This document shows positions 1-64,000 of a stretch of 64,000 nt of DNA, in pieces. The stretch covers positions 2,668,001-2,732,000 of the forward strand of contig NZ_CP119566.1 of assembly GCF_029277445.1 (NCBI RefSeq). Direction: 5' to 3'. The number at the start of each line of letters is the position of its first letter. Position 1 is the first letter of the stretch. A model generated the notes under the pieces. It was not told the origin of the DNA and searched no databases. It worked only from the letters and a program-made list of their open reading frames with translations. This DNA is from Pararhizobium qamdonense (lineage in GTDB: Bacteria; Pseudomonadota; Alphaproteobacteria; Rhizobiales; Rhizobiaceae). The position numbers and the translations under genes are program-made.

Positions 1-1020
1 ATGTTCGCGGGTCGGCAGCATGCCGCCGGGAAAGACGTATTTCTGGATGAAATCGGGATTTGCGCGGTATTCCTCGTAAGCTTCCGGCTTGATGGTGATG
101 ATCTGCAAGGCAGCCTTGCCACCCGGCTTCAGGCAGCGTTGCAACTGCGAAAAATAAGCAGGCCAGTATTTTTCGCCGACGGCCTCGAACATTTCGATGG
201 AGACGATCCGGTCATATACGCCCGTCTCGTCGCGATAATCCTGGAATTTGATATCGACCTTATCGGAAAGACCAGCGTTTTTCATGCGCTCGTTGGCGAA
301 GGCCAGCTGTTCGCGGCTGATCGTCAGCCCCGTCACCTTGCAGCCGATTTCGCTGGCCGCATATTCGGCAAACCCACCCCAGCCGCAGCCGATCTCCAGC
401 ACATGATGGCCGGCCTTGATGCCGGCGGCATCGGCCAGCGCCTTATATTTGGCGCGCTGGGCCGATTGCAGGTCGTTGGCACCCGTGGAATAGAGCGCGG
501 AGGAATAGGTCATCGTCGGATCGAGCCATTCCTTGTAGAAGGCGTTGCCGAGATCGTAATGGGCGGAAATGTTCTTTTTCGATCCGGATTTCGTGTTGGC
601 ATTCATCCAGTGGCGGAATTTTTCGACAAGCCGCAGCACGCCGCGCGCGCCATTGGAAAAATTACGGCCGACATCTGTATTGACGAGAAAGAGTTCGAGA
701 AACGCCCCGACATCCGGGCTATCCCAGTCGCCGTCCATATAGCTTTCAGCAACGGCGATCGTGCCGCCGGTCAGCGCGCGCTGTGGTAAATTCCAGTTGT
801 GCAAGGTAATGGACGCGACGGGACCCTGCGCCTTGCCTTTGATCACCACCGTGCGGCTATCCGGCAATGTCAGCTTCAGACATCCCGCCTGCATATGCAC
901 AAGTCCGCGCAGCACCATCTGAGCTTTTGCGGGTAATCCTTTGACAATGCGTGATAAATTCTCAGCTGAAAGACGCTCGCCGTCCTTCGGGTCACAATAA
1001 CCGGTGCCTGCTGGGCTCAT
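1..1020 (-). CDS. cfa: Cyclopropane-fatty-acyl-phospholipid synthase family methyltransferase (3' end outside window)
   Basis: The reading frame opens at an ATG (1018-1020) and runs off the left edge of the window, so the C-terminus is missing. The conceptual protein has the N-terminal lipid-binding region of CFA synthases and then a SAM-binding motif LEIGCGWGGFAEY near residue 205. After that come IEMFEAVG and YFSQLQRCLKPGG, both typical of the family. CFA synthases move a methylene or methyl group from SAM onto double bonds of membrane phospholipid acyl chains at the inner membrane face. It is the last visible gene of a four-gene minus-strand operon with photolyase, FAD oxidoreductase and DUF1365. 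This set resembles singlet-oxygen-inducible clusters of alphaproteobacteria, where such paralogues may make methylated or furan fatty acids. Family assignment is firm; the exact lipid product is inference. Confidence 0.9.
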   Translation of the reverse strand, partial: MSPAGTGYCDPKDGERLSAENLSRIVKGLPAKAQMVLRGLVHMQAGCLKLTLPDSRTVVIKGKAQGPVASITLHNWNLPQRALTGGTIAVAESYMDGDWDSPDVGAFLELFLVNTDVGRNFSNGARGVLRLVEKFRHWMNANTKSGSKKNISAHYDLGNAFYKEWLDPTMTYSSALYSTGANDLQSAQRAKYKALADAAGIKAGHHVLEIGCGWGGFAEYAASEIGCKVTGLTISREQLAFANERMKNAGLSDKVDIKFQDYRDETGVYDRIVSIEMFEAVGEKYWPAYFSQLQRCLKPGGKAALQIITIKPEAYEEYRANPDFIQKYVFPGGMLPTREH

Positions 1021-1063
1021 TCGACAGATCCTCCGCAATCATTGCTCTTGACACAAAATAACC

Positions 1064-1936
1064 TCATTCCGCCGGACCGCCAACCTGGGATTCATGAGAA
1101 AAACCATGGCTTGTCCTTCGGCCCTGCTTCCAGGCGCTCGTCGGTTCGGGCGCTTGCGGCCGCGGGATATAGCGGACGCCTTTGATCCAGAGCTTCAACG
1201 CCTCCCAGTGAATCCCTGCAACGATCTTGAGTGTAAGATGCGGGATGCGTGCAACAAGACGCAAAATCTTGCCTGTTTTCAACGGCACCTGCACACCCGA
1301 AAAGGTGGCCGCCAGCAAGGGCCCTTCGGTGTCGGTTTCCAGAATACGCCAGCGGATCTCCTCTCCGGGCGGGAGCATGCGAAACTGATAGCGCATGGCC
1401 ATCGGAATGAACGGCGAGACATGAAACAGCTTGTCGCATTGCTGGCGGATGCCGGCATCCGAAACGTCGCCGGGTCCGATCGGGCAGACATAGGTATGGC
1501 GCTCGCCGAACGTGTTGCGGACCTCATAGACCATGGCACTCAGCGTGCCATCGTCCGCATAGGCATAGTAGACAGAGAGAGGATTGAAGACGAGGCCGAG
1601 GATGCGCGGGTAGCACACCAGAAGCACACGCGCCGGCCGCACCGCCAGGCCATTCTGCGCCAGGAGATCGTCGATATAGCTGCGCAGCGAAAGGCCATCC
1701 TTGCGGGTATGGTCCTTTTCATGGAACGAGAGAAGATTGCGGCGGTTGACCGAAAAGACTGCGCTCAAGCGGTCCGCTTCGTCCAGCCGGTCGAGATCGA
1801 CCATCAGCGAAAACACGTCATAGCTGAACCTGTGACCGACAGGCTTCATCCGCTGGTGCATGACCTGGCCGGAAAAGAGCACCGCCGCTTGCGCGGGTGG
1901 CGCTCCGTTCTTTGCCATGTGCGAGCCGGGACGCAT
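1064..1936 (-). CDS. DUF1365 domain-containing protein
   Basis: The 290-residue protein matches the DUF1365 pattern seen beside CFA synthase genes: VLFSGQVMHQRMKPVGHRF near the N-terminus, then LVCYPRILGLVFNPLSVYYAY and a YEVRNTFGERHTY segment. The biochemical role of DUF1365 is unknown; genomic association suggests unusual fatty-acid modification at the membrane. The chosen start is the ATG at 1936, next to the stop of the FAD oxidoreductase, because GGAG lies just upstream (GGAGTAAATG) and implies translational coupling. An internal Met at 1918 is possible but has no visible ribosome binding site. About 43 bp separate the gene from cfa. Confidence 0.85.
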   Translation of the reverse strand: MRPGSHMAKNGAPPAQAAVLFSGQVMHQRMKPVGHRFSYDVFSLMVDLDRLDEADRLSAVFSVNRRNLLSFHEKDHTRKDGLSLRSYIDDLLAQNGLAVRPARVLLVCYPRILGLVFNPLSVYYAYADDGTLSAMVYEVRNTFGERHTYVCPIGPGDVSDAGIRQQCDKLFHVSPFIPMAMRYQFRMLPPGEEIRWRILETDTEGPLLAATFSGVQVPLKTGKILRLVARIPHLTLKIVAGIHWEALKLWIKGVRYIPRPQAPEPTSAWKQGRRTSHGFSHESQVGGPAE

Positions 1937-3280
1937 TTACTCCGCCGCCTCCTTGAAGATTGAGGAAACCTGCTCACGCCATGGAATGATGCCGCCAAGG
2001 GCTTCGGCTGCGGCAAGGCCGGATGACAGGCCGTCCTCATGGAAACCGTACCCTGTCCAGGCACCGGCAAAGAAGGTGTTGTTGTCGCCTTGAATGGATT
2101 TCAGATCGCGCTGGGCAGCCATCGAGCGGGCGTCGAACTGCGGATGATCATAGGAGAATTCGGCAAAGACCTTGTCCGCAGCCGGCTCACGCTCCGGATT
2201 GAGGGTGACGAACAGCGGGTGCTGCGGCGCGATCCCCTGAAGGCGGTTCATCCAGTAGCTGACGGCAACACCCTGCGATCCGCAGGGTTTGGTCGAGCGC
2301 AGATAGTTCCACGATGCCCAGACCTTCGGGCGTTTCGGCATCAATGCCGTGTCCCGGTGGAGAATGACGCGATTGGCATGATAGGGCACTGCCGACAGAA
2401 GCGCGCGCTCTGCTGGTGTCGGATCCGATAGCATCGCCAGCGCCTGGTTGCTGTGGGCGGCGATGATCACCTTGTCGAAGACTTTCGTTGCACCCTGCGT
2501 GTCGGTGATGATGACCCGGCCGTCTTCCCGCCGCAGCGAGCGCACGCCGCAGCCGAGATGGACGCGGTCACCCAGCGGCTGCAGAAGCTTGTGCAGATAG
2601 TTGCGGCTGCCGCCGGTTACCGTGCGCCAAGGATGCGGCTTGGAATAGATCAGGCGATGGTTGTCGAAGAACTGGATGAAATTTTCGGCCGGAAATTCCA
2701 GCATCTTCGCTGTCGGCGACGACCAGATCGCCGCCGCCATCGGCGCAAGATAATTGTTGGTGAAACCGGGTGAAAAACCGCGCCAGTTGAGATAATCGCC
2801 GATCGACATCGCCTGAAGCAGGCCGGCACTGCGGTCTTCCAGGCAAATGCGGTTGAAGCGCAGGATTTCGCGCAGCATCATTAGAAAGGACGGGCGGACA
2901 AGATTGCGCTTCTGGGCAAACACGGTTGCCAGATTGTCGCCGCTCCATTCCAGCCGGCCATGATCCAGCGAGACGGAAAAGCTCATGTCGCTCTTGTGCG
3001 TCGTCACGTCCAGCTCGGCAAACAAGGCCGTGAGATTGGGATAATTGGCCTCGTTATAGACGATGAAGCCGGTATCGACCGACAGCGGCGTACCGTCATA
3101 GTCGATATCAACCGTGGCCGTGTGCCCGCCCGCCCGCTCGTCCTTCTCGTAAAGCGTGACATCATGGACGGGATTGAGCGCCCATGCGGCGGAGCTGCCG
3201 GAAACGCCGGAGCCGATCACGGCGATCGACAGACGGCGGCCGGGAGAATGGTGGGGACCATGGGAAAAGGGGGCGTTCAT
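1937..3280 (-). CDS. FAD/NAD(P)-dependent oxidoreductase of the amine-oxidase/phytoene-desaturase type
   Basis: The 447-residue protein begins after a short leader with a Rossmann dinucleotide-binding motif, IAVIGSGVSGSSAAWAL (about residues 19-35), and the following YEKDERAGGH acidic/glycine segment. This is characteristic of flavin amine oxidases and desaturases. The C-terminal FFAGAWTGYGFHEDGLSSG is the usual second FAD contact. Homologues sit next to DUF1365 and CFA synthase in many proteobacteria and are annotated as FAD-dependent oxidoreductases; a dehydrogenation or desaturation step on membrane lipids is inferred. The start overlaps the photolyase stop by 4 bp (ATGA) and the stop abuts the DUF1365 start, so the genes are almost certainly co-translated. 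Confidence 0.9.
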   Translation of the reverse strand: MNAPFSHGPHHSPGRRLSIAVIGSGVSGSSAAWALNPVHDVTLYEKDERAGGHTATVDIDYDGTPLSVDTGFIVYNEANYPNLTALFAELDVTTHKSDMSFSVSLDHGRLEWSGDNLATVFAQKRNLVRPSFLMMLREILRFNRICLEDRSAGLLQAMSIGDYLNWRGFSPGFTNNYLAPMAAAIWSSPTAKMLEFPAENFIQFFDNHRLIYSKPHPWRTVTGGSRNYLHKLLQPLGDRVHLGCGVRSLRREDGRVIITDTQGATKVFDKVIIAAHSNQALAMLSDPTPAERALLSAVPYHANRVILHRDTALMPKRPKVWASWNYLRSTKPCGSQGVAVSYWMNRLQGIAPQHPLFVTLNPEREPAADKVFAEFSYDHPQFDARSMAAQRDLKSIQGDNNTFFAGAWTGYGFHEDGLSSGLAAAEALGGIIPWREQVSSIFKEAAE

Positions 3281-4734
3281 GCTGCGTCCTTGATCTTGTT
3301 ATAGGCAGCAAGAGCGCGATCGCGCGCCTTTGCGTGGTCCACGAGAGGCTGGGGATAGGTTTGTCCAAGCGTCACACCGGCGGTCTTCAAAACCGCTTCG
3401 GGCGCCTCGAACGGACGGTGTACGAATTTTGCAGGCAGGTCCTGCAGTTCCGGCACGAAGGTTTTGACGTAGATGCCGTCGGGATCGAACTTTTCGCCCT
3501 GCAGGATCGGATTGAAGACCCGGAAAAACGGCGAGGCATCGGCACCGCTTCCCGCGACCCACTGCCAGCTTGCCGCATTGGAGGCCGGGTCCGCATCCAC
3601 CAGCGTGTCGCGAAACCAGGCTTCGCCGCGCCGCCAGTCGATCAAAAGATCCTTGATCAGGAAGGACGCCGCAATCATCCGGACGCGATTGTGCATCGTG
3701 CCGTGCCGCCAGAGCTGCCGCATCCCGGCATCGACGACGGGATAACCGGTCTCGCCCTTTGTCCATCGATCAAAGGCATCCGACGTTCCCGACCAGGCGA
3801 AGGCATCATATTTCCGGTTGAGATTTTCGCGCGGCAGATCGGGGTTATGAAAGAGCAGATGATAGGAAAAATCGCGCCAGGCGAGTTCCTTGCGAAAGGT
3901 GATCACGTCGTCAGCGGGAACATTGTGCAGGTTGCGCGTCGCATGCCAGATGCGGGCAGGGGAAATTTCCCCCATGGCGAGATAGGGCGAGAGGCCGGAC
4001 GTACCATCGACCGACGGCAGGTCGCGCCGGGTCTTGTAGCCGGACATCCCATCATCGACGAAGGCCTCCAGCCGTTCCAGCGCTGCCGCTTCCCCAGGGG
4101 TCCAGACTTCGGAAAAACTCTTTGCCCAATCCGGCTTTTGCGGCAGAAGTTTCCAGCTGGCGAGATCATTGCTTGCGGGCCACCGATCCGGTGCTGCCAG
4201 CTTTTCCGGCCGGTCGAGAGGATGGTCCGGCTCTCCCGCTGCCTCGAGCGCCCGCCAGAACGGGGTGTAGACTTTGTATGGCGTTCCCGATCCCGTCTTC
4301 AATCGCAGCGGCTCGTGCAGAAGCTGTCCGGCGAAGCTTTTCACCGTAACGCCCTGATCAGACAGCTGGTCTTTCAGGGGCGTATCGACCGCGATCCCCT
4401 TCGGATCGTAGCGGCGGTTCCAATAGATGTCCGAAGCACCAGTCTCATTAATCAGGTCAGCGAGCGCCGTATCAGGTTTGCCGCTGCGCAGAACGAGCCG
4501 GCTGCCGATGCTATCCAGATCCGCCTCAAGGCTTTTCAGAGAATGATGCAGCCACCAGCCCTGCGCGGCACCCAGTGGCCCATTTTCACTGTCTGCCGGT
4601 TCGCGGATATAAACGGGAATGATATCGCGACCGGTCTGCGCAGCGGCATGCAAGGCATGGTTATCGCCGAGCCGCAGGTCCTTGCGAAACCAGACGATAA
4701 TCGGAGTGCCTGAGGAATTACCGTTGTTTTTCAT
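3277..4734 (-). CDS. phrB: Deoxyribodipyrimidine photolyase
   Basis: The predicted 485-residue cryptochrome/photolyase protein starts PIIVWFRKDLRLGDNHAL, the N-terminal alpha/beta antenna-chromophore domain. The C-terminal FAD-binding helical domain contains WRDFSYHLLFHNPDL, MRQLWRHGTMHNRVRM and the WQWVAGSGADASPFFRVFNP signature of CPD photolyases. The enzyme repairs UV-induced cyclobutane pyrimidine dimers using blue light. The start at 4734 was chosen over the longer frame from 4794 because the family begins here; the extra 20 residues are unlike it and overlap the promoter. It heads the operon with the FAD oxidoreductase, DUF1365 and cfa, which points to a joint light/singlet-oxygen response. 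Confidence 0.95.
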   Translation of the reverse strand: MKNNGNSSGTPIIVWFRKDLRLGDNHALHAAAQTGRDIIPVYIREPADSENGPLGAAQGWWLHHSLKSLEADLDSIGSRLVLRSGKPDTALADLINETGASDIYWNRRYDPKGIAVDTPLKDQLSDQGVTVKSFAGQLLHEPLRLKTGSGTPYKVYTPFWRALEAAGEPDHPLDRPEKLAAPDRWPASNDLASWKLLPQKPDWAKSFSEVWTPGEAAALERLEAFVDDGMSGYKTRRDLPSVDGTSGLSPYLAMGEISPARIWHATRNLHNVPADDVITFRKELAWRDFSYHLLFHNPDLPRENLNRKYDAFAWSGTSDAFDRWTKGETGYPVVDAGMRQLWRHGTMHNRVRMIAASFLIKDLLIDWRRGEAWFRDTLVDADPASNAASWQWVAGSGADASPFFRVFNPILQGEKFDPDGIYVKTFVPELQDLPAKFVHRPFEAPEAVLKTAGVTLGQTYPQPLVDHAKARDRALAAYNKIKDAA

Positions 4735-4764
4735 CACTATCCGCGCTTCGTATCCAACGTCTTT

Positions 4765-4793
4765 ACTTACGCAGATACGGATGCGGCGGATCA
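4765..4793 (-). promoter_or_regulatory. Candidate ECF sigma (RpoE/ChrR-type) promoter of the phrB operon
   Basis: Read on the minus strand, TGATCC (4793-4788) and TAAGT (4769-4765) are separated by 18 bp and lie about 30 bp before the photolyase ATG. This resembles the TGATCC ... TAAGA promoter described for Rhodobacter sphaeroides sigma-E, which responds to singlet oxygen and controls phr and cfa genes. The match is seen directly; its regulation is inferred, and no rpoE or chrR gene lies in the window. Confidence 0.55.
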
Positions 4794-4924
4794 AAGGTTT
4801 CGCGAAGAAAGCTATTTATTTCATTGTTTTGCGGGAAATGCCGGCATCGCTGCCGCAGCACGCGATCACCAATGAAGCGTGATAAAGGCTGCTCGCACTC
4901 GCCTCAAAACAAACTTCTGCCGCA

Positions 4925-5557
4925 TCAGCTCTTCTGGAGTGCCAGATGCGTGCCTAGGCCAATAAGCATGGTACCGCCGGCGCGCTGCAGCAGACGCTGG
5001 GCGCCGCTCGAGCGCCGCAGCCGTGTCATCACCGCCCCCGCAAGGAAGACGCAGACGAGATCGGCGGATGAAAAGATCAGGTTGACGATCGCTCCGAGGA
5101 TTGCGAGCTGCAACCAGACCGGAAAGACAGCGGAGGGATCGACGAATTGCGGCAGGAAGGCCACGAAGAAAATCGCGGTTTTCGGATTGAGAACCTCGAC
5201 CGTGACGCTCTCGAAAAATGCCCGGCGGCCCGATTTCGGCTCGATGCCGGGCAGGGCGTCGTCGCCCTCCACCTTGGCGCAAAACAGCGAGATACCGAGC
5301 CAGACAAGATAGGCAGCACCGGCCAGTTTCACGATGAGATACAGCGCCGGCACGGCGTGAAACAGGATGGAAAGACCCGCTGCTGCGGCAAGAACATGGG
5401 CATAGCCGCCAATATGGATACCGAGCGCCGCCATCAGTCCCGACCAGCGGCCGCGCGCAATGGTTTGTGCCGCAGCGTAGAGCATCGCCGGCCCCGGAAT
5501 ATAGGCAAAGACTGCGGTGGTCGCGATGAAGGCAATCAGCAACTCGATCGGCGGCAT
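4925..5557 (-). CDS. LysE/RhtB family amino-acid exporter
   Basis: The 210-residue integral membrane protein starts ELLIAFIATTAVFAYIPGPAMLYAAAQ, the GP-containing first helix typical of LysE/RhtB translocators. It continues with five further hydrophobic stretches and the conserved FNPKT-like segment (here LNPKTAIFFVAFLPQFV). Members export amino acids or related metabolites across the inner membrane. The substrate cannot be told from sequence. The gene is flanked by short non-coding gaps and shows no operon partner; the next gene on the same strand is an HxlR regulator 135 bp upstream. Confidence 0.9.
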   Translation of the reverse strand: MPPIELLIAFIATTAVFAYIPGPAMLYAAAQTIARGRWSGLMAALGIHIGGYAHVLAAAAGLSILFHAVPALYLIVKLAGAAYLVWLGISLFCAKVEGDDALPGIEPKSGRRAFFESVTVEVLNPKTAIFFVAFLPQFVDPSAVFPVWLQLAILGAIVNLIFSSADLVCVFLAGAVMTRLRRSSGAQRLLQRAGGTMLIGLGTHLALQKS

Positions 5558-5692
5558 TGTCTGCTCCTGGTTAGGTTTGCACCCTATACAACAGGATTTT
5601 CAAAAAGTCGCGTCTGGCAAGCAGCGCTGCCGAGCCCAGGCCTCGCCGCTTAGCAAGGTCTTTGTAAACTGTCTCCCCGGAGAGTTTGGCGC

Positions 5693-6139
5693 TCACCTTA
5701 TGGCAACTCGCAGGGACATATCTTCGGGAACGAGCGCGCGGCCGTCCTCAGCGAGGACACGAAGGGGCTGTGGCGGAGCACCGGTGACCGTGTCGATCAT
5801 CTCGGACATCTCCTCGCCATCCTGAAAGAGCTGCTCTTGTCCCCATTGACGCAGCGCCAGGATCACGACCAGCAGCCGGCGGCCCTTGTCTGTCAGGTGG
5901 TATTCATTGCGGTCGGGCCGCAAACGCGATGGCTCCAGCCGCATGATGCCGTCGTCGACCAGCTTTCGAAGCCGTGTGCTCAGGACGTTCTTCGCCAGGC
6001 CGAGGCTCTGTTGAAAATCGCTGAAGCGGCAAGCGCCCCGTAATGCATCGCGAACGAGCAGCAGCGTCCACCAATCGCCGACCGTATCCAGAGACCGGGC
6101 GACGGGGCAACGCGCATGTCCAAAACTCTTTCTCCGCAT
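5693..6139 (-). CDS. HxlR-type winged-helix transcriptional regulator
   Basis: The 148-residue protein has the HxlR signature: CPVARSLDTVGDWWTLLLVRDAL near the N-terminus with the conserved redox-type Cys, then RFSDFQQSLGLAKNVLSTRLRKLVDDGI as the DNA-recognition helix region and EYHLTDKGRRLL in the wing. HxlR proteins respond to reactive or small-molecule signals and often control a divergently transcribed gene. Here the divergent neighbour is the ketopantoate-reductase-like gene at 6263, across a 123-bp gap with repeated GGTTGTAT sequences, so it probably regulates that gene and itself. Confidence 0.9.
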   Translation of the reverse strand: MRRKSFGHARCPVARSLDTVGDWWTLLLVRDALRGACRFSDFQQSLGLAKNVLSTRLRKLVDDGIMRLEPSRLRPDRNEYHLTDKGRRLLVVILALRQWGQEQLFQDGEEMSEMIDTVTGAPPQPLRVLAEDGRALVPEDMSLRVAIR

Positions 6140-6173
6140 CTCGCATCCGCCTTTCGAAAATCACCGTGCGTTC

Positions 6174-6242
6174 ACGGTTGTATTTTTAAACCCTGTGGAT
6201 AAAGATACAGAGGTTGTATCATGAAACCGTAAACACAACCCC
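6174..6242. promoter_or_regulatory. Divergent intergenic region with repeated GGTTGTAT boxes
   Basis: GGTTGTAT occurs at 6176-6183 and again at 6212-6219, and ACGGTT at the left end is mirrored by AACCGT near 6224-6229. The boxes lie between the HxlR regulator and the divergent reductase gene and are a plausible operator. This is pattern evidence only. Confidence 0.35.
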
Positions 6243-6262
6243 TGGCGATAAGGACAGAGCCA

Positions 6263-7186
6263 ATGCGCATGCTCGTGGTGGGAGCCGGTTCGACCGGCGG
6301 ATATTTCGGGGGCAGGTTGGCTGCGGCCGGCAAGGATGTGACCTTCCTCGTCCGGCCTGCTCGTGCCGAACAGTTGCGAAGGACCGGCCTTCAGATCGTC
6401 AGCCCGGCCGGGGACCTCTCGATCAAGCCTCAGCTGCTCACGGCAGGGGAGATTTCGGCACCGTTTGATATCGTTCTGCTCGCGGTCAAGGCGTTCTCGC
6501 TGGCGGCGACAGTGGAGGACTTTGCGCCGGCGGTGGGACCGAACACGTTGATTTTGCCGGTTTTGAACGGCATGAAGCACATGGATGTGCTTTCCGCGCG
6601 GTTTGGCGCGGAACGTCTGGCGGGATGCGTCTGCAAGATTGCGACGGTGCTGGACCAGGAGGGACGTATCGCTCACCTGGCGCCGTTCCATGACCTGTTT
6701 TATGGCGAGCGCGATGGGGCGCTAACGGACCGGATGGCGGCCATTGACGCGTTCATGAAAGGGGCGGGCTTCGACGCGCGCCTGTCGTCCTCGATCGAAC
6801 GGGAAATGTGGGAGAAGTGGATTCTTCTGGCTTCGCTTGGGGCGATCAATTGCCTGATGCGCGGGGCTGTCGGTGATATCGCCGCAGCACCCGGAGGTGC
6901 TGAGTTTGCCGCAAGCCTGCTCGACGAGGCCGTCGCGACCGTTCGCGCAGTTGGGACCGCGCCAAGCGATGCGTTTGTGGCTGCGGCCAGGGACCAGCTC
7001 ACGCGGCAGGGATCGACGCAGACATCGTCCATGTACCGCGACCTGAAGCAGGCAAAGCGGATCGAAGCCGAGCAGATCGTCGGCGATCTCGTGCGGCGCG
7101 CCCGCGAGGCGCAGATTGCGACGCCGCTTCTGAGCGCTGCCTTCGCCAACCTGTCGATCTACCAGTCGGGCTTGGCTGCGGAATGA
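6263..7186 (+). CDS. 2-dehydropantoate 2-reductase family (ketopantoate reductase, PanE/ApbA-like) protein
   Basis: The 307-residue protein opens with the NADP-binding motif MLVVGAGSTGGYFGGRLAAAG and VTFLVRPAR, as in PanE/ApbA. LLAVKAFSL follows, and WEKWILLASLGAINCLMRG holds the conserved catalytic Lys helix. The C-terminal domain contains the family SSMYRDL substrate-binding segment. True PanE reduces ketopantoate to pantoate for coenzyme A synthesis, but many paralogues act on other 2-oxoacids. The HxlR regulator upstream suggests a regulated accessory role rather than the housekeeping copy. The start at 6263 was taken as given; an in-frame ATG two codons later is an equally good start. 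Confidence 0.85.
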   Translation: MRMLVVGAGSTGGYFGGRLAAAGKDVTFLVRPARAEQLRRTGLQIVSPAGDLSIKPQLLTAGEISAPFDIVLLAVKAFSLAATVEDFAPAVGPNTLILPVLNGMKHMDVLSARFGAERLAGCVCKIATVLDQEGRIAHLAPFHDLFYGERDGALTDRMAAIDAFMKGAGFDARLSSSIEREMWEKWILLASLGAINCLMRGAVGDIAAAPGGAEFAASLLDEAVATVRAVGTAPSDAFVAAARDQLTRQGSTQTSSMYRDLKQAKRIEAEQIVGDLVRRAREAQIATPLLSAAFANLSIYQSGLAAE

Positions 7187-7276
7187 CGATAGCTGCTGAC
7201 AGGGAGGCGTCCGTACGCCGACCAACCTGAACCGACACGCCACGCGGCAAAACCTCTTTCTGATTGGCCTTGAATC

Positions 7277-7306
7277 GAAAAGCCTTCGCATCGCTGCGAA
7301 GGCTTT
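7277..7306 (-). terminator. Intrinsic terminator of tRNA-Asn
   Basis: On the minus strand a 10-bp stem AGCCTTCGCA / TGCGAAGGCT with a GCGA loop is followed by TTTTC. It lies 8 bp past the tRNA-Asn 3' end. Confidence 0.8.
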
Positions 7307-7313
7307 ATGAATT

Positions 7314-7388
7314 TGGCTCCCCGGGCCGGATTCGAACCGGCGACCTGTCGATTAACAGTCGAATGCTCTACCGCTGAGCTACCAGGGA
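7314..7388 (-). tRNA. tRNA-Asn (GTT)
   Basis: The minus strand gives a 75-nt cloverleaf with acceptor stem TCCCTGG / CCGGGGA, D-arm AGCTCAGCGGTAGAGC, anticodon loop CTGTTAA (GTT) and T-arm GGTTCGAATCC. CCA is genomically encoded (complement at 7314-7316). Confidence 0.97.
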
Positions 7389-7609
7389 TCATCTGCGGCG
7401 GTGTGTGCTGCAGAAGTGAGGCTGCTAATACAAATGCTTTTCCGATTTGCCAAGCGGTTTTTCAAAAAAAACGCACAATCTTGTCAGACTGTGGAGAACT
7501 TCCCATCTGAAGGGAGCACCGCTTTCCAGATGGTGCGCAAGCCAACCCCTTGACGCTAATGGATTGCGCTATGATGGGCGCGCAATTGACTCTGAGACAG
7601 GTGAAATGA

Positions 7610-7888
7610 ATGGCAGGCTCGCAAAAAACGAAAAAATTCGGCATCGATGCCCGGACCCATGAACTGATTATCGGCTCATGGCGGATGCGGCTGCCGCAAT
7701 CGCGTTTGTTGCGCATCACCATCGGCGTCGCTCTGATCTTTGGCGGCATTTTGGGATTCCTTCCTATCCTTGGGTTCTGGATGGTGCCTCTAGGTTTGCT
7801 GGTGCTGTCCCACGATCTCGCCTTCGTGCGGCGCCGGCGGCGTAAGCTTTCGGTCTGGTGGGCGCGCAAATGGCAGCCGTCCAACTAG
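7610..7888 (+). CDS. Small membrane protein, PGPGW-like
   Basis: The 92-residue protein has a basic N-terminal third, then two closely spaced hydrophobic stretches (RITIGVALIFGGILGFLPIL and FWMVPLGLLVLSHDL) and a very basic tail RRRRRKLSVWWARKW. The layout matches short PGPGW-type transmembrane proteins common in Rhizobiales, whose function is unknown. It stands alone between tRNA-Asn and lexA. The start at 7610 follows a GGTGA-containing leader; no other start is better. Confidence 0.7.
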   Translation: MAGSQKTKKFGIDARTHELIIGSWRMRLPQSRLLRITIGVALIFGGILGFLPILGFWMVPLGLLVLSHDLAFVRRRRRKLSVWWARKWQPSN

Positions 7889-8194
7889 GACGAGGCGCTG
7901 ACGATCAAAGCGCACCGGCTTGATGCGAGAGACCTCCGTCGGTCAGTGCACCGTTTTTGACAGGCAACTCCTATTTGCAGTTGCGCACCTCACGCGCAAA
8001 AAAATCGCTCAATCCGCGAAACGCATGCGCGTGATCGCAATTTTACCGAGTCGGCCTCATGACACACCACAGCCGGCCTGCGAAATCGCCTTCCATCCTT
8101 GAAATCGTTCAATGAATTTTAAGCACTTGCGGAACACATATGGAACAGATAGTGTTCGTTCTTGATTTGTTTCTCGATTCTGGAGTGATCGTTC
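7889..8194. other. lexA upstream region
   Basis: This gap between the small membrane protein and lexA holds the LexA operator cluster at 8132-8172 and no convincing ORF. Confidence 0.6.
8132..8172 (+). promoter_or_regulatory. LexA operator cluster (SOS boxes)
   Basis: GAAC-N7-GAAC at 8132-8146 is the reverse complement of the alphaproteobacterial GTTC-N7-GTTC direct-repeat LexA box. Its second half also pairs as GAAC-N7-GTTC with 8154-8157, and GTTC-N7-GTTT follows at 8158-8172. The cluster lies 23-63 bp before the lexA ATG and implies autoregulation. Confidence 0.75.
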
Positions 8195-8908
8195 ATGCTG
8201 ACCCGCAAGCAACAGGAACTGCTTCTGTTCATTCACGAAAGAATGAAGGAATCGGGGGTACCGCCGTCCTTTGACGAAATGAAGGATGCACTGGACCTTG
8301 CGTCGAAATCCGGCATCCACCGGTTGATTACAGCACTTGAAGAGCGCGGCTTCATCCGGCGCCTGCCCAACCGGGCAAGAGCGCTTGAGGTGATCAAGCT
8401 GCCGGAAGCCTATTCCACCAGCCTGCAGCCCAAGCGCGGCTTTTCGCCCAGCGTCATCCAGGGAAGCCTGGGCGCACAGCCGGCGCCGCCTCCGGCACCC
8501 GTCAAGACCGCAGCCAATAGTGACACCGTCTCCATTCCCGTCATGGGCAGGATCGCGGCCGGCGTGCCGATCTCCGCGATCCAGAATAACACTCATGATA
8601 TTTCCGTGCCTCTCGAAATGGTCGGTGCCGGCGAGCACTATGCGCTTGAAGTGCGCGGCGATTCGATGATCGAGGCCGGCATTCTGGATGGCGACACGGT
8701 CATCATCCGCAATACCAATAGCGCCAGCCCAGGCGAGATCATCGTTGCGCTTGTCGATGACGAGGAAGCGACGCTGAAGCGGTTTCGCCGGAAGGGCGCT
8801 TCGATTGCGCTGGAAGCCGCCAATCCTGCGTATGAGACGCGCATCTTCGGGCCGGACCGGGTCAAGATTCAGGGGAAACTGGTCGGATTGATCCGCCGGT
8901 ATCATTGA
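8195..8908 (+). CDS. lexA: LexA repressor (SOS regulator)
   Basis: The 237-residue protein begins [19 protein letters not shown], with the winged-helix DNA-binding domain ([28 protein letters not shown], about residues 25-55). After a linker rich in Ala/Pro, the S24 autoprotease domain has the Ala-Gly cleavage site in GRIAAGVPI, the nucleophile Ser in [15 protein letters not shown] and the general-base Lys in ATLKRF. RecA-ssDNA filaments trigger self-cleavage and derepress DNA repair genes. Length is typical for Rhizobiales. Operators in its own promoter show autoregulation. Confidence 0.97.
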
Positions 8909-9159
8909 TTGCATCGTCGATCGTTTTTTGATGGAAACGCGGCAATCCCAACGGCTGGCATTGCCCGATCATAAATGGCAGGTGCGCAACGGTCTGATCC
9001 AGGATATGGGGCAGGGACGTGCGCAGCTTCAGACTGTGGAAGACTGGCTCGGGAACGTCCGTTGGCAAATTAACACGGACGTTTTTCAGAAATATCCTCT
9101 TGCGATTTGTTTGGGATCATTCTAAACCGCCGCCACAGTTCGATGATTTGAGCTGACGA

Positions 9160-9233
9160 GGCCTCGTGGCGGAGTGGTGACGCAGAGGACTGCAAATCCT
9201 TGCACCCCGGTTCAATTCCGGGCGAGGCCTCCA
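9160..9233 (+). tRNA. tRNA-Cys (GCA)
   Basis: A 74-nt cloverleaf with acceptor stem GGCCTCG / CGAGGCC, anticodon loop CTGCAAA (GCA), T-arm GGTTCAATTCC and encoded CCA (9231-9233). Its 3' half is duplicated 1,259 bp downstream. Confidence 0.96.
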
Positions 9234-9241
9234 AATTTTCC
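9188..9241 (+). repeat. 54-bp direct repeat, left copy (tRNA-Cys 3' half; att-like)
   Basis: This covers the anticodon loop to 8 bp past CCA. It is identical over 54 bp to 10447-10500. Duplication of a tRNA 3' end is the usual footprint of site-specific integration. Confidence 0.9.
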
Positions 9242-9258
9242 ATATTTCAATATGATAC

Positions 9259-9287
9259 AGGGTGCCGACAACGGCACCCTTTATTTT
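9259..9287 (+). terminator. Terminator after tRNA-Cys
   Basis: The 9-bp stem AGGGTGCCG / CGGCACCCT with an ACAA loop is followed by TTTATTTT. It lies inside the island, after the left repeat. Confidence 0.8.
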
Positions 9288-9485
9288 CTTGTCGCTCCAT
9301 GTTGCAAGGCACTTCCCGTAATTTTCAAGGGTTTCAATCTGATGACCGCGCCTCCATGCAACATGCGAATCGAAGGTCATCGGGATTCAAGGGGATAAAG
9401 GGTACAACACGTATTGCGGAGTGCATCTTCAGCGTAAGCTCATGAGGAATGATGCGAAAGCGCGAGTGCCAGGCGGAGGCAGCGA

Positions 9486-10052
9486 ATGAAAGTTTTTTCA
9501 GCCACTGACACCAATCCCGCTTTGGCTTCTGCACTAGGTCGTTTTGCCCAGGCCAGTGCTCACCTCGAGCATTCCATTCAGGATGCGATTATTCGGATTC
9601 TACCGCTCACATCGGAAATGGGTCTTGCTATTTTATATGAGAGCAGCATCGGCAGAGACCTTCAAATTCTAAGTCTTCTGCTACAACTTCCCGAAACGTC
9701 GGTGGCTGACGAATGGCGGGAAAAGCTCTTGCAACGTATACCGCTTGTGCAGGACAGCATCGAAGTCCGCAACCGTCTCTTACATAACCCGATTATGGTG
9801 GGAGATCGCTCGCTCGTTGTCCAAATGCATCGCCGTGGCAAGCGTAGCGCACTTGAGATTGATGTGGCCACCATCCTGACTTGGGCGCAGGAGGCTTCCG
9901 AGCACGCATTCTGGTTCGGGACTGTCCCGCACGGAGATTATGATTTCTCTACGTGGGGTAGGGGCTTTGCAGACTATCAAAACACCGATTGGCCGGCACG
10001 ACGGAATAGGTCTTCTCGGAAGTTCAGAACACCCATGAAAACTGAGGAATGA
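9486..10052 (+). CDS. Hypothetical protein with HEPN-type RNxxxH motif
   Basis: The 188-residue protein is not recognised as a named family. It looks all-helical, with an amphipathic N-terminal helix (ALASALGRFAQASAHLEHSI) and a central SIEVRNRLLHNP segment. In that segment R95-N96-x3-H100 fits the RNxxxH signature of HEPN-superfamily RNases, often used in abortive infection and toxin-antitoxin systems. The C-terminal third is aromatic-rich (AFWFGTVPHGDYDFSTWGRGF) and then basic. A strong ribosome binding site (GGAGGCAGCGA) precedes the ATG. A co-directional gene starts 22 bp downstream, suggesting a two-gene cassette. The RNase role is inference from one motif and context. Confidence 0.6.
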   Translation: MKVFSATDTNPALASALGRFAQASAHLEHSIQDAIIRILPLTSEMGLAILYESSIGRDLQILSLLLQLPETSVADEWREKLLQRIPLVQDSIEVRNRLLHNPIMVGDRSLVVQMHRRGKRSALEIDVATILTWAQEASEHAFWFGTVPHGDYDFSTWGRGFADYQNTDWPARRNRSSRKFRTPMKTEE

Positions 10053-10074
10053 CGCGCGAGGAGGGATAAATCAC

Positions 10075-10362
10075 ATGGATTGGTCTACCGTTTCTGAAGA
10101 TCAGTTGTTTGAACACGGCGGGGAGCAACCCGGCTCCCAAAGATCGTACGATCGCGACCTCGAAATCCGGCGACGTGTTTTCAAGTTTGAGAAAACAGCC
10201 GCTGAAGCGCAAATCGCGGCGGCAAGTGCAACTGTGAAAGCTGCTGATGCCACTGTCTCGACGGCAAGGTGGACGATGATCTCTGCGATTGCGGTTGGGC
10301 TCACCATTGTCGTCACAGGGATCGGCATCTGGGTAGATGCATTTTTCAAATCTGCGGGCTGA
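10075..10362 (+). CDS. Small single-pass membrane protein, partner of the HEPN-motif gene
   Basis: The 95-residue protein has a charged N-terminal half (RSYDRDLEIRRRVFKFEKTAAEAQ), an Ala-rich helix, and one C-terminal transmembrane segment (ARWTMISAIAVGLTIVVTGIGIWV) ending in a short tail. No family is recognised. A GAGGAGGG ribosome binding site lies before the ATG. Spacing of 22 bp from the upstream gene indicates one transcript. As a membrane partner of a helical RNase-like protein it could be an antitoxin, anchor or effector, but none of these is shown by sequence. Confidence 0.6.
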   Translation: MDWSTVSEDQLFEHGGEQPGSQRSYDRDLEIRRRVFKFEKTAAEAQIAAASATVKAADATVSTARWTMISAIAVGLTIVVTGIGIWVDAFFKSAG

Positions 10363-10446
10363 CTGCGTCACAAATCCGGACGCAGTGGGAAATTCCCACG
10401 ACGCTCTTACTATCGGATTATCAGACAGCCAGACCTCAAAACTGAA

Positions 10447-10500
10447 GACTGCAAATCCTTGCACCCCGGTTCAATTCCGGGCGAGGCCTCCAAATTTTCC
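10447..10500 (+). repeat. 54-bp direct repeat, right copy (tRNA-Cys 3' fragment)
   Basis: Identical to 9188-9241. The 5' half of the tRNA is absent, so this copy is not a functional tRNA gene and marks the right end of the island. Confidence 0.9.
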
Positions 10501-10693
10501 CAGATTGAAAATACCGTCGTGGTGTCAGCGGCACGAGGATTTCGTGAGCTTGCTTAGCAATCGATTTGCTTTATGTGCGCCGGGATTATCTCGCTACCCT
10601 TCTCCACAAACAGCTTAAACACCCTGCCTCATAGGCTTGGCCGACGCGAACATCGTGTCAATATGCTCTCATAGGGTGTGGTAGGGTGTATTC

Positions 10694-10897
10694 ATGGGAC
10701 GCATCATTATCTGGATCATTTGCGGCTTTGTGACTGCAGTCATTGCTTCAAGAAAATGGCGGAGCGGTTTCAGTTGGCTGCTTGTCTGTTCGCTTTTCGG
10801 GGTTTTTTGGGCTTATCCCTACGATGAAGCCAGAACGAGTCGCAATCGCATCAGCTCGATAGTCAATCGACGGCCGGCCCACTCGACGTTTCCCTGA
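10694..10897 (+). CDS. Small hypothetical membrane protein
   Basis: This 67-codon ORF opens with a hydrophobic segment (IIIWIICGFVTAVIA) followed by a second one (FSWLLVCSLFGVFWAYPYDEA) and a basic tail. GTGTGGTAGGGTGT precedes the ATG but is a weak ribosome binding site. No homologue is recognised. It lies alone just outside the tRNA-Cys island and could be a genuine short gene or chance. Confidence 0.35.
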   Translation: MGRIIIWIICGFVTAVIASRKWRSGFSWLLVCSLFGVFWAYPYDEARTSRNRISSIVNRRPAHSTFP

Positions 10898-11047
10898 ATG
10901 TGCTGAAACCATTTTTAAGGGAAGCCAAAGTCAGTCAGCAGTGCGGGCACCTTATCGCCGCCTAAGCTGACAATTTTTCAGCAGGATTCTTTGCAATCTC
11001 TATCGCTGATAACTCTGTCCTTTGGCTTTTATGCAAGCGGTACACCG

Positions 11048-11266
11048 TTAATGATAGTAGAAACAGGCGCAATCGGCTTTGCTATCATCCGGTGCCGTCC
11101 AGACCCGCACAGCGAGTTTTTTGGCCGTTCCGGTCTCATCCAATCTTAGTCCCAACAGCGATACGGCCGCGAGCTTGGGGTTGATGGCATCGATTTCGAT
11201 CGTCGATCCGACCTGATGGACGCCCTGTTTTGGGGTCCAGGTGAAAAACTGCACGCTGTAATGCAT
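11048..11266 (-). CDS. Hypothetical protein, 72 aa
   Basis: A start at 11266 (MHYSVQFFTWTPKQG) is chosen over 11296 because GAAGGAGAATGCC precedes it, a good ribosome binding site. The product is a mixed alpha/beta-looking soluble protein with TIEIDAINPKLAAVSLLGL and a WTAPDDSKADCACFYYH tail. No family is recognised. It is flanked by non-coding DNA on both sides. Confidence 0.5.
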   Translation of the reverse strand: MHYSVQFFTWTPKQGVHQVGSTIEIDAINPKLAAVSLLGLRLDETGTAKKLAVRVWTAPDDSKADCACFYYH

Positions 11267-11672
11267 GGCATTCTCCTTCACCGCGCTTTGCAGCACTTGA
11301 GTTCAACTGATGAACAGACGCCAAAAGACGCTGGCCAGGGGGCGTTTCACTGCTGGGTGGGTACTCAATGCGTAGGAGGGCAACATAGCATATTTCGGAA
11401 GGTGGTGAAATATGCCTAAGCCTATTTAAGTCCGATGGTCATGCACTATCGCCGATGCGTCCGAAGCGGGCCTAACGGTCTGGAACAGATTGTTAAAATT
11501 GGTTTGAGCAGGCGACTTCACGCGCACTTGAACAGTCTGAGCGGATGAAGGGTCGAATATCGAGCAGCAAAGCCGGCTCGACGCGTCGCGTAGCGCTGAT
11601 GGATCAGGCGGTTTTATTGTCACATTGATAAGGCCGAAACACGCGCCGGTGTGCGAAAAATGTACAAAACCC
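11267..11672. other. Intergenic region without recognisable content
   Basis: Nothing convincing is visible here: only short ORFs without ribosome binding sites, no tRNA and no strong repeat. Confidence 0.5.
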
Positions 11673-11864
11673 TTACGGACAGATGCCGCCGATCGCGCAG
11701 GATCTTCGTGCGCCCTTGTAGGGCTTGCCGGTTGTATCCGCGTTGGAAAATCCGGGGGTCGGCCGCACGGCCTGCTGTGGCGGCGAGACGAGCAAAAAGA
11801 GGGTCCAGAGAGCAAGGCCACTCAAAACAGCGCAGATCGCAATATAGGCATAGAAAATCCGCAC
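11673..11864 (-). CDS. Small hypothetical membrane protein (GTG start)
   Basis: This 63-codon ORF starts with GTG and encodes one transmembrane segment (YAYIAICAVLSGLALWTLFLLV) and a Pro-rich then Gly/Cys-containing tail. Such short single-pass proteins are common orphan genes in Rhizobiaceae. AAGGAA lies rather far upstream, so the call is tentative. Confidence 0.35.
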   Translation of the reverse strand: MRIFYAYIAICAVLSGLALWTLFLLVSPPQQAVRPTPGFSNADTTGKPYKGARRSCAIGGICP

Positions 11865-12647
11865 GGTATTGCCAGCTATGTTTCCTTAAGAGGTTGGACC
11901 AAGAGTTTGGACGTTGAAGAGGGTAGCTTAAGTGTCAGCATGGCTTGGGCGGGGCATGGCACGACACTATAAACAAAAATGCCATGCCCCTATGGCGTTC
12001 AAGGCCAACGCTTTTTTGTAGCCGCCGGCGCCAAACGAGACAATTCCGACATAAGGCGCGCGGGATACGGCCTTTGGACGAGGGCGGTTTAAGCGGAGCG
12101 TAGTGACCACTTCGGTTTTACGATCCGGCCGCCATGCTCCGTCATCACGGCAGTTTTCATCCCTAGCACAATGGTGAATGGACAATTAAATTAGGCAAAG
12201 CTAATTTAATTGGGCTGTTACCTTGGCGAAGACCGGAACAGCATATTTTCGAAGCCGTTTTCAATTCTGCCTATTGGGTCTACGTATTGGGGATTTTTTT
12301 AACGATCTGCATTTGCACGGCATCGAGAACCCGTCATCTGATCCGGTGACGGGTTCTTGCCACGCTGGTTGTTGTGAACATCCGGAATAGAGGTGTTGCT
12401 GCCTTTCGCAGGCTTTATGTCGCGAAAGACGGCTTGGGGAAGGGTGGATGCGCCGGTCATCCAGCAATGATTGTGATATGAAATCAAATATATAAGCGGC
12501 GTTCATGGCGGGCTGCGCCTGACGATGATGAGCACTACGTCTACGCTATAGCGCTCTAATCCCGCAATCGTCTTGATTGATTGCGAGGAGGCGATCGCGG
12601 TTCCTGCGAGAACTCTCGCGAGACATCGACTCGATGCGCGGAAACAG
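11865..12647. other. Intergenic region with three strong inverted repeats
   Basis: No convincing gene is present. Three hairpins stand out. GGGGCATGGCA / TGCCATGCCCC (11951-11961 / 11980-11990) has 11-bp arms. CAATTAAATTAG / CTAATTTAATTG (12183-12194 / 12201-12212) has 12-bp arms and a 6-nt loop. GAACCCGTCA / TGACGGGTTC (12327-12336 / 12347-12356) has 10-bp arms. None is followed by a clear T-run except weakly, so they may be operators, degraded terminators or small-RNA stems. Confidence 0.55.
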
Positions 12648-13715
12648 TTAGGGTTCCGGCGTCGCCATGCCCAATTCATCCGCGCGGTGGCCACTTCTTT
12701 GCTGGCCGCCTCCAGAACCGGAAACCGCGCGCATGCGCGCCGGCGGAGCGTCATGCAGCCGGCCCCAGGCCCTGCGGAACTGACGGGTCGAGGCAAATCC
12801 CGACCGTTCGGCGATGCTCTCCATATCGAGACGCGATCCGACGACCATTTCCTTCGCGAGCGCGATGCGCATACGGTTCACATAGTCGATCACGCTCATG
12901 CCCGTCTGCTCGTTGAAAAGCCGCGAGAGGTTACGCGGACTCGTCGCGGCGACCGTTGCGAGCATCTCCACGGACCAGGACCGGGAGGGATCGGCCGCGA
13001 TGGCGTCCTGCGCCCGATGAACGGACGGATGGATATGGTTCCGCCCTTCGAGCCAGGGCGAGAGCTGTGGATCGGCCGGGCCGCGCCGCATGTACACGAC
13101 GAGATATCGAGCGATCGCGAGCGCTGTCGGATGGCCGACCTCCCGCGCCACGATGGCAAGCATCAGGTCAATCCCGGCGGTGATGCCCGCACTGGTCAGC
13201 CGGTAACGGTCTTCCACGTACAATCGGTTCTCGAGCACACGCGCCCGTGGCGCCGACCTACGAAGCGCTTCGATCGTCGCGTGATGGGTGGTGCATTCAT
13301 AGCCGTCGAGCAATCCGGCACGGGCGGCGAGCAGCGCTCCCGAGCAGATCGTCACGAGCCGGGTGTCCGGACGGATGGTTCGCCGCAGCCATTCGACGAT
13401 CTCTTCCTCGAACGTCGCATCATCGCTGCGATCGTCGTAGATGCCACCCAGCGGCTCGTCCGCTGAACCGGAGATGACCACCAGCGCATCGTCTGGGATA
13501 CTTGGCGGTAGGGGTGCGATGCCCGCGAGAGCAATTCCGACCGACGTATGAATGCCGGCAGACGGTCCGATATAATCGACTGTGAAGCTGACGTCGGTCT
13601 GCTGGAGGTTGGCCTTGCGCAAGACCTCCATCGGACCGGCGATGTCGAGCAGCAGAGCGCGCGGAGGCACGATCGTAAAAACCGAAATCACCTTTTGCCG
13701 CTCGCGTTCTGTCAT
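12648..13715 (-). CDS. GlxA-type AraC family transcriptional regulator with DJ-1/PfpI domain
   Basis: The 355-residue protein combines an N-terminal DJ-1/PfpI-like amidotransferase fold (VISVFTIVPPRALLLDIAGPMEVLRKAN, then TICSGALLAARAGLLDG with the nucleophile-elbow Cys) with a C-terminal AraC helix-turn-helix pair (SPRNLSRLFNEQTGMSVIDYVNRMR and MESIAERSGFASTRQFRRAWGR). The start at 13715 overlaps the stop of the upstream isochorismatase by 4 bp (ATGA); the longer frame to 13826 would lie inside that gene. Regulators of this class usually control catabolic or defence genes next to them, so the coupled hydrolase is the likely target. Confidence 0.92.
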   Translation of the reverse strand: MTERERQKVISVFTIVPPRALLLDIAGPMEVLRKANLQQTDVSFTVDYIGPSAGIHTSVGIALAGIAPLPPSIPDDALVVISGSADEPLGGIYDDRSDDATFEEEIVEWLRRTIRPDTRLVTICSGALLAARAGLLDGYECTTHHATIEALRRSAPRARVLENRLYVEDRYRLTSAGITAGIDLMLAIVAREVGHPTALAIARYLVVYMRRGPADPQLSPWLEGRNHIHPSVHRAQDAIAADPSRSWSVEMLATVAATSPRNLSRLFNEQTGMSVIDYVNRMRIALAKEMVVGSRLDMESIAERSGFASTRQFRRAWGRLHDAPPARMRAVSGSGGGQQRSGHRADELGMATPEP

Positions 13716-14275
13716 GCGGCGATCTTCTCCGAGGCGCCTTTCAATGCTTCTTCGACGGTAACGATGCGCGCGAAGCGACCGGCCAGCACGAGTTCGGTCC
13801 GGGCGCGGATGTCCGCCGCGCTCCATTCCAGGCCGGTCGCATCCGTCATCGGAAAGGTCAGCGTCGCCTCGCCAACATAATCAACCGCATAGCCGAGATC
13901 CGAAGCGTGGCGCGTCGTCGTCTCGCAGCATTGTTCGGTGCGGATGCCGGAGACGATGATGCGGCGGACGCCGTTTTTCGTCAGCCATACGTCGAGACCA
14001 GTGCCGACAAGTGCGCTGTGGCGACCCTTGCGAAACACCGCGTCCGGCTCGATGCGAAGCGGCGCGAGCGGAACGACGAACCCCGATGCTTCGGCGAAGA
14101 CGCCGGTTTCTTCGACGTGAAGGATTTGGACGACCGGAATTCCAGCGGCTTTCGCGCCGTCGATCAGCGCTTGCTGGCGTTCGATATAGGCCTTCACGTC
14201 CTGGTCGCGAAAATAGGGTCTGTGCCGAAAGGATTCCTGTACGTCAATGACGAGAAGAGCGGTGTCTGCGGACAT
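13712..14275 (-). CDS. Isochorismatase-family cysteine hydrolase
   Basis: The 187-residue protein has the family triad pattern: Asp in LLVIDVQESF, Lys in VFRKGRHSAL, and the nucleophile Cys in IRTEQCCETTTRHASDLGY. Members hydrolyse isochorismate, nicotinamide or related amides/vinyl ethers; the substrate here is unknown. It is the first gene of a two-gene operon with the GlxA-type regulator, overlapping by 4 bp. The upstream region on the minus strand (14276-14466) should hold the promoter. Confidence 0.9.
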   Translation of the reverse strand: MSADTALLVIDVQESFRHRPYFRDQDVKAYIERQQALIDGAKAAGIPVVQILHVEETGVFAEASGFVVPLAPLRIEPDAVFRKGRHSALVGTGLDVWLTKNGVRRIIVSGIRTEQCCETTTRHASDLGYAVDYVGEATLTFPMTDATGLEWSAADIRARTELVLAGRFARIVTVEEALKGASEKIAA

Positions 14276-14466
14276 TTTATGTATCTCCTACAATCAATCT
14301 CGATACAGTTTACGCTCAACTAGTTCGCAAAAAAATCCCTCGATCGGACGAATATGAGACAAATCACGCCAATTGCATGGGCAGGATCGAGTGCAGCAAA
14401 TGCTTGTCGCCTGCGCGCGGGAAGCCTCTTCCACCACAGCGCTGAAACACCGGGCATCGCTACCCG

Positions 14467-15140
14467 CGCCGCCCTCTATCTTCGTGTCTTGACCGCGCAA
14501 GGCCGAGTATGACGTGTCCATCTCCGACCAGAAGCGCCAGGGCGAGGCCGGTTATTCGGGCCGCTCGATCCCGATGGAGAAGCTCGATACCATCGTCGCC
14601 AGCCATATTGAGGATCGGCAACTCCAGCCCGACCGTCAGGAGCCGGTGCTGGCCTCGGTCCTCGACCGCCGGCATGAACGGGCCGAACTCAGGCAGGAGC
14701 ATATCGGCGACTTGAACCGCGGGGCGGCCGAGACCGACCTTCGGCTCAAACGCCTTTACAACGCGATCTAATCAGGCGTGGCCGATATCTCAGACCCCGC
14801 GCTCAAACACCGCATCGCCGGGTTGAAGTCGCTCCGCGACCAGGCGCAGGTCGATGCCGAGCGCGCGCAGGCCATGCTCGAAAGCACCGGCAACCGGGCG
14901 ATGACGCTGGCCACCGTGCGCCGGTTCGCCGATGTGGCGCGCCAGCGCATCAAGCTCGACGGGGGTGGTTATCGGCAGGAGCACCTGCGCGCCTTCGGCC
15001 AGCGGGTCGAGGTCGCGGAGGCCGAAGTTCACATCATGGGATCGAAGGGAGAGCTGCTCCGCACGCTCACCGCCGTTTCCGGAGGGAAATCGGCGGGAAT
15101 CGGGGTGCCCAGATTGGAATTGAAATGGCGGAAGAGGTGG
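14467..15140 (+). pseudogene. Large serine recombinase remnant (internally deleted, frameshifted, stop-containing)
   Basis: Codons from about 14470 read RAALYLRV, the N-terminus of rhizobial large serine recombinases. In a shifted frame the DNA continues DVSISDQKRQGEA and then jumps straight to GYSGRSIPMEKLD, a junction that in intact homologues is separated by the whole catalytic and zinc-ribbon region. The C-terminal part (LNRGAAETDLRLKRLYNAI) ends at an in-frame TAA (14769-14771) and resumes with GVADISDPALKHRIAGLKS through IMGSKGELLRTL to ELKWRKRW. It then meets attL. Homologues end against tRNA-Ser, so this is the relic of an older element in the same tRNA site. Confidence 0.85.
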
Positions 15141-15142
15141 GA
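15126..15142 (+). repeat. Prophage attL core (17 bp)
   Basis: TGGCGGAAGAGGTGGGA here is identical to 50274-50290, where it is the complement of the tRNA-Ser 3' end including CCA. Flanking bases differ at once on both sides. Confidence 0.85.
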
Positions 15143-15248
15143 GCCACTGGGTGAATTTAGTCATTGTTTTTATTACGTAATTTCACGTTGTCGTCAAGCG
15201 AAATGTCATACCCACTGCTACAGAAATGTCATAGGCTACAACAGGATT

Positions 15249-16058
15249 TTAGAGCCCTGCCAAGAACCGTATAAAGCCCATGCCGGTGTTTGCGGAAAGG
15301 ATAGCCATATCGAGTGGAGCTTCGTGCACTTCTTCGCCAGCAGCCGTGCCATGTCGATAAGGATGAGCTTCTTTGACCCAAGCGTTGAAGCTGTCCAAAA
15401 TGCGAGCAACCTTGTCATCAGCTTGCGGCGTTGAAGCGTATCGAGTCATCAGCAGCGGCTTCAAATGTTTTTCAACAGCGAGCCCATTAAGGCGATTACC
15501 TGCTTGTGATCCAACGATTACAAGAAACGTTGTCTCTACAGCCTCAAAGACCCCACGGATGAGCCCTTTGCCGCTTTGGTACGTTGGACCAAGGCTTTTT
15601 AGTCCGCCCTCAAGAGCGTGGCGTGCGGCAGTGAAGCGGGCATCACCAAGTCCAGCGAGCGTGCTTTCGACCGTATAGGCAAAAGGTTCATCAATAAAGT
15701 AGTGCACCCCGCCCTTGTCATCGATGCGGTAGTGCAGGTCTTCTTCATCAAAAATTCGTCTGGCTGCGTCAAGGGCTGGTTTATGATGTCGTACAACGCG
15801 AGACCAAAGCGTGATGCCGCTTAGGAAGTCACCCACTTCGCTATGAACCCAAAACCGTTCATGATCGTAGCTATAGGCAGTCATTGGATAATGGATGCCA
15901 AGTTGACGACGAACGCCGTTCGCAAAGTCAGCTCCATTTGCCATAGAGTCTTCAAAAAGCTGCGAGAAACGCCGCCTTGCCCGTGGGCTGTCTCCCATCT
16001 TGACTGGCGACCTCAAATAATTGAGCCTGAAAAGCTCGCCTTCTTTAGCATCCGCCAT
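15249..16058 (-). CDS. Hypothetical prophage-end protein with Abi_C/HEPN-like C-terminus (candidate moron)
   Basis: The predicted 269-residue protein starts at ATG 16058, with GGGAG 8 bp upstream; the longer frame to 16082 lacks a ribosome binding site. The N-terminal half has an aromatic YDHERFWVHSEVGDFLSGITL segment. The C-terminal half is helical and ends FNAWVKEAHPYRHG ... MAILSANTGMGFIRFLAGL, which recalls the RHG/HG-containing C-terminal domain of some abortive-infection proteins. The likeness is by eye and weak. It sits alone at the left end of the prophage, in the usual place for cargo genes that protect the lysogen. Confidence 0.55.
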   Translation of the reverse strand: MADAKEGELFRLNYLRSPVKMGDSPRARRRFSQLFEDSMANGADFANGVRRQLGIHYPMTAYSYDHERFWVHSEVGDFLSGITLWSRVVRHHKPALDAARRIFDEEDLHYRIDDKGGVHYFIDEPFAYTVESTLAGLGDARFTAARHALEGGLKSLGPTYQSGKGLIRGVFEAVETTFLVIVGSQAGNRLNGLAVEKHLKPLLMTRYASTPQADDKVARILDSFNAWVKEAHPYRHGTAAGEEVHEAPLDMAILSANTGMGFIRFLAGL

Positions 16059-16145
16059 GTGAAATACTCCCGATGGTTTCATGGGAACTGTAGAGCAAGG
16101 CGGCTGCCGTTCAACGGGTAGAGTCGGCGATACACAACTTCAGCC

Positions 16146-16475
16146 CTAATTGGAGGCGTTTCTTCGTTCAATCTCTTTCATGATGACATACCTGATGGGG
16201 TGGTTCAGATACCCTTTCAAATGCTTCTGCATGGCATCGGGATTTTCCCGGCACTTATCGCTGAAGCCAGTGATCGCCAGCAGATAGGCATCGCCGCTGT
16301 CGGGGCACCTCATCCGAATTGCTTTCTTGATGAGGCCTTCCAATTCAGCAGCCGTTACTTCGCGGGTCGTCGGGCTGTAGTGGCATGATTTGAGGTCGAA
16401 CGAGACTTGGACCCGCACGATTTCAATCCAGCCGGTTTGATCGCGTTCGTCTGGCAATATCGCGAAATCGATCAT
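16146..16475 (-). CDS. Hypothetical prophage protein, 109 aa
   Basis: A soluble protein of no recognised family, with TGWIEIVRVQVSFDLKSCHYS near the N-terminus and a helical C-terminus rich in Lys/Arg (HLKGYLNHPIRYVIMKEIERR). Its start overlaps the stop of the upstream 16472 gene by 4 bp, so the two are translationally coupled. Confidence 0.55.
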   Translation of the reverse strand: MIDFAILPDERDQTGWIEIVRVQVSFDLKSCHYSPTTREVTAAELEGLIKKAIRMRCPDSGDAYLLAITGFSDKCRENPDAMQKHLKGYLNHPIRYVIMKEIERRNASN

Positions 16476-16684
16476 CGATCAGTCGGTAACGCATCGATGA
16501 CATGTTGAATTGCACGCGTGTCGTCTTGAGAAAGAATGACTGTTGCTTCACCAAAAAAGACGTATGCGGAATCTAAGCCGAGCGGAATTTTCAGATCGAA
16601 TTCGCCGTTTGCGACTATGCGAATGTGATCGCCAATAGGCTTTGCGGATGTGATGTTGATTGCCATCGAATTGTTTCGCTCCAT
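16472..16684 (-). CDS. Hypothetical small prophage protein
   Basis: From ATG 16684 (MERNNSMAINITSAKPIGD) the protein has 70 residues, mostly beta-like, with IRIVANGEFDLKIPLGLDSAYVFFGEATVILSQDDTRAI. An alternative Met at 16666 has GGAG 12 bp upstream, so the start is uncertain. It is coupled to the next gene by a 4-bp overlap. Family unknown. Confidence 0.5.
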   Translation of the reverse strand: MERNNSMAINITSAKPIGDHIRIVANGEFDLKIPLGLDSAYVFFGEATVILSQDDTRAIQHVIDALPTDR

Positions 16685-16745
16685 ATCATGTGTTTCCAAT
16701 ATGTAGGCAAAACATGCGATTTCGAATCTCCAAAAAAAACCCAAA

Positions 16746-16818
16746 TATTACGTAATTTTCCTCTAATTCAGTCTGAATCTGTGTCTCTGGAAAACCGTTA
16801 TTTACTACATAATTATGT
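16746..16818. promoter_or_regulatory. Divergent control region with two palindromes
   Basis: TATTACGTAATTT (16746-16758, centred on palindrome ATTACGTAAT) recurs exactly at 15171-15183 near attL. ACATAATTATGT (16807-16818) is a perfect 12-bp palindrome. Both lie between divergent phage genes and are plausible repressor sites. Confidence 0.4.
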
Positions 16819-16846
16819 GAACAAGAAATTATTGGAGACAACTCAC

Positions 16847-17626
16847 ATGACACAGACCGCTAACAATTCCGGCATTTACGCTCTAACCGTAAACGGTACA
16901 ACCTATATCGGCGCAAGCCATAATCTGAAATCGCGTTTTTACCATCATAAGCGCAATTTGCATCTCAACCGGCATCATGCACCAGCTATTCAAGAGGCTT
17001 TCAATACGGTTGCGACAGGCAATTCGGCGGTATCATTTTCCGTCCTTGAATACTGCAATCTCGAACAGCTTCATGCTCGCGAAGATTTCCACATCAAGAC
17101 GAACCAGCACGTTTGCAATTCCAAGGCTGCTGGTGGTGGTATTCGGCTTATCACTGATGATGCCCGCGAGAATTCGCGCAAGCGTCTTACGGGTCGCCAA
17201 ATGCGCTACATCGGCGACTTCATTACACCATGGGGCCTATTCACATCATCCATGGCGGCGGCAAAAGCTTCCGAAGTAGCCTTCAGTCAATTCGCAGTGT
17301 GGAAGGCCTGCAAGCAATCTGAAACGGTAATAACACGTCTTGCCTTCGCAAAGTCGCGATACCTCCAAACCCTTGGTCAACATGTGGTTGGCATGTCATG
17401 GGCTGAACTTGGGTTCGCATTCGTAGCTAAGGCGGAAGACGACACCGGTATAAAAGTAATCGGTGAGGGGCCTGTTACCTCAAAATACGACGCTCTTTCG
17501 GATAGCGAACGCGCCGATCTAATCGAGCGGCTGAAACTCGAAATGGCGGAAGGCCTTGATGAGATGAAACAGTCCGCATCAAAGCTGAAGTCCCTGATCG
17601 AAGCGAGCAAGCGGCATCTTCATTGA
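16847..17626 (+). CDS. GIY-YIG homing endonuclease, copy 1
   Basis: The 259-residue protein starts at ATG 16847 with TTGGAGACAACTCAC upstream; the longer frame from 16625 includes non-coding DNA. The catalytic domain reads GIYALTVNGTTYIG, then the conserved Arg in LKSRFYHHKRNL and the metal-binding Glu in LHAREDFHI. A C-terminal region, TPWGLFTSSMAAAKASE ... KSRYLQTLGQHVVGMSWAELGFAF, is shared with the second GIY-YIG protein at 38767-39435 and probably binds DNA. The protein likely makes a site-specific double-strand break to spread itself among phages. A Lys/Glu-rich coiled tail follows. Confidence 0.8.
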   Translation: MTQTANNSGIYALTVNGTTYIGASHNLKSRFYHHKRNLHLNRHHAPAIQEAFNTVATGNSAVSFSVLEYCNLEQLHAREDFHIKTNQHVCNSKAAGGGIRLITDDARENSRKRLTGRQMRYIGDFITPWGLFTSSMAAAKASEVAFSQFAVWKACKQSETVITRLAFAKSRYLQTLGQHVVGMSWAELGFAFVAKAEDDTGIKVIGEGPVTSKYDALSDSERADLIERLKLEMAEGLDEMKQSASKLKSLIEASKRHLH

Positions 17627-17674
17627 TGCCGTCTACCGCTGTCTGACCGTCGCGGTTTTCAGATTTCGATAAAT

Positions 17675-18157
17675 ATGGAGATGAAAAACAAAACATCTCC
17701 GAAAGCCTTGGACCTTATCAAGCGTTCTGAAGGCTGCATTCTCAAAGCGTATCTCTGCCCTGCCAATGTTCCGACAATCGGTTACGGGCATACCAAGACC
17801 GTCACTAAAGCGGATGTCAAAGCCGGTAAGCGGATCACCGCCGCCGAAGCTGAACGGCTTCTGTTGGTCGATCTGGCTGGCTTTGAAGCCGCTGTGCGTA
17901 AACTGGTGAAGGTGCCGGTCACCGACGACCAGTTCGGGGCACTGGTGTCGTTTGCGTATAACTTGGGTGAGGGCGCGTTGGCATCCTCGACGCTGTTGAA
18001 AAGAATCAACAACAAAGACGCCGTGGCGTTGATTCGTGCCTCTTGGATGCAATGGAACAAGGCGCGAGTAAACGGGGTGCTAAAGCCGCTTAAAGGACTG
18101 ACCATTCGTCGCCAAGCCGAATTCGATCTATTTCAAAATGGGGTCGCCAAAACTTGA
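17675..18157 (+). CDS. Phage endolysin, GH24 lysozyme (muramidase)
   Basis: The 160-residue protein has the GH24/T4-lysozyme pattern: catalytic Glu in LIKRSEGCILKAYLCPANVPTIGYGHT, then LSFAYN-type VSFAYNLGEGALASSTLLKRIN and a Trp-rich WMQWNKARVNGVLKPLKGLTIRRQAE ending. It cleaves peptidoglycan beta-1,4 linkages at the end of the lytic cycle. There is no signal peptide or SAR-like segment, so release needs a holin, for which 36894-37277 is a candidate. The start is uncertain between 17675 and an ATG two codons on. Confidence 0.93.
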   Translation: MEMKNKTSPKALDLIKRSEGCILKAYLCPANVPTIGYGHTKTVTKADVKAGKRITAAEAERLLLVDLAGFEAAVRKLVKVPVTDDQFGALVSFAYNLGEGALASSTLLKRINNKDAVALIRASWMQWNKARVNGVLKPLKGLTIRRQAEFDLFQNGVAKT

Positions 18158-18574
18158 ATGGCTGGTGGATACTTGAGCTATGGTGCTGATTTGGTTTGAC
18201 GATTCCACCGGCGACAGCTTGCAACTCGTTCATCTTTATATTTTCAAGCGGTTACCCTGATTATATCAGCTCTGTCAATTCAGTCAAGTGAAATCAGTCG
18301 TAAGTGGCTGAAAAATAATAATCTTCTGGCAATTTCTGTCTTGATTATCACACGCGAATAGGCCCGCATCTCCAAATGAGCGCGGGCTCATCGTGTTGTG
18401 AACTTGGAGATGTCACGAAGGACATTTGTCAGCTGCCGAAGTGTAACATTGCCCGATTTAGATATTTTGCTTAACCCTTTATTAACGGTCACCCGCAAGG
18501 ATTGTGTTGCGGTACAGGGGTGTTATCGCTGTTACAATTCAGAGGCGACTTTTTTTAGAACGGGGAAAATTACA
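18158..18574. other. Gap after endolysin with a hairpin
   Basis: There is no gene in this stretch. An imperfect terminator-like hairpin lies at about 18360-18387 (GGCCCGC / GCGGGCT). A leader rich in T precedes the next small gene. Confidence 0.45.
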
Positions 18575-18739
18575 ATGCGATCCAAACAGCACGTTGACGA
18601 ACTACTCAAAGCAGCAAAGATTCTCGCGGTCGCCGAAGGCGAAACCGTATTGGCTTACCTGATCGAGATGGCTGTTCTGCAGAATGCGCAGAACCTTGCG
18701 GAAACCCGCAAACCGGCTGCTACGTCAAAAGCCGCTTAA
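18575..18739 (+). CDS. Small hypothetical prophage protein, 54 aa
   Basis: ATG 18575 follows GGGGAAAATTACA. The product MRSKQHVDELLKAAKILAVAEG ... LIEMAVLQNAQNLAETRK looks like a single helical hairpin, possibly a small DNA- or protein-binding factor. The ORF could extend upstream to 18398, but that part looks non-coding. Its stop overlaps that of the convergent 18736 gene. Confidence 0.5.
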   Translation: MRSKQHVDELLKAAKILAVAEGETVLAYLIEMAVLQNAQNLAETRKPAATSKAA

Positions 18740-19272
18740 GCAGCCGCCGCCATAGACCATAACTCGTCAACGCTCTCTGCGCGCAAATTAAGCGAATCCG
18801 CGATTGCCAGAAGCGTTGGCGACAGTCTGTCAAAACTGGTGCTGTATTCCCATTCGATCTGAACTTCGTCTTTCACCGGGCCTTCTGGCAATGCGGCGAT
18901 TGCTGTTGTTACGCTGGCAAGCGAGAAACCATTGCGCACCAGCGTTAAGCGAAGCTGCCGAGGCGTAATTGAAGGCATCCGAGCGCGAAGCTCTTCAGCA
19001 GTCGGGGCAGGCGGCTCAACGTAATTGGCAATCGGAAAGTCTGGATGAGCAAGCACCCATTCCTTAAGGATTGGAGACAAACCATAAGGATCGGATGCCC
19101 GGTAAATGTGAGTGGCGTCATACGTCTCGCCATCACGGTCGGTCAGATTGACTTCGCATGAATAGGTTTCCCCATGCGCGTCAATCGCTTCAATCGAATA
19201 CACTTCGTTTAGTGAATTGGTTGCTGGTTTGATAGGTGCCGGAACATCCGGCAATATGATTTCTTCTGTCAT
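18736..19272 (-). CDS. Tail-fibre-associated protein (possible fibre assembly/chaperone)
   Basis: The 178-residue protein follows the tail fibre gene with a 1-bp overlap. It has an N-terminal beta-rich part (VYSIEAIDAHGETYSCEVNLTDRDG) and a C-terminal helical part with MPSITPRQLRLTLVRNGFSLASV and IEWEYSTSFDRLSPTLLAIADSLNL. That C-terminal part resembles the conserved end of small proteins encoded after phage tail fibres, often annotated as fibre assembly factors. Position supports this role; sequence alone does not prove it. Confidence 0.6.
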   Translation of the reverse strand: MTEEIILPDVPAPIKPATNSLNEVYSIEAIDAHGETYSCEVNLTDRDGETYDATHIYRASDPYGLSPILKEWVLAHPDFPIANYVEPPAPTAEELRARMPSITPRQLRLTLVRNGFSLASVTTAIAALPEGPVKDEVQIEWEYSTSFDRLSPTLLAIADSLNLRAESVDELWSMAAAA

Positions 19273-21380
19273 TAACTTACCCTTTGAAAGATGCCGAAAC
19301 GGTCACCGGATACGGTATAGCCGCCACGATGACGCCACGTTCCAGCCAATGCTGTTCCAGACGAATCGTTGGTGTATGCAGTCGTTCCGCTGATACGAAT
19401 GGTGTTGAACGTGTTGAGGTCGGGCCTATTCACCATACTCACAAAGATGATGTGACCGAGCGGATAGTTCGTTTCGGTGGTCGTGTTGCCCGTATGAATT
19501 TTTGCAAACGAGCTTGGACCATCACCGCCAAGAGCGTTCGAGTTACCAGCCGATCCGGTGATGTTAAGCGACCATGTGCCACCATTGTTTGTGACGAGGG
19601 CAGAGCCGTTTGACGTGACTTGTGAAGCGAGGTTGAGAATTTTGGTGGTCTTATTGTAATTCCAAACTGTGCCGCCACCGCTGTTTCCATCATACCAACC
19701 GGTGCTATCTGTGTTCCCATACAAATAGACACCACCTGTAGTCGTGAAGGTCTTTTCACCAGTGGACGTGTTCCAAGAAATACTCCCTTGGAACTGGTCA
19801 CCAGCACGATTGAACGGGGTGTAACCGAGACGTGCCGGGATGTTTGTGTAATAAGCTGCGTTCTGGTTATTCAGCGCTTGTGAGTTGCCAGTGATGTTGA
19901 TGTTCCATGTTCCGCCATCGTTTTTCACGCGAGCGTTCAGAGCATCATATAGCGAGGCGCCGTGGGCAGCTTCCATGCCAAGTTTGAATGTGACATTGCC
20001 ATCGACTTGCATACGTGCGTCACCAGCACCAACTGCACCAGTCGAGAAGATACCGTTGCCCAGAACGTTACCATCGGTCTTGATGAAACCCTGTACCCAG
20101 AACTCGCCATCAGAAACACGATAGCCAGCCGATCGAACCAATGTGCCAGATGAGTCATACAGGTTGGTGATCAGGCGCTCTTCTGGACCAAAATAATGGG
20201 CAGCACGCGGTGTTCCTGAAGAGTTTTTCCACCAATAGACCGAGTTCGAAGATGCGTTGGCAGCTTGGTTATGAATGCCGCCAGAATATCCGGTGATATT
20301 CCCGGTGACATCAAGCTGACCAGTTGCCGAAGCGTTGCCATTGACACGAAATGGGAGACCGACTGTGCGTATATACGTGCCGTCCGAGCCGATATTGTTA
20401 GTCCCATTGGAACCGAAGAACAAATAGCCAGTCGTCGCATCACGCGACAGGTTTGCATCTTGTGCCGAAATTTGACCGGTTGAACTACGTGCTACAAGAG
20501 TGGAGTTGGATTTGGCTTCACTCGCATGATAGCCATCGGTCGTATCAGCAGCCAGACCAGAACCCGCACCGCCGTTGCCAGCGTGCCAAATCTTATTGTT
20601 GTTCACTGTCGGATCGTTGCCGAGGCCTGAAAAGTTAAATGTGGCACCCGATTCCGTGGAAAGCAAAATGACCTTTGTATTCGCGTCGGCATAGCCAATG
20701 TAGCCAACGCGATTGGCGTTCGCCAAGTGGAAAGCAAGATAGCCTGATCTGTTTGCTTCGCCGGTCGCGACTACCGAATAACCGTCGCTACCACCTCGAA
20801 CCGTGACGGGTGATGTGAACGTCTTACCGCCCATGAAAGTTGGCAATCGAACGTCCGGAACCGTACCGGTTGAAATATTCGATCCGTTTAAACCAGTGAT
20901 GCTGGAACCGTTTCCGGACAACGCGGCAAAAGTGGTGTTGCCAGTGAATTTGGCATCATGAATTTCGTTGCTGATGATCTGAAAGCTTGTCCCGTTGTAA
21001 GCCACTTCGATCAGCTGACCGGCTTTGATCTGACCAGCCGTCAATGCCACGCCGTGCTGTGAAAGGATGCTCTTCGGTCCAAGGCTATTGATATTCAAGC
21101 TACATGCGCCGGTATTGTCCGTGTGGGCGTAGAACCTGATGACGACGCCTTTCGCGTACGATTCTGGCGCTGCGCCGTATGTGAGCAGATATGCCGATCC
21201 GTTGCCGGTCGTGGTCACCAAAGCGTTGCCTTGGACGTAGGCGCGCTTTACGGCACCACGGATAGCGCGAATTGTAGGGGCAATCGTAGAGGGCGCATAT
21301 CCGCCTTGCACGCCGTTCGGTGAAGGATTGCTGTTGCTGGCGTCAAGTTCAGCCCAATCGCTGGAAATAATGTCTGTCAT
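19272..21380 (-). CDS. Tail fibre protein
   Basis: The 702-residue protein has the features of a phage receptor-binding fibre. The N-terminal virion-attachment region (ISSDWAELDASNSN) leads into Gly/Ser/Asn/Thr-rich repeats such as KIWHAGNGGAGSG and repeated VTGNITG/SGNGSSITGLNGSNIS. The C-terminal part (NYPLGHIIFVSMVNRPDLNTF ... GTWRHRGGYTVSGDRFGIFQRVS) resembles the knob-like ends of fibres and pyocins. It determines host adsorption. It is the distal gene of the structural module and is followed by the putative assembly factor with a 1-bp overlap. Confidence 0.88.
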   Translation of the reverse strand: MTDIISSDWAELDASNSNPSPNGVQGGYAPSTIAPTIRAIRGAVKRAYVQGNALVTTTGNGSAYLLTYGAAPESYAKGVVIRFYAHTDNTGACSLNINSLGPKSILSQHGVALTAGQIKAGQLIEVAYNGTSFQIISNEIHDAKFTGNTTFAALSGNGSSITGLNGSNISTGTVPDVRLPTFMGGKTFTSPVTVRGGSDGYSVVATGEANRSGYLAFHLANANRVGYIGYADANTKVILLSTESGATFNFSGLGNDPTVNNNKIWHAGNGGAGSGLAADTTDGYHASEAKSNSTLVARSSTGQISAQDANLSRDATTGYLFFGSNGTNNIGSDGTYIRTVGLPFRVNGNASATGQLDVTGNITGYSGGIHNQAANASSNSVYWWKNSSGTPRAAHYFGPEERLITNLYDSSGTLVRSAGYRVSDGEFWVQGFIKTDGNVLGNGIFSTGAVGAGDARMQVDGNVTFKLGMEAAHGASLYDALNARVKNDGGTWNINITGNSQALNNQNAAYYTNIPARLGYTPFNRAGDQFQGSISWNTSTGEKTFTTTGGVYLYGNTDSTGWYDGNSGGGTVWNYNKTTKILNLASQVTSNGSALVTNNGGTWSLNITGSAGNSNALGGDGPSSFAKIHTGNTTTETNYPLGHIIFVSMVNRPDLNTFNTIRISGTTAYTNDSSGTALAGTWRHRGGYTVSGDRFGIFQRVS

Positions 21381-21435
21381 TGTGGCTTTGTCGCCCTCTT
21401 ATTATTGGTTCATCGGGCCTTTCACCCCGTTTGGA

Positions 21436-23649
21436 TTATTGGTCATCGGTAAGTCTGGCATCGCGAAGATATTCGTTGATTGCCGCCGCAAGCGCGTTGT
21501 CTGGCGTATTTACAGCGAGCGATTTCAGCTTACCAACATGAGCTTTCAAACCACCTTTTTGCATCTCTGCCTTGCCGACATTCGCCAGCCAGTTCACGGT
21601 TTCCGGGTTCTGCAACAGCTTCACGCGGCTTCCTTGGCGCATCATTCGAGACGTGCCGCCGATAGCGCCTTTGGCTGCACCGGCAAGCATACCGGTCGCA
21701 GCCGCACCACCAGTCGCCAATGAGCTTCCAACACCAAGGGCGGTTGCCATGATGTTGTTGCGACTAAACGGGTCCATGCTTTCTAAAACGGACTTATGGT
21801 TTTGGGTGTTCGAATGGTTGGCGCTCTTCTTGTAGGTCTGGAAATCCTTGGCGAGACGGCTCAAGGTGTCGAGGTCTTTGCGGTAGCCAGCATTCTTGGT
21901 GCCCTTGAACAGGGCGTCCTTGGCTTCCGGCGACACGCTCTTTGACCACTGATTGAGGAAAAGCGTCGGATTGAAAACGTCTTCGCCGTCAACTTTGGTG
22001 GTGCCGAGACGTTCGGTAAAGCCGGATACAACTTGATCCCACGCTTCCTTTCCGCCTTCCGAGCGCTCAACAATGCGCCGGGTCTGTGCGATTCGATTGC
22101 CGCCATTCTTCTGGCTTGCCATTGCCCAACCATAGATGTCGTCGCCATTCTTCTTCAAGATGGTGTCGGCAACCGAACCCTTCCCAAAACGATCTTCGGA
22201 GACCATGCGGCGGTAATTCGCGTTTGCCTTCCTAAACGCCTGAAGTGCATCGGGACCATTCACGGACGCGGTCTTCTCCATGTCGGCTGTGAGCGCGGCA
22301 CGGAGACCGTTAAGCTGACCTTGAAGCACCCTGTCATCGGTGCCTTCTGCCAGCTGTGCGATATGGGTCCGCATCTGTTTCAGCTTCTCAAATGGCATGC
22401 CTTTGCCCGCATCTTCGACAATGGCTTGTGCCTGACTGATAACGGAATCGGTTTGACTGCCGCGTGTCAGCTTGTCGAATTCGCCAAAACCGGCGCGTTC
22501 GTCGGCAAGGCTCTTCAAGAATGAGGCTGTGTTGTCGGCAACGGCGGGGCTGGTGATCTTCTCGCCGATCTGATCGTAAAGTTGGTTAGAGCGAGCGGTT
22601 GCAGCGTCTTTCGCCATCTGCGCTTGCTTCTTCAGAGCTTCGCCAGCTTCGGCTACCGTCAACGGTCGGCTGGAAATACCATCAACAACGCGAGAAAACT
22701 CGTTTGCCTGCGCTCTGGACGCGTCTTCGATGCGAGCCTGAATTTCGTGCCCGGTGCGTGTTGGGATGAGGGCATTTTCAAGCAAAGCTGTGCGCTGATT
22801 GCCGGAAACGAGGCCTGCCGTGGGTTCGACGCCGATCTTTTGCCAGTCCTCAACGCGACGTGCGACCTTTGCCGGATCGTCGGGAAGACCGACAACGCTG
22901 GCTTTGTATGCGTCGGTGCCTGGGATAAATCGTTTGCCTGCTTGCAAGCCTTTGCCAATCAGCATGCCCGCGCCTTCACCAGCTGCACCAAGGGCGGCGG
23001 TTTGAGCGGCATCGACCAGCTGTTCTTTGCCGGTGCGGGTGTCTTCGTTGCCAAAAAGGTAATTGAGACCGCGCTGTGTGACTTCGCGACCAGCTGCCGA
23101 ACCAATGCCCGCGCCCGTCATTGCACCGACAACGGTTCCATAGCCAGCGCCTCCAATTGCGCCCGCTGCCGTGCCTGGACCGGGAACGACTGAACCTGCA
23201 ACCGCACCAGTACCGGCACCAGTGCCAGCACCAAGAAATGCGCCAAGGAGACCGCCACCAGCGCCAAATGCAGTTTCTGCGATTTCGGGCGCTGCTGATG
23301 CCCAATCACCGCCGGAAAACGGCAACCAATTTGGCTGGTTATAACGGCGTGTTTTGCCCTTTTCGTCGGTATAGATGAAGTTATTTTCCGGGTCTTCCGG
23401 ATCGGCGATTGCATCAGGATAGTGCTTGCGAAGGGCATTCAACCTATCGGACTGTTTATCCAAAGAGCCAACCTGCATGCGGATCATAGCCGGCGCATCG
23501 TCGCTGGCATCAATGTCAGCTACGCGAGGACCAGCGTCACTGAAGATATCGGCGGCAACGGCATCGCGCTCCATCGCCTTCTTCATCCAATCGGGAACCT
23601 GTTGGGTAGCCTTATCTCGCTCGATTGCTCTGCGCTGCCATTCTTCCAT
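21436..23649 (-). CDS. Large internal virion/DNA-ejection-type protein with glycine zipper
   Basis: The 737-residue protein is mostly helical and charged (IERDKATQQVPDWMKKAMERD at the start). At about residues 125-195 it carries a long Gly/Ala-rich zipper (LGAFLGAGTGAGTGAVAG, then GYGTVVGAMTGAGIGSAAG), as in proteins that insert into membranes during ejection. The remainder is coiled-coil-like. Its place between the peptidase and tail fibre genes of a short-tailed phage suggests an internal protein that forms part of the ejection channel, as gp16 or gp20 do in P22-like phages. Direct homology was not checked. Confidence 0.65.
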   Translation of the reverse strand: MEEWQRRAIERDKATQQVPDWMKKAMERDAVAADIFSDAGPRVADIDASDDAPAMIRMQVGSLDKQSDRLNALRKHYPDAIADPEDPENNFIYTDEKGKTRRYNQPNWLPFSGGDWASAAPEIAETAFGAGGGLLGAFLGAGTGAGTGAVAGSVVPGPGTAAGAIGGAGYGTVVGAMTGAGIGSAAGREVTQRGLNYLFGNEDTRTGKEQLVDAAQTAALGAAGEGAGMLIGKGLQAGKRFIPGTDAYKASVVGLPDDPAKVARRVEDWQKIGVEPTAGLVSGNQRTALLENALIPTRTGHEIQARIEDASRAQANEFSRVVDGISSRPLTVAEAGEALKKQAQMAKDAATARSNQLYDQIGEKITSPAVADNTASFLKSLADERAGFGEFDKLTRGSQTDSVISQAQAIVEDAGKGMPFEKLKQMRTHIAQLAEGTDDRVLQGQLNGLRAALTADMEKTASVNGPDALQAFRKANANYRRMVSEDRFGKGSVADTILKKNGDDIYGWAMASQKNGGNRIAQTRRIVERSEGGKEAWDQVVSGFTERLGTTKVDGEDVFNPTLFLNQWSKSVSPEAKDALFKGTKNAGYRKDLDTLSRLAKDFQTYKKSANHSNTQNHKSVLESMDPFSRNNIMATALGVGSSLATGGAAATGMLAGAAKGAIGGTSRMMRQGSRVKLLQNPETVNWLANVGKAEMQKGGLKAHVGKLKSLAVNTPDNALAAAINEYLRDARLTDDQ

Positions 23650-23663
23650 GTAGTCAAATATTC

Positions 23664-24539
23664 CTATGCAAAGTATCCGCCAAGCCCGCCAAGACTGCCT
23701 TTCTTTTTCTTGAGCGGTAGCGCCGAAGGCATCATTGTCGTGGGCATCAGGGTAAATTCTACAGGCGTGTTTTGTCGCCCGCGACCAGCTGAAGCCTGTA
23801 TTTGGGTATTTAGCTGCTGGTCGCTTTCCATCAGGGCTTTAGCAAAGTCACCGATACCGGAAGCGGCATTGCCAAACTTGCCGGACTCGATGCCGAGAAT
23901 TTCCTTCGGCGGCTGCGGAATCTGCACATTGCTTTTTGTGATGCGATTCCAAGCATCGACCAGAATGCCGTTGTTTGATTTCGGCTCTGTCTTGGTGTTC
24001 GCGGCGAGGGCGACTGACTGGAATTCAGACGGTGGTGATGCCGGTGCCGAGACGGCGGGATTTCCACCAGCAGCGAGAACTTCGGCGATCACATCGGGTT
24101 TGCCCGATGGAGCGCCATTATAGGCATTGCGAAGCCATGGCGCTGCATTGTCTCCGGAGCCGTTTTTGCCCCATACGCCGGGATTACCCATGCCGATGTG
24201 CATACTGCCTTTCGACATGTAGCCATCGCCAGCACCGAAACCGGTGATCCCGTTCGCCTTACCGTTGCGGACAATCTCTTCGAAAATTGGCACGTCATCC
24301 GGGTTGGACCAATCGAGCTTTCGGTCACCCCGAAAAAAATGAACGTCTGCCGCGCCGCCATGATCGTGACGGGTGGAACCAACGCGAGCGCCGCCTTCGT
24401 CTTTGCCGGGTTGACCACCGCTAAACACTTCAGCGGTGATGCCCATTTTTTCGAGATAGCCAAGCCGTTTCAAAAGGTCTTCGGAAAGCTGCTGATTTCT
24501 GGTCGCGCCCTGATTGGCGTAGCGGATGTAATTGACCAT
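23664..24539 (-). CDS. Virion-associated M15-like peptidase (peptidoglycan hydrolase)
   Basis: The 291-residue protein has an N-terminal domain with LSEDLLKRLGYLEKMGITAEVFSGGQ, STRHDHGGAADVHFF and GSMHIGMG. The spaced His/Asp residues (H-D-H ... D-H, then H) match D,D-peptidase/M15-type zinc sites. The C-terminal half is low-complexity, Pro/Ala-rich, with a basic KKKKGSLGGLGGYF end. It probably cuts cell-wall peptide stems during DNA entry. The start overlaps the stop of the next upstream gene by one base (TGATG), indicating coupling. Confidence 0.7.
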   Translation of the reverse strand: MVNYIRYANQGATRNQQLSEDLLKRLGYLEKMGITAEVFSGGQPGKDEGGARVGSTRHDHGGAADVHFFRGDRKLDWSNPDDVPIFEEIVRNGKANGITGFGAGDGYMSKGSMHIGMGNPGVWGKNGSGDNAAPWLRNAYNGAPSGKPDVIAEVLAAGGNPAVSAPASPPSEFQSVALAANTKTEPKSNNGILVDAWNRITKSNVQIPQPPKEILGIESGKFGNAASGIGDFAKALMESDQQLNTQIQASAGRGRQNTPVEFTLMPTTMMPSALPLKKKKGSLGGLGGYFA

Positions 24540-25939
24540 CAGCGCTTCGTCCGCATGGTCCCGACAGGATCGCCAGCGAAACGATAGGTCGCACCAGCCG
24601 GAAGTTTGTTGTATTCCGCTTCAGAGCCGACAACGACAGCATTATCTGCGGAAGGCTGAACGCTGCCAGTGGTATCTGGCGATGTATTGCCGCCACCGCG
24701 AGCCTCACGGAATTCCGTAAACGGATCGGGGAGGGCGTTGATTTCTTTTTCGGCATCCTGCCACCTACCGAACAGCGGGTCTTCCGAGTCATAGACGCGG
24801 TTGGCGATTTCAGCGGCTTTGACCTTGTTTTGCTCGATTGCGGTCGTGGTGCGGGCAATGAGGGCGTTGCCTTCAGGCGTGTTCGCCATAGACGGCAGCG
24901 CTTTCAAGAACTGGTTGGCATCGAAGTCGGATGTGGCACCGGAACCGGGAACGCGCATTTGCGGTGCGACGGCTGAAACCATGGCTTCAAACGCCTGAAT
25001 TTCGTCCATTCCGACGACATCGACGCCGACAGCTTGTGCCCAAGGACCAACGGTCTTTTTGATTTCAGCCCATTTGCCGGTGCCGATATTTTTGCTCAAT
25101 TCAGCCATGCGACCGACGTTGTTGGTCAGTTCTGATGACTTCAAACCCTGCTCTTGATAGCCAGCAAACCGCTCGGCGGCTTTTTCAGCGGATTTGCCGA
25201 AGAACTTGTTGTCCGGTTGAGCGACACCAGCTTGTTTCAAGAGAAGTTCGTTTTCACGGAAAGCCGGGTTGGCGTTGCTGTACTCAAAGTCTTTTTGCGA
25301 CGCCGTCTTTTGAGAATTTGCGCCCACAGCGGTGCCGAGCGATTCTGCCCGTTTAGTATCGAAGAGGCCGCCTGCATACCCATCCGCCAGACGATATGAG
25401 CCGTCTTCTCCAATAACCATGCCTTCAGCAGCTGCCGTCTGAGACAATTTCTGGATCATACCGAGCGTGTCGCGGGCACCAGCATCATCACCAGACTGAA
25501 CCTGATACTCGAAGATTTTCTGTAGCTGTTCGATGGAATATCCGTTTTGTCCATTAGGAGACCCGATGGAACTGGCGAATTGTACCGCCGTTTGCGCCTG
25601 TTGCATCTTAGCATTGTTGGCGTTCGAAGCCGTTCGGGCGTTCATGGTGTCTGATGAATTCTCAAGAGACTTATTGTAACCGACAACGCCAGAACCGATG
25701 CCCTGACCAAGCGACGAAAGAAAATTGCTTGGCTGTACGCTTGGTCCTGCGGCGCTCATTAAACCAGCCCCACCCAAAAGCAGAGCTTGGGCAAGCGCCT
25801 GCTTTTTCGTGTCGTCTTCTGGAAGGAACTGCGAAAGAAAATTCTGCTTTTCCTTGGCGGCGGGATTAACCACCGCTTCGAGGTCGTTGCCGTCTGTGGG
25901 CTTCTTCTTTTTCGGATTCAGGAAGTCAAAGACGCCCAT
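24539..25939 (-). CDS. Internal virion protein, hypothetical
   Basis: The 466-residue protein begins with a Lys cluster (FLNPKKKKPTDG). A hydrophobic Gly-rich patch follows (ALAQALLLGGAGLMSAAGPS, SLGQGIGSGVVGYN), then a long helical, Gln/Ala-rich region. No family is recognised. Start and stop overlap the neighbouring structural genes by one base each, so it is translated as part of the virion module. Composition fits a protein carried inside the capsid for ejection. Confidence 0.6.
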   Translation of the reverse strand: MGVFDFLNPKKKKPTDGNDLEAVVNPAAKEKQNFLSQFLPEDDTKKQALAQALLLGGAGLMSAAGPSVQPSNFLSSLGQGIGSGVVGYNKSLENSSDTMNARTASNANNAKMQQAQTAVQFASSIGSPNGQNGYSIEQLQKIFEYQVQSGDDAGARDTLGMIQKLSQTAAAEGMVIGEDGSYRLADGYAGGLFDTKRAESLGTAVGANSQKTASQKDFEYSNANPAFRENELLLKQAGVAQPDNKFFGKSAEKAAERFAGYQEQGLKSSELTNNVGRMAELSKNIGTGKWAEIKKTVGPWAQAVGVDVVGMDEIQAFEAMVSAVAPQMRVPGSGATSDFDANQFLKALPSMANTPEGNALIARTTTAIEQNKVKAAEIANRVYDSEDPLFGRWQDAEKEINALPDPFTEFREARGGGNTSPDTTGSVQPSADNAVVVGSEAEYNKLPAGATYRFAGDPVGTMRTKR

Positions 25940-27951
25940 TATGCTGCACTCCTGATCAGTTCATCAATTTTGATGTGCTTCTTGCCTACGAATTCGATGA
26001 CAGCGCCGGTCTTCGTCTCGACTTCCTGCGCAACGGGACCAACCCAAATTTTCTGGTCAGGATCGGCGCAATATGAGAATTCGTAGATGGACAGGGTGTC
26101 GCCACTGGTGAGCGGCATTTCGCCGACAATCCTATGTAGAACCTTCGTGGTCGCATCGCAGAGAGCGAACAGACCAGCCAGCGACGATAGACCGCCAAGA
26201 ACCTGACCCGCCGTGTTCGAATAAACCGGCGTCGTGGTGTTGCTGTAGCCGCCACCGTTCAACATGTTGATCATGTTCTGGATATTCTGGATTGGCTGCT
26301 GTTCCTTGCGATCCCATGCGTTGATGGCTGACTGCAATTCGAGGTCGGAGCGCTGATCCTTTTGACCGCCAACACCAGCCAGCATTTGCGACGGCAAGAA
26401 GTTGTTTTGGTAGATCGAACCCGCCTGACCAGCCGCATCGAGCTTTTGCCCATTCACGGTGTTCTGATTGCTCAACTGCGAATTGGCAGCATTCATGCGC
26501 TGATCATTCATGCCGAGCATGTTGGCGATGTTGGATTGGTACGATGAATTCTGAAGGTTCAAACCCTGAAGTTGATAATCGCGGTTGGCGTTGAACTGGC
26601 TGTTCATCGCGTTGGCAGCATTGTAGTTCTGTGTCTGCTGGCTGTTCGCGAGGTCACCATAGAGACCCTGACCGGCAAGGCGCTGGCTTTGCTGGCTGTC
26701 GAGGATGTTGGCGTAGTTCGAATTTCCGGCGAGGCGTGCAGCCTGTTGGCTATCGTTCATTGCACCCAACTGGCTGGCAGCGTTCAAGCGGCTATTCTGT
26801 TGGTCCTGCGCCATCGATCCGTACAGCTGGGTGCCCTGCAACCGCTGTTGGTTTTGCGAGTTCTGAAGATCGCCATACAGAGCGGTGCCAGCCTGTCGTG
26901 ACTGTTGCTGTGCCTGACTGGTCTGCGAAAGGTTTGCATTGGCATTCATCGCGTTTTGCGTGTCTTGGTTGGCGAACTGCCCATATTGGTTTGCGGCTGA
27001 CATTTGGTTCTGCCGGTCCACATTGAACTGGTTGGCGTACATTTCAGTCGAGACTTTGCCCATTTCGTTGGCGGCGGTTTGCTCTGCCGAGTTCCGGGCA
27101 TTAGCAAAAGCGTTTGAACCCATCCTGCCCATAGAGGCAGCCTGACTATCGATGCCGGGGTTTGTGACGTTCTTCAGCTTGTTGGCAATTGCGTCGGTTT
27201 GGTTAGACACCATGGCATCAAGCGCTGTGTTCTTGCCCATGTTCGCGCCACTGGCAGTATCGCGTAGGTAATCCATCGCGGGATTGTTGCTGTTTTGAAG
27301 CTGTTGTGCCTGCAACTGCTGAAAACCAGACCCGGCGTTTACAAACTGGTTATAGTTTTGCGCCTGACCAACAGCCGAGTTCTGGAAATTGCCAAGGTTT
27401 TGTGCCTGTTGTGCAGCCGGGTTCGTATAACCCAACATCGACTGGATATTGCCGATTGCCGAGTTGGTGTAATTCCCCAAACCTTGTGCAGCCTGCGCAG
27501 CACCATTGGTATAGTTGGCATTGCCAGCCGCTTGGGCGAGGGCGGGGTTCTGGAAATTCTGATTGTACTGACCCGGTGCCGAAGGGGTGTTCCCACTGGC
27601 GATTTGCGCCGCCATGGCGTTCGTCGGGTTGGTGCCGAGCGACGTTCCGTTCTGAAGCTGTGAAAGGGTCTGGTTAGCCTGCGTATTGCCGTTCTGTGTC
27701 AGGACACCATTCAGGGCGTTGCTGGCATTGTTCAGGACTGCTGTACCGGTACCGTTGCGGGCGAGGGCTTCAGCCTGTTTCTGGGCATCGAGCGTTGCCT
27801 GCGACTGGTCGGCGATAGTCTTTCCGCCATATGGCTTTGGAGCGCCCGCATTGAACAGGTCGTTCGCTTTTTTATACTGTTCAAGCAAATATGGCTTGGC
27901 ACCATCCCACGGCTCAACTTTTGATGTGGTTTCCTTCGGTGTACTTGGCAT
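25939..27951 (-). CDS. Gln/Asn-rich virion protein with S74-like C-terminal domain
   Basis: The 670-residue protein has an unusual Gln/Asn/Ala-rich body built of imperfect repeats, for example NYTNSAIGNIQSMLGYTNPAAQQAQNL-like and LYGDLQNSQNQQR-like units. The last 75 residues (CDATTKVLHRIVGEM ... YEFSYCADPDQK, VGPVAQEVETKTGAVIEF) match the peptidase-S74 / intramolecular chaperone pattern found at the ends of phage fibres and related virion proteins. The usual Ser of SDxRxK is Cys here, while the Lys is kept. It lies upstream of other putative internal proteins. Function is inferred as structural; whether it self-cleaves is open. Confidence 0.65.
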   Translation of the reverse strand: MPSTPKETTSKVEPWDGAKPYLLEQYKKANDLFNAGAPKPYGGKTIADQSQATLDAQKQAEALARNGTGTAVLNNASNALNGVLTQNGNTQANQTLSQLQNGTSLGTNPTNAMAAQIASGNTPSAPGQYNQNFQNPALAQAAGNANYTNGAAQAAQGLGNYTNSAIGNIQSMLGYTNPAAQQAQNLGNFQNSAVGQAQNYNQFVNAGSGFQQLQAQQLQNSNNPAMDYLRDTASGANMGKNTALDAMVSNQTDAIANKLKNVTNPGIDSQAASMGRMGSNAFANARNSAEQTAANEMGKVSTEMYANQFNVDRQNQMSAANQYGQFANQDTQNAMNANANLSQTSQAQQQSRQAGTALYGDLQNSQNQQRLQGTQLYGSMAQDQQNSRLNAASQLGAMNDSQQAARLAGNSNYANILDSQQSQRLAGQGLYGDLANSQQTQNYNAANAMNSQFNANRDYQLQGLNLQNSSYQSNIANMLGMNDQRMNAANSQLSNQNTVNGQKLDAAGQAGSIYQNNFLPSQMLAGVGGQKDQRSDLELQSAINAWDRKEQQPIQNIQNMINMLNGGGYSNTTTPVYSNTAGQVLGGLSSLAGLFALCDATTKVLHRIVGEMPLTSGDTLSIYEFSYCADPDQKIWVGPVAQEVETKTGAVIEFVGKKHIKIDELIRSAA

Positions 27952-28340
27952 TAATTAAGCTCCTTTTCGAAGTCTTCTTGTTTTTGTTTGAAGCCATTTC
28001 GCAGTAGGAAACGGTGAAATTCCTTTCGTGGCTGACCGGTGATTTTGGTGATACCAAGCGTCTTGCAGAAATCGCAGAACACCAAATGAGCGCGCATAAT
28101 TTCGCGTAGGCTACCGTTCTTCTTGCCTCCCAAAAGCAATACATTGGCGAAACGTTCGTCGTCGAATTCGCCCAATTGCAAAACACAAGCGGCGTTTTCA
28201 GTGGTCAACAAATGCCATTCGTTTGTTTGAAGATTGAGTAGCAATTCAGCTTCGTTGAATACGTCTGGCATGTATGCGATTGCTGACATAAGCCAGTCGC
28301 GAACACGCTGATATTCGTTCTCAGAAAACCCCAAGTTCAT
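27951..28340 (-). CDS. Hypothetical structural-module protein, 129 aa
   Basis: The protein has the layout of small GNAT-like phage proteins: EWHLLTTENAACVLQLGEF, then VLLLGGKKNGSLREIMRAHLVFCDFCKTLGITKI and a basic FLLRNGFKQKQEDFEKEL tail. It recalls a T7 gp13-like internal protein, but this is a visual impression. Its stop overlaps the next gene's start by one base. Enzyme activity should not be assumed. Confidence 0.5.
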   Translation of the reverse strand: MNLGFSENEYQRVRDWLMSAIAYMPDVFNEAELLLNLQTNEWHLLTTENAACVLQLGEFDDERFANVLLLGGKKNGSLREIMRAHLVFCDFCKTLGITKITGQPRKEFHRFLLRNGFKQKQEDFEKELN

Positions 28341-28342
28341 AG

Positions 28343-28630
28343 TCAGACACCGAACAGGGCGTAATCAAACGTCCTGCCCGCCGCACCGGCAATATGACCG
28401 ATGACGAAAGAACCATTGGCAATTGAACTGATAAAATAAACGGATGCCGCCGCATTGGCATTGCGTGGCTGTAGAATGACAGCGCTTCGCGAATTGACTT
28501 TCGGATTGTTAACCGTGGTGGTCGTGCCAGTCGAAAGCGTTGCCGAACCCACGTTATCAAAGGTGGAAACGACTTGATTTAGTACGTCTGCGACAAGGCG
28601 CGAATTGGTGTGATCGTGTACGAATTGCAT
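28343..28630 (-). CDS. Small hypothetical virion protein, 95 aa
   Basis: A beta-rich small protein (ATLSTGTTTTVNNPKVNSRSAVILQPRN, then SVYFISSIANGSFVIGHI) with the look of a head decoration or minor structural protein. A CTAAATA box lies only 4 bp before its ATG, and no clear ribosome binding site is visible. The downstream 129-aa gene starts 3 bp after its stop. Confidence 0.5.
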   Translation of the reverse strand: MQFVHDHTNSRLVADVLNQVVSTFDNVGSATLSTGTTTTVNNPKVNSRSAVILQPRNANAAASVYFISSIANGSFVIGHIAGAAGRTFDYALFGV

Positions 28631-28634
28631 GACT

Positions 28635-28641
28635 TATTTAG
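28635..28641 (-). promoter_or_regulatory. CTAAATA box 1 (upstream of 95-aa virion gene)
   Basis: CTAAATA on the minus strand, 4 bp before the ATG at 28630, in a 31-bp gap. Confidence 0.4.
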
Positions 28642-28661
28642 TGTCAGCAATCGTTTTGCGG

Positions 28662-30173
28662 TTACCGTCTACCGGCTGTTTTACCGTCTACCTGAAGCGA
28701 GAATGCGCGTGTCCAGTTGCCGCCGATAGTCATTTTAAACCGCTGGTACCGGCTGCTTGACCGGAAGTACGCGAACCCCGTTTCGGCGTTACATTCTTCC
28801 AATTCGGACCATGCAATGTCTGAATTTTGTAGTGACTTTGTGCCAACAGAAATACGCGCTGTGCCGTCGCCTTCGAATAGCGGTCTGGCTGCACTTACAA
28901 TAGCAATGTCTGCGTTCGTCTCATTCGGGAACATGCGCGATAGTTGAAATTCCGGCGTTTCAACGCTCAATTCAAGCGGCGGTCCAGAGAACGAATAAAT
29001 CCTGCCGGTGCTATCCATACCCCAAAGCATGGCTTTGCCTCCAGACCAGATTGGGTCATCGAATGAAGCCGGGACACCGTCGAACGAAACAAATTCATCC
29101 AGCTGGTCGATTGTCCAAGGCAGGCTCATGCTATTGAAAATGAAGTGAGTGGTTGCGTCGGCTGTCGTCCATTCGCCTGTCGTATAATTGAAAATCAGCA
29201 TCACGTCGGGTTTGCCAGAAACAGCATTCTTTGACAGATACTGCCACGTTACGAGGGTTTCACGCGGATCGACTGCGACGGTCATCAAGCTGGATTGGGT
29301 GCTGTCAAAAGTCTCCAAAAACCACTTATCGATTTTGCCGTTGCCGATAGGCTGAAGCTGACCGCCCTGAAGCATGTAGAAGCCCGAATCCGATAGAAAG
29401 AAGTGCTTCGATTCAACCGTGACAATGCTTTGTGGCACTGAACAGCCAAGGCCCGTCACCCTGTCCGTGAAGGAAAAAACGTACGGTGCGCCAATATACT
29501 GCATTTGCACAATGCCGCGCTGAAGGATGACGTAGCAGCTGTCATCAGCAACAATGCCTTGCACAGCGCCGAAACCTTGGATGTCCTGAAAATCTGACTG
29601 TGTAGCGGGTGAGGGCGAAAAGTCACTTGGACTCTCGATTCCGGACCATCGGACGCGGTAGGGCACAGCACCGTCCAAGGCATCATAGGTGTTGCCGAGG
29701 ATGACAAAGCCTTTGTGAGTGTTGATATGCCTGCCTTTAACCAGTGTGGTCAGATCGGCAAACTTCACGTCTGTATTCATGTCTATGAGTTGCGGATTGT
29801 CGCTGTAGTTGGTCCAGACGGAAAGCGAACCGTATTCAACGGTTTTCCATGTCTCTGTGCCAGTCGTGAGATAGCCGCCTGTTTTGCTGATATCCAACCA
29901 CTGGCGGTTTGCCGGGTTGAGCTTCATCAGCTTGGTTGCGTTTCCAGCATACACTTTCGCGTTGCCAAGCTTATCCTGACCGACTGCGCTACCCAATGGC
30001 ATGGAAGTCATTGACGTATTTGAATAAAGGCTTGCTGACTTCAGGGGGAAGAACGTGACCTGACCTGGACCAGCGCCAAGACCGGGCGAACAGTTATGCG
30101 CCCGAACGAGACCGGGATTGTTCAGCGCCGGTAGATCGGGCGTGAAGCTGGTGAAGGGAACATCGATCACCAT
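28662..30173 (-). CDS. P22 gp10-like packaged-DNA stabilisation / tail hub protein
   Basis: The 503-residue protein starts IDVPFTSFTPDLPALNNPGLVRAHNCSP and is built of repeated beta-strand modules (GHINTHKGFVILGNTY-like, FFLSDSGFYMLQGGQLQPIG, TVAVDPRETLVTWQYLS, WGMDSTGRIYSFSG). This is characteristic of the beta-propeller gp10 family that plugs the portal after packaging. Upstream it overlaps by 7 bp the gene for a gp4-like adaptor, giving the gene order seen in P22-like head completion modules. Confidence 0.7.
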   Translation of the reverse strand: MVIDVPFTSFTPDLPALNNPGLVRAHNCSPGLGAGPGQVTFFPLKSASLYSNTSMTSMPLGSAVGQDKLGNAKVYAGNATKLMKLNPANRQWLDISKTGGYLTTGTETWKTVEYGSLSVWTNYSDNPQLIDMNTDVKFADLTTLVKGRHINTHKGFVILGNTYDALDGAVPYRVRWSGIESPSDFSPSPATQSDFQDIQGFGAVQGIVADDSCYVILQRGIVQMQYIGAPYVFSFTDRVTGLGCSVPQSIVTVESKHFFLSDSGFYMLQGGQLQPIGNGKIDKWFLETFDSTQSSLMTVAVDPRETLVTWQYLSKNAVSGKPDVMLIFNYTTGEWTTADATTHFIFNSMSLPWTIDQLDEFVSFDGVPASFDDPIWSGGKAMLWGMDSTGRIYSFSGPPLELSVETPEFQLSRMFPNETNADIAIVSAARPLFEGDGTARISVGTKSLQNSDIAWSELEECNAETGFAYFRSSSRYQRFKMTIGGNWTRAFSLQVDGKTAGRR

Positions 30174-30730
30174 GAAGAAGCACCCATGATAATGGTGCCG
30201 GTGACGCGCCCGCGACGGTCGTCTTCTGCAACGATGCTCAAAGCCTCATTGAGCGCCGCCTGTTCGATCTGCACGCCTTCCGGGTCTTTGGTCCATTCAT
30301 AGAAGGACTTCAGCACGGCGGCGATATAGACATTGGGGAACCGTTCAAACAGCCAGTTCGATTGGGTCGCGGTCAAATCCGGAAATGCGGATGAATATTG
30401 AAAGCCGATGGAGCTATCAGGCGATCCAACAAAGACAATGCTGTTGCCGTCGCGATAATATCCAACCTCGTTTTCCTGCAATACCGCGTTCATCGGCGCA
30501 ATGGGGCGATACGTGATGCCAGCGCTGCCGGTGATGGTGCGGATTTCGCGGAAATCCGAAGGCAGCGTTGCCCTGTTCGCGGCGACATTAAGGGTCACGG
30601 TCTTTTCAGCAAGGTAATGCTTCACGATTGTCCGGAGAGAAGACTCGGCGCGTGTGATGAAGGCTGCAATCGGCGCGTCTGTGCGGATGGTGTATGAGTC
30701 GATTTGCTCAATGAATTCGTCGTAGGTCAT
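30167..30730 (-). CDS. Head-tail adaptor, P22 gp4-like
   Basis: The 187-residue protein has MTYDEFIEQIDSYTIRTDAPIAAFITRAESSLRTIV at the N-terminus, then TLPSDFREIRTITG and NVYIAAVLKSFYEWTKDPEGVQI. This matches the pattern of phage head-tail adaptor proteins of the gp4 type, which bind below the portal. Its stop overlaps the gp10-like gene start. The gene order supports the assignment. Confidence 0.7.
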   Translation of the reverse strand: MTYDEFIEQIDSYTIRTDAPIAAFITRAESSLRTIVKHYLAEKTVTLNVAANRATLPSDFREIRTITGSAGITYRPIAPMNAVLQENEVGYYRDGNSIVFVGSPDSSIGFQYSSAFPDLTATQSNWLFERFPNVYIAAVLKSFYEWTKDPEGVQIEQAALNEALSIVAEDDRRGRVTGTIIMGASSW

Positions 30731-30731
30731 A

Positions 30732-31079
30732 TTAGAGACTCCACGTCGATGTGCGGAGCTTCGAATAGTCGCTGTCGTTCAGGCGTCTGCGCAGCGCTTG
30801 CTTGTCGTCAATGATGCCTTCACGTTGCCATTGCCAATACAGTTGGCTTGGAATGCTGGCTTGCTTGACCAAGTTTCCGTGCGAGCCGGTCGCGTTGAAA
30901 TCGGCGGCTTCAGCAGCGTTTGCATCAAACAGCGTTTGCAGGTCGGGCGATGACCAACGCATGTGCAGCTTGTCGCCTTCACGGTGCATGTAAAACGTAA
31001 TTCCGGACTCTTCCGTCCATGAAACAGTCTGTCCATCCGGCACCAAACAGCCAGCGTTAAATTCGTCCATTCCTTTCAT
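30732..31079 (-). CDS. Hypothetical structural-module protein, 115 aa
   Basis: From 31079 (MKGMDEFNAG) the protein is 115 residues, with TVSWTEESGITFYMHREGDKLHMRW and a C-terminal helical QLYWQWQREGIIDDKQALRRRL. An internal Met at codon 4 has AAGGA directly upstream and may be the real start. No family is recognised; it ends 1 bp before the gp4-like gene. It begins a transcription unit after a terminator and a CTAAATA box. Confidence 0.5.
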   Translation of the reverse strand: MKGMDEFNAGCLVPDGQTVSWTEESGITFYMHREGDKLHMRWSSPDLQTLFDANAAEAADFNATGSHGNLVKQASIPSQLYWQWQREGIIDDKQALRRRLNDSDYSKLRTSTWSL

Positions 31080-31098
31080 CCATTTTGTCTCGTTCGTG

Positions 31099-31105
31099 TA
31101 TTTAG
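31099..31105 (-). promoter_or_regulatory. CTAAATA box 2 (directly after capsid terminator)
   Basis: CTAAATA on the minus strand, 19 bp before ATG 31079 and just downstream of the capsid terminator. A new promoter would be needed at this point. Confidence 0.5.
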
Positions 31106-31113
31106 CGAACCGA

Positions 31114-31143
31114 CAAAAAAAGAGCGCCCTTTCGAGCGCCCTT
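31114..31143 (-). terminator. Intrinsic terminator after major capsid gene
   Basis: On the minus strand AAGGGCGC / GCGCTCTT (8 bp with one G-T) closes an 8-nt loop and is followed by a T-run. It lies 25 bp past the capsid stop. Confidence 0.75.
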
Positions 31144-31168
31144 GAGTTATTCCCTGAAGTTGGTGTTA

Positions 31169-32095
31169 TCAGCCGTTCAGGTCAGCTACCTTGCCGTTGC
31201 CAGCTTCATTGAGGCATTCAAGCGTCAATTCGGTGATCAGCTGGAACTTGTCAGAGTCACCAGTCTTGGCGAGATTGACCTTCTCCATCGAACGAACAAC
31301 AGCCTGATTCCAAAGCGAAGGATCAAAGCCGATGACGGTCGTTGCCGACATGAAGCGGTGCGGGAGGATATCGACGGTGCCGAAGTCCGAAACGTAGACA
31401 TCGACGCTCTGGTGAACGGTCTTGTCCTTTGCCTGCTGTTGCTTCTGACCGCCACCAACAAAGGTGGAAATCTTCGACTTCAGCGTGCCCGGTGCGATGA
31501 CCTTCTTCGGATCACCACCGGCATTCCAGATGCCCTGAAGCATGTTGATAAACATAGCTTCGGTAAGAGGGCGTGCCGTGCCAGCGGTTACCGCGCCGAC
31601 AGCGCCGCCAGTATAACCAGCCGTCGCGCCGGTTGCGCCGTGATTGGAGTTGGTCTTAATCCAAGCTTCTGCACCACCGAGCTTGCGAGCGCCGGTCGCG
31701 ACTGAAGGATTGGCAGACACAAGAGCGGCTTCAAGGTCACGTTTCAATTCTTTGCCCGCCTTCGCGATCTGGCGAGCGAGTTCGTCACTGGTGCCAGCCG
31801 TCGAAACAGCCTGAAGGGTGCCGCTGACTACCCCAACCTTTGAAAAAATCTGTGCCTGATTGGCGAGACGAACCGGACCAGCAAGCGTTGCGTCGGATGC
31901 ATCAGCACCTTCGACTGCGGCATTGTCCTTGTTCGGAGCGGCAAGCGTGTCCTGAAGCCATTCATGCTTCGTAGCGGTTGCCTTGGTCTTGCCGATGGCG
32001 GAAACGAACGGGGTTTCCTCAGGCGAGATCATGGACACGATAGATGCGAGGTCTTCTTTGACGTGTGAGACTGCAGTAGTAATAAGTGTGGGCAT
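31169..32095 (-). CDS. Major capsid protein, SU10/DUF5309 type
   Basis: The 308-residue protein begins TLITTAVSHVKEDLASIVSMISPEETPFVSAIGK. It continues with KHEWLQDTLAAP, RLANQAQIFSKVGVVSGTLQAVSTAGTSDELARQI and GKELKRDLEAALVSAN, all hallmarks of the DUF5309/SU10 major capsid family. An insertion with GGAEAWIKTNSNHGATG follows, and the end has SVDVYVSDFGTVDILPHRFM. It forms the head shell. It is translated after the scaffold with a 13-bp gap and a GGAGAAGG ribosome binding site, and is followed by a terminator, as expected for the most abundant virion protein. Confidence 0.88.
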   Translation of the reverse strand: MPTLITTAVSHVKEDLASIVSMISPEETPFVSAIGKTKATATKHEWLQDTLAAPNKDNAAVEGADASDATLAGPVRLANQAQIFSKVGVVSGTLQAVSTAGTSDELARQIAKAGKELKRDLEAALVSANPSVATGARKLGGAEAWIKTNSNHGATGATAGYTGGAVGAVTAGTARPLTEAMFINMLQGIWNAGGDPKKVIAPGTLKSKISTFVGGGQKQQQAKDKTVHQSVDVYVSDFGTVDILPHRFMSATTVIGFDPSLWNQAVVRSMEKVNLAKTGDSDKFQLITELTLECLNEAGNGKVADLNG

Positions 32096-32108
32096 TTTTG
32101 CCTTCTCC

Positions 32109-33005
32109 TTAAAGTAGATTCTTGATTAGAGCCGCCGCATCTGCAACGGAACGTGAGTTGTTGAACTTTTCGAAAGTCGCCCGATCATGATCGGTCTTCC
32201 GTGAAGTTTCCTTCTGCGAAAGAATTGGCTTCTTGCTGATCTTCTCGACAACTGCCGGAATGCTCTTTTGGGCTTTCTGTGCCTGAACATTCTGATAAAG
32301 GATGTCGATAATTCGATGATCGCTGATGCCGCGAATTTCATTTTCCGAAAAACCGGTATCGATCAGATATTGAGTGATATCGCCAAACACTTCATTTGAT
32401 TTGGCAGCATCCTTCAGTTCTGGATACTTCTCGTAAAAACGTGCGCTGGATTCCTGAAGTGCGGCTTTATGCTGCTCGGCTTCGTATTCGGATGCCTTCT
32501 GTTTAAGATGCATTTCCGTTTCGTAAAGCTGGCGAACTGCATTTTCACGTTTCTCCCAAATCGCCTTTTGACGGACGTATTCACCGGGATCGTTTTCAGC
32601 AAGGAAATCAAAATCCGGAACTTCAGCCATACGAAATTCAATGGAGACTTGCTGTTTCAGGGTTTCGAGGTTTTCGAGTGCCTGAGTGCGAAGCTGATTG
32701 ATATCGCGCTGGTTTTCCTGATAGTGTTTACGCTGTTCTGCAATCTCTTGCGTCTTTCGCGTATAATCCTGCTGTCGCAGATAGCTATTGCGGATTTCAG
32801 TTAGGGAAATCTGGTTCCCGTCGATATCGACAAATTGCTCTTCTGGTGTTTCGACAACGTCTTCGGTCGTCGGTTCGTTTTCAACATGCTCTTCCGTTTG
32901 CTCTACCGAGTCTTCAGGCAAGTCGTTCATTTTGGCAATTAGATTTGCCGCTTCATTAACGTCTAATGCAGTTCCCGATTCTGGGATTGTTGCTTCATCT
33001 TCCAT
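32109..33005 (-). CDS. Scaffolding protein
   Basis: The 298-residue protein is acidic and highly helical: an N-terminal Glu/Thr-rich segment (VENEPTTEDVVETPEEQ), a long coiled coil (LRQQDYTRKTQEIAEQRKHYQENQRD) and a basic C-terminal SISKKP / RKTDHDRATFEKFNNSRSVADAAALIKNLL that would bind coat. Size, charge and the place directly before the capsid gene fit the internal scaffold that guides procapsid assembly. A CTAAATA box precedes it. Confidence 0.75.
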   Translation of the reverse strand: MEDEATIPESGTALDVNEAANLIAKMNDLPEDSVEQTEEHVENEPTTEDVVETPEEQFVDIDGNQISLTEIRNSYLRQQDYTRKTQEIAEQRKHYQENQRDINQLRTQALENLETLKQQVSIEFRMAEVPDFDFLAENDPGEYVRQKAIWEKRENAVRQLYETEMHLKQKASEYEAEQHKAALQESSARFYEKYPELKDAAKSNEVFGDITQYLIDTGFSENEIRGISDHRIIDILYQNVQAQKAQKSIPAVVEKISKKPILSQKETSRKTDHDRATFEKFNNSRSVADAAALIKNLL

Positions 33006-33040
33006 TACTTTCTGTGAATTCCGTTTGTATGAATTTGGTT

Positions 33041-33047
33041 TATTTAG
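33041..33047 (-). promoter_or_regulatory. CTAAATA box 3 (upstream of scaffold)
   Basis: On the minus strand the TAA of the preceding small gene lies within CTAAATA; the scaffold ATG is 35 bp further on. Confidence 0.45.
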
Positions 33048-33283
33048 CGATCTTCATTCTTTGACGCTTCGAAGACCGCAAGCTCGACATATTTATCGAC
33101 ACGCAATTTCAGCAGCTTGAAGCCGTGAGCGAGTTCGTGAACTGTCTTCAGAGCTTCAGCATCGCCAATGGTGACGTTCTTGAATGCTTCGAAGATGTCG
33201 GCTTCCACCGCGCTCAAGATCAGCTTGTAATCTTCGTTGTCTTTGAGCCGGATTGCCGCGTTCGCTTTATCAATGGCTTTCAT
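33044..33283 (-). CDS. Small hypothetical protein between portal and scaffold, 79 aa
   Basis: The start at 33283 (MKAIDKANAAIRLKDNEDY) lies inside the last codons of the portal gene, a 14-bp overlap; the longer frame to 33418 would be nested in the portal. The product is helical (LILSAVEADIFEAFKNVTIGDAEALKTVHELAHGFKLLKLRV). No family is recognised. Coupling to the portal and place before the scaffold suggest a minor head or assembly factor. Confidence 0.55.
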   Translation of the reverse strand: MKAIDKANAAIRLKDNEDYKLILSAVEADIFEAFKNVTIGDAEALKTVHELAHGFKLLKLRVDKYVELAVFEASKNEDR

Positions 33284-35393
33284 TGCGGATACCCATCGGA
33301 TTAGGCTGTTGCGGCATCTGTTCAGGCGGTGGTGCCATCTGATCGGGCTGTTGCTGCGACATAGGCTGCGGCTGCATGACGATGTTGCCCAATGGATCAC
33401 GCGGCATGGACTGTTCAAGCTTCAGCCGAGCGATGTCGATCTGTGCATTGTACTTTGCTGTGATTTCGGCGTTTTGCAGGGCAAAATCTTGCGCCATTTG
33501 ATCGCGCTTCAGGTCGGTTTCGGCGATAAACTTTTGCAAATCGAACTGGCGCTGTGCTTCCGCGTCTTGTGCCTTCAGCTGTGCCTTGACCTTCTCGATT
33601 TCGATCAGACCGGCGTTGGGATCGACGGGAGTCGGCGGGTTCGGGGCAGGAGGTATCGATGACGGGTCGGTGAAGAACAGCGATGCATTCTTGAAACCAG
33701 CTGTTTCCGCGAGCTTTGACAGTGTGGCGTAGATGTTCTGTGCATTGGCAACCGGCAAACCTGCCTGCATTGCTTGCATCTGCTGACCCAACAGGTTCAT
33801 GAGCGTCTGTGTTGACTGGTCACGGCTCATGACACCAAAGGCGACCGAAGTCGTCACGTCGAAGTCAGGGGTGAATTCGTCAATCGGCACGAAACCATTG
33901 GTGAGGCGTGAAACGAATTCCTGCGCTTCGTCTGGCTTTTGGATCAGCGCATCCACAATCATCTTCACCAGATAGCGATAGCCGGTGTCTGCGAAGTAGC
34001 GAGAAATGGACTCAACGATCAGCTGACCAGAGTTCGACTGCTGGTTTGCCGCCGTGGCGGTCACATTCTGCATGTCTTTCGCCGAGATGCTGACCATGGA
34101 AGGTCCGACACCGGTCGAATAGTCCAACGATTGTGTGAGGTTCTGGATTACCGGGATCGCCTGACCACCGGCAAAAGGCGGGGTGTTGTACGAAATGCCG
34201 CCGTTCGGGTCGGTTGAGCGGATCACGGAACCCGGCGATACGTTCAGCAAGTCATCAAGATTGGTCACATCCGGATTGACGACCTTGATCGGGTGAACAG
34301 CCATATGCAGGCTGTCGAGAACCGCGCGGTTCATGCGGGTGATGATCAGATGGTCATCGCCGATCTTGTCGGGAATGCCGAGACCGAACAGCGTGTCGGG
34401 AATATCGTAGGGGGTGAAAGCCGAATAAGGGTAATATTTCGTGGTTTCTTCGTAGTCGAGCAAAACCGGCGCATCGAGATCGCCAGCCAGCGTAAGCCGG
34501 TAATGGCGGTTCTTCTTGTCCAGCTTCAGTTTGGTGTAAATCTGATAGACGGAGACATCATCGCCGGAAATGCCCTGTTTGCCGTCTGTGTCCTTCGACC
34601 GTTCAAGGGCAATGCCGTCACTCTTGTCGCTGGCGAGGGGGATCGATCGCACCTTTTCGGCATCGAAGCCAAGGTCGATCAGGTCTTGCTTTCCCATGAC
34701 CTTGCGGTGACCCTGAAGCTTCGCCTGAATGCCACCAGTCTCATTCGAGAACTTTGCATCGGCGGAAACTACGAAATCTTCTGGTGAAACGCTCAAAATG
34801 TTGAAGGTTGGAACACGCTTGATGGACCGAATTTTCAGATCGCGGGTTTCGATGCCTTGTTCGTTGAGCTTGGGCTTCGAAGCGGACTCGATGATGATCT
34901 GACCGGCTTCTTCCTGTTGCATGAAGGCTGCAAGCTGGTCGTTCGGGATGTTCTTCAGGACGCGAGCAAGAGATTCCTGGCTTTGAATATCGAATTCAAC
35001 GGTGACGATGCCCAAGCCGCAAATCAAGCCGTTTTGAAGCCATGGCTTAAGGAACGACAGATGCGAATTTTTGGTCTTAATGATCCAGTTGACGACTTTG
35101 GTCTGCTGTGTGGCAACCGCCTCATCCTCCGGACCAAAGGGCACGAATTCGCAGACGTTTTCCGGAGCGTCAAATATCCTTACGAGACTCGCGGTCATCC
35201 AGTCACAATTTTTCGCGATTTCGGGGCTGACCCATTTCGAGCGCCCTTTAAGCTTGTCGTCACCGGGAAGATAGGAGCGCTTGTAATATTTGAGCGCTTG
35301 TTCCTGCTTTGCCGCGATGTTTGAATTTGACCACTTCACCGCATCCTTCAATGGACCTGAAATGCTCTTTAGAATAATGTCTTCTTCAGCCAT
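33270..35393 (-). CDS. Portal protein
   Basis: The 707-residue protein has the size and features of short-tailed phage portals: WVSPEIAKNCDWMTASLVRIF, then TKVVNWIIKTKNSHLSFLKPWLQNGLICGLGIVTVEFD. A clip/stem region with YYPYSAFTPYDIPDTLFGLGIPDKIGDD follows, then a long C-terminal helical barrel rich in Gln (VKAQLKAQDAEAQRQFDLQKF) and a Gln/Pro-rich end. The dodecameric ring is the docking point for terminase and the DNA channel. It follows the large terminase gene and is preceded by a CTAAATA box. Confidence 0.88.
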   Translation of the reverse strand: MAEEDIILKSISGPLKDAVKWSNSNIAAKQEQALKYYKRSYLPGDDKLKGRSKWVSPEIAKNCDWMTASLVRIFDAPENVCEFVPFGPEDEAVATQQTKVVNWIIKTKNSHLSFLKPWLQNGLICGLGIVTVEFDIQSQESLARVLKNIPNDQLAAFMQQEEAGQIIIESASKPKLNEQGIETRDLKIRSIKRVPTFNILSVSPEDFVVSADAKFSNETGGIQAKLQGHRKVMGKQDLIDLGFDAEKVRSIPLASDKSDGIALERSKDTDGKQGISGDDVSVYQIYTKLKLDKKNRHYRLTLAGDLDAPVLLDYEETTKYYPYSAFTPYDIPDTLFGLGIPDKIGDDHLIITRMNRAVLDSLHMAVHPIKVVNPDVTNLDDLLNVSPGSVIRSTDPNGGISYNTPPFAGGQAIPVIQNLTQSLDYSTGVGPSMVSISAKDMQNVTATAANQQSNSGQLIVESISRYFADTGYRYLVKMIVDALIQKPDEAQEFVSRLTNGFVPIDEFTPDFDVTTSVAFGVMSRDQSTQTLMNLLGQQMQAMQAGLPVANAQNIYATLSKLAETAGFKNASLFFTDPSSIPPAPNPPTPVDPNAGLIEIEKVKAQLKAQDAEAQRQFDLQKFIAETDLKRDQMAQDFALQNAEITAKYNAQIDIARLKLEQSMPRDPLGNIVMQPQPMSQQQPDQMAPPPEQMPQQPNPMGIRNESH

Positions 35394-35413
35394 AAACCCT
35401 TACCAATTTACGG

Positions 35414-35420
35414 TATTTAG
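35414..35420 (-). promoter_or_regulatory. CTAAATA box 4 (upstream of portal)
   Basis: CTAAATA in the 29-bp gap between terminase stop and portal ATG, 20 bp before the start. Confidence 0.5.
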
Positions 35421-35422
35421 GT

Positions 35423-36853
35423 TCATTCGAAGCTTTGTAGATGGTCGTAACGTATGGGCTTCGACCAGCCATATTTCGATGCATATCGCGTCTTGGACAC
35501 GGCGAACGTGATCGCTAAAGCGTCGGCATAGTCCGGTGATCGTCCACCTGTCAGGCGCTTCTTGATGCTCTTTTTGTCTTCCAGTTTGATCTTGCCGGAA
35601 TTGTCGTCATAGGTCGGAACTGCAAGCTCTTCGATAAGTTTTTGATGGTTGGGGATGCCGACATTCTCGGAGTGTATCCATTCCCGCATCTCCCACCACA
35701 GCTGGTCACGGACACGCGAGTACCTTTCAGGATTGCGTGTTGGGGTGCCCGCGAAAATGGCGGAATGAACAGGGAGACCGAAATCCTTCAGGTTCGATGC
35801 GACACCATTACCAAGTCCGGTCGCATCGACGCTAATGATCGCCGGTCGAAGGGCTTTCGGCGTCTTCTCGAATAGGTCGCGAACCTTGTATGATAGGGCA
35901 GTGGGCTCAAGACCGCGCCACTCATGAAATTCAAGCAGCTTGTTGTCGTGCCGCACACAAAGCACTGAAGCGTCTTTGCCAGCGCCAGCCGGGTCCAATC
36001 CCCAAACCACAGGAACGGTCGGGGATGGTTCGACTTCGTCATAATTGGCAACAGCGGCATCGATGAATTCGCGAGCAATCAAGCCGTCCACATCGGAGAG
36101 CGGGAATTCGCCAAGTACCATGACCCGGTACTGCCGAGACGTAACGCCACCGTAGTTTTTGGAAAGCTGTTCGAACGTTTTCGGATTGAAGTGCGGACTG
36201 TCATTCATCTGCCCATGGACATGGGTCCACTGATCAGAGATGTCCGGATCATTGAAGCACCGCCAAAAGAAGCCGGATGCCTTTGACGGGTTGCTCACCA
36301 GCACCAGCTTGGCATTCGGGTCGGTTAGGACGTTCAGCAACGCGCCGGTAAAGACCTCGTCATCGATACCGCTGGCTTCGTCCACCAGAACGAAATTGTT
36401 CGTGGCGTGAATACCGCGTGCATTGTCAGGCCTATCGCCAGATGCGAGACGGTATTCGGCAAAGCAGGATGACGGATTGGTTTTCCGGCTGATACGGGTT
36501 GCTGCTACGTCAAAAGCATCCTTAAACGACGGGTGCATCCTTCCGTACAGAAGTTGCAACTCTTTGTATATGCCGCCCTTAAGTTGCGGTTCGCTCGGTC
36601 CAAATATCGATATTTGAACTTGGTCATGAGTGATGAGTGACCACCATGTAACGATGGCTTCGGCGTGCGTCTTCCCGAACCCAACGCCGCCGCGAAAGGC
36701 GATGGTGCGCTTAGTCCTGAAGGCTTCGCAAAACTCAATTTGCTTTGGGGTGAGGATCGAACCGAAGACCTGCTCCGCAAACACAGCAATGTCGCCGTGA
36801 TACAGGTCAATGAGGTTTCTAAGGGACTGAATTTCTTGATCATTATTGCTCAT
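35423..36853 (-). CDS. terL: Terminase large subunit
   Basis: The 476-residue protein has the packaging ATPase Walker A AFRGGVGFGKTHAEA and the Walker B/catalytic acidic pair in NNFVLVDEASGIDD. LVLVSNPSKASGFFW (coupling motif) follows. The RNase H-like nuclease domain has acidic residues in VVWGLDPAGAGKDASV, IISVDATGLGNGVASNL and GRSPDYADALAITFA. It translocates DNA into the procapsid and cuts concatemers. A CTAAATA box ends only 4 bp before the ATG, and no clear ribosome binding site is seen, so the start region is unusual. Confidence 0.95.
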   Translation of the reverse strand: MSNNDQEIQSLRNLIDLYHGDIAVFAEQVFGSILTPKQIEFCEAFRTKRTIAFRGGVGFGKTHAEAIVTWWSLITHDQVQISIFGPSEPQLKGGIYKELQLLYGRMHPSFKDAFDVAATRISRKTNPSSCFAEYRLASGDRPDNARGIHATNNFVLVDEASGIDDEVFTGALLNVLTDPNAKLVLVSNPSKASGFFWRCFNDPDISDQWTHVHGQMNDSPHFNPKTFEQLSKNYGGVTSRQYRVMVLGEFPLSDVDGLIAREFIDAAVANYDEVEPSPTVPVVWGLDPAGAGKDASVLCVRHDNKLLEFHEWRGLEPTALSYKVRDLFEKTPKALRPAIISVDATGLGNGVASNLKDFGLPVHSAIFAGTPTRNPERYSRVRDQLWWEMREWIHSENVGIPNHQKLIEELAVPTYDDNSGKIKLEDKKSIKKRLTGGRSPDYADALAITFAVSKTRYASKYGWSKPIRYDHLQSFE

Positions 36854-36857
36854 CCAA

Positions 36858-36864
36858 TATTTAG
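36858..36864 (-). promoter_or_regulatory. CTAAATA box 5 (upstream of terL)
   Basis: CTAAATA on the minus strand, 4 bp before the terL ATG. Confidence 0.4.
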
Positions 36865-36893
36865 GAAAGAGCAGTGTTCGTGAGCCGGTTAGG

Positions 36894-37277
36894 TCACTTG
36901 TCCTTCGGTGTAATCAGTCTCAACAGGAAGTCGCGCATGTCTTCCTTCAGTTTGCCGGGATTGTTGCGGTATTCCTTTGCCAAGATGATGATGGCTTCAG
37001 CGATGTACATGCCGATTAGACCGATGGAAAACGCGATGGCGTTCTGGATTTGAACATCGGGAATGCCAAGCAACATGCAAACGAGCGGGGTGAAATAGAC
37101 CGCGAACAATGAGCCGGTGAAACCACCGACAAGCCGTTCACCGATGGTCCCAGACTTGGCGACAACGGCGCGAGCAATGCTGCCGAAGAACCCGGCGATG
37201 ATGTGCGACGGTTGAAAGCCGTTGACGGAAAGCCAGAGAATGATTGCAGCCACGATAGAAAACAGCCAATCAATCAT
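36894..37277 (-). CDS. Holin-like membrane protein
   Basis: The 127-residue protein has an N-terminal transmembrane helix (WLFSIVAAIILWLSVNGF), a Gly/Ala-rich second segment, two more hydrophobic stretches (FAVYFTPLVCMLLGIP, AIAFSIGLIGMYIAEAIIILA) and a charged cytoplasmic tail (KEYRNNPGKLKEDMRDFLLRL). This layout fits a phage holin that releases the GH24 endolysin. It overlaps the putative small terminase by 8 bp and lies just before terL, an arrangement known in some short-tailed phages. No direct family match is claimed. Confidence 0.6.
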   Translation of the reverse strand: MIDWLFSIVAAIILWLSVNGFQPSHIIAGFFGSIARAVVAKSGTIGERLVGGFTGSLFAVYFTPLVCMLLGIPDVQIQNAIAFSIGLIGMYIAEAIIILAKEYRNNPGKLKEDMRDFLLRLITPKDK

Positions 37278-37701
37278 TGCCTTTCACTCGCTGGCTGACA
37301 ACACGAAGTTTGGGCGATGCATCGGGTTCAACAACCGCAATCGGCGTGATGTCGATGGTCTTGGTGTCATCCTTCAAGCGCATCTGATTAGCTTGGGTCA
37401 GCAGATCGGCAATAGTATGTTTGTGGTTCACATCGACGGTTTGAGCCGCTTTCGATACGAACGGATCAAGGAAATATGCAGCGGCTTTCACGCGAGCGTT
37501 ATCGTTGCTGGAATTCTGCATAACGTCGAAGAGCGTTTCGACGGCATCCATGGTGCGGGCCTTCAGGGCTTCTTTGACATCGGGCGGGATCGGGATAACA
37601 CCCCCCGTACGTTTGCGCCCCTTTTGAAAACCGCGCTTCTTCAGGTTCTCTTTGAATTCGGGCGAAAGACGCTTGTCATCAGGTGAAGTTGGTTTAGGCA
37701 T
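37270..37701 (-). CDS. Putative terminase small subunit
   Basis: The 143-residue protein is basic at the N-terminus (FKENLKKRGFQKGRKRTGG). It then has a helical VKEALKARTMDAVETLFDVMQNSSNDNARVKAAAYFLDPFVSKA segment, typical of the DNA-recognition region of small terminase subunits, and a C-terminal oligomer-forming tail. It lies directly before the holin-like and terL genes. It overlaps the preceding small gene by 8 bp. Confidence 0.65.
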   Translation of the reverse strand: MPKPTSPDDKRLSPEFKENLKKRGFQKGRKRTGGVIPIPPDVKEALKARTMDAVETLFDVMQNSSNDNARVKAAAYFLDPFVSKAAQTVDVNHKHTIADLLTQANQMRLKDDTKTIDITPIAVVEPDASPKLRVVSQRVKGND

Positions 37702-37924
37702 CGATGCGACCTCCCAATGTTTTCAAGAAGACATCGCCATCCGTTTCATAAACGAAATCGACACTGAAACCGGCATCACCGATTTCCATGATGAAGTCAT
37801 CCGAGATGGTTTCCCGAATGAATTTCCCAAACTTTCCGTCAACCCATGCATCGAATTCGTTGTCTTCGCGGGCCTTTGTGATTTCCGATGAATAGCCACG
37901 CGGAAACGAATAAAATAGTTTCAT
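37694..37924 (-). CDS. Small hypothetical prophage protein, 76 aa
   Basis: Acidic small protein (SEITKAREDNEFDAWVDGKFG, DDFIMEIGDAGFSVDFVYETDGDVF) with no recognised family. It is the first gene of the packaging transcription unit, 52 bp after a CTAAATA box, and overlaps the next gene by 8 bp. Confidence 0.55.
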   Translation of the reverse strand: MKLFYSFPRGYSSEITKAREDNEFDAWVDGKFGKFIRETISDDFIMEIGDAGFSVDFVYETDGDVFLKTLGGRIDA

Positions 37925-37976
37925 GAGTATTTTTGCTTGCCTTTTGGAACGCTTTGCCGTTTTGCTTATTTAGGAA

Positions 37977-37983
37977 ACAGAAC
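37977..37983 (-). promoter_or_regulatory. CTAAATA box 6 (start of packaging unit)
   Basis: CTAAATA on the minus strand in a 79-bp divergent gap, 52 bp before ATG 37924. Confidence 0.5.
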
Positions 37984-38003
37984 GCGTTTGAAAGGATTCT
38001 AAT

Positions 38004-38360
38004 ATGGCTGTGTTGTTGGACTTTTTGAAAGGCTACGAAATCAAGGGAAACGCTGCCGTAGACACGTTTATGACGGCATTGGAAAGACAGAGAGATGCGC
38101 TTGCCGACGATAAGTTGACAAGACGTTCGTGGGCAAAGCCGGATGGGAAAGGCTATCGCATTACGTTGGGCAAGCTCGATGGCGAATATTCGTTGCCAAG
38201 CAAGCAGGAGGCCACTGAGTTCTTCCACTTTATCGCATCCGAGGCCCGATCCGATGAAGATTTCAAGGCACTGGTCGAAGCCGCCTATGGCACGCCACTT
38301 GGCGAAGAACCGGCTGTCAAAAAGCCACGCAAGGCCCGTACACCGAAGGCGAAATCGTAA
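38004..38360 (+). CDS. Hypothetical prophage protein, 118 aa
   Basis: ATG 38004 has AAAGGATTCTAAT upstream. The protein reads DFLKGYEIKGNAAVDTFMTALERQ, then RRSWAKPDGKGYRITLGKLDGEYSLPSKQEATEF, and ends in a Lys/Arg/Pro-rich tail like those of nucleic-acid binding proteins. No family is recognised. It is transcribed divergently from the packaging module. Confidence 0.6.
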   Translation: MAVLLDFLKGYEIKGNAAVDTFMTALERQRDALADDKLTRRSWAKPDGKGYRITLGKLDGEYSLPSKQEATEFFHFIASEARSDEDFKALVEAAYGTPLGEEPAVKKPRKARTPKAKS

Positions 38361-38478
38361 TAGGTTTGAAAAATAACAACTTACGGTAAATTCCGCTCAG
38401 ACTCAAAACCTTCACTTGAATCTTTCGGCTTGATCGATATCTTGTCGGGAAATCACAAGGATGCAAGGAGGGCGGTCC

Positions 38479-38688
38479 ATGACACCCTACGAAGACGGCA
38501 GCGACATGCAGATGATACCCAGCAACGATCTGGAAATGATGGCACAGACTTTGACCGTTTGGTGCAATCAGCATGATATCGACAGGTCAAATGCCTATCC
38601 GCAAGCCAAGATTCTCATGGATACCTACCGCAAGGGAAAACGCAGCCAGATCGAGCTTTTGGACGCTTTGGTGCAGTCTCAGCACTGA
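38479..38688 (+). CDS. Small hypothetical prophage protein, 69 aa
   Basis: ATG 38479 follows AAGGAGGGCGGTCC, a near-perfect ribosome binding site, so it is preferred over the ATG at 38461. The product has EMMAQTLTVWCNQHDIDRSNAYPQAKILMDTYRKGKRSQIELLDALV, a small helical protein of unknown role. A terminator follows 20 bp after the stop. Confidence 0.65.
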   Translation: MTPYEDGSDMQMIPSNDLEMMAQTLTVWCNQHDIDRSNAYPQAKILMDTYRKGKRSQIELLDALVQSQH

Positions 38689-38708
38689 GATGATATACTG
38701 GAAATGAC

Positions 38709-38738
38709 AAAAGGCGACCGCTGATGGTCGCCTTTTTC
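38709..38738 (+). terminator. Intrinsic terminator (bidirectional)
   Basis: AAAGGCGACC / GGTCGCCTTT with a 6-nt loop and T-run, between convergent genes. Confidence 0.9.
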
Positions 38739-38766
38739 GTTTTATGATGGAGAGCCTGGCATTTCG

Positions 38767-39435
38767 TCAAACCGGTTGGAACGAGAAGCCCAATTGTCTT
38801 GGTGTCTTGCCGATCACGCTTTTCCCGATGGATTGGAGATAAGGCGACTTCCCAAACGATTTGCTGGAAATAGTATTGTCGGCGTTCTTACACCACTTAA
38901 TGATTGACGGTTGCGTTACCAGCCCGTTTTCAGATGCCTGATATGAACTGCCGAACTTTCCCCACGGAGTATGGAAATAGCCGCCGAACCGGCAACTATC
39001 GGAACCCGTCATTTTCATAGCGCGGCGGGTCTGGCTTTGACGGCGGCGGGATTCGTCGGTTTGCTTTGTGCCGATCCGCGATTGTCTGATCTTTTCGCGG
39101 GATTCACTGCTGTGAGTGAAGCCGCCGTGCCCGCCCGTCGCACTCTTAGCGAAATTGTAGGCAAAGCCGCCCTGATCGAGGAGACGTTGTTCAGCGGTCT
39201 TCAGTGAGCCTTTGTCGGCATACTCCAGCACCTCAAAGACGAAAGACTCTATGCCGTGTGCTTCAAAGTCAGCCTGTACGCGGGAATTTCGATGATCGCG
39301 GCGGCGCATGGTCGAAAAGTGGGCATTGCGGCGAGTGTGTAAGCTCGCGCTTCGACCAACGTATTTGTTGCCGGTGATGGTGTTACGAAGCTGATAAACG
39401 CCGCTCTTGGCGTTGATAGTCGATGATGGTGTCAA
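38767..39435 (-). CDS. GIY-YIG homing endonuclease, copy 2
   Basis: The 222-residue protein starts with TTG preceded by AAAGGACCA. The catalytic domain reads GVYQLRNTITGNKYVG, the Arg in LHTRRNAHFS and the Glu in LKTAEQRLLD. A linker (SSESREKIRQSRIGTKQTDESRRRQSQTRR) resembles DNA-binding NUMOD-type repeats. The C-terminal TPWGKFGSSYQASENG ... SPYLQSIGKSVIGKTPRQLGFSF is shared with the copy at 16847-17626. It is likely an invasive gene, inserted here between the small-gene block and the NTPase region. Confidence 0.8.
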   Translation of the reverse strand: MTPSSTINAKSGVYQLRNTITGNKYVGRSASLHTRRNAHFSTMRRRDHRNSRVQADFEAHGIESFVFEVLEYADKGSLKTAEQRLLDQGGFAYNFAKSATGGHGGFTHSSESREKIRQSRIGTKQTDESRRRQSQTRRAMKMTGSDSCRFGGYFHTPWGKFGSSYQASENGLVTQPSIIKWCKNADNTISSKSFGKSPYLQSIGKSVIGKTPRQLGFSFQPV

Positions 39436-39452
39436 TGGTCCTTTCTCTTTGG

Positions 39453-39800
39453 TTAGCGCTTAGACTTAGATTTCCGTCGTTCACGTCTGTTGATTGGTGC
39501 CGGGATGCGCTTTCCATCTTTCAACCTGTATTCGACACCGAAATATTCGAGAGGATCGCGCCCCGTATCGATAAGCTTCGGCTTTTTGTTGAGCCCCAAA
39601 AGCCGCTGGCAAATGTCACCAACACGCCTATCAATAGTTACAACTTGAATTGGTTCACCCTCTGGAACGGTTGAGAGAAGCCTGTTTAACACTTCAGAGT
39701 AATGCGCTATTTCCAGTTGCTCGTAGTTCACACCCATGACGGTTGTGTACATGTGAAGATCGTCCGGATCGATGGTGAATGGAGGTATATTCAGTATCAT
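39453..39800 (-). CDS. Hypothetical prophage protein, 115 aa
   Basis: ATG 39800 has AAGGAAACAAAACCA upstream. The protein reads MILNIPPFTIDPDDLHMYTTVMGV, with VQVVTID-like central strand and a basic NRRERRKSKSKR end. No family is recognised. It follows the NTPase gene by 32 bp and is probably in the same transcript. Confidence 0.55.
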   Translation of the reverse strand: MILNIPPFTIDPDDLHMYTTVMGVNYEQLEIAHYSEVLNRLLSTVPEGEPIQVVTIDRRVGDICQRLLGLNKKPKLIDTGRDPLEYFGVEYRLKDGKRIPAPINRRERRKSKSKR

Positions 39801-39832
39801 TGGTTTTGTTTCCTTTTATGTGAGTTGTTTTA

Positions 39833-41296
39833 TCAGGCTGACGCAGCGATCTGCGTTTTTGCCATTTTCGCGGCTGCGCGTTGATCGCGCTTCTTTGCAG
39901 CTGCCTTTGCTCTGATTTCATCAATGGAGAGCGGCGGCTTCTTATCGGAGCGGACTTTACGAGTGGGCTTGGTGTAATTTGTGAGGGCAGGGACGGGCAA
40001 AACCTCAGCGCCTTTCTCAGCACCGAACACGTCGCAAAGGTAGTCCGCTGCTTGTCGGTCGAGGACGATAAAGACCAGCGACTTCTTGCATTCTAAGTCG
40101 CCATCGCGAACGGCTGATCTGGTGAGAAACTGATACATCATCTCATAGGCTTGAGCGATTATCAGTTGTTCCTTGGACACATTGGCTACAGCTTCCCACA
40201 TCTCACAGTCCTCCTGAGACGGATAAAGTGTGGCGAGGTGAATGGCGTGGTATCGGTCCATGAAGCCGTTCAAACCCATGGGGTTTGCAGAAAGTTGTTT
40301 GCCGTTTTCCAGCTTCCAATCGAAGCTTTGATCAGCGTTCAAAGCGACAAGGTGAGGAACGCTGCCATATTCAGCAGAGAATGACTCGGCAACGCTGTCG
40401 CAGAAGTTCTTGTAACCAATTTTCTCATGCAGATACCGCCCAGAGAGTGGCGTTTCAGAGCAAGGGCGTGCAATAATTTGCGACGCCTTGTGAGCGAAGT
40501 CGTCATACTGAATACCCTTGATTTCCGGATGCGGAACGAAATCCACCATGCCGTTCCAATACAGATAAAGCTTGCTCTGTGAAAAGTTGGCACCCATCAA
40601 CGTGGGAGCATGTTCCAATGGTCCGAACACGGTTGGCTGAAGAAATGCATACAGGGTCAGCTTGCGGTTAGCCCGCTTCTTCGCAACCGATTTCGGTTGG
40701 ATATTCGATTGGAAATTTTTATGGGATCGACCAATAACAAATACCCGGCGATGGTCATCTTCAACCCACTTACAGAACTCACGTACATGAGGAAGTGCCT
40801 TCAAGGATGATTTTCGAGATGCACCAAATTCGGCAATCTCTTTCGTGTCGTCGGTGCTGAGTATTTCCAGAATACCTTCGAATTCCGTCTCAACCGCATT
40901 AGAAACCAGATTGGAGACGAATGCCCACGATGCCGAGATTTCTTCTTGGAGTTCAATCTTTTCAACAGGCGAAAAGATTTCATCAACGAACAAATGCCGG
41001 TACGCTGCGGCTTCAAGAAGCTGTTTGATGAGGTTCTGATTTATGAGTGCGACACTATCTCGTTCGTCCGTGCAGTGGCGCACGTATTGCTTGGTGCAAT
41101 AGTCGGAAACGGTTTCACCGCTGATTACGCGAGCGTCAACGCCGATCTTAGCAAGGTCTAAACTCTGCTGATGTGAAAGAGCATTCGTCTGCGTGGCGAT
41201 GGTTGCATGACCGTCCAGCTTCTTTATGTGGCGGTGAAGTGAGTGTGTTTTGCCTGATCCAGCGGGGCAATCCGCATAGTAGATGGTCTGTTTCAA
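39833..41296 (-). CDS. P-loop NTPase, phage helicase-like
   Basis: The start is taken as TTG 41296 (LKQTIYYADCPAGSGKTHSL) because AAAGGACAG precedes it; the longer frame to 41443 runs through a terminator. The 487-residue protein has Walker A CPAGSGKTHS and Walker B HLFVDEIFS near residues 10 and 90, then KAATY-like segments and a basic C-terminus (KKRDQRAAAKMAKTQ). It is the only large non-structural protein of the prophage and may be a replication or recombination helicase. Motifs beyond A and B were not identified with certainty. Confidence 0.6.
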   Translation of the reverse strand: MKQTIYYADCPAGSGKTHSLHRHIKKLDGHATIATQTNALSHQQSLDLAKIGVDARVISGETVSDYCTKQYVRHCTDERDSVALINQNLIKQLLEAAAYRHLFVDEIFSPVEKIELQEEISASWAFVSNLVSNAVETEFEGILEILSTDDTKEIAEFGASRKSSLKALPHVREFCKWVEDDHRRVFVIGRSHKNFQSNIQPKSVAKKRANRKLTLYAFLQPTVFGPLEHAPTLMGANFSQSKLYLYWNGMVDFVPHPEIKGIQYDDFAHKASQIIARPCSETPLSGRYLHEKIGYKNFCDSVAESFSAEYGSVPHLVALNADQSFDWKLENGKQLSANPMGLNGFMDRYHAIHLATLYPSQEDCEMWEAVANVSKEQLIIAQAYEMMYQFLTRSAVRDGDLECKKSLVFIVLDRQAADYLCDVFGAEKGAEVLPVPALTNYTKPTRKVRSDKKPPLSIDEIRAKAAAKKRDQRAAAKMAKTQIAASA

Positions 41297-41330
41297 CTGT
41301 CCTTTCCTGTAAATAGTGTGCAAAGAAAAA

Positions 41331-41366
41331 GGTCCATGGCGACCGCTTGGAATTGCGCCACGGACC
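41331..41366 (-). terminator. Terminator upstream of the NTPase gene (attenuator candidate)
   Basis: On the minus strand GGTCCGTGGCG / CGCCATGGACC (11 bp, one G-T) encloses a 14-nt loop and is followed by TTTTTCTTT. It lies between the CTAAATA box and the NTPase start, so it would stop leader transcripts unless bypassed. Confidence 0.75.
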
Positions 41367-41390
41367 TTCTGAAACTTTTTCTTTTGCTTC

Positions 41391-41450
41391 TTACAGGTTT
41401 GGGAACTCAAACAGCTTGATGACCTTCGGAATAGAAGAGCCAATTTCCAA
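41391..41450 (-). CDS. Possible 19-aa leader peptide
   Basis: TTG-initiated short ORF (MEIGSSIPKVIKLFEFPNL, if TTG is read as Met), with AGGAACAGAGAACCGC upstream. It lies between a CTAAATA box and an intrinsic terminator. Too short to judge by composition; the layout suggests a leader or a small peptide gene. Confidence 0.3.
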   Translation of the reverse strand: MEIGSSIPKVIKLFEFPNL

Positions 41451-41470
41451 GCGGTTCTCTGTTCCTGTCT

Positions 41471-41477
41471 TATTTAG
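41471..41477 (-). promoter_or_regulatory. CTAAATA box 7 (upstream of leader/NTPase)
   Basis: CTAAATA on the minus strand, 20 bp before the leader TTG. Confidence 0.45.
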
Positions 41478-41735
41478 TACCCGGATGTGGAAATTCGGGC
41501 ATTTTCGGTAGAATAATGTTTCGAAAATGTATCAAAACGCAAAATGGATTTGCTAATTTTCGCGCCGTCCCGTCGCGGGCAGCTCTCAAGATATCTTTTG
41601 TCCCCACGATAAAGCCTTAGGATTCCTATGGGGTTATCTAAGGGACACAATGATGTTTGGGAAGGTTCATATTATAGGCTATCCAAACCATCTGGTAAAC
41701 TACCAATCGTCATTTCCATATCATTGAATCCGATT

Positions 41736-41770
41736 GGCGCGAGCTTGTCTCGCGACGATCTTGCGAAGCA
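41736..41770 (+). repeat. 35-bp inverted repeat, left arm
   Basis: Matches the reverse complement of 41981-42015 at 32 of 35 positions. Inside are two small hairpins, CGCGAG/CTCGCG and TTGC/GCAA. Confidence 0.85.
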
Positions 41771-41980
41771 ACTTGTTTGGGAAGGTATAAGTTAACGGTC
41801 ACTGGTATCGATCAAATTTTCATGAGATTTTATGAACGCGAACCAATCGTCATGGAAACGTAAACGGTATGGATTTGAAACGTTACCAATCGCCAAGAAC
41901 AATCCATTACCCTCATGAAATCGATAACGGTTATCCAATATCAATCTTATGGAAATCCCATCTAACACCACCAAACGAGC

Positions 41981-42015
41981 TGCTTCGCAGGACGGTCGCG
42001 AGACAAGCTCGCGCC
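41981..42015 (-). repeat. 35-bp inverted repeat, right arm
   Basis: Mate of 41736-41770. The second hairpin is CTGC/GCAG instead of TTGC/GCAA, so a T-A pair is replaced by C-G with pairing kept. Confidence 0.85.
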
Positions 42016-42169
42016 CATCGGTTTTCATGGATTTTCAACTGGATTTGGTGAGCGATCAATCCAACATCCATGAGATTGAATCACGTACCGTTAGCAAGTC
42101 TTACCAACATCGACGAATGGGCATCAGCTTCCATGAGTGGTTCCCGGCATCGCCTAATGTGGCACTGAA

Positions 42170-42349
42170 TCATTTATACGTCACTCTTACTGTGAATATC
42201 GCCGTCTTGTCGGTGTCTTCGGTCCTTTTGACCACGGCGGTGTAGGTGTCACAATCGAACGACTGTTCGACATCTGGATACTGTTCAAGCCGGAAACGCT
42301 CGATGAGCAAGTCAATTACTTCATCAAGTGATGGATCGTTTTTGGTCAT
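42170..42349 (-). CDS. Small hypothetical prophage protein, 59 aa
   Basis: ATG 42349 (MTKNDPSLDEVIDLLIERF) follows AAGGGAAAAC and is preferred to the Met at 42364. The product has an N-terminal helix and C-terminal strands (CDTYTAVVKRTEDTDKTAIFTVRVTYK). No family is recognised. Confidence 0.55.
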   Translation of the reverse strand: MTKNDPSLDEVIDLLIERFRLEQYPDVEQSFDCDTYTAVVKRTEDTDKTAIFTVRVTYK

Positions 42350-42918
42350 GTTTTCCCTTATCAATTAGGTTGAGACTTAACGGAACGAAGCTGTTCGAGT
42401 CAGCAAACGTTTGCCCGATTTTTATCGGCATATTTTTGCTATTTCGTTCTTCGTCTGAACGGTTTTCTAAGGCAAACAATGAGTTTAACGCAATAGCGAT
42501 TTTGCCCATCCGAAAACTAAAAATATTAAACTTCGAAACAAAGTTCAGCGAGCAAGATTATTCCTGATCGTTCTTGAAATTGGCGCTGTCTTTAGGCGTT
42601 TTTACCCTGCAAAAATTTGATTTGATTACAAAATGCGACGCGCTTTAGCTTCTCATGATTTCGGAGTTCAATTTCGCTGTAAAAATTGCGGACGACCATA
42701 TTCATATTCTGCGAAAGTCCAGCGGGGGTGGTAGGGTGCAAATTTCCTTGATTTTTGCTGAAAATAGCTGTTTGTTTTCAGTATGTTACGCACCGCTATA
42801 ATGCGTTTACGTGCAGGATGGTACAATGGTGAGTGCCGCTCAATCGAAGTGTGAGTTTATCTCAGGGAAATGCGCAGGAACCCTTATGGCGTAGGGGTTT
42901 GCGGGCAATCGCCTTGCA
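42350..42918. other. Prophage gap with a sigma-70-like TATAAT and one arm-type repeat
   Basis: No solid gene is seen. ATTTGATTTGATTACAAAA (42615-42633) resembles the inverted repeats beside the integrase. CTGAAAA / TTTTCAG (42758-42764 / 42775-42781) precedes a plus-strand TATAAT at 42797-42802 with no gene after it. A 33-codon ORF at 42633-42734 with CKNCG is too weak to call. Confidence 0.4.
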
Positions 42919-43584
42919 TCAGCTTCTATCGATAACCCGCTTAACTGCTGTCGATGTCCACTTGCCGCCTCTTGGTGTCTGCTGACCAAGAGTGTTCAAC
43001 GCGTCTGCTATCGTCTGAAGGGTATCGCCAGCATCGCGAAGCCGAGCGATGATAGGCAGCACCGACGATGCGAAGCGATCCGCCTTAGCGCTTGCTGCCT
43101 TGTTGCGTTCATTGGTCTTGTCTCTCAATCCACCAAGCTTCACTCCACGCGCCTTGGCTGCCTGAAGCGCTGACTTGGTTCGGATGCTGATGAAATCGCG
43201 CTCCTGTTCTGCCAGTGCGGCGTAAATGTGGAGCGAGAACTTGTCGCCATGGGGCATTGAAGCCACGCGAAGCTTTACCTTCGGATCATCCATTACGATT
43301 GCGATGAACGACACCTTACGAGACAGGCGGTCCAGCTTCGACACCAGCAGTTCAGCGCCGGTCTTTCGTGCAAGGGCAAGAGCCTTGGTAAGTTCTGGGC
43401 GATCATCGTCGGCACCCGACTGGACTTCCGTGAATTCGGCGATGACTTCGAAGGGAACATCGGAGAAGTTGTCGAGGTAGATGGCGATGTCGCGCTTCTG
43501 CGCTTCGAGTCCGAGTCCGCTCTTGCCCTGTTCGGCGGTCGATACGCGGATGTATGTGATGTATTGCTTCATTGAATTGGTCAC
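42919..43584 (-). CDS. Small serine recombinase (resolvase/invertase family)
   Basis: The 221-residue protein has the resolvase N-terminal domain: catalytic Ser in YITYIRVSTAEQGKSGLGLEAQ, then LLVSKLDRLSRKVSFI and HIYAALAEQERDFISIRTKSAL. It ends in a short helix-turn-helix (DTLQTIADALNTLGQQTPRGGKWTSTAVKRVI). It lacks the long C-terminal region of phage large serine integrases. It is a second recombinase beside the tyrosine integrase, and a nearby inverted repeat pair at 41.7-42.0 kb could be its target. The start may be 43584 or the Met at 43572. Confidence 0.88.
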   Translation of the reverse strand: MTNSMKQYITYIRVSTAEQGKSGLGLEAQKRDIAIYLDNFSDVPFEVIAEFTEVQSGADDDRPELTKALALARKTGAELLVSKLDRLSRKVSFIAIVMDDPKVKLRVASMPHGDKFSLHIYAALAEQERDFISIRTKSALQAAKARGVKLGGLRDKTNERNKAASAKADRFASSVLPIIARLRDAGDTLQTIADALNTLGQQTPRGGKWTSTAVKRVIDRS

Positions 43585-43653
43585 TCTCTATTGGACGAAA
43601 ATATATCAATCACAACAGGCTATGTCAAATAACCACAGTCGTTGTGAGTGATA

Positions 43654-43660
43654 TATTTAG
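43654..43660 (-). promoter_or_regulatory. CTAAATA box 8 (upstream of serine recombinase)
   Basis: CTAAATA on the minus strand, 69 bp before ATG 43584. Confidence 0.4.
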
Positions 43661-43728
43661 GCAAAGTGAACTTTCAGCGACCGAACGAAAGTAGTGAGGG
43701 ACCATCCTATTATTGCCGATTTGTTCGA

Positions 43729-43745
43729 ATGTAATAGTATTACAT
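43729..43745. promoter_or_regulatory. 17-bp perfect palindrome, operator candidate
   Basis: ATGTAATA-G-TATTACAT lies between the divergent serine recombinase and the 43882 gene, as expected of a repressor or activator site. Confidence 0.5.
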
Positions 43746-43881
43746 CATTGCGGCGAGAGTTCTGGCGATGTCAGCAGCCGGGGCGGGAAACGTGGTGACG
43801 CAAAGAAAACATTTCCGTCGATAGCAGTTTCGTGCTCATAACGCGCCATGTGCTGACAAACCCATTAGGTGATCATCGGTC

Positions 43882-44109
43882 ATGCCATCTATTAATGAAG
43901 CCATCATCGAACTGTTGCACGAGATCGGAGCAACGACTGCCAAGCCGGTAAGTTGTTTCGACATTGGTGTGCCGCTCGTTGCGAAAGGCTTCACCGAAAT
44001 GGAAGTGTTGAACGGGTTGCTTAGGCTACAGGGGGAAGGGCTGTTCGATTTTGTCGGTGGCAATAGGTTGCGATTGGTCAAGGCGCTACCCGATGAGCAA
44101 ACTGCCTGA
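43882..44109 (+). CDS. Small winged-helix-like protein, paralogue A
   Basis: The 75-residue protein (INEAIIELLHEIGATTAKPVS, IGVPLVAKGFTEMEVLNGLLRLQGEGLFDFVGGNRLRLVKAL) has a helix-helix-wing layout. It is clearly related to paralogue B at 44522-44767: both contain GGNRLRL and an FT-x2-E-x-LN-x-L segment. A small DNA-binding regulator is plausible but unproven. The 17-bp palindrome lies upstream. Confidence 0.6.
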   Translation: MPSINEAIIELLHEIGATTAKPVSCFDIGVPLVAKGFTEMEVLNGLLRLQGEGLFDFVGGNRLRLVKALPDEQTA

Positions 44110-44132
44110 ACGGTGCGACACCGGTTGCTTCA

Positions 44133-44372
44133 TCAGCCCCGTTTATCTTCCGTCGCCTGATCCTCGCCAGCTTCCCAGTCGTTGTCATTTGAGCTTGGGC
44201 GCGTGTCGCTGCCATCCCATCCATGTTCGCGGCAATACTCTTCGCCAGCCGCTATGCCCGCTGCACGATCCTCATATGGACCGGGCAAGCTCTCGAATGT
44301 GTTCCGGAATTCGACAAAGACGCCCTTCGTCACAACGTCGAACATGATCAACATACCCGCTTCATAAGCCAT
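44133..44372 (-). CDS. Small acidic hypothetical protein, 79 aa
   Basis: ATG 44372 has GGAGTTTTTGCGAA upstream. The product has VVTKGVFVEFRNTFESLPGPYEDRAAGIAAGEEYCREHGWDG and an acidic DNDWEAGEDQATEDKRG tail. No family is recognised. It is transcribed against its neighbours. Confidence 0.5.
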   Translation of the reverse strand: MAYEAGMLIMFDVVTKGVFVEFRNTFESLPGPYEDRAAGIAAGEEYCREHGWDGSDTRPSSNDNDWEAGEDQATEDKRG

Positions 44373-44521
44373 TTCGCAAAAACTCCGCTACGTGGATCAG
44401 ACGATGACAGGTCCAACGCATTTTAAGAAGACTGTGTTCCGAAGCTTTTTTGCTATCCACAATTTGCGGCGGAAGGCGATCTTACCACAATCCCGACATT
44501 CTTCGCTGCAATCTGGTCGGC

Positions 44522-44767
44522 ATGAAACACGAGATCAGCCCTGTAGACGCTCTCATTGATGTTCTGCGGTCGATCAATCCACCGGTTGATCATCCGGTTG
44601 TGATGTACGAGGTTGGCATTCCAATGATTGTCGAGCGCCGCTTTACTCAAGATGAGACTTTGAACGCCCTGACGTGGTTGCAGTCCGAAGGCCTGATCAA
44701 ATTGATGGGAGGCAACCGGTTGAGGCTGTTGCGAGCGCTGCCGCTCAAGGCGAGTGAAGGTGGATAA
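44522..44767 (+). CDS. Small winged-helix-like protein, paralogue B
   Basis: From ATG 44522 the 81-residue protein reads KHEISPVDALIDVLRSINPPVDHP, then VGIPMIVERRFTQDETLNALTWLQSEGLIKLMGGNRLRLLRALP. It aligns end to end with paralogue A, with about half of the C-terminal residues identical by eye, so the pair arose by duplication. The upstream extension to 44450 looks non-coding. Confidence 0.6.
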   Translation: MKHEISPVDALIDVLRSINPPVDHPVVMYEVGIPMIVERRFTQDETLNALTWLQSEGLIKLMGGNRLRLLRALPLKASEGG

Positions 44768-44850
44768 CCGCAATCACTAATGTACCCACTGCTTGACTTG
44801 GTGTAATGTCGTTCGACCACTCGCATTAAGTGAAACGTTGGATGGTTCAG

Positions 44851-45045
44851 ATGAATAAGAAACCTTCACCGGCGCAGCTTCGGTTATGAATGGCGCGTGT
44901 CAATGCCGATTACGCGAAAGGTGTGTCAACCAAACAAACTGCCGATACCTTCAACGAAATGGTTCGATCTTGGGAAGCCGTAGAAGGCTACGACGCGGAA
45001 CTCAGCTTGAAGACACGCAGTAGAAATGGAACTCTTACTGTCTAA
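44851..45045 (+). pseudogene. Nonsense-mutated copy of the 45520-45705 gene
   Basis: One frame reads MNKKPSPAQLRL, a TGA (44887-44889), then MARVNADYAKGVSTKQTADTF ... MVRSWEAVEG and on to a TAA. It aligns with the intact protein at 45520 (EPTPAVQRLWQARIVTELKKG ... MMANWQAVED), and the TGA falls at the Trp codon there, consistent with TGG to TGA. Re-initiation at the adjacent ATG 44890 could still yield a 51-aa product. Confidence 0.6.
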
Positions 45046-45129
45046 CTGTTAGCCATTGCTGATAAGCCGTTATTCACGGTTAGCTGATATACACATAGTA
45101 TATCCCGCCGTATCAGGATCGCTGCAGTC

Positions 45130-45405
45130 ATGGTTTTCACGTTATTTGCCTATGAACTGCCAAGCGGTGACAGCGCCTCAATGATTTTTGCTGACACCGT
45201 TGAACAATGTCACCATTCGGCTTTGGAACTTCGTCGAGAACTAAGAGAGCTGGACTTTGAAGCGGTACCGGTGATGGGTATATTCAAATGTTGGATGCGT
45301 CTGCCAGATGAAATGACGTTAAAACAATTGTTGAATGGTGAGATTGATTTACTCACAGCATGTTTGGTGGAAAAAAAGTTGATTGCGTTAGTTGCGGATA
45401 GTTAA
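45130..45405 (+). CDS. Hypothetical prophage protein, 91 aa
   Basis: The protein reads VFTLFAYELPSGDSASMIFADTVEQCHHSALELRRELRELDFEAVPV, then WMRLPDEMTLKQLLNGEIDLLTACLVEKKL. No family is recognised. It is in the block of small plus-strand genes between the recombinase and integrase regions, typical of early or accessory phage genes. Confidence 0.55.
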   Translation: MVFTLFAYELPSGDSASMIFADTVEQCHHSALELRRELRELDFEAVPVMGIFKCWMRLPDEMTLKQLLNGEIDLLTACLVEKKLIALVADS

Positions 45406-45519
45406 ATCTTGTCCTGTTCACCCGTCGTTCATCTAAAGTTTCTATAGTATATTAACATTCTATTGTATACGCATAGCGGAATTGCAGATCATTATTTTTA
45501 GATATGGATTTTTGTAAGC

Positions 45520-45705
45520 ATGAAAGAACCGACGCCAGCCGTCCAGCGGCTGTGGCAGGCCCGTATTGTTACCGAACTTAAAAAGGGAACGCCTGCGGCA
45601 GAAACCACGGCAATTCTTTCGCTGATGATGGCTAACTGGCAAGCGGTTGAAGACAACGCACCGGAAGCAACCGACCCGCCGAATACCAAGCGCAGAACGG
45701 TGTAA
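45520..45705 (+). CDS. Small hypothetical protein, intact paralogue of the 44851 pseudogene
   Basis: The 61-residue product (EPTPAVQRLWQARIVTELKKGTPAAETTAILSLMMANWQAVEDN) is helical and ends in PPNTKRRTV. Conservation of a degenerate second copy 0.5 kb away supports it being a real gene. Function is unknown. Confidence 0.55.
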   Translation: MKEPTPAVQRLWQARIVTELKKGTPAAETTAILSLMMANWQAVEDNAPEATDPPNTKRRTV

Positions 45706-45707
45706 GG

Positions 45708-46019
45708 TTACGACACTTCTTTGCCGAGCATTTGGCGAGCCTTCAGCAGCGCCGCTCCACTCTCCAGTAAGACCAAATCGCCGGTCAGTTTCGCTTGCCT
45801 TGCTGCCTTGAGGTCGGGGAGTAGCTTGTTCACGCGCCGGAATAGGACAAGGGCTTCGTCGGCATAGGTGAGCGCGTTCGATGCTGATGTGATGGCTGCT
45901 TGGTGTTCAACGTCTTCGGCGTCGTGAATTAGGTCCAGCGCGGTCGCTCGGTGAAGGCGCGCAAGGAGAATTGCATCTTCGACTTGAGCGCTAATCCGAA
46001 CCATTGTCATAGCAACCAC
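45708..46019 (-). CDS. Hypothetical prophage protein, 103 aa
   Basis: An all-helical protein (VEDAILLARLHRATALDLIHDAEDVEHQAAITSASNALTYADEALVLFRRVNKLLPDLKAARQAKL). Starts at codons 1, 4 or 6 are all possible. No family is recognised. It converges on the 45520 gene with a 2-bp gap. Confidence 0.5.
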   Translation of the reverse strand: MVAMTMVRISAQVEDAILLARLHRATALDLIHDAEDVEHQAAITSASNALTYADEALVLFRRVNKLLPDLKAARQAKLTGDLVLLESGAALLKARQMLGKEVS

Positions 46020-46090
46020 CGTCCTGCTTTCCTCAGAAAGCTATAGGCATTGGGTGGTTGGTCAAGGGTAGGGTAGTTGCATTTGCAGCA

Positions 46091-46324
46091 TCAGCTGTGG
46101 AGGATGTCCTTGAAAGCCAGCTTGAAAACCATGAACTGGTCTTCCTCACAGACTTCGAAGACTTGATTGCCAATCGGAATGCCAAGGGCAATCTGTTCGG
46201 ACAATATCTCCCGCGCCGCTACGATGGCTTCTGTTCGGGCGCTGTCCACATCAGGCAATTCAACCCCGGTCGTGTCTTCCTCGTAATCATCGCCATTCCG
46301 CAGATGAAAATAGTACAATGCCAT
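46091..46324 (-). CDS. DUF6894-like small protein
   Basis: The 77-residue protein MALYYFHLRNGDDYEEDTTG, then VELPDVDSARTEAIVAAREILSEQIALG, has the YYFHLR-x-GD and VELPD-x2-AR-x-EA signatures of the DUF6894 proteins that abound in Rhizobiales genomes and plasmids. Their function is unknown. It is probably a lysogen-expressed accessory gene. Confidence 0.75.
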   Translation of the reverse strand: MALYYFHLRNGDDYEEDTTGVELPDVDSARTEAIVAAREILSEQIALGIPIGNQVFEVCEEDQFMVFKLAFKDILHS

Positions 46325-46380
46325 TTGTCGCTCCCGTCATCTTGAGGACGTGAACGCGGGCAAGTTATTGTGGTTCCAAG

Positions 46381-46680
46381 CTATTTTCTGAATGGTAGAA
46401 TTACGGCTGATAGGGTCTGCTGATGTTGATTTGTGATGTCGTCGAAAATTCCCTCGTACTCGCCAATAGCCTCTTGGGCTGCTGATAAGCGCTTCTCATA
46501 GCGGCGTGAACGTTCGGCTGATTGTGTCTGACTTACGTTCAGGTCGATCCGAAGGGCAGACAATTCGAGTTGAGCGTCTCGCAGCTTTTTTTGATCACCA
46601 GCGCTTGCCAGATACCCAACCGATATCCCAACGAAGAAGGCGATCATAACGAGACAAACGATTGCGAATGTAAACATCAT
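46381..46680 (-). CDS. Membrane/coiled-coil protein, spanin-like
   Basis: From ATG 46680 the 99-residue protein starts with one transmembrane helix (MMFTFAIVCLVMIAFFVGISVGYL). A Lys/Glu/Arg/Gln-rich coiled coil follows (KKLRDAQLELSALRIDLNVSQTQSAERSRRYEKRLSAAQEAI). This architecture matches i-spanins (Rz-like) or other phage membrane proteins. It lies far from the endolysin, so the assignment is loose. The frame is open to 46734, but the upstream part is less likely to be coding. Confidence 0.45.
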   Translation of the reverse strand: MMFTFAIVCLVMIAFFVGISVGYLASAGDQKKLRDAQLELSALRIDLNVSQTQSAERSRRYEKRLSAAQEAIGEYEGIFDDITNQHQQTLSAVILPFRK

Positions 46681-46952
46681 GCAAGTCCATAATCGAAAAC
46701 GACGACAATAGCCCATCCGGTCTGCACGGACCACATCAAGTTGAGTTCATAGTCAGGGCAGGGCATTGAGATAGGGCATGGCGTGAAAACGGGAAGGTGA
46801 GGCGGCAGCATTTCATCACCGATAGATGCGAGGGATCACTGCAGCCGGTCAACCAAACATCGACAGTTTGACGAATTAAGGAAAATATACCTTTACAGCG
46901 CGGCAGAATCGGGCTGATCTAAGGAATTAAATCCTTATTTTCGGAGACTATC

Positions 46953-47228
46953 GTGAAACACGCTCGTGGCATTGACCTTTGCGCCCCGTTCTCGCCAAGC
47001 GTGTTTGGGGAGCATGACGGTAAGCAATATCAGACATTGAGAGGCATGCGTGAATGGGAAGTGCTTGGGGCGAGATGCGGGAAGTGTGGGCGCGTGGCTT
47101 GGCTGGATAAGACAGCGGTGTTGCGGCAATGTGGGGATCGGTATTTGCGAAACCTTCGCGGCATGCTGAAATGCCAGTGTGGCAACCGCGAAGGCAATCG
47201 CGTATTGATCGGAACGTTGCCGCGCTAA
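46953..47228 (+). CDS. Small zinc-ribbon-like protein, 91 aa
   Basis: GTG 46953 has CGGAGACTATC upstream. The protein holds CGKCGRVAWLD (Cys-x2-Cys), a further Cys in LRQCGDRYL and a CQCGNREGN end, giving a likely four-Cys zinc ribbon. The N-terminus reads ARGIDLCAPFSPSVFG. It may bind nucleic acid. The family is not recognised by name. Confidence 0.55.
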   Translation: MKHARGIDLCAPFSPSVFGEHDGKQYQTLRGMREWEVLGARCGKCGRVAWLDKTAVLRQCGDRYLRNLRGMLKCQCGNREGNRVLIGTLPR

Positions 47229-47237
47229 AGCACGACA

Positions 47238-47390
47238 TCACCAGCCAGCCAGTTCCTTTTGCAGTTCAGCTTGCTCTTCTTTCTGTCGTTCCCGTTCCAC
47301 GGTCCATTCTCGCCAGCGCTCTTTCTCTGCCTTCAGCTTGCGCTCTTCTCTCGCATTGTGTTCCTCATCAAAACCGTCGCGCCGCCACAT
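47238..47390 (-). CDS. Possible short highly charged protein, 50 aa
   Basis: MWRRDGFDEEHNAREERKLK and EKERWREWTVERERQKEEQ form one long charged helix. No good ribosome binding site is seen. It could be a real small gene of the minus-strand operon or chance. Confidence 0.3.
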   Translation of the reverse strand: MWRRDGFDEEHNAREERKLKAEKERWREWTVERERQKEEQAELQKELAGW

Positions 47391-47427
47391 TGCTTGGGAG
47401 CTTGCAACAGCTGCATCCGTCAAACAC

Positions 47428-47574
47428 CTATGGATATGCGCCACGCTTGAAGGCAAAGAGGACGACAAATGCACCGACCATTACAATGGTGCCCATGTCG
47501 AAGTGGAATGTGTAGCCCATCACGGATGACCAGATGGTGCTGATGAAACCCCAAATCATAAATGCGGTTTCCAT
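47428..47574 (-). CDS. Small membrane protein, 48 aa
   Basis: METAFMIWGFISTIWSSVMG and TIVMVGAFVVLFAFKRGAYP give two hydrophobic segments. The ATG is 2 bp past the stop of the 26-aa ORF upstream, so the pair is coupled. It could be a holin-like or toxin-like peptide. Confidence 0.4.
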   Translation of the reverse strand: METAFMIWGFISTIWSSVMGYTFHFDMGTIVMVGAFVVLFAFKRGAYP

Positions 47575-47576
47575 GG

Positions 47577-47657
47577 TTATCGCACCTGACCGGCTTCGTA
47601 GCCGACATGGTAAAGGACCAACAGAATGACGATGATTGATCCGACTGAAATGGTCAT
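47577..47657 (-). CDS. Membrane micro-protein, 26 aa
   Basis: MTISVGSIIVILLVLYHVGY is a single transmembrane segment. The ATG overlaps the stop of the preceding 102-aa gene by 3 bp (ATGA), which supports translation. Confidence 0.4.
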   Translation of the reverse strand: MTISVGSIIVILLVLYHVGYEAGQVR

Positions 47658-47962
47658 TGGTCGCCCTCGCTCTTTTTCAGGAAACCCGCTGCTTTTTCCA
47701 GCGCGAGTTCACATAGGCGAAGTTGTTCCGAGCCTTTTTTCAATGCCGCAATCCGGGCTTCGTCCTTCCCCTCTGTGATCGCATCTTGGCATGAGGCACG
47801 CGCCGAACTTGCGGCGTCTATGGCTTCAATTGAGGCTTCGTGCGCAAAGATATTGTCTTGGTCCGTCGCGTCACGGTTATAACCATGACCGGTTTGTTCG
47901 TGCCGATCAGCGAGTTCAATGCCAGCTTCGGCGTCTTTAATGATGTGGTCAATGACATTCAT
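47654..47962 (-). CDS. Hypothetical prophage protein, 102 aa
   Basis: ATG 47962 (MNVIDHIIKDAEAGIELADRH) has GAAGGACTACCAA upstream and is preferred over 48016. The protein is helical and acidic, with HEASIEAIDAASSARASCQDAITEGKDEARIAALKKGSEQLRLCELALEKAA. It leads the small-membrane-protein pair and may be in the same operon as the 139-aa gene upstream. The family is not recognised. Confidence 0.55.
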   Translation of the reverse strand: MNVIDHIIKDAEAGIELADRHEQTGHGYNRDATDQDNIFAHEASIEAIDAASSARASCQDAITEGKDEARIAALKKGSEQLRLCELALEKAAGFLKKSEGDQ

Positions 47963-48043
47963 TTGGTAGTCCTTCCTCATTGTCATTATCGTCGGTTCAA
48001 AATTGTATCGATCCAATGAATCAATCTGTATTATATAACAATA

Positions 48044-48463
48044 TCAATGAATTACGGCACTGGTCGAGTTGCGCGAGCGGTGCGCTTTCTTCCTCTGGTC
48101 GTCCAAGTCGTATTCGTAATTATCGACCGTTGACGATGTCATGACCCGGTCGGCAATCGATGCGGCGTATTCAACAGCCTCATCCAAGGTCTGGAAGCGC
48201 CCATTCCTGTTGACCGTGTATCCGCGAAACGTCTCCGGTTGGTACTCTTCGTAATCCGCGTGGATGATCGCAATGGTTTCTTCTTTGGCTGGTGAGAAAA
48301 GTTCAATTGCCTCAACAAGCATCTTGCGGTTTTCGGAGTAGGCAATCACAGCTTCGACGTAACCGTACTTCCGTGCATATGCGATGATCCGGTCAATCTG
48401 TTTGAGAAATTCCCGTTGCTTCTTTGGGTTCGTCATGACTTCGCTAAATGTGTACTTTTGCAT
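48044..48463 (-). CDS. Hypothetical prophage protein, 139 aa
   Basis: ATG 48463 has AAGGAAAACGGGA upstream. The protein reads MQKYTFSEVMTNPKKQREFL, then IDRIIAYARKYGYVEAVIAYSENRKMLVEAIELF, and ends basic (DQRKKAHRSRNSTSAVIH). Its C-terminal part is a possible DNA-binding tail. No family is recognised. It follows the integrase gene's 3' end on the same strand. Confidence 0.55.
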   Translation of the reverse strand: MQKYTFSEVMTNPKKQREFLKQIDRIIAYARKYGYVEAVIAYSENRKMLVEAIELFSPAKEETIAIIHADYEEYQPETFRGYTVNRNGRFQTLDEAVEYAASIADRVMTSSTVDNYEYDLDDQRKKAHRSRNSTSAVIH

Positions 48464-48536
48464 TCCCGTTTTCCTTTATGGGAATGCCTTTTCTTTCATA
48501 ATGTAAATTCTTCGCGTCCAAGGCATTTGGTTGATG

Positions 48537-49937
48537 TTAAGCGGCTTGTTTCTGAACTTCCTGTTCAGGGGTTTCAGCCAGTGCTTTCATGAGTGCTTCA
48601 AGCTTGTTTTCGAGCGGGAAGGTCTCACCATAGTGCATTTCGAATCCACGGCTGCTGTGACCCATAATGCTGTTCTTAAGATTGTCACCGCATTTGGACC
48701 CGCGCAGAGCCGTGGCAAGACGATGCCGGTATGAATAGAATGTTTTGCCTTCAGCGACCGTATCGATGATCTTGTTCGACGCCGCACTGAGGGCTTCGCT
48801 TCCGTTGTGGCGTCGGTAGCGCTCGAAACCATCGGGGAACTTCTTTAGCCATTCCAAGGCAGCACCGAACACCGGGATGTCTCGGATTCTGTCGCCATTT
48901 GATTTGACCGTATCTCGCAACTCGTTGGGGCGGATGGAAATATAGGGGATCGCCTCATTCAAGTGGATGTCAGATTTCGTAAGAAGGCAAAGCTCTTTAC
49001 AGGTAGCGCCGGTCATTGATGAGATGACGTTGAGTGCCTTTAGATCGTCGCTCGATTTGCCGCTGATGATCCGATCAAGAACCGCCTTGCACTCCTCATT
49101 GGTGAAGCCCGGACGCTTACCCTTCTTGGCTGTGCCCTCAAACTCTACGCTGTCGAAGGGGCTGGTCTTAATTCCGTAATCGACTTTCAAGACCTTGGCG
49201 GTGATCAGGCGAAGCCACATGATCTTCTTGCGACCACTGGCAAGGTCGAATTTCTTAGCGGCAATTAGCTCAACAAGCTTTTCCTTATATCCCCAAGTGT
49301 CGGCATCCTTTAGCTTTGTGACATCATGGTTCTTGCCCATTGCGCTATTCCATTCGTCGACAGCCTGAACGAATGGACGCCACTTCTTGTAACTCGCCCG
49401 CTTGTCGGTGTTCAATCCGAACTTCTCGGAACTCAATTCCCGGTATCGTTCCAATGCCTGAGACATGGTGAGCGCGGGTAGGGCGAGTCCACCAGACACG
49501 ACAGCAACGATGGTTTCGGAAGGTTTGTCGATCTTCTCGAATTTCTCGACACGGTCTGCCACCAACTCGACGAATTCTTGGGCGGATGCCGCTTTTGTGG
49601 CGGCAGTGTAATTGCCGCCAAGGAATGACTTCGCAAAAGCGGTAAAAGCGGCAAGGTTGAAATCTTCAGCGCTTGGTTCATTCCTACCGAACATCGCGTC
49701 ATATTTCTTGCGAAGCAAAAGCACCTTACCAAGCACTTTCGCTTCAGCATTCTCATCGGTGATTTTCACACCTAACGACTCACAGAAATGTTTTCGTTTT
49801 CCGAACGTATTACTCTCAGAAAGGTGCCTTGGTACTGCAATCCTGAAGTAGTACGTGTCGCCACGAATCTCAACATGCTTCATTTCCAATCGGCTTCTCC
49901 GTTTTTTGGGTTTTCTTTTAACAACTATCGGGTTCAT
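48537..49937 (-). CDS. int: Phage tyrosine integrase
   Basis: The 466-residue protein has a basic N-terminal arm-binding part (VKRKPKKRRSRLEMKHVEI, GDTYYFRIAVPRHL, of the DUF6538 type). A core-binding SAM-like region and a C-terminal catalytic domain follow. YSYRHRLATAL, GHSSRGFEMHYGE and an active-site Tyr fit the HxxR-H-Y series. The usual His of HxxR reads as Tyr, and the first catalytic Arg (TGxR) reads as Thr in TGATCKELCLL. It lies 336 bp from the tRNA-Ser attR core, the usual place for int. Inverted arm-type repeats lie between the two. Confidence 0.88.
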   Translation of the reverse strand: MNPIVVKRKPKKRRSRLEMKHVEIRGDTYYFRIAVPRHLSESNTFGKRKHFCESLGVKITDENAEAKVLGKVLLLRKKYDAMFGRNEPSAEDFNLAAFTAFAKSFLGGNYTAATKAASAQEFVELVADRVEKFEKIDKPSETIVAVVSGGLALPALTMSQALERYRELSSEKFGLNTDKRASYKKWRPFVQAVDEWNSAMGKNHDVTKLKDADTWGYKEKLVELIAAKKFDLASGRKKIMWLRLITAKVLKVDYGIKTSPFDSVEFEGTAKKGKRPGFTNEECKAVLDRIISGKSSDDLKALNVISSMTGATCKELCLLTKSDIHLNEAIPYISIRPNELRDTVKSNGDRIRDIPVFGAALEWLKKFPDGFERYRRHNGSEALSAASNKIIDTVAEGKTFYSYRHRLATALRGSKCGDNLKNSIMGHSSRGFEMHYGETFPLENKLEALMKALAETPEQEVQKQAA

Positions 49938-50273
49938 ATTTCATGCCTTTCGATGTTGTCAACAAATATTTTCAGACTCACTTACTTTTTCTGAATTTCT
50001 ATTGATTTGATTTAATTACAAAAGGAGATAGCGCGTTTTGTAATTAAATCAAATTCCCTAATACTTGAACTATACACTTTGTAATCATTTCAACTCGGAC
50101 ACACAGAATCGCCGCACCACACTGGGGCGAACGCAGAGATGGGCGATGGGATGAGGGAAAACCGGGCGCAAAATGTCATAGTTGATGCATCAGGAATGCA
50201 ACAATTCTGCAGACTTAAAATTTTTAAGCCATTGTTATTGCTTGCTATTTTTACGAAATTGGGGGGCATTTTT
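49938..50273. other. attP-side non-coding region with arm-type repeats
   Basis: Apart from the inverted repeat at 50005-50054 and a looser copy at 50077-50094, nothing gene-like is seen between int and tRNA-Ser. Confidence 0.55.
50005..50054. repeat. 19-bp perfect inverted repeat (integrase arm or repressor site)
   Basis: ATTTGATTTAATTACAAAA (50005-50023) pairs perfectly with 50036-50054 across 12 bp. Related sequences occur at 50077-50094 (TTTGTAATCATTTCAA) and at 42615-42633. Confidence 0.85.
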
Positions 50274-50290
50274 TGGCGGAAGAGGTGGGA
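50274..50290 (-). repeat. Prophage attR core (17 bp)
   Basis: Identical to 15126-15142. It is the 3' terminal segment of tRNA-Ser, so the integrated phage rebuilt the tRNA end. Confidence 0.85.
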
Positions 50291-50363
50291 TTCGAACCCA
50301 CGGTACGGTCTCCCGCACGCCGGTTTTCAAGACCGGTTCCTTAAACCACTCGGACACTCTTCC
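50274..50363 (-). tRNA. tRNA-Ser (TGA)
   Basis: A 90-nt minus-strand tRNA with acceptor stem GGAAGAG / CTCTTCC, discriminator G, encoded CCA, anticodon loop CTTGAAA (TGA), and the long variable arm typical of tRNA-Ser (GCGTGCGGGAGACCGTACC region). Confidence 0.97.
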
Positions 50364-50540
50364 TGATGAAGGCTTATAGTGTGATGCCGGTTTGGCGGGT
50401 CGTGGTTTCCCGGGCAAATTTTTGGACATCAGCCTGTCACGGCTCGCTTTATAGCTTGCCGATTGCGGACGTCAACCGGTCTAGGGGCGCCAGCGCGGTC
50501 GCAGACCGGGAACAATTCTTCGCTCGCCGCTTTTTGACTG

Positions 50541-50819
50541 ATGTTTCAAAGAAAGGCGATGGCGATGGTGAGGACATTTCAGACTGTGAGCCTGTCGATT
50601 TTGGTTTCTGCTACGATGCTGGTTGCACCGAGTTATGCGGCGCTTGAGGCCGATGGCGATAACATGGTGGACATGGCAGCGGTCGCAGTTGCAGACCACC
50701 AGCAGGTGAGCGGTCCGGTCTGCATACCACCCGAGCCGCAGTATTTATCCACATTCATTCGCGACATGGATGGTACCATTGTCGGTATCCGCTATGACAT
50801 CATCGATTATGTCTGCTAG
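50541..50819 (+). CDS. Small secreted hypothetical protein
   Basis: The 92-residue protein has a Sec signal-like N-terminus (MVRTFQTVSLSILVSATMLVAPSYA, cleavage likely after AYA-type SYA). A small mature domain follows with CIPPEPQYLSTFIRDMDGTIVGIRYDIIDYVC, where two Cys could form a disulfide. No family is recognised. The Met at codon 7 or 9 could be the true start. Confidence 0.55.
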   Translation: MFQRKAMAMVRTFQTVSLSILVSATMLVAPSYAALEADGDNMVDMAAVAVADHQQVSGPVCIPPEPQYLSTFIRDMDGTIVGIRYDIIDYVC

Positions 50820-51076
50820 GACAGCGTATTCTTCGTTTTTAATTCAGCCATTACATGCGCTTTCAAGCTTCATTTGATCGGACCTGCAGGATCGTGCATT
50901 AACTATTCGCTAACCATAATCCCAATTGTTTCATTCCAGCACGGTTAACCATTCGCATTTTCGCCACGTTGTTGTCATGATTAATCGACTGTTACATTTC
51001 GGGACGCCGGACCTTTCGCGGAGGCAAACGCGCGAAGAGACTGCGTACGGCTTATGCGAATGGCGATGTGGGGCAC

Positions 51077-52111
51077 ATGACTTCCAATCTGACGGCGGCT
51101 TTTTTCTTCAAGGGATTGCGCGTTGCAGCCATCCCGATGCTTTGCGTCGGGCTGACGGCTTGCGGATCGACGACCAGCGTCGCTAAGGGCAAGCCGCGCA
51201 GCAAGGAATATTTTGCTGAATCGATCTACGGCGTGAAGGCCAGTCCGCGCGTTGTCGCCGAGGGGAAGAGCGTTCCCAAGGGCGGCGGCCGCTATCAGGT
51301 CGGCAAGGCCTATCAGGTCAAGGGCAAGTGGTACCAGCCGAAAGAGGATTTCGGCTATAACAAGACCGGCATGTCGTCCTGGTATGGCTCCGCGTTCCAT
51401 GGCCGCCTGACGGCGAATGGCGAAGTCTACGACAAATATCATCTGTCGGCTGCCCATCCGACTTTCCCGCTGCCAAGCTATGCCCGCGTCACCAATCTTG
51501 AAAACGGCACTTCCGTCGTGGTCCGGGTCAATGATCGCGGTCCCTATGAATACGGGCGGATCATCGACGTCTCGTCGAAGACAGCCGACTTTCTCGATAT
51601 GAAGCGCAAGGGCAGTGCCCAGGTTCGCGTCCAGTATATCGGCAAGGCGCCGCTCGAGGGCAATGACATGCCCTATCTAATGGCATCCTATGTGAAGAAG
51701 GGTGACCGCAGCCCGAACGCATTCCCAGAAGGCCAGATCGCCTCCGGTGTCATGGTCGCGTCGAACGAGCCGCTGCGCAAACAGGCTGGCAATCTCGGCA
51801 CGCTGACCATACCGTCGAAATCCAACATGGAGATGGGCGTGCCGGTTACGGCGCTCGCCGAAGCTGCAACGCCGCGTGCGTCATCGGCAGGGCTTGATGC
51901 CTTCGCAATGCTGCCGGAGATCGGTCCGATCCCGCGCGAACGGCCGGACTATATCCCGATGCCGAATGGCAATATGGCCTACGCGGCCGCCTATGTCGAA
52001 GCGCGTGTCAGCGATTCCGACACCGCCTTCGATGCCATTCTCGTTGATCAAAACCCTTTGACGCCGAATTCGATCGTCGAATACGCCAAGCGCAAGACCG
52101 TCCTGCGTTAG
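51077..52111 (+). CDS. rlpA: RlpA-type septal lytic transglycosylase lipoprotein
   Basis: From ATG 51077 the 344-residue protein has a lipoprotein signal with lipobox LTAC (VAAIPMLCVGLTACGS). A double-psi beta-barrel domain follows, GMSSWYGSAFHGRLTANGEVYD ... LPSYARVTNLENGTSVVVRVNDRGPYEYGRIIDVSSKTADFL, containing the conserved Asp/Arg/Gly residues of RlpA. The C-terminal part is low-complexity and lacks an obvious SPOR domain. RlpA cuts or binds denuded glycan strands at the septum. It precedes the D,D-carboxypeptidase homologue by about 100 bp. Confidence 0.88.
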   Translation: MTSNLTAAFFFKGLRVAAIPMLCVGLTACGSTTSVAKGKPRSKEYFAESIYGVKASPRVVAEGKSVPKGGGRYQVGKAYQVKGKWYQPKEDFGYNKTGMSSWYGSAFHGRLTANGEVYDKYHLSAAHPTFPLPSYARVTNLENGTSVVVRVNDRGPYEYGRIIDVSSKTADFLDMKRKGSAQVRVQYIGKAPLEGNDMPYLMASYVKKGDRSPNAFPEGQIASGVMVASNEPLRKQAGNLGTLTIPSKSNMEMGVPVTALAEAATPRASSAGLDAFAMLPEIGPIPRERPDYIPMPNGNMAYAAAYVEARVSDSDTAFDAILVDQNPLTPNSIVEYAKRKTVLR

Positions 52112-52212
52112 AACTCGTACGATCAATGAGGCTCTAACGTCTCATCCCGATCCTTCGCGATTGATCACCGGTGGCCCGGCTGCTATTGCCGGGAAAGGCA
52201 CCGGAGTTTGGA

Positions 52213-53367
52213 ATGCATATACGGCTGGTTTCGGTTTTCATTGCTCTCGTGCTGATTGTCAGCGCGCCCATGGCGGCTCTGGCGCAGGCCTTTGAGACCA
52301 AGGCGAAGCAGGTCTATCTGATCGATGCCGAGACCGGCACGGTCCTGTTTGCCAGGGATGAAAACGCCGTTGTTCCACCGGCGTCTCTGGCCAAGTTGAT
52401 GACGATGGAAGTCGTCTTCGATGCGATCGGCAAGAACGAACTGACGCTCGATACCGAATTTCCCGTTTCCGAGCATGCCTGGCGAACCGGTGGCGCACCA
52501 TCGGGCACATCGACGATGTTTGCAGCGCTGAAATCGCGCGTCCGCGTTGCCGATCTCATTCAGGGCGTGACCGTCCAGTTGGCCAATGATGCCTGCATCA
52601 TTCTTGCAGAAGGGATGATGGGCAGCGAGGAGGCGTTCGCCAAGCGCATGACCGAGCGCGCCCGTGAACTGGGCTTGAGCCGCTCGGTGTTCCACAATGC
52701 CACCGGCCTGCCTGATCCGGAAAACAAAACCACCATGCGCGACATGGCGCTGCTCGCCCAACATATCCAGAGCACTTATCCCGACCTGTTCAAATACTAT
52801 TCCCAGAGCGAATTCGAATGGAACAGGATCCTCCAGCGAAACCGCACGCCGCTGATCTCGGCCAATATCGGCGTCGATGGATTTGCCACCGGGTTTGCCG
52901 AAGGGTTCGGCTTTGGCATGGTCGCCACCATGCAGAAGGACGCTAGACGCGTGTTTCTGGCGCTTGGTGGTCTTGCCACGGATAAGGAACGCGTCGAGGA
53001 AACGCGCAAGATCCTCGACTGGTCGATGACGGCCTTTGAACGAAAGCGGCTGTTTGAAGCCGGCGATAGCGTCGGGGAGGCGAGTGTCTATGGTGGCGCG
53101 GTTTCGCATGTCCAGCTGGTCACGGCCCGTGCTGTGGACGTACTTGTGCCGGTCAACAATCCGGAGCGGCTTTCGGCCAAGGTGATCTATCGCTGGCCGC
53201 TTGCCATGCCGGTGGAGGCGGGCAGGGAGGCAGGCATGCTCAAAATCTGGAGCGGCGAGCGGTTGCTGCGCGAAGTGCCGGTCGAAACCAGTGCGGCCAT
53301 TGGCCAGGGCACCCTTTCGGGCCGGGCGCTGGATGCGCTGCAGGAATTGCTGTTCTTCTGGCTCTGA
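52213..53367 (+). CDS. D-alanyl-D-alanine carboxypeptidase homologue (S11) with altered motifs
   Basis: From ATG 52213 the 384-residue protein has a signal peptide (LVSVFIALVLIVSAPMAALAQA) and the S11 fold. SLAK (S58-K61) keeps the nucleophile and Lys. The second motif usually SxN is LAN (123-125), and the third, usually KTG, is ATG (225-227) in VDGFATGFAEGFGFG. The C-terminal beta domain typical of PBP5-like enzymes follows and ends in an amphipathic LQELLFFWL. Such changes suggest weak or lost carboxypeptidase activity; a structural or peptidoglycan-binding role is possible. It precedes tmk. Confidence 0.85.
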   Translation: MHIRLVSVFIALVLIVSAPMAALAQAFETKAKQVYLIDAETGTVLFARDENAVVPPASLAKLMTMEVVFDAIGKNELTLDTEFPVSEHAWRTGGAPSGTSTMFAALKSRVRVADLIQGVTVQLANDACIILAEGMMGSEEAFAKRMTERARELGLSRSVFHNATGLPDPENKTTMRDMALLAQHIQSTYPDLFKYYSQSEFEWNRILQRNRTPLISANIGVDGFATGFAEGFGFGMVATMQKDARRVFLALGGLATDKERVEETRKILDWSMTAFERKRLFEAGDSVGEASVYGGAVSHVQLVTARAVDVLVPVNNPERLSAKVIYRWPLAMPVEAGREAGMLKIWSGERLLREVPVETSAAIGQGTLSGRALDALQELLFFWL

Positions 53368-53520
53368 TGAAATGACGCGGCCAGCGGTTTCGCCGCTGGA
53401 CACAATCAGCTACACAAACCCGGTGCCCGCTTTGCATTCGCCATCGGCTCTGGTGGCTGAGGCAAGCTGCGGCGCGGACATCCCTTGGATGTTCAATGGA
53501 AAAATGACCTACGGGAATTC

Positions 53521-54222
53521 ATGGTGTCTGTCGGAACAGGTGTGTTTGTTACATTCGAAGGCGGCGAGGGGGCTGGCAAATCCACCCAGATCCGGCTGCT
53601 GGCCGATGCGTTGCGCGAGCGCGGCTATGCTGTTTTGACGACGCGCGAGCCCGGTGGCTCTCCCGGCGCGGAAGCCGTGCGGCACGTGCTGTTATCGGGT
53701 GCCGCCCAGGAATTCGGCGTGCGTATGGAGGCAATCCTGTTTGCGGCCGCCCGCAGCGACCATGTCGAGGAAATCATCCGGCCGGCGCTTTTGAAGGGGA
53801 CTGTCGTCCTCTGCGACCGTTTCATGGATTCCTCGCGTGTCTACCAGGGCGTGACCGGCAATCTTGAACCCAGCTTTATCGAGGCGCTGGAGCGCGTTGC
53901 GATCAACGGCGTTGCGCCCGATTGCACGATCATTTTCGATCTTCCCGCAGCACTTGGCCTTGAGCGCGTCAGAAAAAGGGCAGGGGCGGCGGAAGTCCTG
54001 ACAGGTCAGGAAGTCGAGCTCGACCGCTTCGAGAAGGAAGAGCTCGAAACCCATGAAAAGCGCCGCGAGGCCTTCCTTGATATCGCCAGCGCCGACCCGG
54101 CGCGGTGCCATGTGGTCGATGCGGCCGCCTCCGCCAGCGACATCGCCGCTGCCGTGCTTGTCATCATCGAGCCCTTGCTGCCCGGATCGGGCAATGGGCC
54201 GGATACGGAAGCGGCACAATGA
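53521..54222 (+). CDS. tmk: Thymidylate kinase
   Basis: The protein from ATG 53521 (233 residues) opens [30 protein letters not shown], the dTMP-kinase P-loop. [19 protein letters not shown] follows, then [13 protein letters not shown] and the LID region with RKRAGAAEV. It phosphorylates dTMP to dTDP. A longer frame from a TTG at 53485 has no support. The stop overlaps the holB start by 4 bp (ATGA). Confidence 0.95.
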
Positions 54223-55262
54223 GCACGGACAGGTTTGACGTTCTGGACGGCGCCATTTCTCCGGCCGAAAACATGCGCCTGTTCGGCCATGAGGAGCCGG
54301 AGCATTTTCTGGCGCAAAGCTACCGATCGGGCAAGGGGCATCATGCCATCCTCATCGAAGGGCCGGAAGGCATCGGCAAGGCGACGCTCGCCTTCCGCTT
54401 TGCCAACCATGTGCTGACCCATCCCGATCCGGCATCCGCACCGGCGGAACTTGGCGATCCCGATTTAAATTCGATCGTCAGCCGCCAGATGGCTTCGGGT
54501 GCCTCGCACAATCTTTTGCACCTCACACGGCCTGTCGATGAAAAGACCGGCAAGGTGAAAAGCGCCATTACCGTTGATGAAGTGCGCCGGGCCGGCAAGT
54601 TTTTTTCGCAGACATCCGGCACTGGAAACTGGCGGATCGTCATCGTCGATCCCGCCGATGACCTCAACCGCAACGCTGCCAATGCGATCTTGAAAATTCT
54701 CGAGGAGCCGCCGAAGCGTTCGCTATTCCTGGTCCTGACGCATGCGCCGGGCAAGCTTTTGCCGACCATCCGTTCGCGCTGCCTGCCGCTGCAACTGAAA
54801 CCACTGGCGCCGGATGCGATGCGCGCTGCCATGAGCCATCTCGGCTTTGACCTTTCCGGACCGGATGGGCAAAAGGTTCTGGCATCGGCGCATGGCAGCG
54901 TGTCGGAGGCGTTGAAGCTGATCAATTATGGCGGCCTTGACATCATGGCGACGTTCGAGGCCATTCTGGCCGGTCAGGAGCCTGGTATCCGCAAGGATAT
55001 GCACAAGCTGGCCGACGTTCTGGCGGGCAAGGACAGCGAAACGATCTTTGCGTTCTTCATGGCGCTGGTCACTGGCCATATGATGAGCGAAGCGCGCCAG
55101 GCTGCGCATTCCGGCGATATTGGAAGGGCAGACCGGTTTGCGCGCCTATCGAGCAGCGTGACAGAGCGGATCACCGTGGCGCAGGCCTATAATCTGGATC
55201 GAAAGCAGACTGTTCTCTCGATTCTGGACGATCTCAGGGCAGCGTCCCGCGCCATGGCCTAG
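54219..55262 (+). CDS. holB: DNA polymerase III subunit delta'
   Basis: The 347-residue clamp-loader subunit has [25 protein letters not shown] at the start and a degenerate P-loop [76 protein letters not shown] is diagnostic of HolB/gamma-tau AAA proteins. The start at 54219 overlaps tmk; the upstream extension to 54105 is nested in tmk and unlikely. Confidence 0.95.
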
Positions 55263-55398
55263 ACGTTCACTCTGCCAGTATGCGCAGGGCCAGTGCGGTA
55301 GAACCGGGCAGCTTTTCTAGGCGCGCACTGTTTCATCCCGCCGTTGGATGCGCTAATAGCCAGACACCAAAAGATCAGACACAGGCCGAAACCCGATC

Positions 55399-56949
55399 AT
55401 GACCGATACGTCTCCCTTCTACATCACCACCGCGATCTCCTATCCGAACGGCAAGCCGCATATTGGCCATGCCTACGAGCTGATCGCGACCGATGCTATG
55501 GCGCGCTACCAGCGGCTGGAGGGGCGCGACGTCCTGTTTCTGACGGGAACCGACGAGCACGGCCAGAAAATGCAGCAGACGGCGCGCAAGGAAGGCATCA
55601 GCCCGCAGGAACTGGCAGACCGCAACTCGGCCGAATTCAAGAGCATGGGCGCTCTGCTGAACGCGTCCAACGACGACTTCATCCGCACGACCGAACCGCG
55701 CCATCATGAGGCCGTCCAAAATATCTGGAACCGTATGGCCGATGCCGGCGACCTCTACAAGGACAGCTATTCCGGCTGGTACTCGGTGCGCGACGAGGCA
55801 TACTACCAGGAAGGCGAAACGGAAGTGCGCGCGGACGGCGTGCGCTACGGGCCGCAGGGCTCACCCGTCGAATGGGTGGAGGAAGCCAGCTATTTCTTCA
55901 AGCTGTCGGCCTATCAAGACAGGCTGCTGCAGCATTACGAAGACAATCCGGACTTTATCGGCCCGGCTGAGCGCCGCAACGAGGTGATGTCCTTCGTGAA
56001 ATCCGGCCTGCGTGATCTCTCGATGTCGCGCACGACCTTCGACTGGGGCATTCCCGTTCCCAATGATCCCAGCCATGTCATGTATGTCTGGGTCGATGCG
56101 CTGACCAACTATATCACCGCGACCGGCTACCTCACCGATCCGGAAGGCCCGCGCGCCAAATTCTGGCCGGCCAATATCCACATGATCGGCAAGGATATCA
56201 TCCGCTTCCACGCCGTCTACTGGCCAGCCTTCCTGATGTCCGCCGGCCTGCCCTTGCCGAAGAAGGTGTTTGCCCACGGCTTCCTGCTCAACAAGGGCGA
56301 GAAGATGTCGAAGTCGCTCGGCAATGTCGTCGATCCCGTCAATCTGGTGGAGCATTTCGGGCTTGACCCGATCCGCTATTTCTTCCTGCGCGAAGTCTCT
56401 TTCGGCCAGGACGGCAGCTACAGCGAGGAGGGGATCGCCACCCGCATCAATTCCGATCTGGCCAATGGCATCGGCAATCTGGCCAGCCGTTCGCTGTCGA
56501 TGATCGTCAAGAACTGCGAGGGCCAGATCCCTGAATGCGGCGCCCTGAGCGACGAAGACAAAGCGATGCTGGCTGCCGCCGACGCGTTGCATGCCTCGAC
56601 CCGCGACGACATGAATGCGCTGATGATCCACCGGGCACTGGCCTCGATCATCGCCGTCGTCTCGGAAGCCGACCGGTATTTTGCAGGCCAGGAACCCTGG
56701 GCGTTGAAGAAGACCGACCCGGCGCGCATGGCGACCGTTCTTTATGTCACCGCCGATGTCGTGCGCCAGATCGCCATTCTGCTGCAGCCTTTCATGCCGG
56801 AATCATCGGGAAGGCTGCTCGATCTCGTGGCGATCCCCGCAGATCAGCGCAGCTTCGCGTCCCTTGGTGAAGCAGGCCGGCTGGTGGCCGGAACGGCGCT
56901 GGAAGCCCCCAAGCCGGTTTTCCCACGCTATGTGCCGCCGGAAGCTTAA
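55399..56949 (+). CDS. metG: Methionyl-tRNA synthetase
   Basis: The 516-residue class I synthetase has the HIGH signature in [18 protein letters not shown] and KMSKS in [32 protein letters not shown] and the anticodon-binding helical bundle follow. It lacks the C-terminal tRNA-binding dimerisation domain of longer forms, as usual in Rhizobiales. It charges tRNA-Met. tatD starts 12 bp downstream, indicating an operon with holB, tatD and the MBL-fold gene. Confidence 0.96.
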
Positions 56950-56961
56950 GGACGGCCCGTC

Positions 56962-57741
56962 ATGCTGATCGACACCCATTGCCATCTGGATTTTCCGGAT
57001 TTCGACGCTGAGCGCGATGCGATCATCGCGCGCGCGCGCGCTGCCGGCGTCGGCCAGATGATCACGATTTCGACGCGCGTGAAGAAGTTCGACACGATCC
57101 TTGCGATTGCAGAGACCTATGCCAACGTCTTCTGTTCGGTCGGCACGCATCCGCACAATGCCGATGAGGAACTGGATATCGAGGCGGACGATCTGGTGCG
57201 CCTGTCGGCACATCCGAAAGTGGTTGCGATCGGCGAAGCCGGGCTTGATTATTTTTATGACAACGCGCCGCGCGACGCGCAGGCGACCGGTCTGCGCCGC
57301 CATATTGCCGCTGCCCGGCAAACCCAGCTGCCGCTGGTCATTCACAGCCGCTCTGCCGACGACGACATGGCCGCAATCCTGACCGAGGAAACAGGGAAGG
57401 GGGCCTTCCCTTTCCTGCTCCATTGTTTCTCCTCCGGCCCGGATCTCGCCAAGGTTGGCGTCGATCTCGGCGGCTATATCTCGTTTTCCGGCATCCTGAC
57501 CTTTCCGAAATCGGAGGAACTGCGCGCGATCGCCAAGACCGTTCCGCATGACCGGATGATCGTCGAAACCGACGCTCCGTATCTGGCGCCCAAGCCGTTC
57601 CGGGGAAAGCGCAACGAGCCGGCCTATGTGGCGCACACCGCGAAGGTTCTGGCCGAAACCATCGGCGTTTCCACCGACGAGATTGCTGCGATCACGACAG
57701 AGAATGCTTTCCGCGTCTTTTCTAAAATGCCGAGACTCTGA
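56962..57741 (+). CDS. tatD: TatD family metal-dependent deoxyribonuclease
   Basis: The 259-residue protein has the metal-binding MLIDTHCHLDFPDF, then VGTHPHNADEEL, VAIGEAGLDYFYD, LPLVIHSRSADDD, FLLHCFSSG and MIVETDAPYLAP, the full TatD set. TatD proteins are 3'-exonuclease/DNases with repair or RNA roles. The stop at 57741 is one base from the start of the MBL-fold gene. Confidence 0.95.
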   Translation: MLIDTHCHLDFPDFDAERDAIIARARAAGVGQMITISTRVKKFDTILAIAETYANVFCSVGTHPHNADEELDIEADDLVRLSAHPKVVAIGEAGLDYFYDNAPRDAQATGLRRHIAAARQTQLPLVIHSRSADDDMAAILTEETGKGAFPFLLHCFSSGPDLAKVGVDLGGYISFSGILTFPKSEELRAIAKTVPHDRMIVETDAPYLAPKPFRGKRNEPAYVAHTAKVLAETIGVSTDEIAAITTENAFRVFSKMPRL

Positions 57742-57742
57742 C

Positions 57743-58582
57743 ATGGCGGTGAGGCGGGTCTTCACCATCCTTGGCTGCGGCTCGTCTCCCGGCGTGCCGC
57801 GCATCAACGGCGACTGGGGCGCGTGCGACCCCGCCAACCCGAAAAACCGCCGCAGCCGCGCTGCCTTGCTGATCGAACAGACCGGCGCCGACGGCGGCAC
57901 GACCACCGTCGTGATCGATACCGGACCGGATTTTCGCGAGCAGATGATTGCAGCGAACGTCAAGACTATCGACGCGGTCTTCTATTCGCACCCGCATGCC
58001 GATCATATTCACGGCATCGACGATCTGCGCGGTTATGTGCAATCCACCGGCAGACGCATGCCGATCTGGGCCGATGCGCCGACCATGGAGCGCATCCGCG
58101 AGGGGTTCGGCTATTGCATGGAGACGCCGGCGGGCAGCAACTATCCGCCGATCGTCGAGCCGAACATTATCGATCCGTCGCTGGCACCCGTGGCGATTAC
58201 CGGGGCCGGGGGCACGATCCGGCTGCAGCCGGTGCTTCAACACCACGGCAGCATCATGTCGATGGGCTTTCGCATCGGCGGTTTTGCCTATTGCAGCGAT
58301 GTCAACGATTTCCCGCCGGACACGATCGGCAAGCTCACGGGGCTGGACATGCTGGTGATCGACACGCTGCAGTACAAATTCCACCCGAGCCATCTGTCGC
58401 TGGAACAGACACTCGGCTGGATCGAACGGTTTTCGCCGAGGCGCGCCGTGCTCACCCATATGCATACGCCGCTGGATTACGCGACGGTGATGCGCGAAAC
58501 GGCCGATCATATCGAGCCGGCCTATGACGGCATGCGGCTGGAGTTCGACGTCAGCGGCGAAGCCGCCGATGACGTCCGGTGA
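57743..58582 (+). CDS. MBL-fold hydrolase (PhnP/RNase Z-like)
   Basis: From ATG 57743 the 279-residue protein begins FTILGCGSSPGVPRINGDWGACDP, with the metal motif SHPHADHIHGIDDLRGY and later YCSDVNDFPPDTIG and LTHMHTPLDYATV. This is a PhnP/phosphoribosyl cyclic phosphodiesterase-like or RNase Z-like beta-lactamase fold. It is conserved next to tatD in Rhizobiales; the substrate is unknown. A frame that extends upstream to 57626 lies inside tatD. Confidence 0.9.
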   Translation: MAVRRVFTILGCGSSPGVPRINGDWGACDPANPKNRRSRAALLIEQTGADGGTTTVVIDTGPDFREQMIAANVKTIDAVFYSHPHADHIHGIDDLRGYVQSTGRRMPIWADAPTMERIREGFGYCMETPAGSNYPPIVEPNIIDPSLAPVAITGAGGTIRLQPVLQHHGSIMSMGFRIGGFAYCSDVNDFPPDTIGKLTGLDMLVIDTLQYKFHPSHLSLEQTLGWIERFSPRRAVLTHMHTPLDYATVMRETADHIEPAYDGMRLEFDVSGEAADDVR

Positions 58583-58592
58583 ATTGACGGCA

Positions 58593-59546
58593 TCAGCTGA
58601 AATATGGCTGAAGATTTCCTCTGATGCGATCGAGAACAGTGGTGCCGGAAAGGTCTGGCGCGAAACGCTGGCCGGTGATCGTCTCATAGGCTTCGATATA
58701 GACTTTTGACGTCTGTTCGACGAGATCGGCCGGAATTTCCGGGATCGGATCCTTGTAGGGATCGCAGCGTTCGGTCACCCAGGCGCGCACAAAATCCTTG
58801 TCGAAGCTCTTCGGCCGTGCGCCGGCTTCAAAACTCTGCGCATAGCTTTCGGCGATCCAGTAGCGGCTGCTGTCGGGCGTGTGGATTTCGTCGGCGAGCA
58901 CGATGCGGCCGTCCTTGTCGGTGCCGAATTCGTATTTGGTATCGACAAGAATGAGGCCGCGCTCGGCGGCGCGCTGCTGACCGCGCGCAAACAGCGCCAA
59001 GGCATAGCGCGAAACGGTGTCCCATTGTTCGGCGGTCAAAAGCTTCTGCGACAGGATTTCATCGGCTGAAAGCGGCTCGTCATGGCCGCCGTCGAACGCC
59101 TTGCTGGTTGGCGTGATGATCGGTTGCGGCAGCTTCTCATTGTCCTTCAGACCGTCCGGCAAGTGGATGCCGTACATGTCGCGCTCGCCATTGCGGTATT
59201 TGGTCAGGATCGACGTGCTGGTGGTGCCGGCAAGATAACCGCGCACGACGATCTCGACCGGCAGGATATCCAGCCTGGTGCCGATGACGACGTTCGGATC
59301 CGGATAGGATACGACATGGTTCGGGCAGATATCAGCGGTTTCCTCAAACCAGTACCGCGCCGTTTGGGTCAGAACCTGGCCCTTGAACGGGATGGCCGTC
59401 AGGATGACATCGAAGGCACTCAGCCGGTCCGTCGCGATAATGATGCGGTTGCCATCCGGCAGATCATAATTCTCGCGCACCTTGCCATTGTAGCGTCCTG
59501 GCAATTCGGGAATGAAAGCATCTGAAAGAATGCGCAAATCGCTCAT
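58593..59546 (-). CDS. purC: Phosphoribosylaminoimidazole-succinocarboxamide synthase (SAICAR synthase)
   Basis: The 317-residue protein has [29 protein letters not shown], the SAICAR-synthase ATP-binding start. [18 protein letters not shown] follows, then [10 protein letters not shown] and [19 protein letters not shown] with the catalytic acidic residues. It joins CAIR and aspartate in purine synthesis. The gene is convergent with the MBL-fold gene, and the IS element lies in its upstream region (starting 148 bp before its ATG), so its promoter could be affected. Confidence 0.95.
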
Positions 59547-59693
59547 CGGGTCCGGTCTTTCGCTGACGGTGGAGACCGGTATCGCTTAAGCCTTGGAGCG
59601 TGGCAAGGTCAAGACGGGGCAAGCTGGAATGCAGCTGGTGGCGTGGTTTCTGATGTGGCTTAGTTCCATAATCTATCTTATGTGATAGATATA

Positions 59694-61361
59694 TGTAGCC
59701 GCAAAGTTGAAGTGTCCTGTTTCTGCAAAGTTAGAGTGTCACACTCCCCGCGTTTGATAACGCGGAGACGAGCAGATGGGATTGATAGCGATGAGCGAGC
59801 GCGATCTGCAGCGGATCGAGGTTTTGTCGAAGGTTGTTGCCGGCCGGATGACGTTGGTATCGGCGGCACATGTGCTTGATCTGAGCGAGCGCCAGATCCG
59901 CCGGCTGCTGGAGCGTATGCGCACTGGTGGTGCGGCGTCGATCCGGCACAAGGCGATCGGCCGGCCGTCGAACAACCGGATCAGCGACGGTGTCCGGGAT
60001 TATGCGATGACGCTGGTTCGCGAACGCTATGCGGATTTCGGACCGACCTTGGCGGCGGAGAAGCTTGCCGAGCGGGATGGTCTGCGTGTGTCGCGCGAGA
60101 CGCTGCGCGGTTGGATGTCTGAGGCCGGACTGTGGCTGTCGCGCAAGCAGCGGCGGACGTTCCATCAGCCGCGGCGGCGGCGTGAAGCCTATGGCGAGCT
60201 GGTGCAGATCGACGGGTCGGCGCATCGCTGGTTTGAGGATCGCGGACCGCCGTGCTCGCTGCTGGTGTTCGTCGATGATGCGACCGGCAGGTTGATGCAG
60301 TTGCGCTTTGTGCGCTCGGAAAGTGCCTTTACCTATTTCGAGGCACTGGAGCTCTATCTGCAGGATCACGGTGCGCCGATTGCTTTTTATTCCGACAAGC
60401 ATTCGGTATTCCGGGTGGCGAAGAAGGATGCCAAGGGCGGCCAGGGCATGACCCAGTTCGGGCGTGCGCTGTGTGAGCTAAACATCGAGATTCTCTGCGC
60501 AAATTCCAGCCAGGCCAAGGGTCGTGTCGAGCGCATGAACCGGACGCTGCAGGACCGTCTGGTCAAGGAGTTGCGGCTTTCCGGCATCGACAGCATGGAG
60601 GCTGGCAATGCGTTCTTGCCGGGCTTCATGGAGAACTACAACGCGCGTTTTGCAATCGTCCCTGCCCGACCCGATGATTTGCACCGGCCGCTGAATCTGG
60701 TGCCGGATCGATTGGCCAAGATCCTGTGCAAGCGCGAGCAGCGTTATGTCGGATCGCAGCTGACGTTTTCGTTTGAACGCAAGCGGATCATGCTGGAGGA
60801 GACCGAGATGACGTGTGGGCTGGTGGGCCGCTACGTCGAGACCTATGCCTATGCGGATGGGCGGCTCGATGTGCGCTGGAAGGGACATTCCCTACCCTAT
60901 ACGGTGTTCGACAAGGACCAACGGGTAACGCATGCGGCAATTACCGAGAACAAGCGGCTCGGCGAAGTGCTGGCCTATGTCAAAGAGCGCCAGGACCAGA
61001 AGGTAACGCCGGCCGTGAAGACAAATAGCGACAAGAACGGCTACAAGCCGACAGGTCGCAAACCCGGAAGACGCACGGATTCCATGAACGATCCGGCAGT
61101 CATTGCGCGACGTGAGAAGGCCCTGTTGCGGCAGCAAGCTGCCGAGTGAATGACCGATCGGATCGTCTTAAAGCTAAAGCCGAAGGGCAGCGTCTCACCC
61201 GCCCCCGCCCTTCCCTTGCAACCCGGCCCAGCCGGTCCGGTCGGGGGCTTGCCTCAGCACACCTGGACATACCGAGCGTCGCATTTCTAAACGGATGCAG
61301 ATGCGCCCAAAGTGACATTTTAACTTTGCACACAAACGGACATTTCAATCCTGCCGCCACA
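59694..61361. mobile_element. ISNCY/IS1202-like insertion sequence, 1.67 kb
   Basis: The left end TGTAGCCGCAAAGTTGAAGTGTCC and the reverse complement of the right end TGTGGCGGCAGGATTGAAATGTCC form imperfect terminal inverted repeats. Both ends also hold an inner copy of a TGCAAAGTTARARTGTCAC sequence, typical of multi-site transposase binding. One intact transposase gene lies inside. The 5 bp beside the left end (ATATA) and right end (ATGTC) differ, so no target duplication is seen. The element starts 148 bp before purC. Confidence 0.85.
59776..61149 (+). CDS. ISNCY family transposase (DDE, rve-type)
   Basis: The 457-residue protein has an N-terminal helix-turn-helix (MSERDLQRIEVLSKVVAGRMTLVSAAHVLDLSERQIRRLL). 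An rve-like integrase core follows with the acidic residues in LVQIDGSAHRW, AFYSDKHSVF and SQAKGRVERMNRTLQDRLVKEL. The C-terminus is basic (GRKPGRRTDSMNDPAVIARREKALLRQ). It matches the IS1202/ISNCY transposases common in Rhizobiales. It is uninterrupted, so the element may be active. Confidence 0.92.
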   Translation: MGLIAMSERDLQRIEVLSKVVAGRMTLVSAAHVLDLSERQIRRLLERMRTGGAASIRHKAIGRPSNNRISDGVRDYAMTLVRERYADFGPTLAAEKLAERDGLRVSRETLRGWMSEAGLWLSRKQRRTFHQPRRRREAYGELVQIDGSAHRWFEDRGPPCSLLVFVDDATGRLMQLRFVRSESAFTYFEALELYLQDHGAPIAFYSDKHSVFRVAKKDAKGGQGMTQFGRALCELNIEILCANSSQAKGRVERMNRTLQDRLVKELRLSGIDSMEAGNAFLPGFMENYNARFAIVPARPDDLHRPLNLVPDRLAKILCKREQRYVGSQLTFSFERKRIMLEETEMTCGLVGRYVETYAYADGRLDVRWKGHSLPYTVFDKDQRVTHAAITENKRLGEVLAYVKERQDQKVTPAVKTNSDKNGYKPTGRKPGRRTDSMNDPAVIARREKALLRQQAAE

Positions 61362-61366
61362 ATGTC

Positions 61367-61428
61367 TGTAGCCGCAAAGTTGAAGTGTCCTGTTTCTGCA
61401 AAGTTAGAGTGTCACACTCCCCGCGTTT
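61367..61428 (+). repeat. Orphan copy of the IS left end (62 bp)
   Basis: Identical to 59694-59755, in the same orientation, 5 bp beyond the right end of the IS. After 61428 the sequence differs. It is a relic of a second IS copy, cut off after its left terminal region. Confidence 0.9.
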
Positions 61429-61469
61429 ACCGAACATATGCCCGCCGCTGGGATTGTGAGCGTCTGCCA

Positions 61470-61940
61470 CTACGCAGCGTCGAAATCAGCGCGGCTCGTC
61501 ATGTAGCCGGATGGATTGGGCTCGGCCTTCATCATCGTCCGCCGCCAAGCCTCTTGCTCCGCATGGATCAAAGCCAGTTCCCAAACGCAGCCGATCACCG
61601 GTCTTTTCAACGTATCCAGGGGTTGGGCGGCAGCATAGGGTTTTCGATAGTTGTGCTGACACAGAACCGATCCCAGTATCCACCAGTGCGCTGAAACCGT
61701 CACGCCCGATTCTCCGGGGTGAATGATTACGAAGCCCATGCCATTGTCATCGCCCTCGTCTGCCACACGCGGCAGAACCTCGGCTTGGACGAAAGATTGT
61801 GCGAGGCTGAGCATGGCTTGGTCGATGCGGCGATTATCCGCAACGAGGCCATAGATTTTAAACTGCAGACTGGCCATATCCCAAAGGCCCAAATGTGACA
61901 CTGTGCGTGGATGATAGATTTCAATCGGTTTTGAGTTCAT
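61470..61940 (-). CDS. Conserved hypothetical protein, 156 aa
   Basis: ATG 61940 has CGGAGTGTGGCCC upstream and is preferred over 62048. The protein reads MNSKPIEIYHPRTVSHLGLW, DMASLQFKIYGLVADNRRIDQAM, FVIIHPGESGVTVSAHWWILGSVLCQHNY and CVWELALIHAEQEAWRRTMM. Proteins of this type recur in rhizobia, but I cannot name the family. The gene is intact although an IS end lies 41 bp from its stop. Confidence 0.7.
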   Translation of the reverse strand: MNSKPIEIYHPRTVSHLGLWDMASLQFKIYGLVADNRRIDQAMLSLAQSFVQAEVLPRVADEGDDNGMGFVIIHPGESGVTVSAHWWILGSVLCQHNYRKPYAAAQPLDTLKRPVIGCVWELALIHAEQEAWRRTMMKAEPNPSGYMTSRADFDAA

Positions 61941-62230
61941 GGGCCACACTCCGCTCGGCCTATTGGTGCCAACATGCGCTCTGGCCGATCGGCGTGCATT
62001 CTGCCATGATATAGGGCAGAATGAAGGACCGGTGGGGCATTTGGGCATCCAGAACCACGACGCAATAAGTTTCTACAGTCTTATATCCTGATTTCTACAC
62101 GAATAAATTAATGCATTTATTTGTTTTTGTTATATAAATTTAAAATTCTATCCACCGATTTTTCTTTCCGAAACCATTTGCGACCGGCACACGTATCTAA
62201 TTCTTCTGATAGCCAGCAAGGAGACGGGGA

Positions 62231-62653
62231 ATGATCCGGACGTTCAGAGCCTGCGCATGTATTGCCGTCCTCTTCGCCATGCAGCCGCTGGCGCTTGCGG
62301 CGGAGCCTGTCGATACCGCCCAATCGATCATTCAAAACCAGATCCAGGCCTTTCTCAACGATGACGCCGAAACGGCTTATTCCTTTGCCTCGCCGCAGAT
62401 CCGGCAGAAATTTCCGGACAAAAGCATCTTTTTCGAGATGGTCAAGCGCGGCTATACGCCGGTCTACCGCCCCGGCAACTTCGCCTTTGGACGCAGCAAG
62501 ATCGATGGCGATACCATCGTGCAGGAGGTTCTGATTTCAGGGCCAGGCGGCAAGGACTGGACGGCACTGTACTTCCTCGTCAAGCAACCCGACGGCAGCT
62601 ACAGGATCAACGGCGTGCAGATGCTGCAACAGGCGCCGGGGCCTGAGATTTAA
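62231..62653 (+). CDS. DUF4864 domain-containing secreted protein
   Basis: The 140-residue protein has a signal peptide (FRACACIAVLFAMQPLALAAE). The DUF4864 body follows: IIQNQIQAFLNDDAETAYSFASPQIRQKFPD, FFEMVKRGYTPVYRPGNFAFG, ALYFLVKQPDGSYRINGVQML. It resembles the NTF2-like cystatin fold. The function is unknown; periplasmic location is inferred. GGAGACGGGGA precedes the ATG. Confidence 0.85.
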   Translation: MIRTFRACACIAVLFAMQPLALAAEPVDTAQSIIQNQIQAFLNDDAETAYSFASPQIRQKFPDKSIFFEMVKRGYTPVYRPGNFAFGRSKIDGDTIVQEVLISGPGGKDWTALYFLVKQPDGSYRINGVQMLQQAPGPEI

Positions 62654-62749
62654 AGAGCGGAAAGTACACCCTCTGCGGGACAACGCATTGACGTTGAGAC
62701 ACGCGCTCCCTTAGACATGACGTGCTAATTAAGCCCGGGAGCGTTCATC

Positions 62750-63961
62750 GTGAATTTGCCGCTGCAGAAAGTTTGTGACATCCATGATCTCTTCCATCCA
62801 GAGATCGACAATATTCTTAGAGACGATTTGAGATCTATTCCTTTCGGATCCCGGCGTGCCTGGGAATTCGCCATGATCTTCCGGGCGCTTTCGATCAAGG
62901 GAAAGCTTCACCCTGCAGCCCAGGGTCTTGCCATGGGCGCCGGTACTGAAAAGCTCATCTATGCGGTCGTACCGCGCGTCGCAAAGACGATGGTCACCGA
63001 TCTTTATTTGCCCAATAGCGGCTGGGTCGGGGTGCGTACCGACAATCCCCGTGATCTCATCCTGCAAAAGGCGCCCTGGCCGATCGACGCGAACAAGGTC
63101 GATGCGATGGCGATGGACATGCGCAAACTCGATTTTCCCGATGAGAGCTTCGACTTCTGCTGGTCGACAGGATCATTCGAGCATATCGGGCGCGACACGG
63201 ATTTCCTGCAGCACTTCAAAGAGGTCGAACGCGTCCTGAAGCCCGGCGGCGTCTATGCCTTTACCACGGCCATTACGTTCGGCGGCGCCACCGAGCCGAT
63301 TCCGCACAACTACTATTTCGATCCCAACCATCTGATCGACCTGATCCATGCCTCGCCGCTGCATGCCGAGCCGGAATTCGATTGCTTCGTGCGCGATCAT
63401 ATTTTCAACCGCCCTCACCCGGAACGGCTGCAGGATTACGGGTGCGATGCCGCCCGCAAATTTTCCAAGCCGATCGTCTCGTTTCGCCGCGGCATCATTC
63501 TGGCGGCCAACGTGATGGTGCTGACAAAGGATTCCGGACGCACCAAAGTGCGGCCGCAGGTGTGTGGACTTGAGGAATCACGCAAGCGGTTGACGATCCA
63601 GGCAGATGGCCATCTGAGCGCGCTTTGGTCCGACTTCCAGTATCTTCAGCCAGAAGTGGAGAAAGGCAGCCTGACCATCCAGCCGCAGGTCTTCGGCGAC
63701 GGCACGGCGGTAATCGACGTCATCATTCCGCATGGTGGCCCTGAGACACTGAAATGGACCGTCAAGCCCCGGCCGATTTCCGGGAGCATTACCTGGGAGC
63801 CGTTGCAATCAGGCAAGCTGACAGCCCTCGATAGCAGCTTTCGCTTCGAGACCAAGCGCGACCGTCTTTATTCCGTCAAGCTGTCAATCCCTTTGTCCGC
63901 CAAAATGTCGGGCGCGGCCAAAGATCTGAGCCGCGTCGTCGTCAAGGCGAAAGTCGTCTGA
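62750..63961 (+). CDS. SAM-dependent methyltransferase (class I) with extra C-terminal domain
   Basis: A GTG start at 62750 follows GGGAGCGTTCATC. The 403-residue protein has GLAMGAGTEKLIYAVV and TMVTDLYLPNSG (SAM-binding region), LDFPDESFDFCWSTGSFEHIGRD and EVERVLKPGGVYAFTTAITF, a clear class I methyltransferase core in the first 220 residues. The last 130 residues form a beta-rich domain (LTIQADGHLSALWSDFQYL, KRDRLYSVKLSIPLSAK) of unknown role. Similar proteins occur near sugar- or polysaccharide-synthesis genes, but no neighbour here supports that. Confidence 0.75.
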   Translation: MNLPLQKVCDIHDLFHPEIDNILRDDLRSIPFGSRRAWEFAMIFRALSIKGKLHPAAQGLAMGAGTEKLIYAVVPRVAKTMVTDLYLPNSGWVGVRTDNPRDLILQKAPWPIDANKVDAMAMDMRKLDFPDESFDFCWSTGSFEHIGRDTDFLQHFKEVERVLKPGGVYAFTTAITFGGATEPIPHNYYFDPNHLIDLIHASPLHAEPEFDCFVRDHIFNRPHPERLQDYGCDAARKFSKPIVSFRRGIILAANVMVLTKDSGRTKVRPQVCGLEESRKRLTIQADGHLSALWSDFQYLQPEVEKGSLTIQPQVFGDGTAVIDVIIPHGGPETLKWTVKPRPISGSITWEPLQSGKLTALDSSFRFETKRDRLYSVKLSIPLSAKMSGAAKDLSRVVVKAKVV

Positions 63962-63980
63962 GTGCTACCATTTCACAAGG

Positions 63981-64000
63981 GCGCCAAGTCGCCTTGGCGC
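63981..64000 (+). terminator. Hairpin after the methyltransferase (runs to window end)
   Basis: GCGCCAAG / CTTGGCGC with a TCGC loop, 8-bp perfect stem ending at the last base of the window. A T-run, if present, lies outside. Confidence 0.55.

Follow-up and report, generated by a model that had tools for sequence, protein, structure and literature searches.

We analyzed a stretch of 64,000 nucleotides of Pararhizobium qamdonense DNA, referred to below as the window, in which a tRNA-Cys gene is followed by a small insertion (the islet) carrying two genes. The features of the islet and its borders, all on the forward strand, are as follows.

9160..9233, +: tRNA-Cys(GCA), the integration target, whose 3′ part forms the left attachment core
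9188..9241, +: attL core, left copy of the 54-bp repeat (repeat search, shuffles)
9242..9370, +: left arm common to the element of genome G021 (82.9% identity over 140 bp to locus L035), with two copies of the nonamer TGCAACATG and a hairpin at 9259-9280
9486..10052, +: ORF1, 188 aa, predicted HEPN-like, with R95-N96-x3-H100 (ORF list, family, model)
10075..10362, +: ORF2, 95 aa, one long predicted helix with one hydrophobic stretch at about residues 69-87 (ORF list, hydropathy, model)
10363..10400, +: stretch 3′ of the cargo that matches the G021 sequence just 3′ of an RNxxxH gene (31/38 identical)
10401..10446, +: remainder ahead of the right core, of unmatched origin and lacking the arm motif (best match 26/47 in 10 loci, compared over 10400-10446)
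10447..10500, +: attR core, right copy of the 54-bp repeat (repeat search, shuffles)

The 54-bp direct repeat is exact; it begins in the anticodon region of tRNA-Cys(GCA) and ends 8 bases beyond the tRNA 3′ end. Its copies can be extended to 9185-9241 and 10444-10500, which are identical at 56 of 57 positions and lie 1,259 bp apart from start to start. The repeat was found twice in the window, and two or more matches with up to three mismatches appeared in none of 100 shuffles, which ruled out a chance repeat. Neither ARAGORN nor Rfam called a tRNA at the second copy. The first-pass annotation had described two co-directional genes with ribosome binding sites and no integrase, enclosed by perfect copies of the tRNA-Cys 3′ half, and our analysis bore this out: the coordinates of both repeat copies were correct, ORF1 and ORF2 are intact with a purine-rich stretch before each start, and no integrase-like frame of at least 60 aa was seen by eye in the ORF list between the copies. 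A search of 9100-10600 for sigma-70-like promoters found none (shuffles gave a mean of 1.1), which is a weak indicator in this host. Just 3′ of tRNA-Cys, the left arm holds a strong hairpin followed by T residues at 9259-9280 (two such sites were found; the mean in shuffles was 1.3), with which the element may supply a terminator to the tRNA gene.

The insertion has a matching empty site. In G009, a genome listed under the same species, lexA and tRNA-Cys are followed by host sequence and the islet is absent. Positions 8195-9241 of the window align with 564-1612 of the G009 locus L003 at 97.2% identity, and positions 10444-11996 align with 1556-3112 at 96.2% identity, the right-hand match being extendable to 12511. 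The two flanks are thus contiguous in G009 and overlap in the repeat alone. Because the G009 site is uninterrupted, the islet is a real insertion of 1,259 bp, and the comparison with related strains that had been proposed as a check did yield an unoccupied site. The tRNA region was matched in all 26 genomes of the genus that were searched. In 13 of these loci, a conserved host marker gene stands 167-558 bp past the core, as for an unoccupied site; on the same side of the other 13, including the window's own, no host marker was found within the roughly 1.5 kb examined. An arrangement ancestral to the genus was ruled out by the empty site of G009 and the close host marker in those 13 loci. Besides the window's own genome, a second partial copy of the core was present in G002, G017 and G021 (49-54 bp) and in G022 (24 bp), and in G002 an integrase, identified by reading, adjoins it. 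The same 1.26-kb unit was absent from the other genomes among the 26 and did not occur among the matches listed for 394 genomes of the family.

ORF1 carries the RNxxxH motif exactly where the first-pass annotation had placed it (R95-N-R-L-L-H100). Its AlphaFold2 model (pLDDT 85.9, pTM 0.73) is mostly helical, with helices at 11-38, 43-49, 55-67 and 75-99, strands within 103-125 and a further helix at 127-144. As set out in part of PMC3710099, HEPN proteins carry an Rx4-6H motif where helix 3 ends or the loop to helix 4 starts, with a polar residue, mostly N, D or H, after the conserved R. In the ORF1 model, Rx4H stands at the end of the helix corresponding to helix 3 (75-99) and is followed by a loop and a hairpin. 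The polar residue after R, the extra helix between helices 2 and 3 and the beta-hairpin behind the motif are likewise shared with the HEPN RNases of that account (PMC3710099, in part), and the helix order fits a four-helix HEPN bundle. However, Foldseek searches of the model against PDB or BFVD gave no match at E <= 0.001, VIA-align returned middling bundles only, and ORF1 matched no HEPN model of Pfam, PHROGs, PADLOC or NCBIfam at E <= 1 or 10. An Ex3[KR] motif of helix 2, with the second of the conserved acids, is described in the same partial source as common though not universal (PMC3710099); it is absent from ORF1, where the invariant E28 lies in the first long helix and is followed four positions later by Q32 in place of K or R. 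The HEPN identity put forward from the motif was therefore upheld as to a mostly helical protein with Rx4H where HEPN proteins have it, but not as to a significant fold or profile match. For these reasons, we call ORF1 HEPN-like, a topology predicted from the model, and do not count it among the proven members.

Searching about 5.8 billion proteins returned three sequences of the ORF1 family, and a profile search returned 26, ORF1 included. Five named hosts besides that of ORF1 belong to Pararhizobium, Neorhizobium, Ensifer, Xanthobacter and Ancylobacter. Relatives occurred in 2 of 297 genomes and in 2 of 397 genomes of a second set (in each case the window's own and one weak match), and in 2 of the 26 genus genomes (the window's own and Pararhizobium sp. 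YC-54). Of the 26 family members, 25 retain R95 and H100; the exception, P0024, is without the whole region. Counting by eye put N after the R in 17 members and S in 8, polar as in HEPN proteins, with the region missing in one. ORF1 and its YC-54 homolog differ at 47, 26 and 108 first, second and third codon positions, a distribution which indicates that the protein was constrained between the two lineages and is uninformative about selection since the deletion discussed below. The family is not recognized by Pfam, PHROGs or PADLOC, nor ORF1 itself by NCBIfam, and the short result lists obtained from the open-access literature held no description that we recognized of either the islet or the family. 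The ORF1 family, of which 26 sequences were found, thus lies outside the libraries searched and bears the catalytic signature of HEPN RNases. In another genome, G583, a 238-aa protein with RNEVAH (L101 7824-8842) is weakly ORF1-like and is preceded by a 100-aa ORF, a possible further HEPN-type pair.

The motif might be incidental, with ORF1 a non-enzymatic helical phage protein and the two genes without a defence role. Other positions of the family are conserved equally well or better, the invariant ones being M1, A14, G18, R19, Q22, E28, R37, L39, P40, T42, G46 and L62, and the lack of a significant fold match to a HEPN RNase points the same way. However, this view has to set aside the retention of R95 and H100 in nearly the whole family, at the place in the predicted fold where known HEPN domains carry them, and we consider it rather unlikely.

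ORF2 is a single-pass membrane protein, as had been claimed: its best 19-residue Kyte-Doolittle window scores 2.23 and begins at residue 69, and its model is one long helix (pLDDT 76.2, pTM 0.38). ORF2 has its own set of relatives, comprising five sequences (its own included), six IMG/VR loci and 9 of the 394 family genomes (its own included). The relatives on viral contigs lie near terminase genes, as judged by reading. In five of the six viral contigs (L070-L074, around 9822-10273), a tRNA gene on the opposite strand lies about 90-100 bp from the start of the ORF2 relative.

ORF1 and ORF2 are adjacent, co-directional and 22 bases apart, and a HEPN-TM immune system of PICIs has been reported (PMC12948488, seen in extract; the system is also named in PMC11087260). 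In the window, a HEPN-like protein and a membrane protein are encoded side by side, as HEPN-TM is described. A two-gene HEPN and transmembrane defence or toxin-antitoxin unit would fit this arrangement. Against it, tblastn of 119 other loci, some of them overlapping, found relatives of ORF1 and ORF2 together in none: each family was found singly, ORF1 in YC-54 (a strong match) and in G256 and G583 (weak matches), and ORF2 in the six viral contigs and elsewhere. In addition, neither protein matches PADLOC. The weight of this non-co-occurrence is limited, because YC-54 is the sole strong ORF1 relative seen in context and many of the flanks span about 1.5 kb. The suggestion that the same pair forms a conserved defence module elsewhere was thus not borne out in these loci, with their one strong ORF1 relative, and we think it doubtful that ORF1 and ORF2 constitute such a unit.

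The origin of the islet is best approached through G021, in which tRNA-Cys is occupied by a prophage-like element whose ends lie on separate contigs (C70 and C71), so that the union of the two halves is our inference. The attR side encodes an integrase, a portal protein, a head protease and a major head protein. The attL side encodes an HNH protein and a 238-aa membrane protein and, adjoining the tRNA, a 175-aa RNIIVH protein and a 138-aa protein. With this element the islet shares its attachment gene, its left arm and the sequence that follows the cargo. The 38 bases behind ORF2 (10363-10400) agree at 31 positions with the sequence right behind the G021 RNxxxH gene, compared with 20-23 of 38 for the best placement in each of 12 other loci. 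By blastn, the stretch behind the cargo matched G021 with 85.7% identity over 42 bp (E 4e-7 in the set of loci, E 1.7e-5 in the G021 genome). It also matched the 3′ end of the YC-54 ORF1 homolog over a gapped 47 bp at 81% (E 6.7e-5 in a small locus set), the ungapped comparison of the 38 bases giving 22/38, which is at background level. For the last 46-47 bases before the right core, none of 10 loci compared exceeded 26/47.

The arms also differ in a repeated nonamer, TGCAACATG. The left arm holds the only two exact copies found on either strand of the 64-kb window, one inverted (9298-9306) and one direct (9357-9365), and the right arm, made up of the 84 bases behind ORF2, has none. G021 has three copies in its left arm and one exact and one near copy in its right arm, both within 57 bases of the core; G017 has two exact and two near copies on the left and one exact copy on the right. 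The right-side copies in G021 and G017 lie 46-57 bases from the core. The nonamer was found in neither arm of G002 and not in the empty site of G009. We hypothesize that this sequence, which was picked by eye from these same arms, is an integrase arm site; if so, its absence from the right side would argue against mobilization of the islet via its att sites.

The left-arm match, the 38-base match, the missing right-arm nonamer and the unmatched last 47 bases together indicate that a larger element kept its cargo end and lost the rest. We favor, as the probable explanation, that the islet is a deletion remnant of a prophage-like tRNA-Cys element and that ORF1 is most likely a HEPN-type RNase. 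The first-pass annotation had left mobilization in trans and deletion side by side; deletion gains from the match of both cargo flanks to a larger element of a congener and from a right arm without the arm motif, and mobilization in trans loses ground accordingly. No intact parent carrying ORF1 and ORF2 at tRNA-Cys was found among the 26 genus genomes. That the islet is a minimal cargo-only mobile element, an att site and two genes for whose integration and movement a related prophage would provide the integrase in trans, seems improbable to us: clean 54-bp repeats, an empty site in a relative, the lack of an integrase and the second integrase-less islet of G017 speak for it, but the right arm lacks the nonamer found in G021 and G017, the 38 bases following the cargo are those of a larger element, and the unit recurs neither in the genus genomes nor among the matches listed for the family.

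The islet of G017 (L033 4143-6628) stands at the same tRNA-Cys and measures 2.44 kb; no integrase was seen among its ORFs of at least 50 aa, one of which we take to be DUF3102-like. With the nonamer on both sides, it may still be mobilizable in trans, unlike the islet of the window.

In losing its integration genes and keeping both att copies, the islet of the window resembles a CIME, which PMC5704250, in the part consulted, describes as an att-flanked, decayed ICE or IME with the same two properties. It differs in that its source is prophage-like and not a conjugative ICE or IME, and in that its right arm lacks the putative arm sites; since its flanks match a prophage-like element, we do not class it as a CIME.

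The closest relative of ORF1 (68%) lies in Pararhizobium sp. YC-54, at the tRNA-proximal end of an element behind tRNA-Ser(GCT). This element spans 18.4 kb (G015:C2, about 362508-380919), its far bound being a 15-bp copy of the tRNA end beside an integrase. Among 10 of its proteins that were scanned, PHROG matches identified an integrase, a portal, major head and major tail proteins, a terminase large subunit, a tape measure protein and an HNH protein, and the other three belonged to families of unknown function or had no match. Replication, lysis and tail-tip genes were not recognized among its ORFs of at least 100 aa, the profile scan having covered a minority of them, and the element may be a satellite or a defective prophage. 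The islet shares with it an ORF1-type gene at the tRNA-proximal end; in contrast, the YC-54 and G021 elements possess integrase and head genes and the islet has none. No ORF2 relatives were found in the stretches of YC-54 and G021 examined.

A 220-aa membrane protein of the YC-54 element is 63% identical to the membrane protein of G021, and relatives of the YC-54 protein occurred in 5 of the 394 family genomes. In three of the five, no more than about 2 kb separates the gene from tRNA-Pro, -Thr or -Arg, and G388, which is one of the three, has an ORF read as PIN-like between the tRNA and the membrane gene; in the other two, no tRNA was found in the stretch examined. The protein in the cargo place of G021 has the RNIIVH motif, yet any similarity to ORF1 was below detection (hhalign probability 0.3%). 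These observations suggest, and do not prove, that the tRNA-proximal end of such elements is a variable cargo slot. We speculate, tentatively and against our own doubts, that the Rhizobiaceae elements of about 18 kb with head and tail genes have at this end a hot spot for RNase-type effectors that are unrelated to one another (the ORF1 family, the RNxxxH protein of 175 aa in G021 and the PIN-like protein of G388), and that ORF1 founds a new prophage-encoded family of HEPN-type defence proteins that outlives its parent element. As a separate observation, the YC-54 sequence that separates the membrane gene from the ORF1 homolog (L039 10548-11424) contains many short palindromes with differing stems, such as CCCTCAAATCTGAGGG and AGGTTTCCTCAAATTGAGGAAACCT, and the corresponding place in G021 has fewer.

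For the deletion remnant, we propose a putative course of events. A prophage-like element would have integrated into tRNA-Cys by means of a tyrosine integrase. Later, an internal deletion may have taken out the whole span from a point shortly past the cargo to the vicinity of the right core, the integrase included, so that the tRNA-proximal cargo slot survived with two intact genes. In the parent lysogen, by analogy with known systems, ORF1 might have acted as a HEPN-type RNase that cuts RNA on a phage trigger and thereby halts translation, the cell and the competing phage. ORF2, a small membrane protein with a single pass, would be of prophage-type origin; it may modulate ORF1 and seems not to be its fixed partner. 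The islet is now probably locked in place, and its genes, seen in one genome, may have become domesticated or may be drifting since the deletion.

A tRNA-bound remnant of a mobile element with its cargo is a known kind of thing, and hot spots for defence genes in phages and satellites are already on record (PMC9122126, consulted in part). The present case is a small and cleanly bounded instance of prophage-like decay down to the cargo, for which a genome of the same species offers the empty site and the tRNA-Cys of G021 a fuller relative. A functional parallel may be Tha, a prophage-encoded HEPN RNase of Staphylococcus aureus phages that stops cell and phage on infection, according to a partial view of PMC11087260. 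In both, prophage cargo includes an R-x4-H protein (RNSIMH in Tha-1), a likeness taken from the description; the same partial source gives Tha as a 301-aa protein with a C-terminal HEPN domain, paired with the inhibitor gene ith (PMC11087260). Should ORF1 turn out to be an RNase directed against phages, more undescribed effectors could be sought in the tRNA-proximal slot of such elements.

The comparison with G009 also revealed a second insertion of about 37.8 kb in the window (12512-50273), where the shared host sequence ends at 12511 and resumes at 50274. It is bordered by tRNA-Ser(TGA) at 50274-50363 and carries a phage lysozyme at 17675-18157 (PF00959, E 6.8e-42) and an integrase-like ORF at 48537-49937, identified by reading. 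This insertion is probably a prophage at tRNA-Ser.
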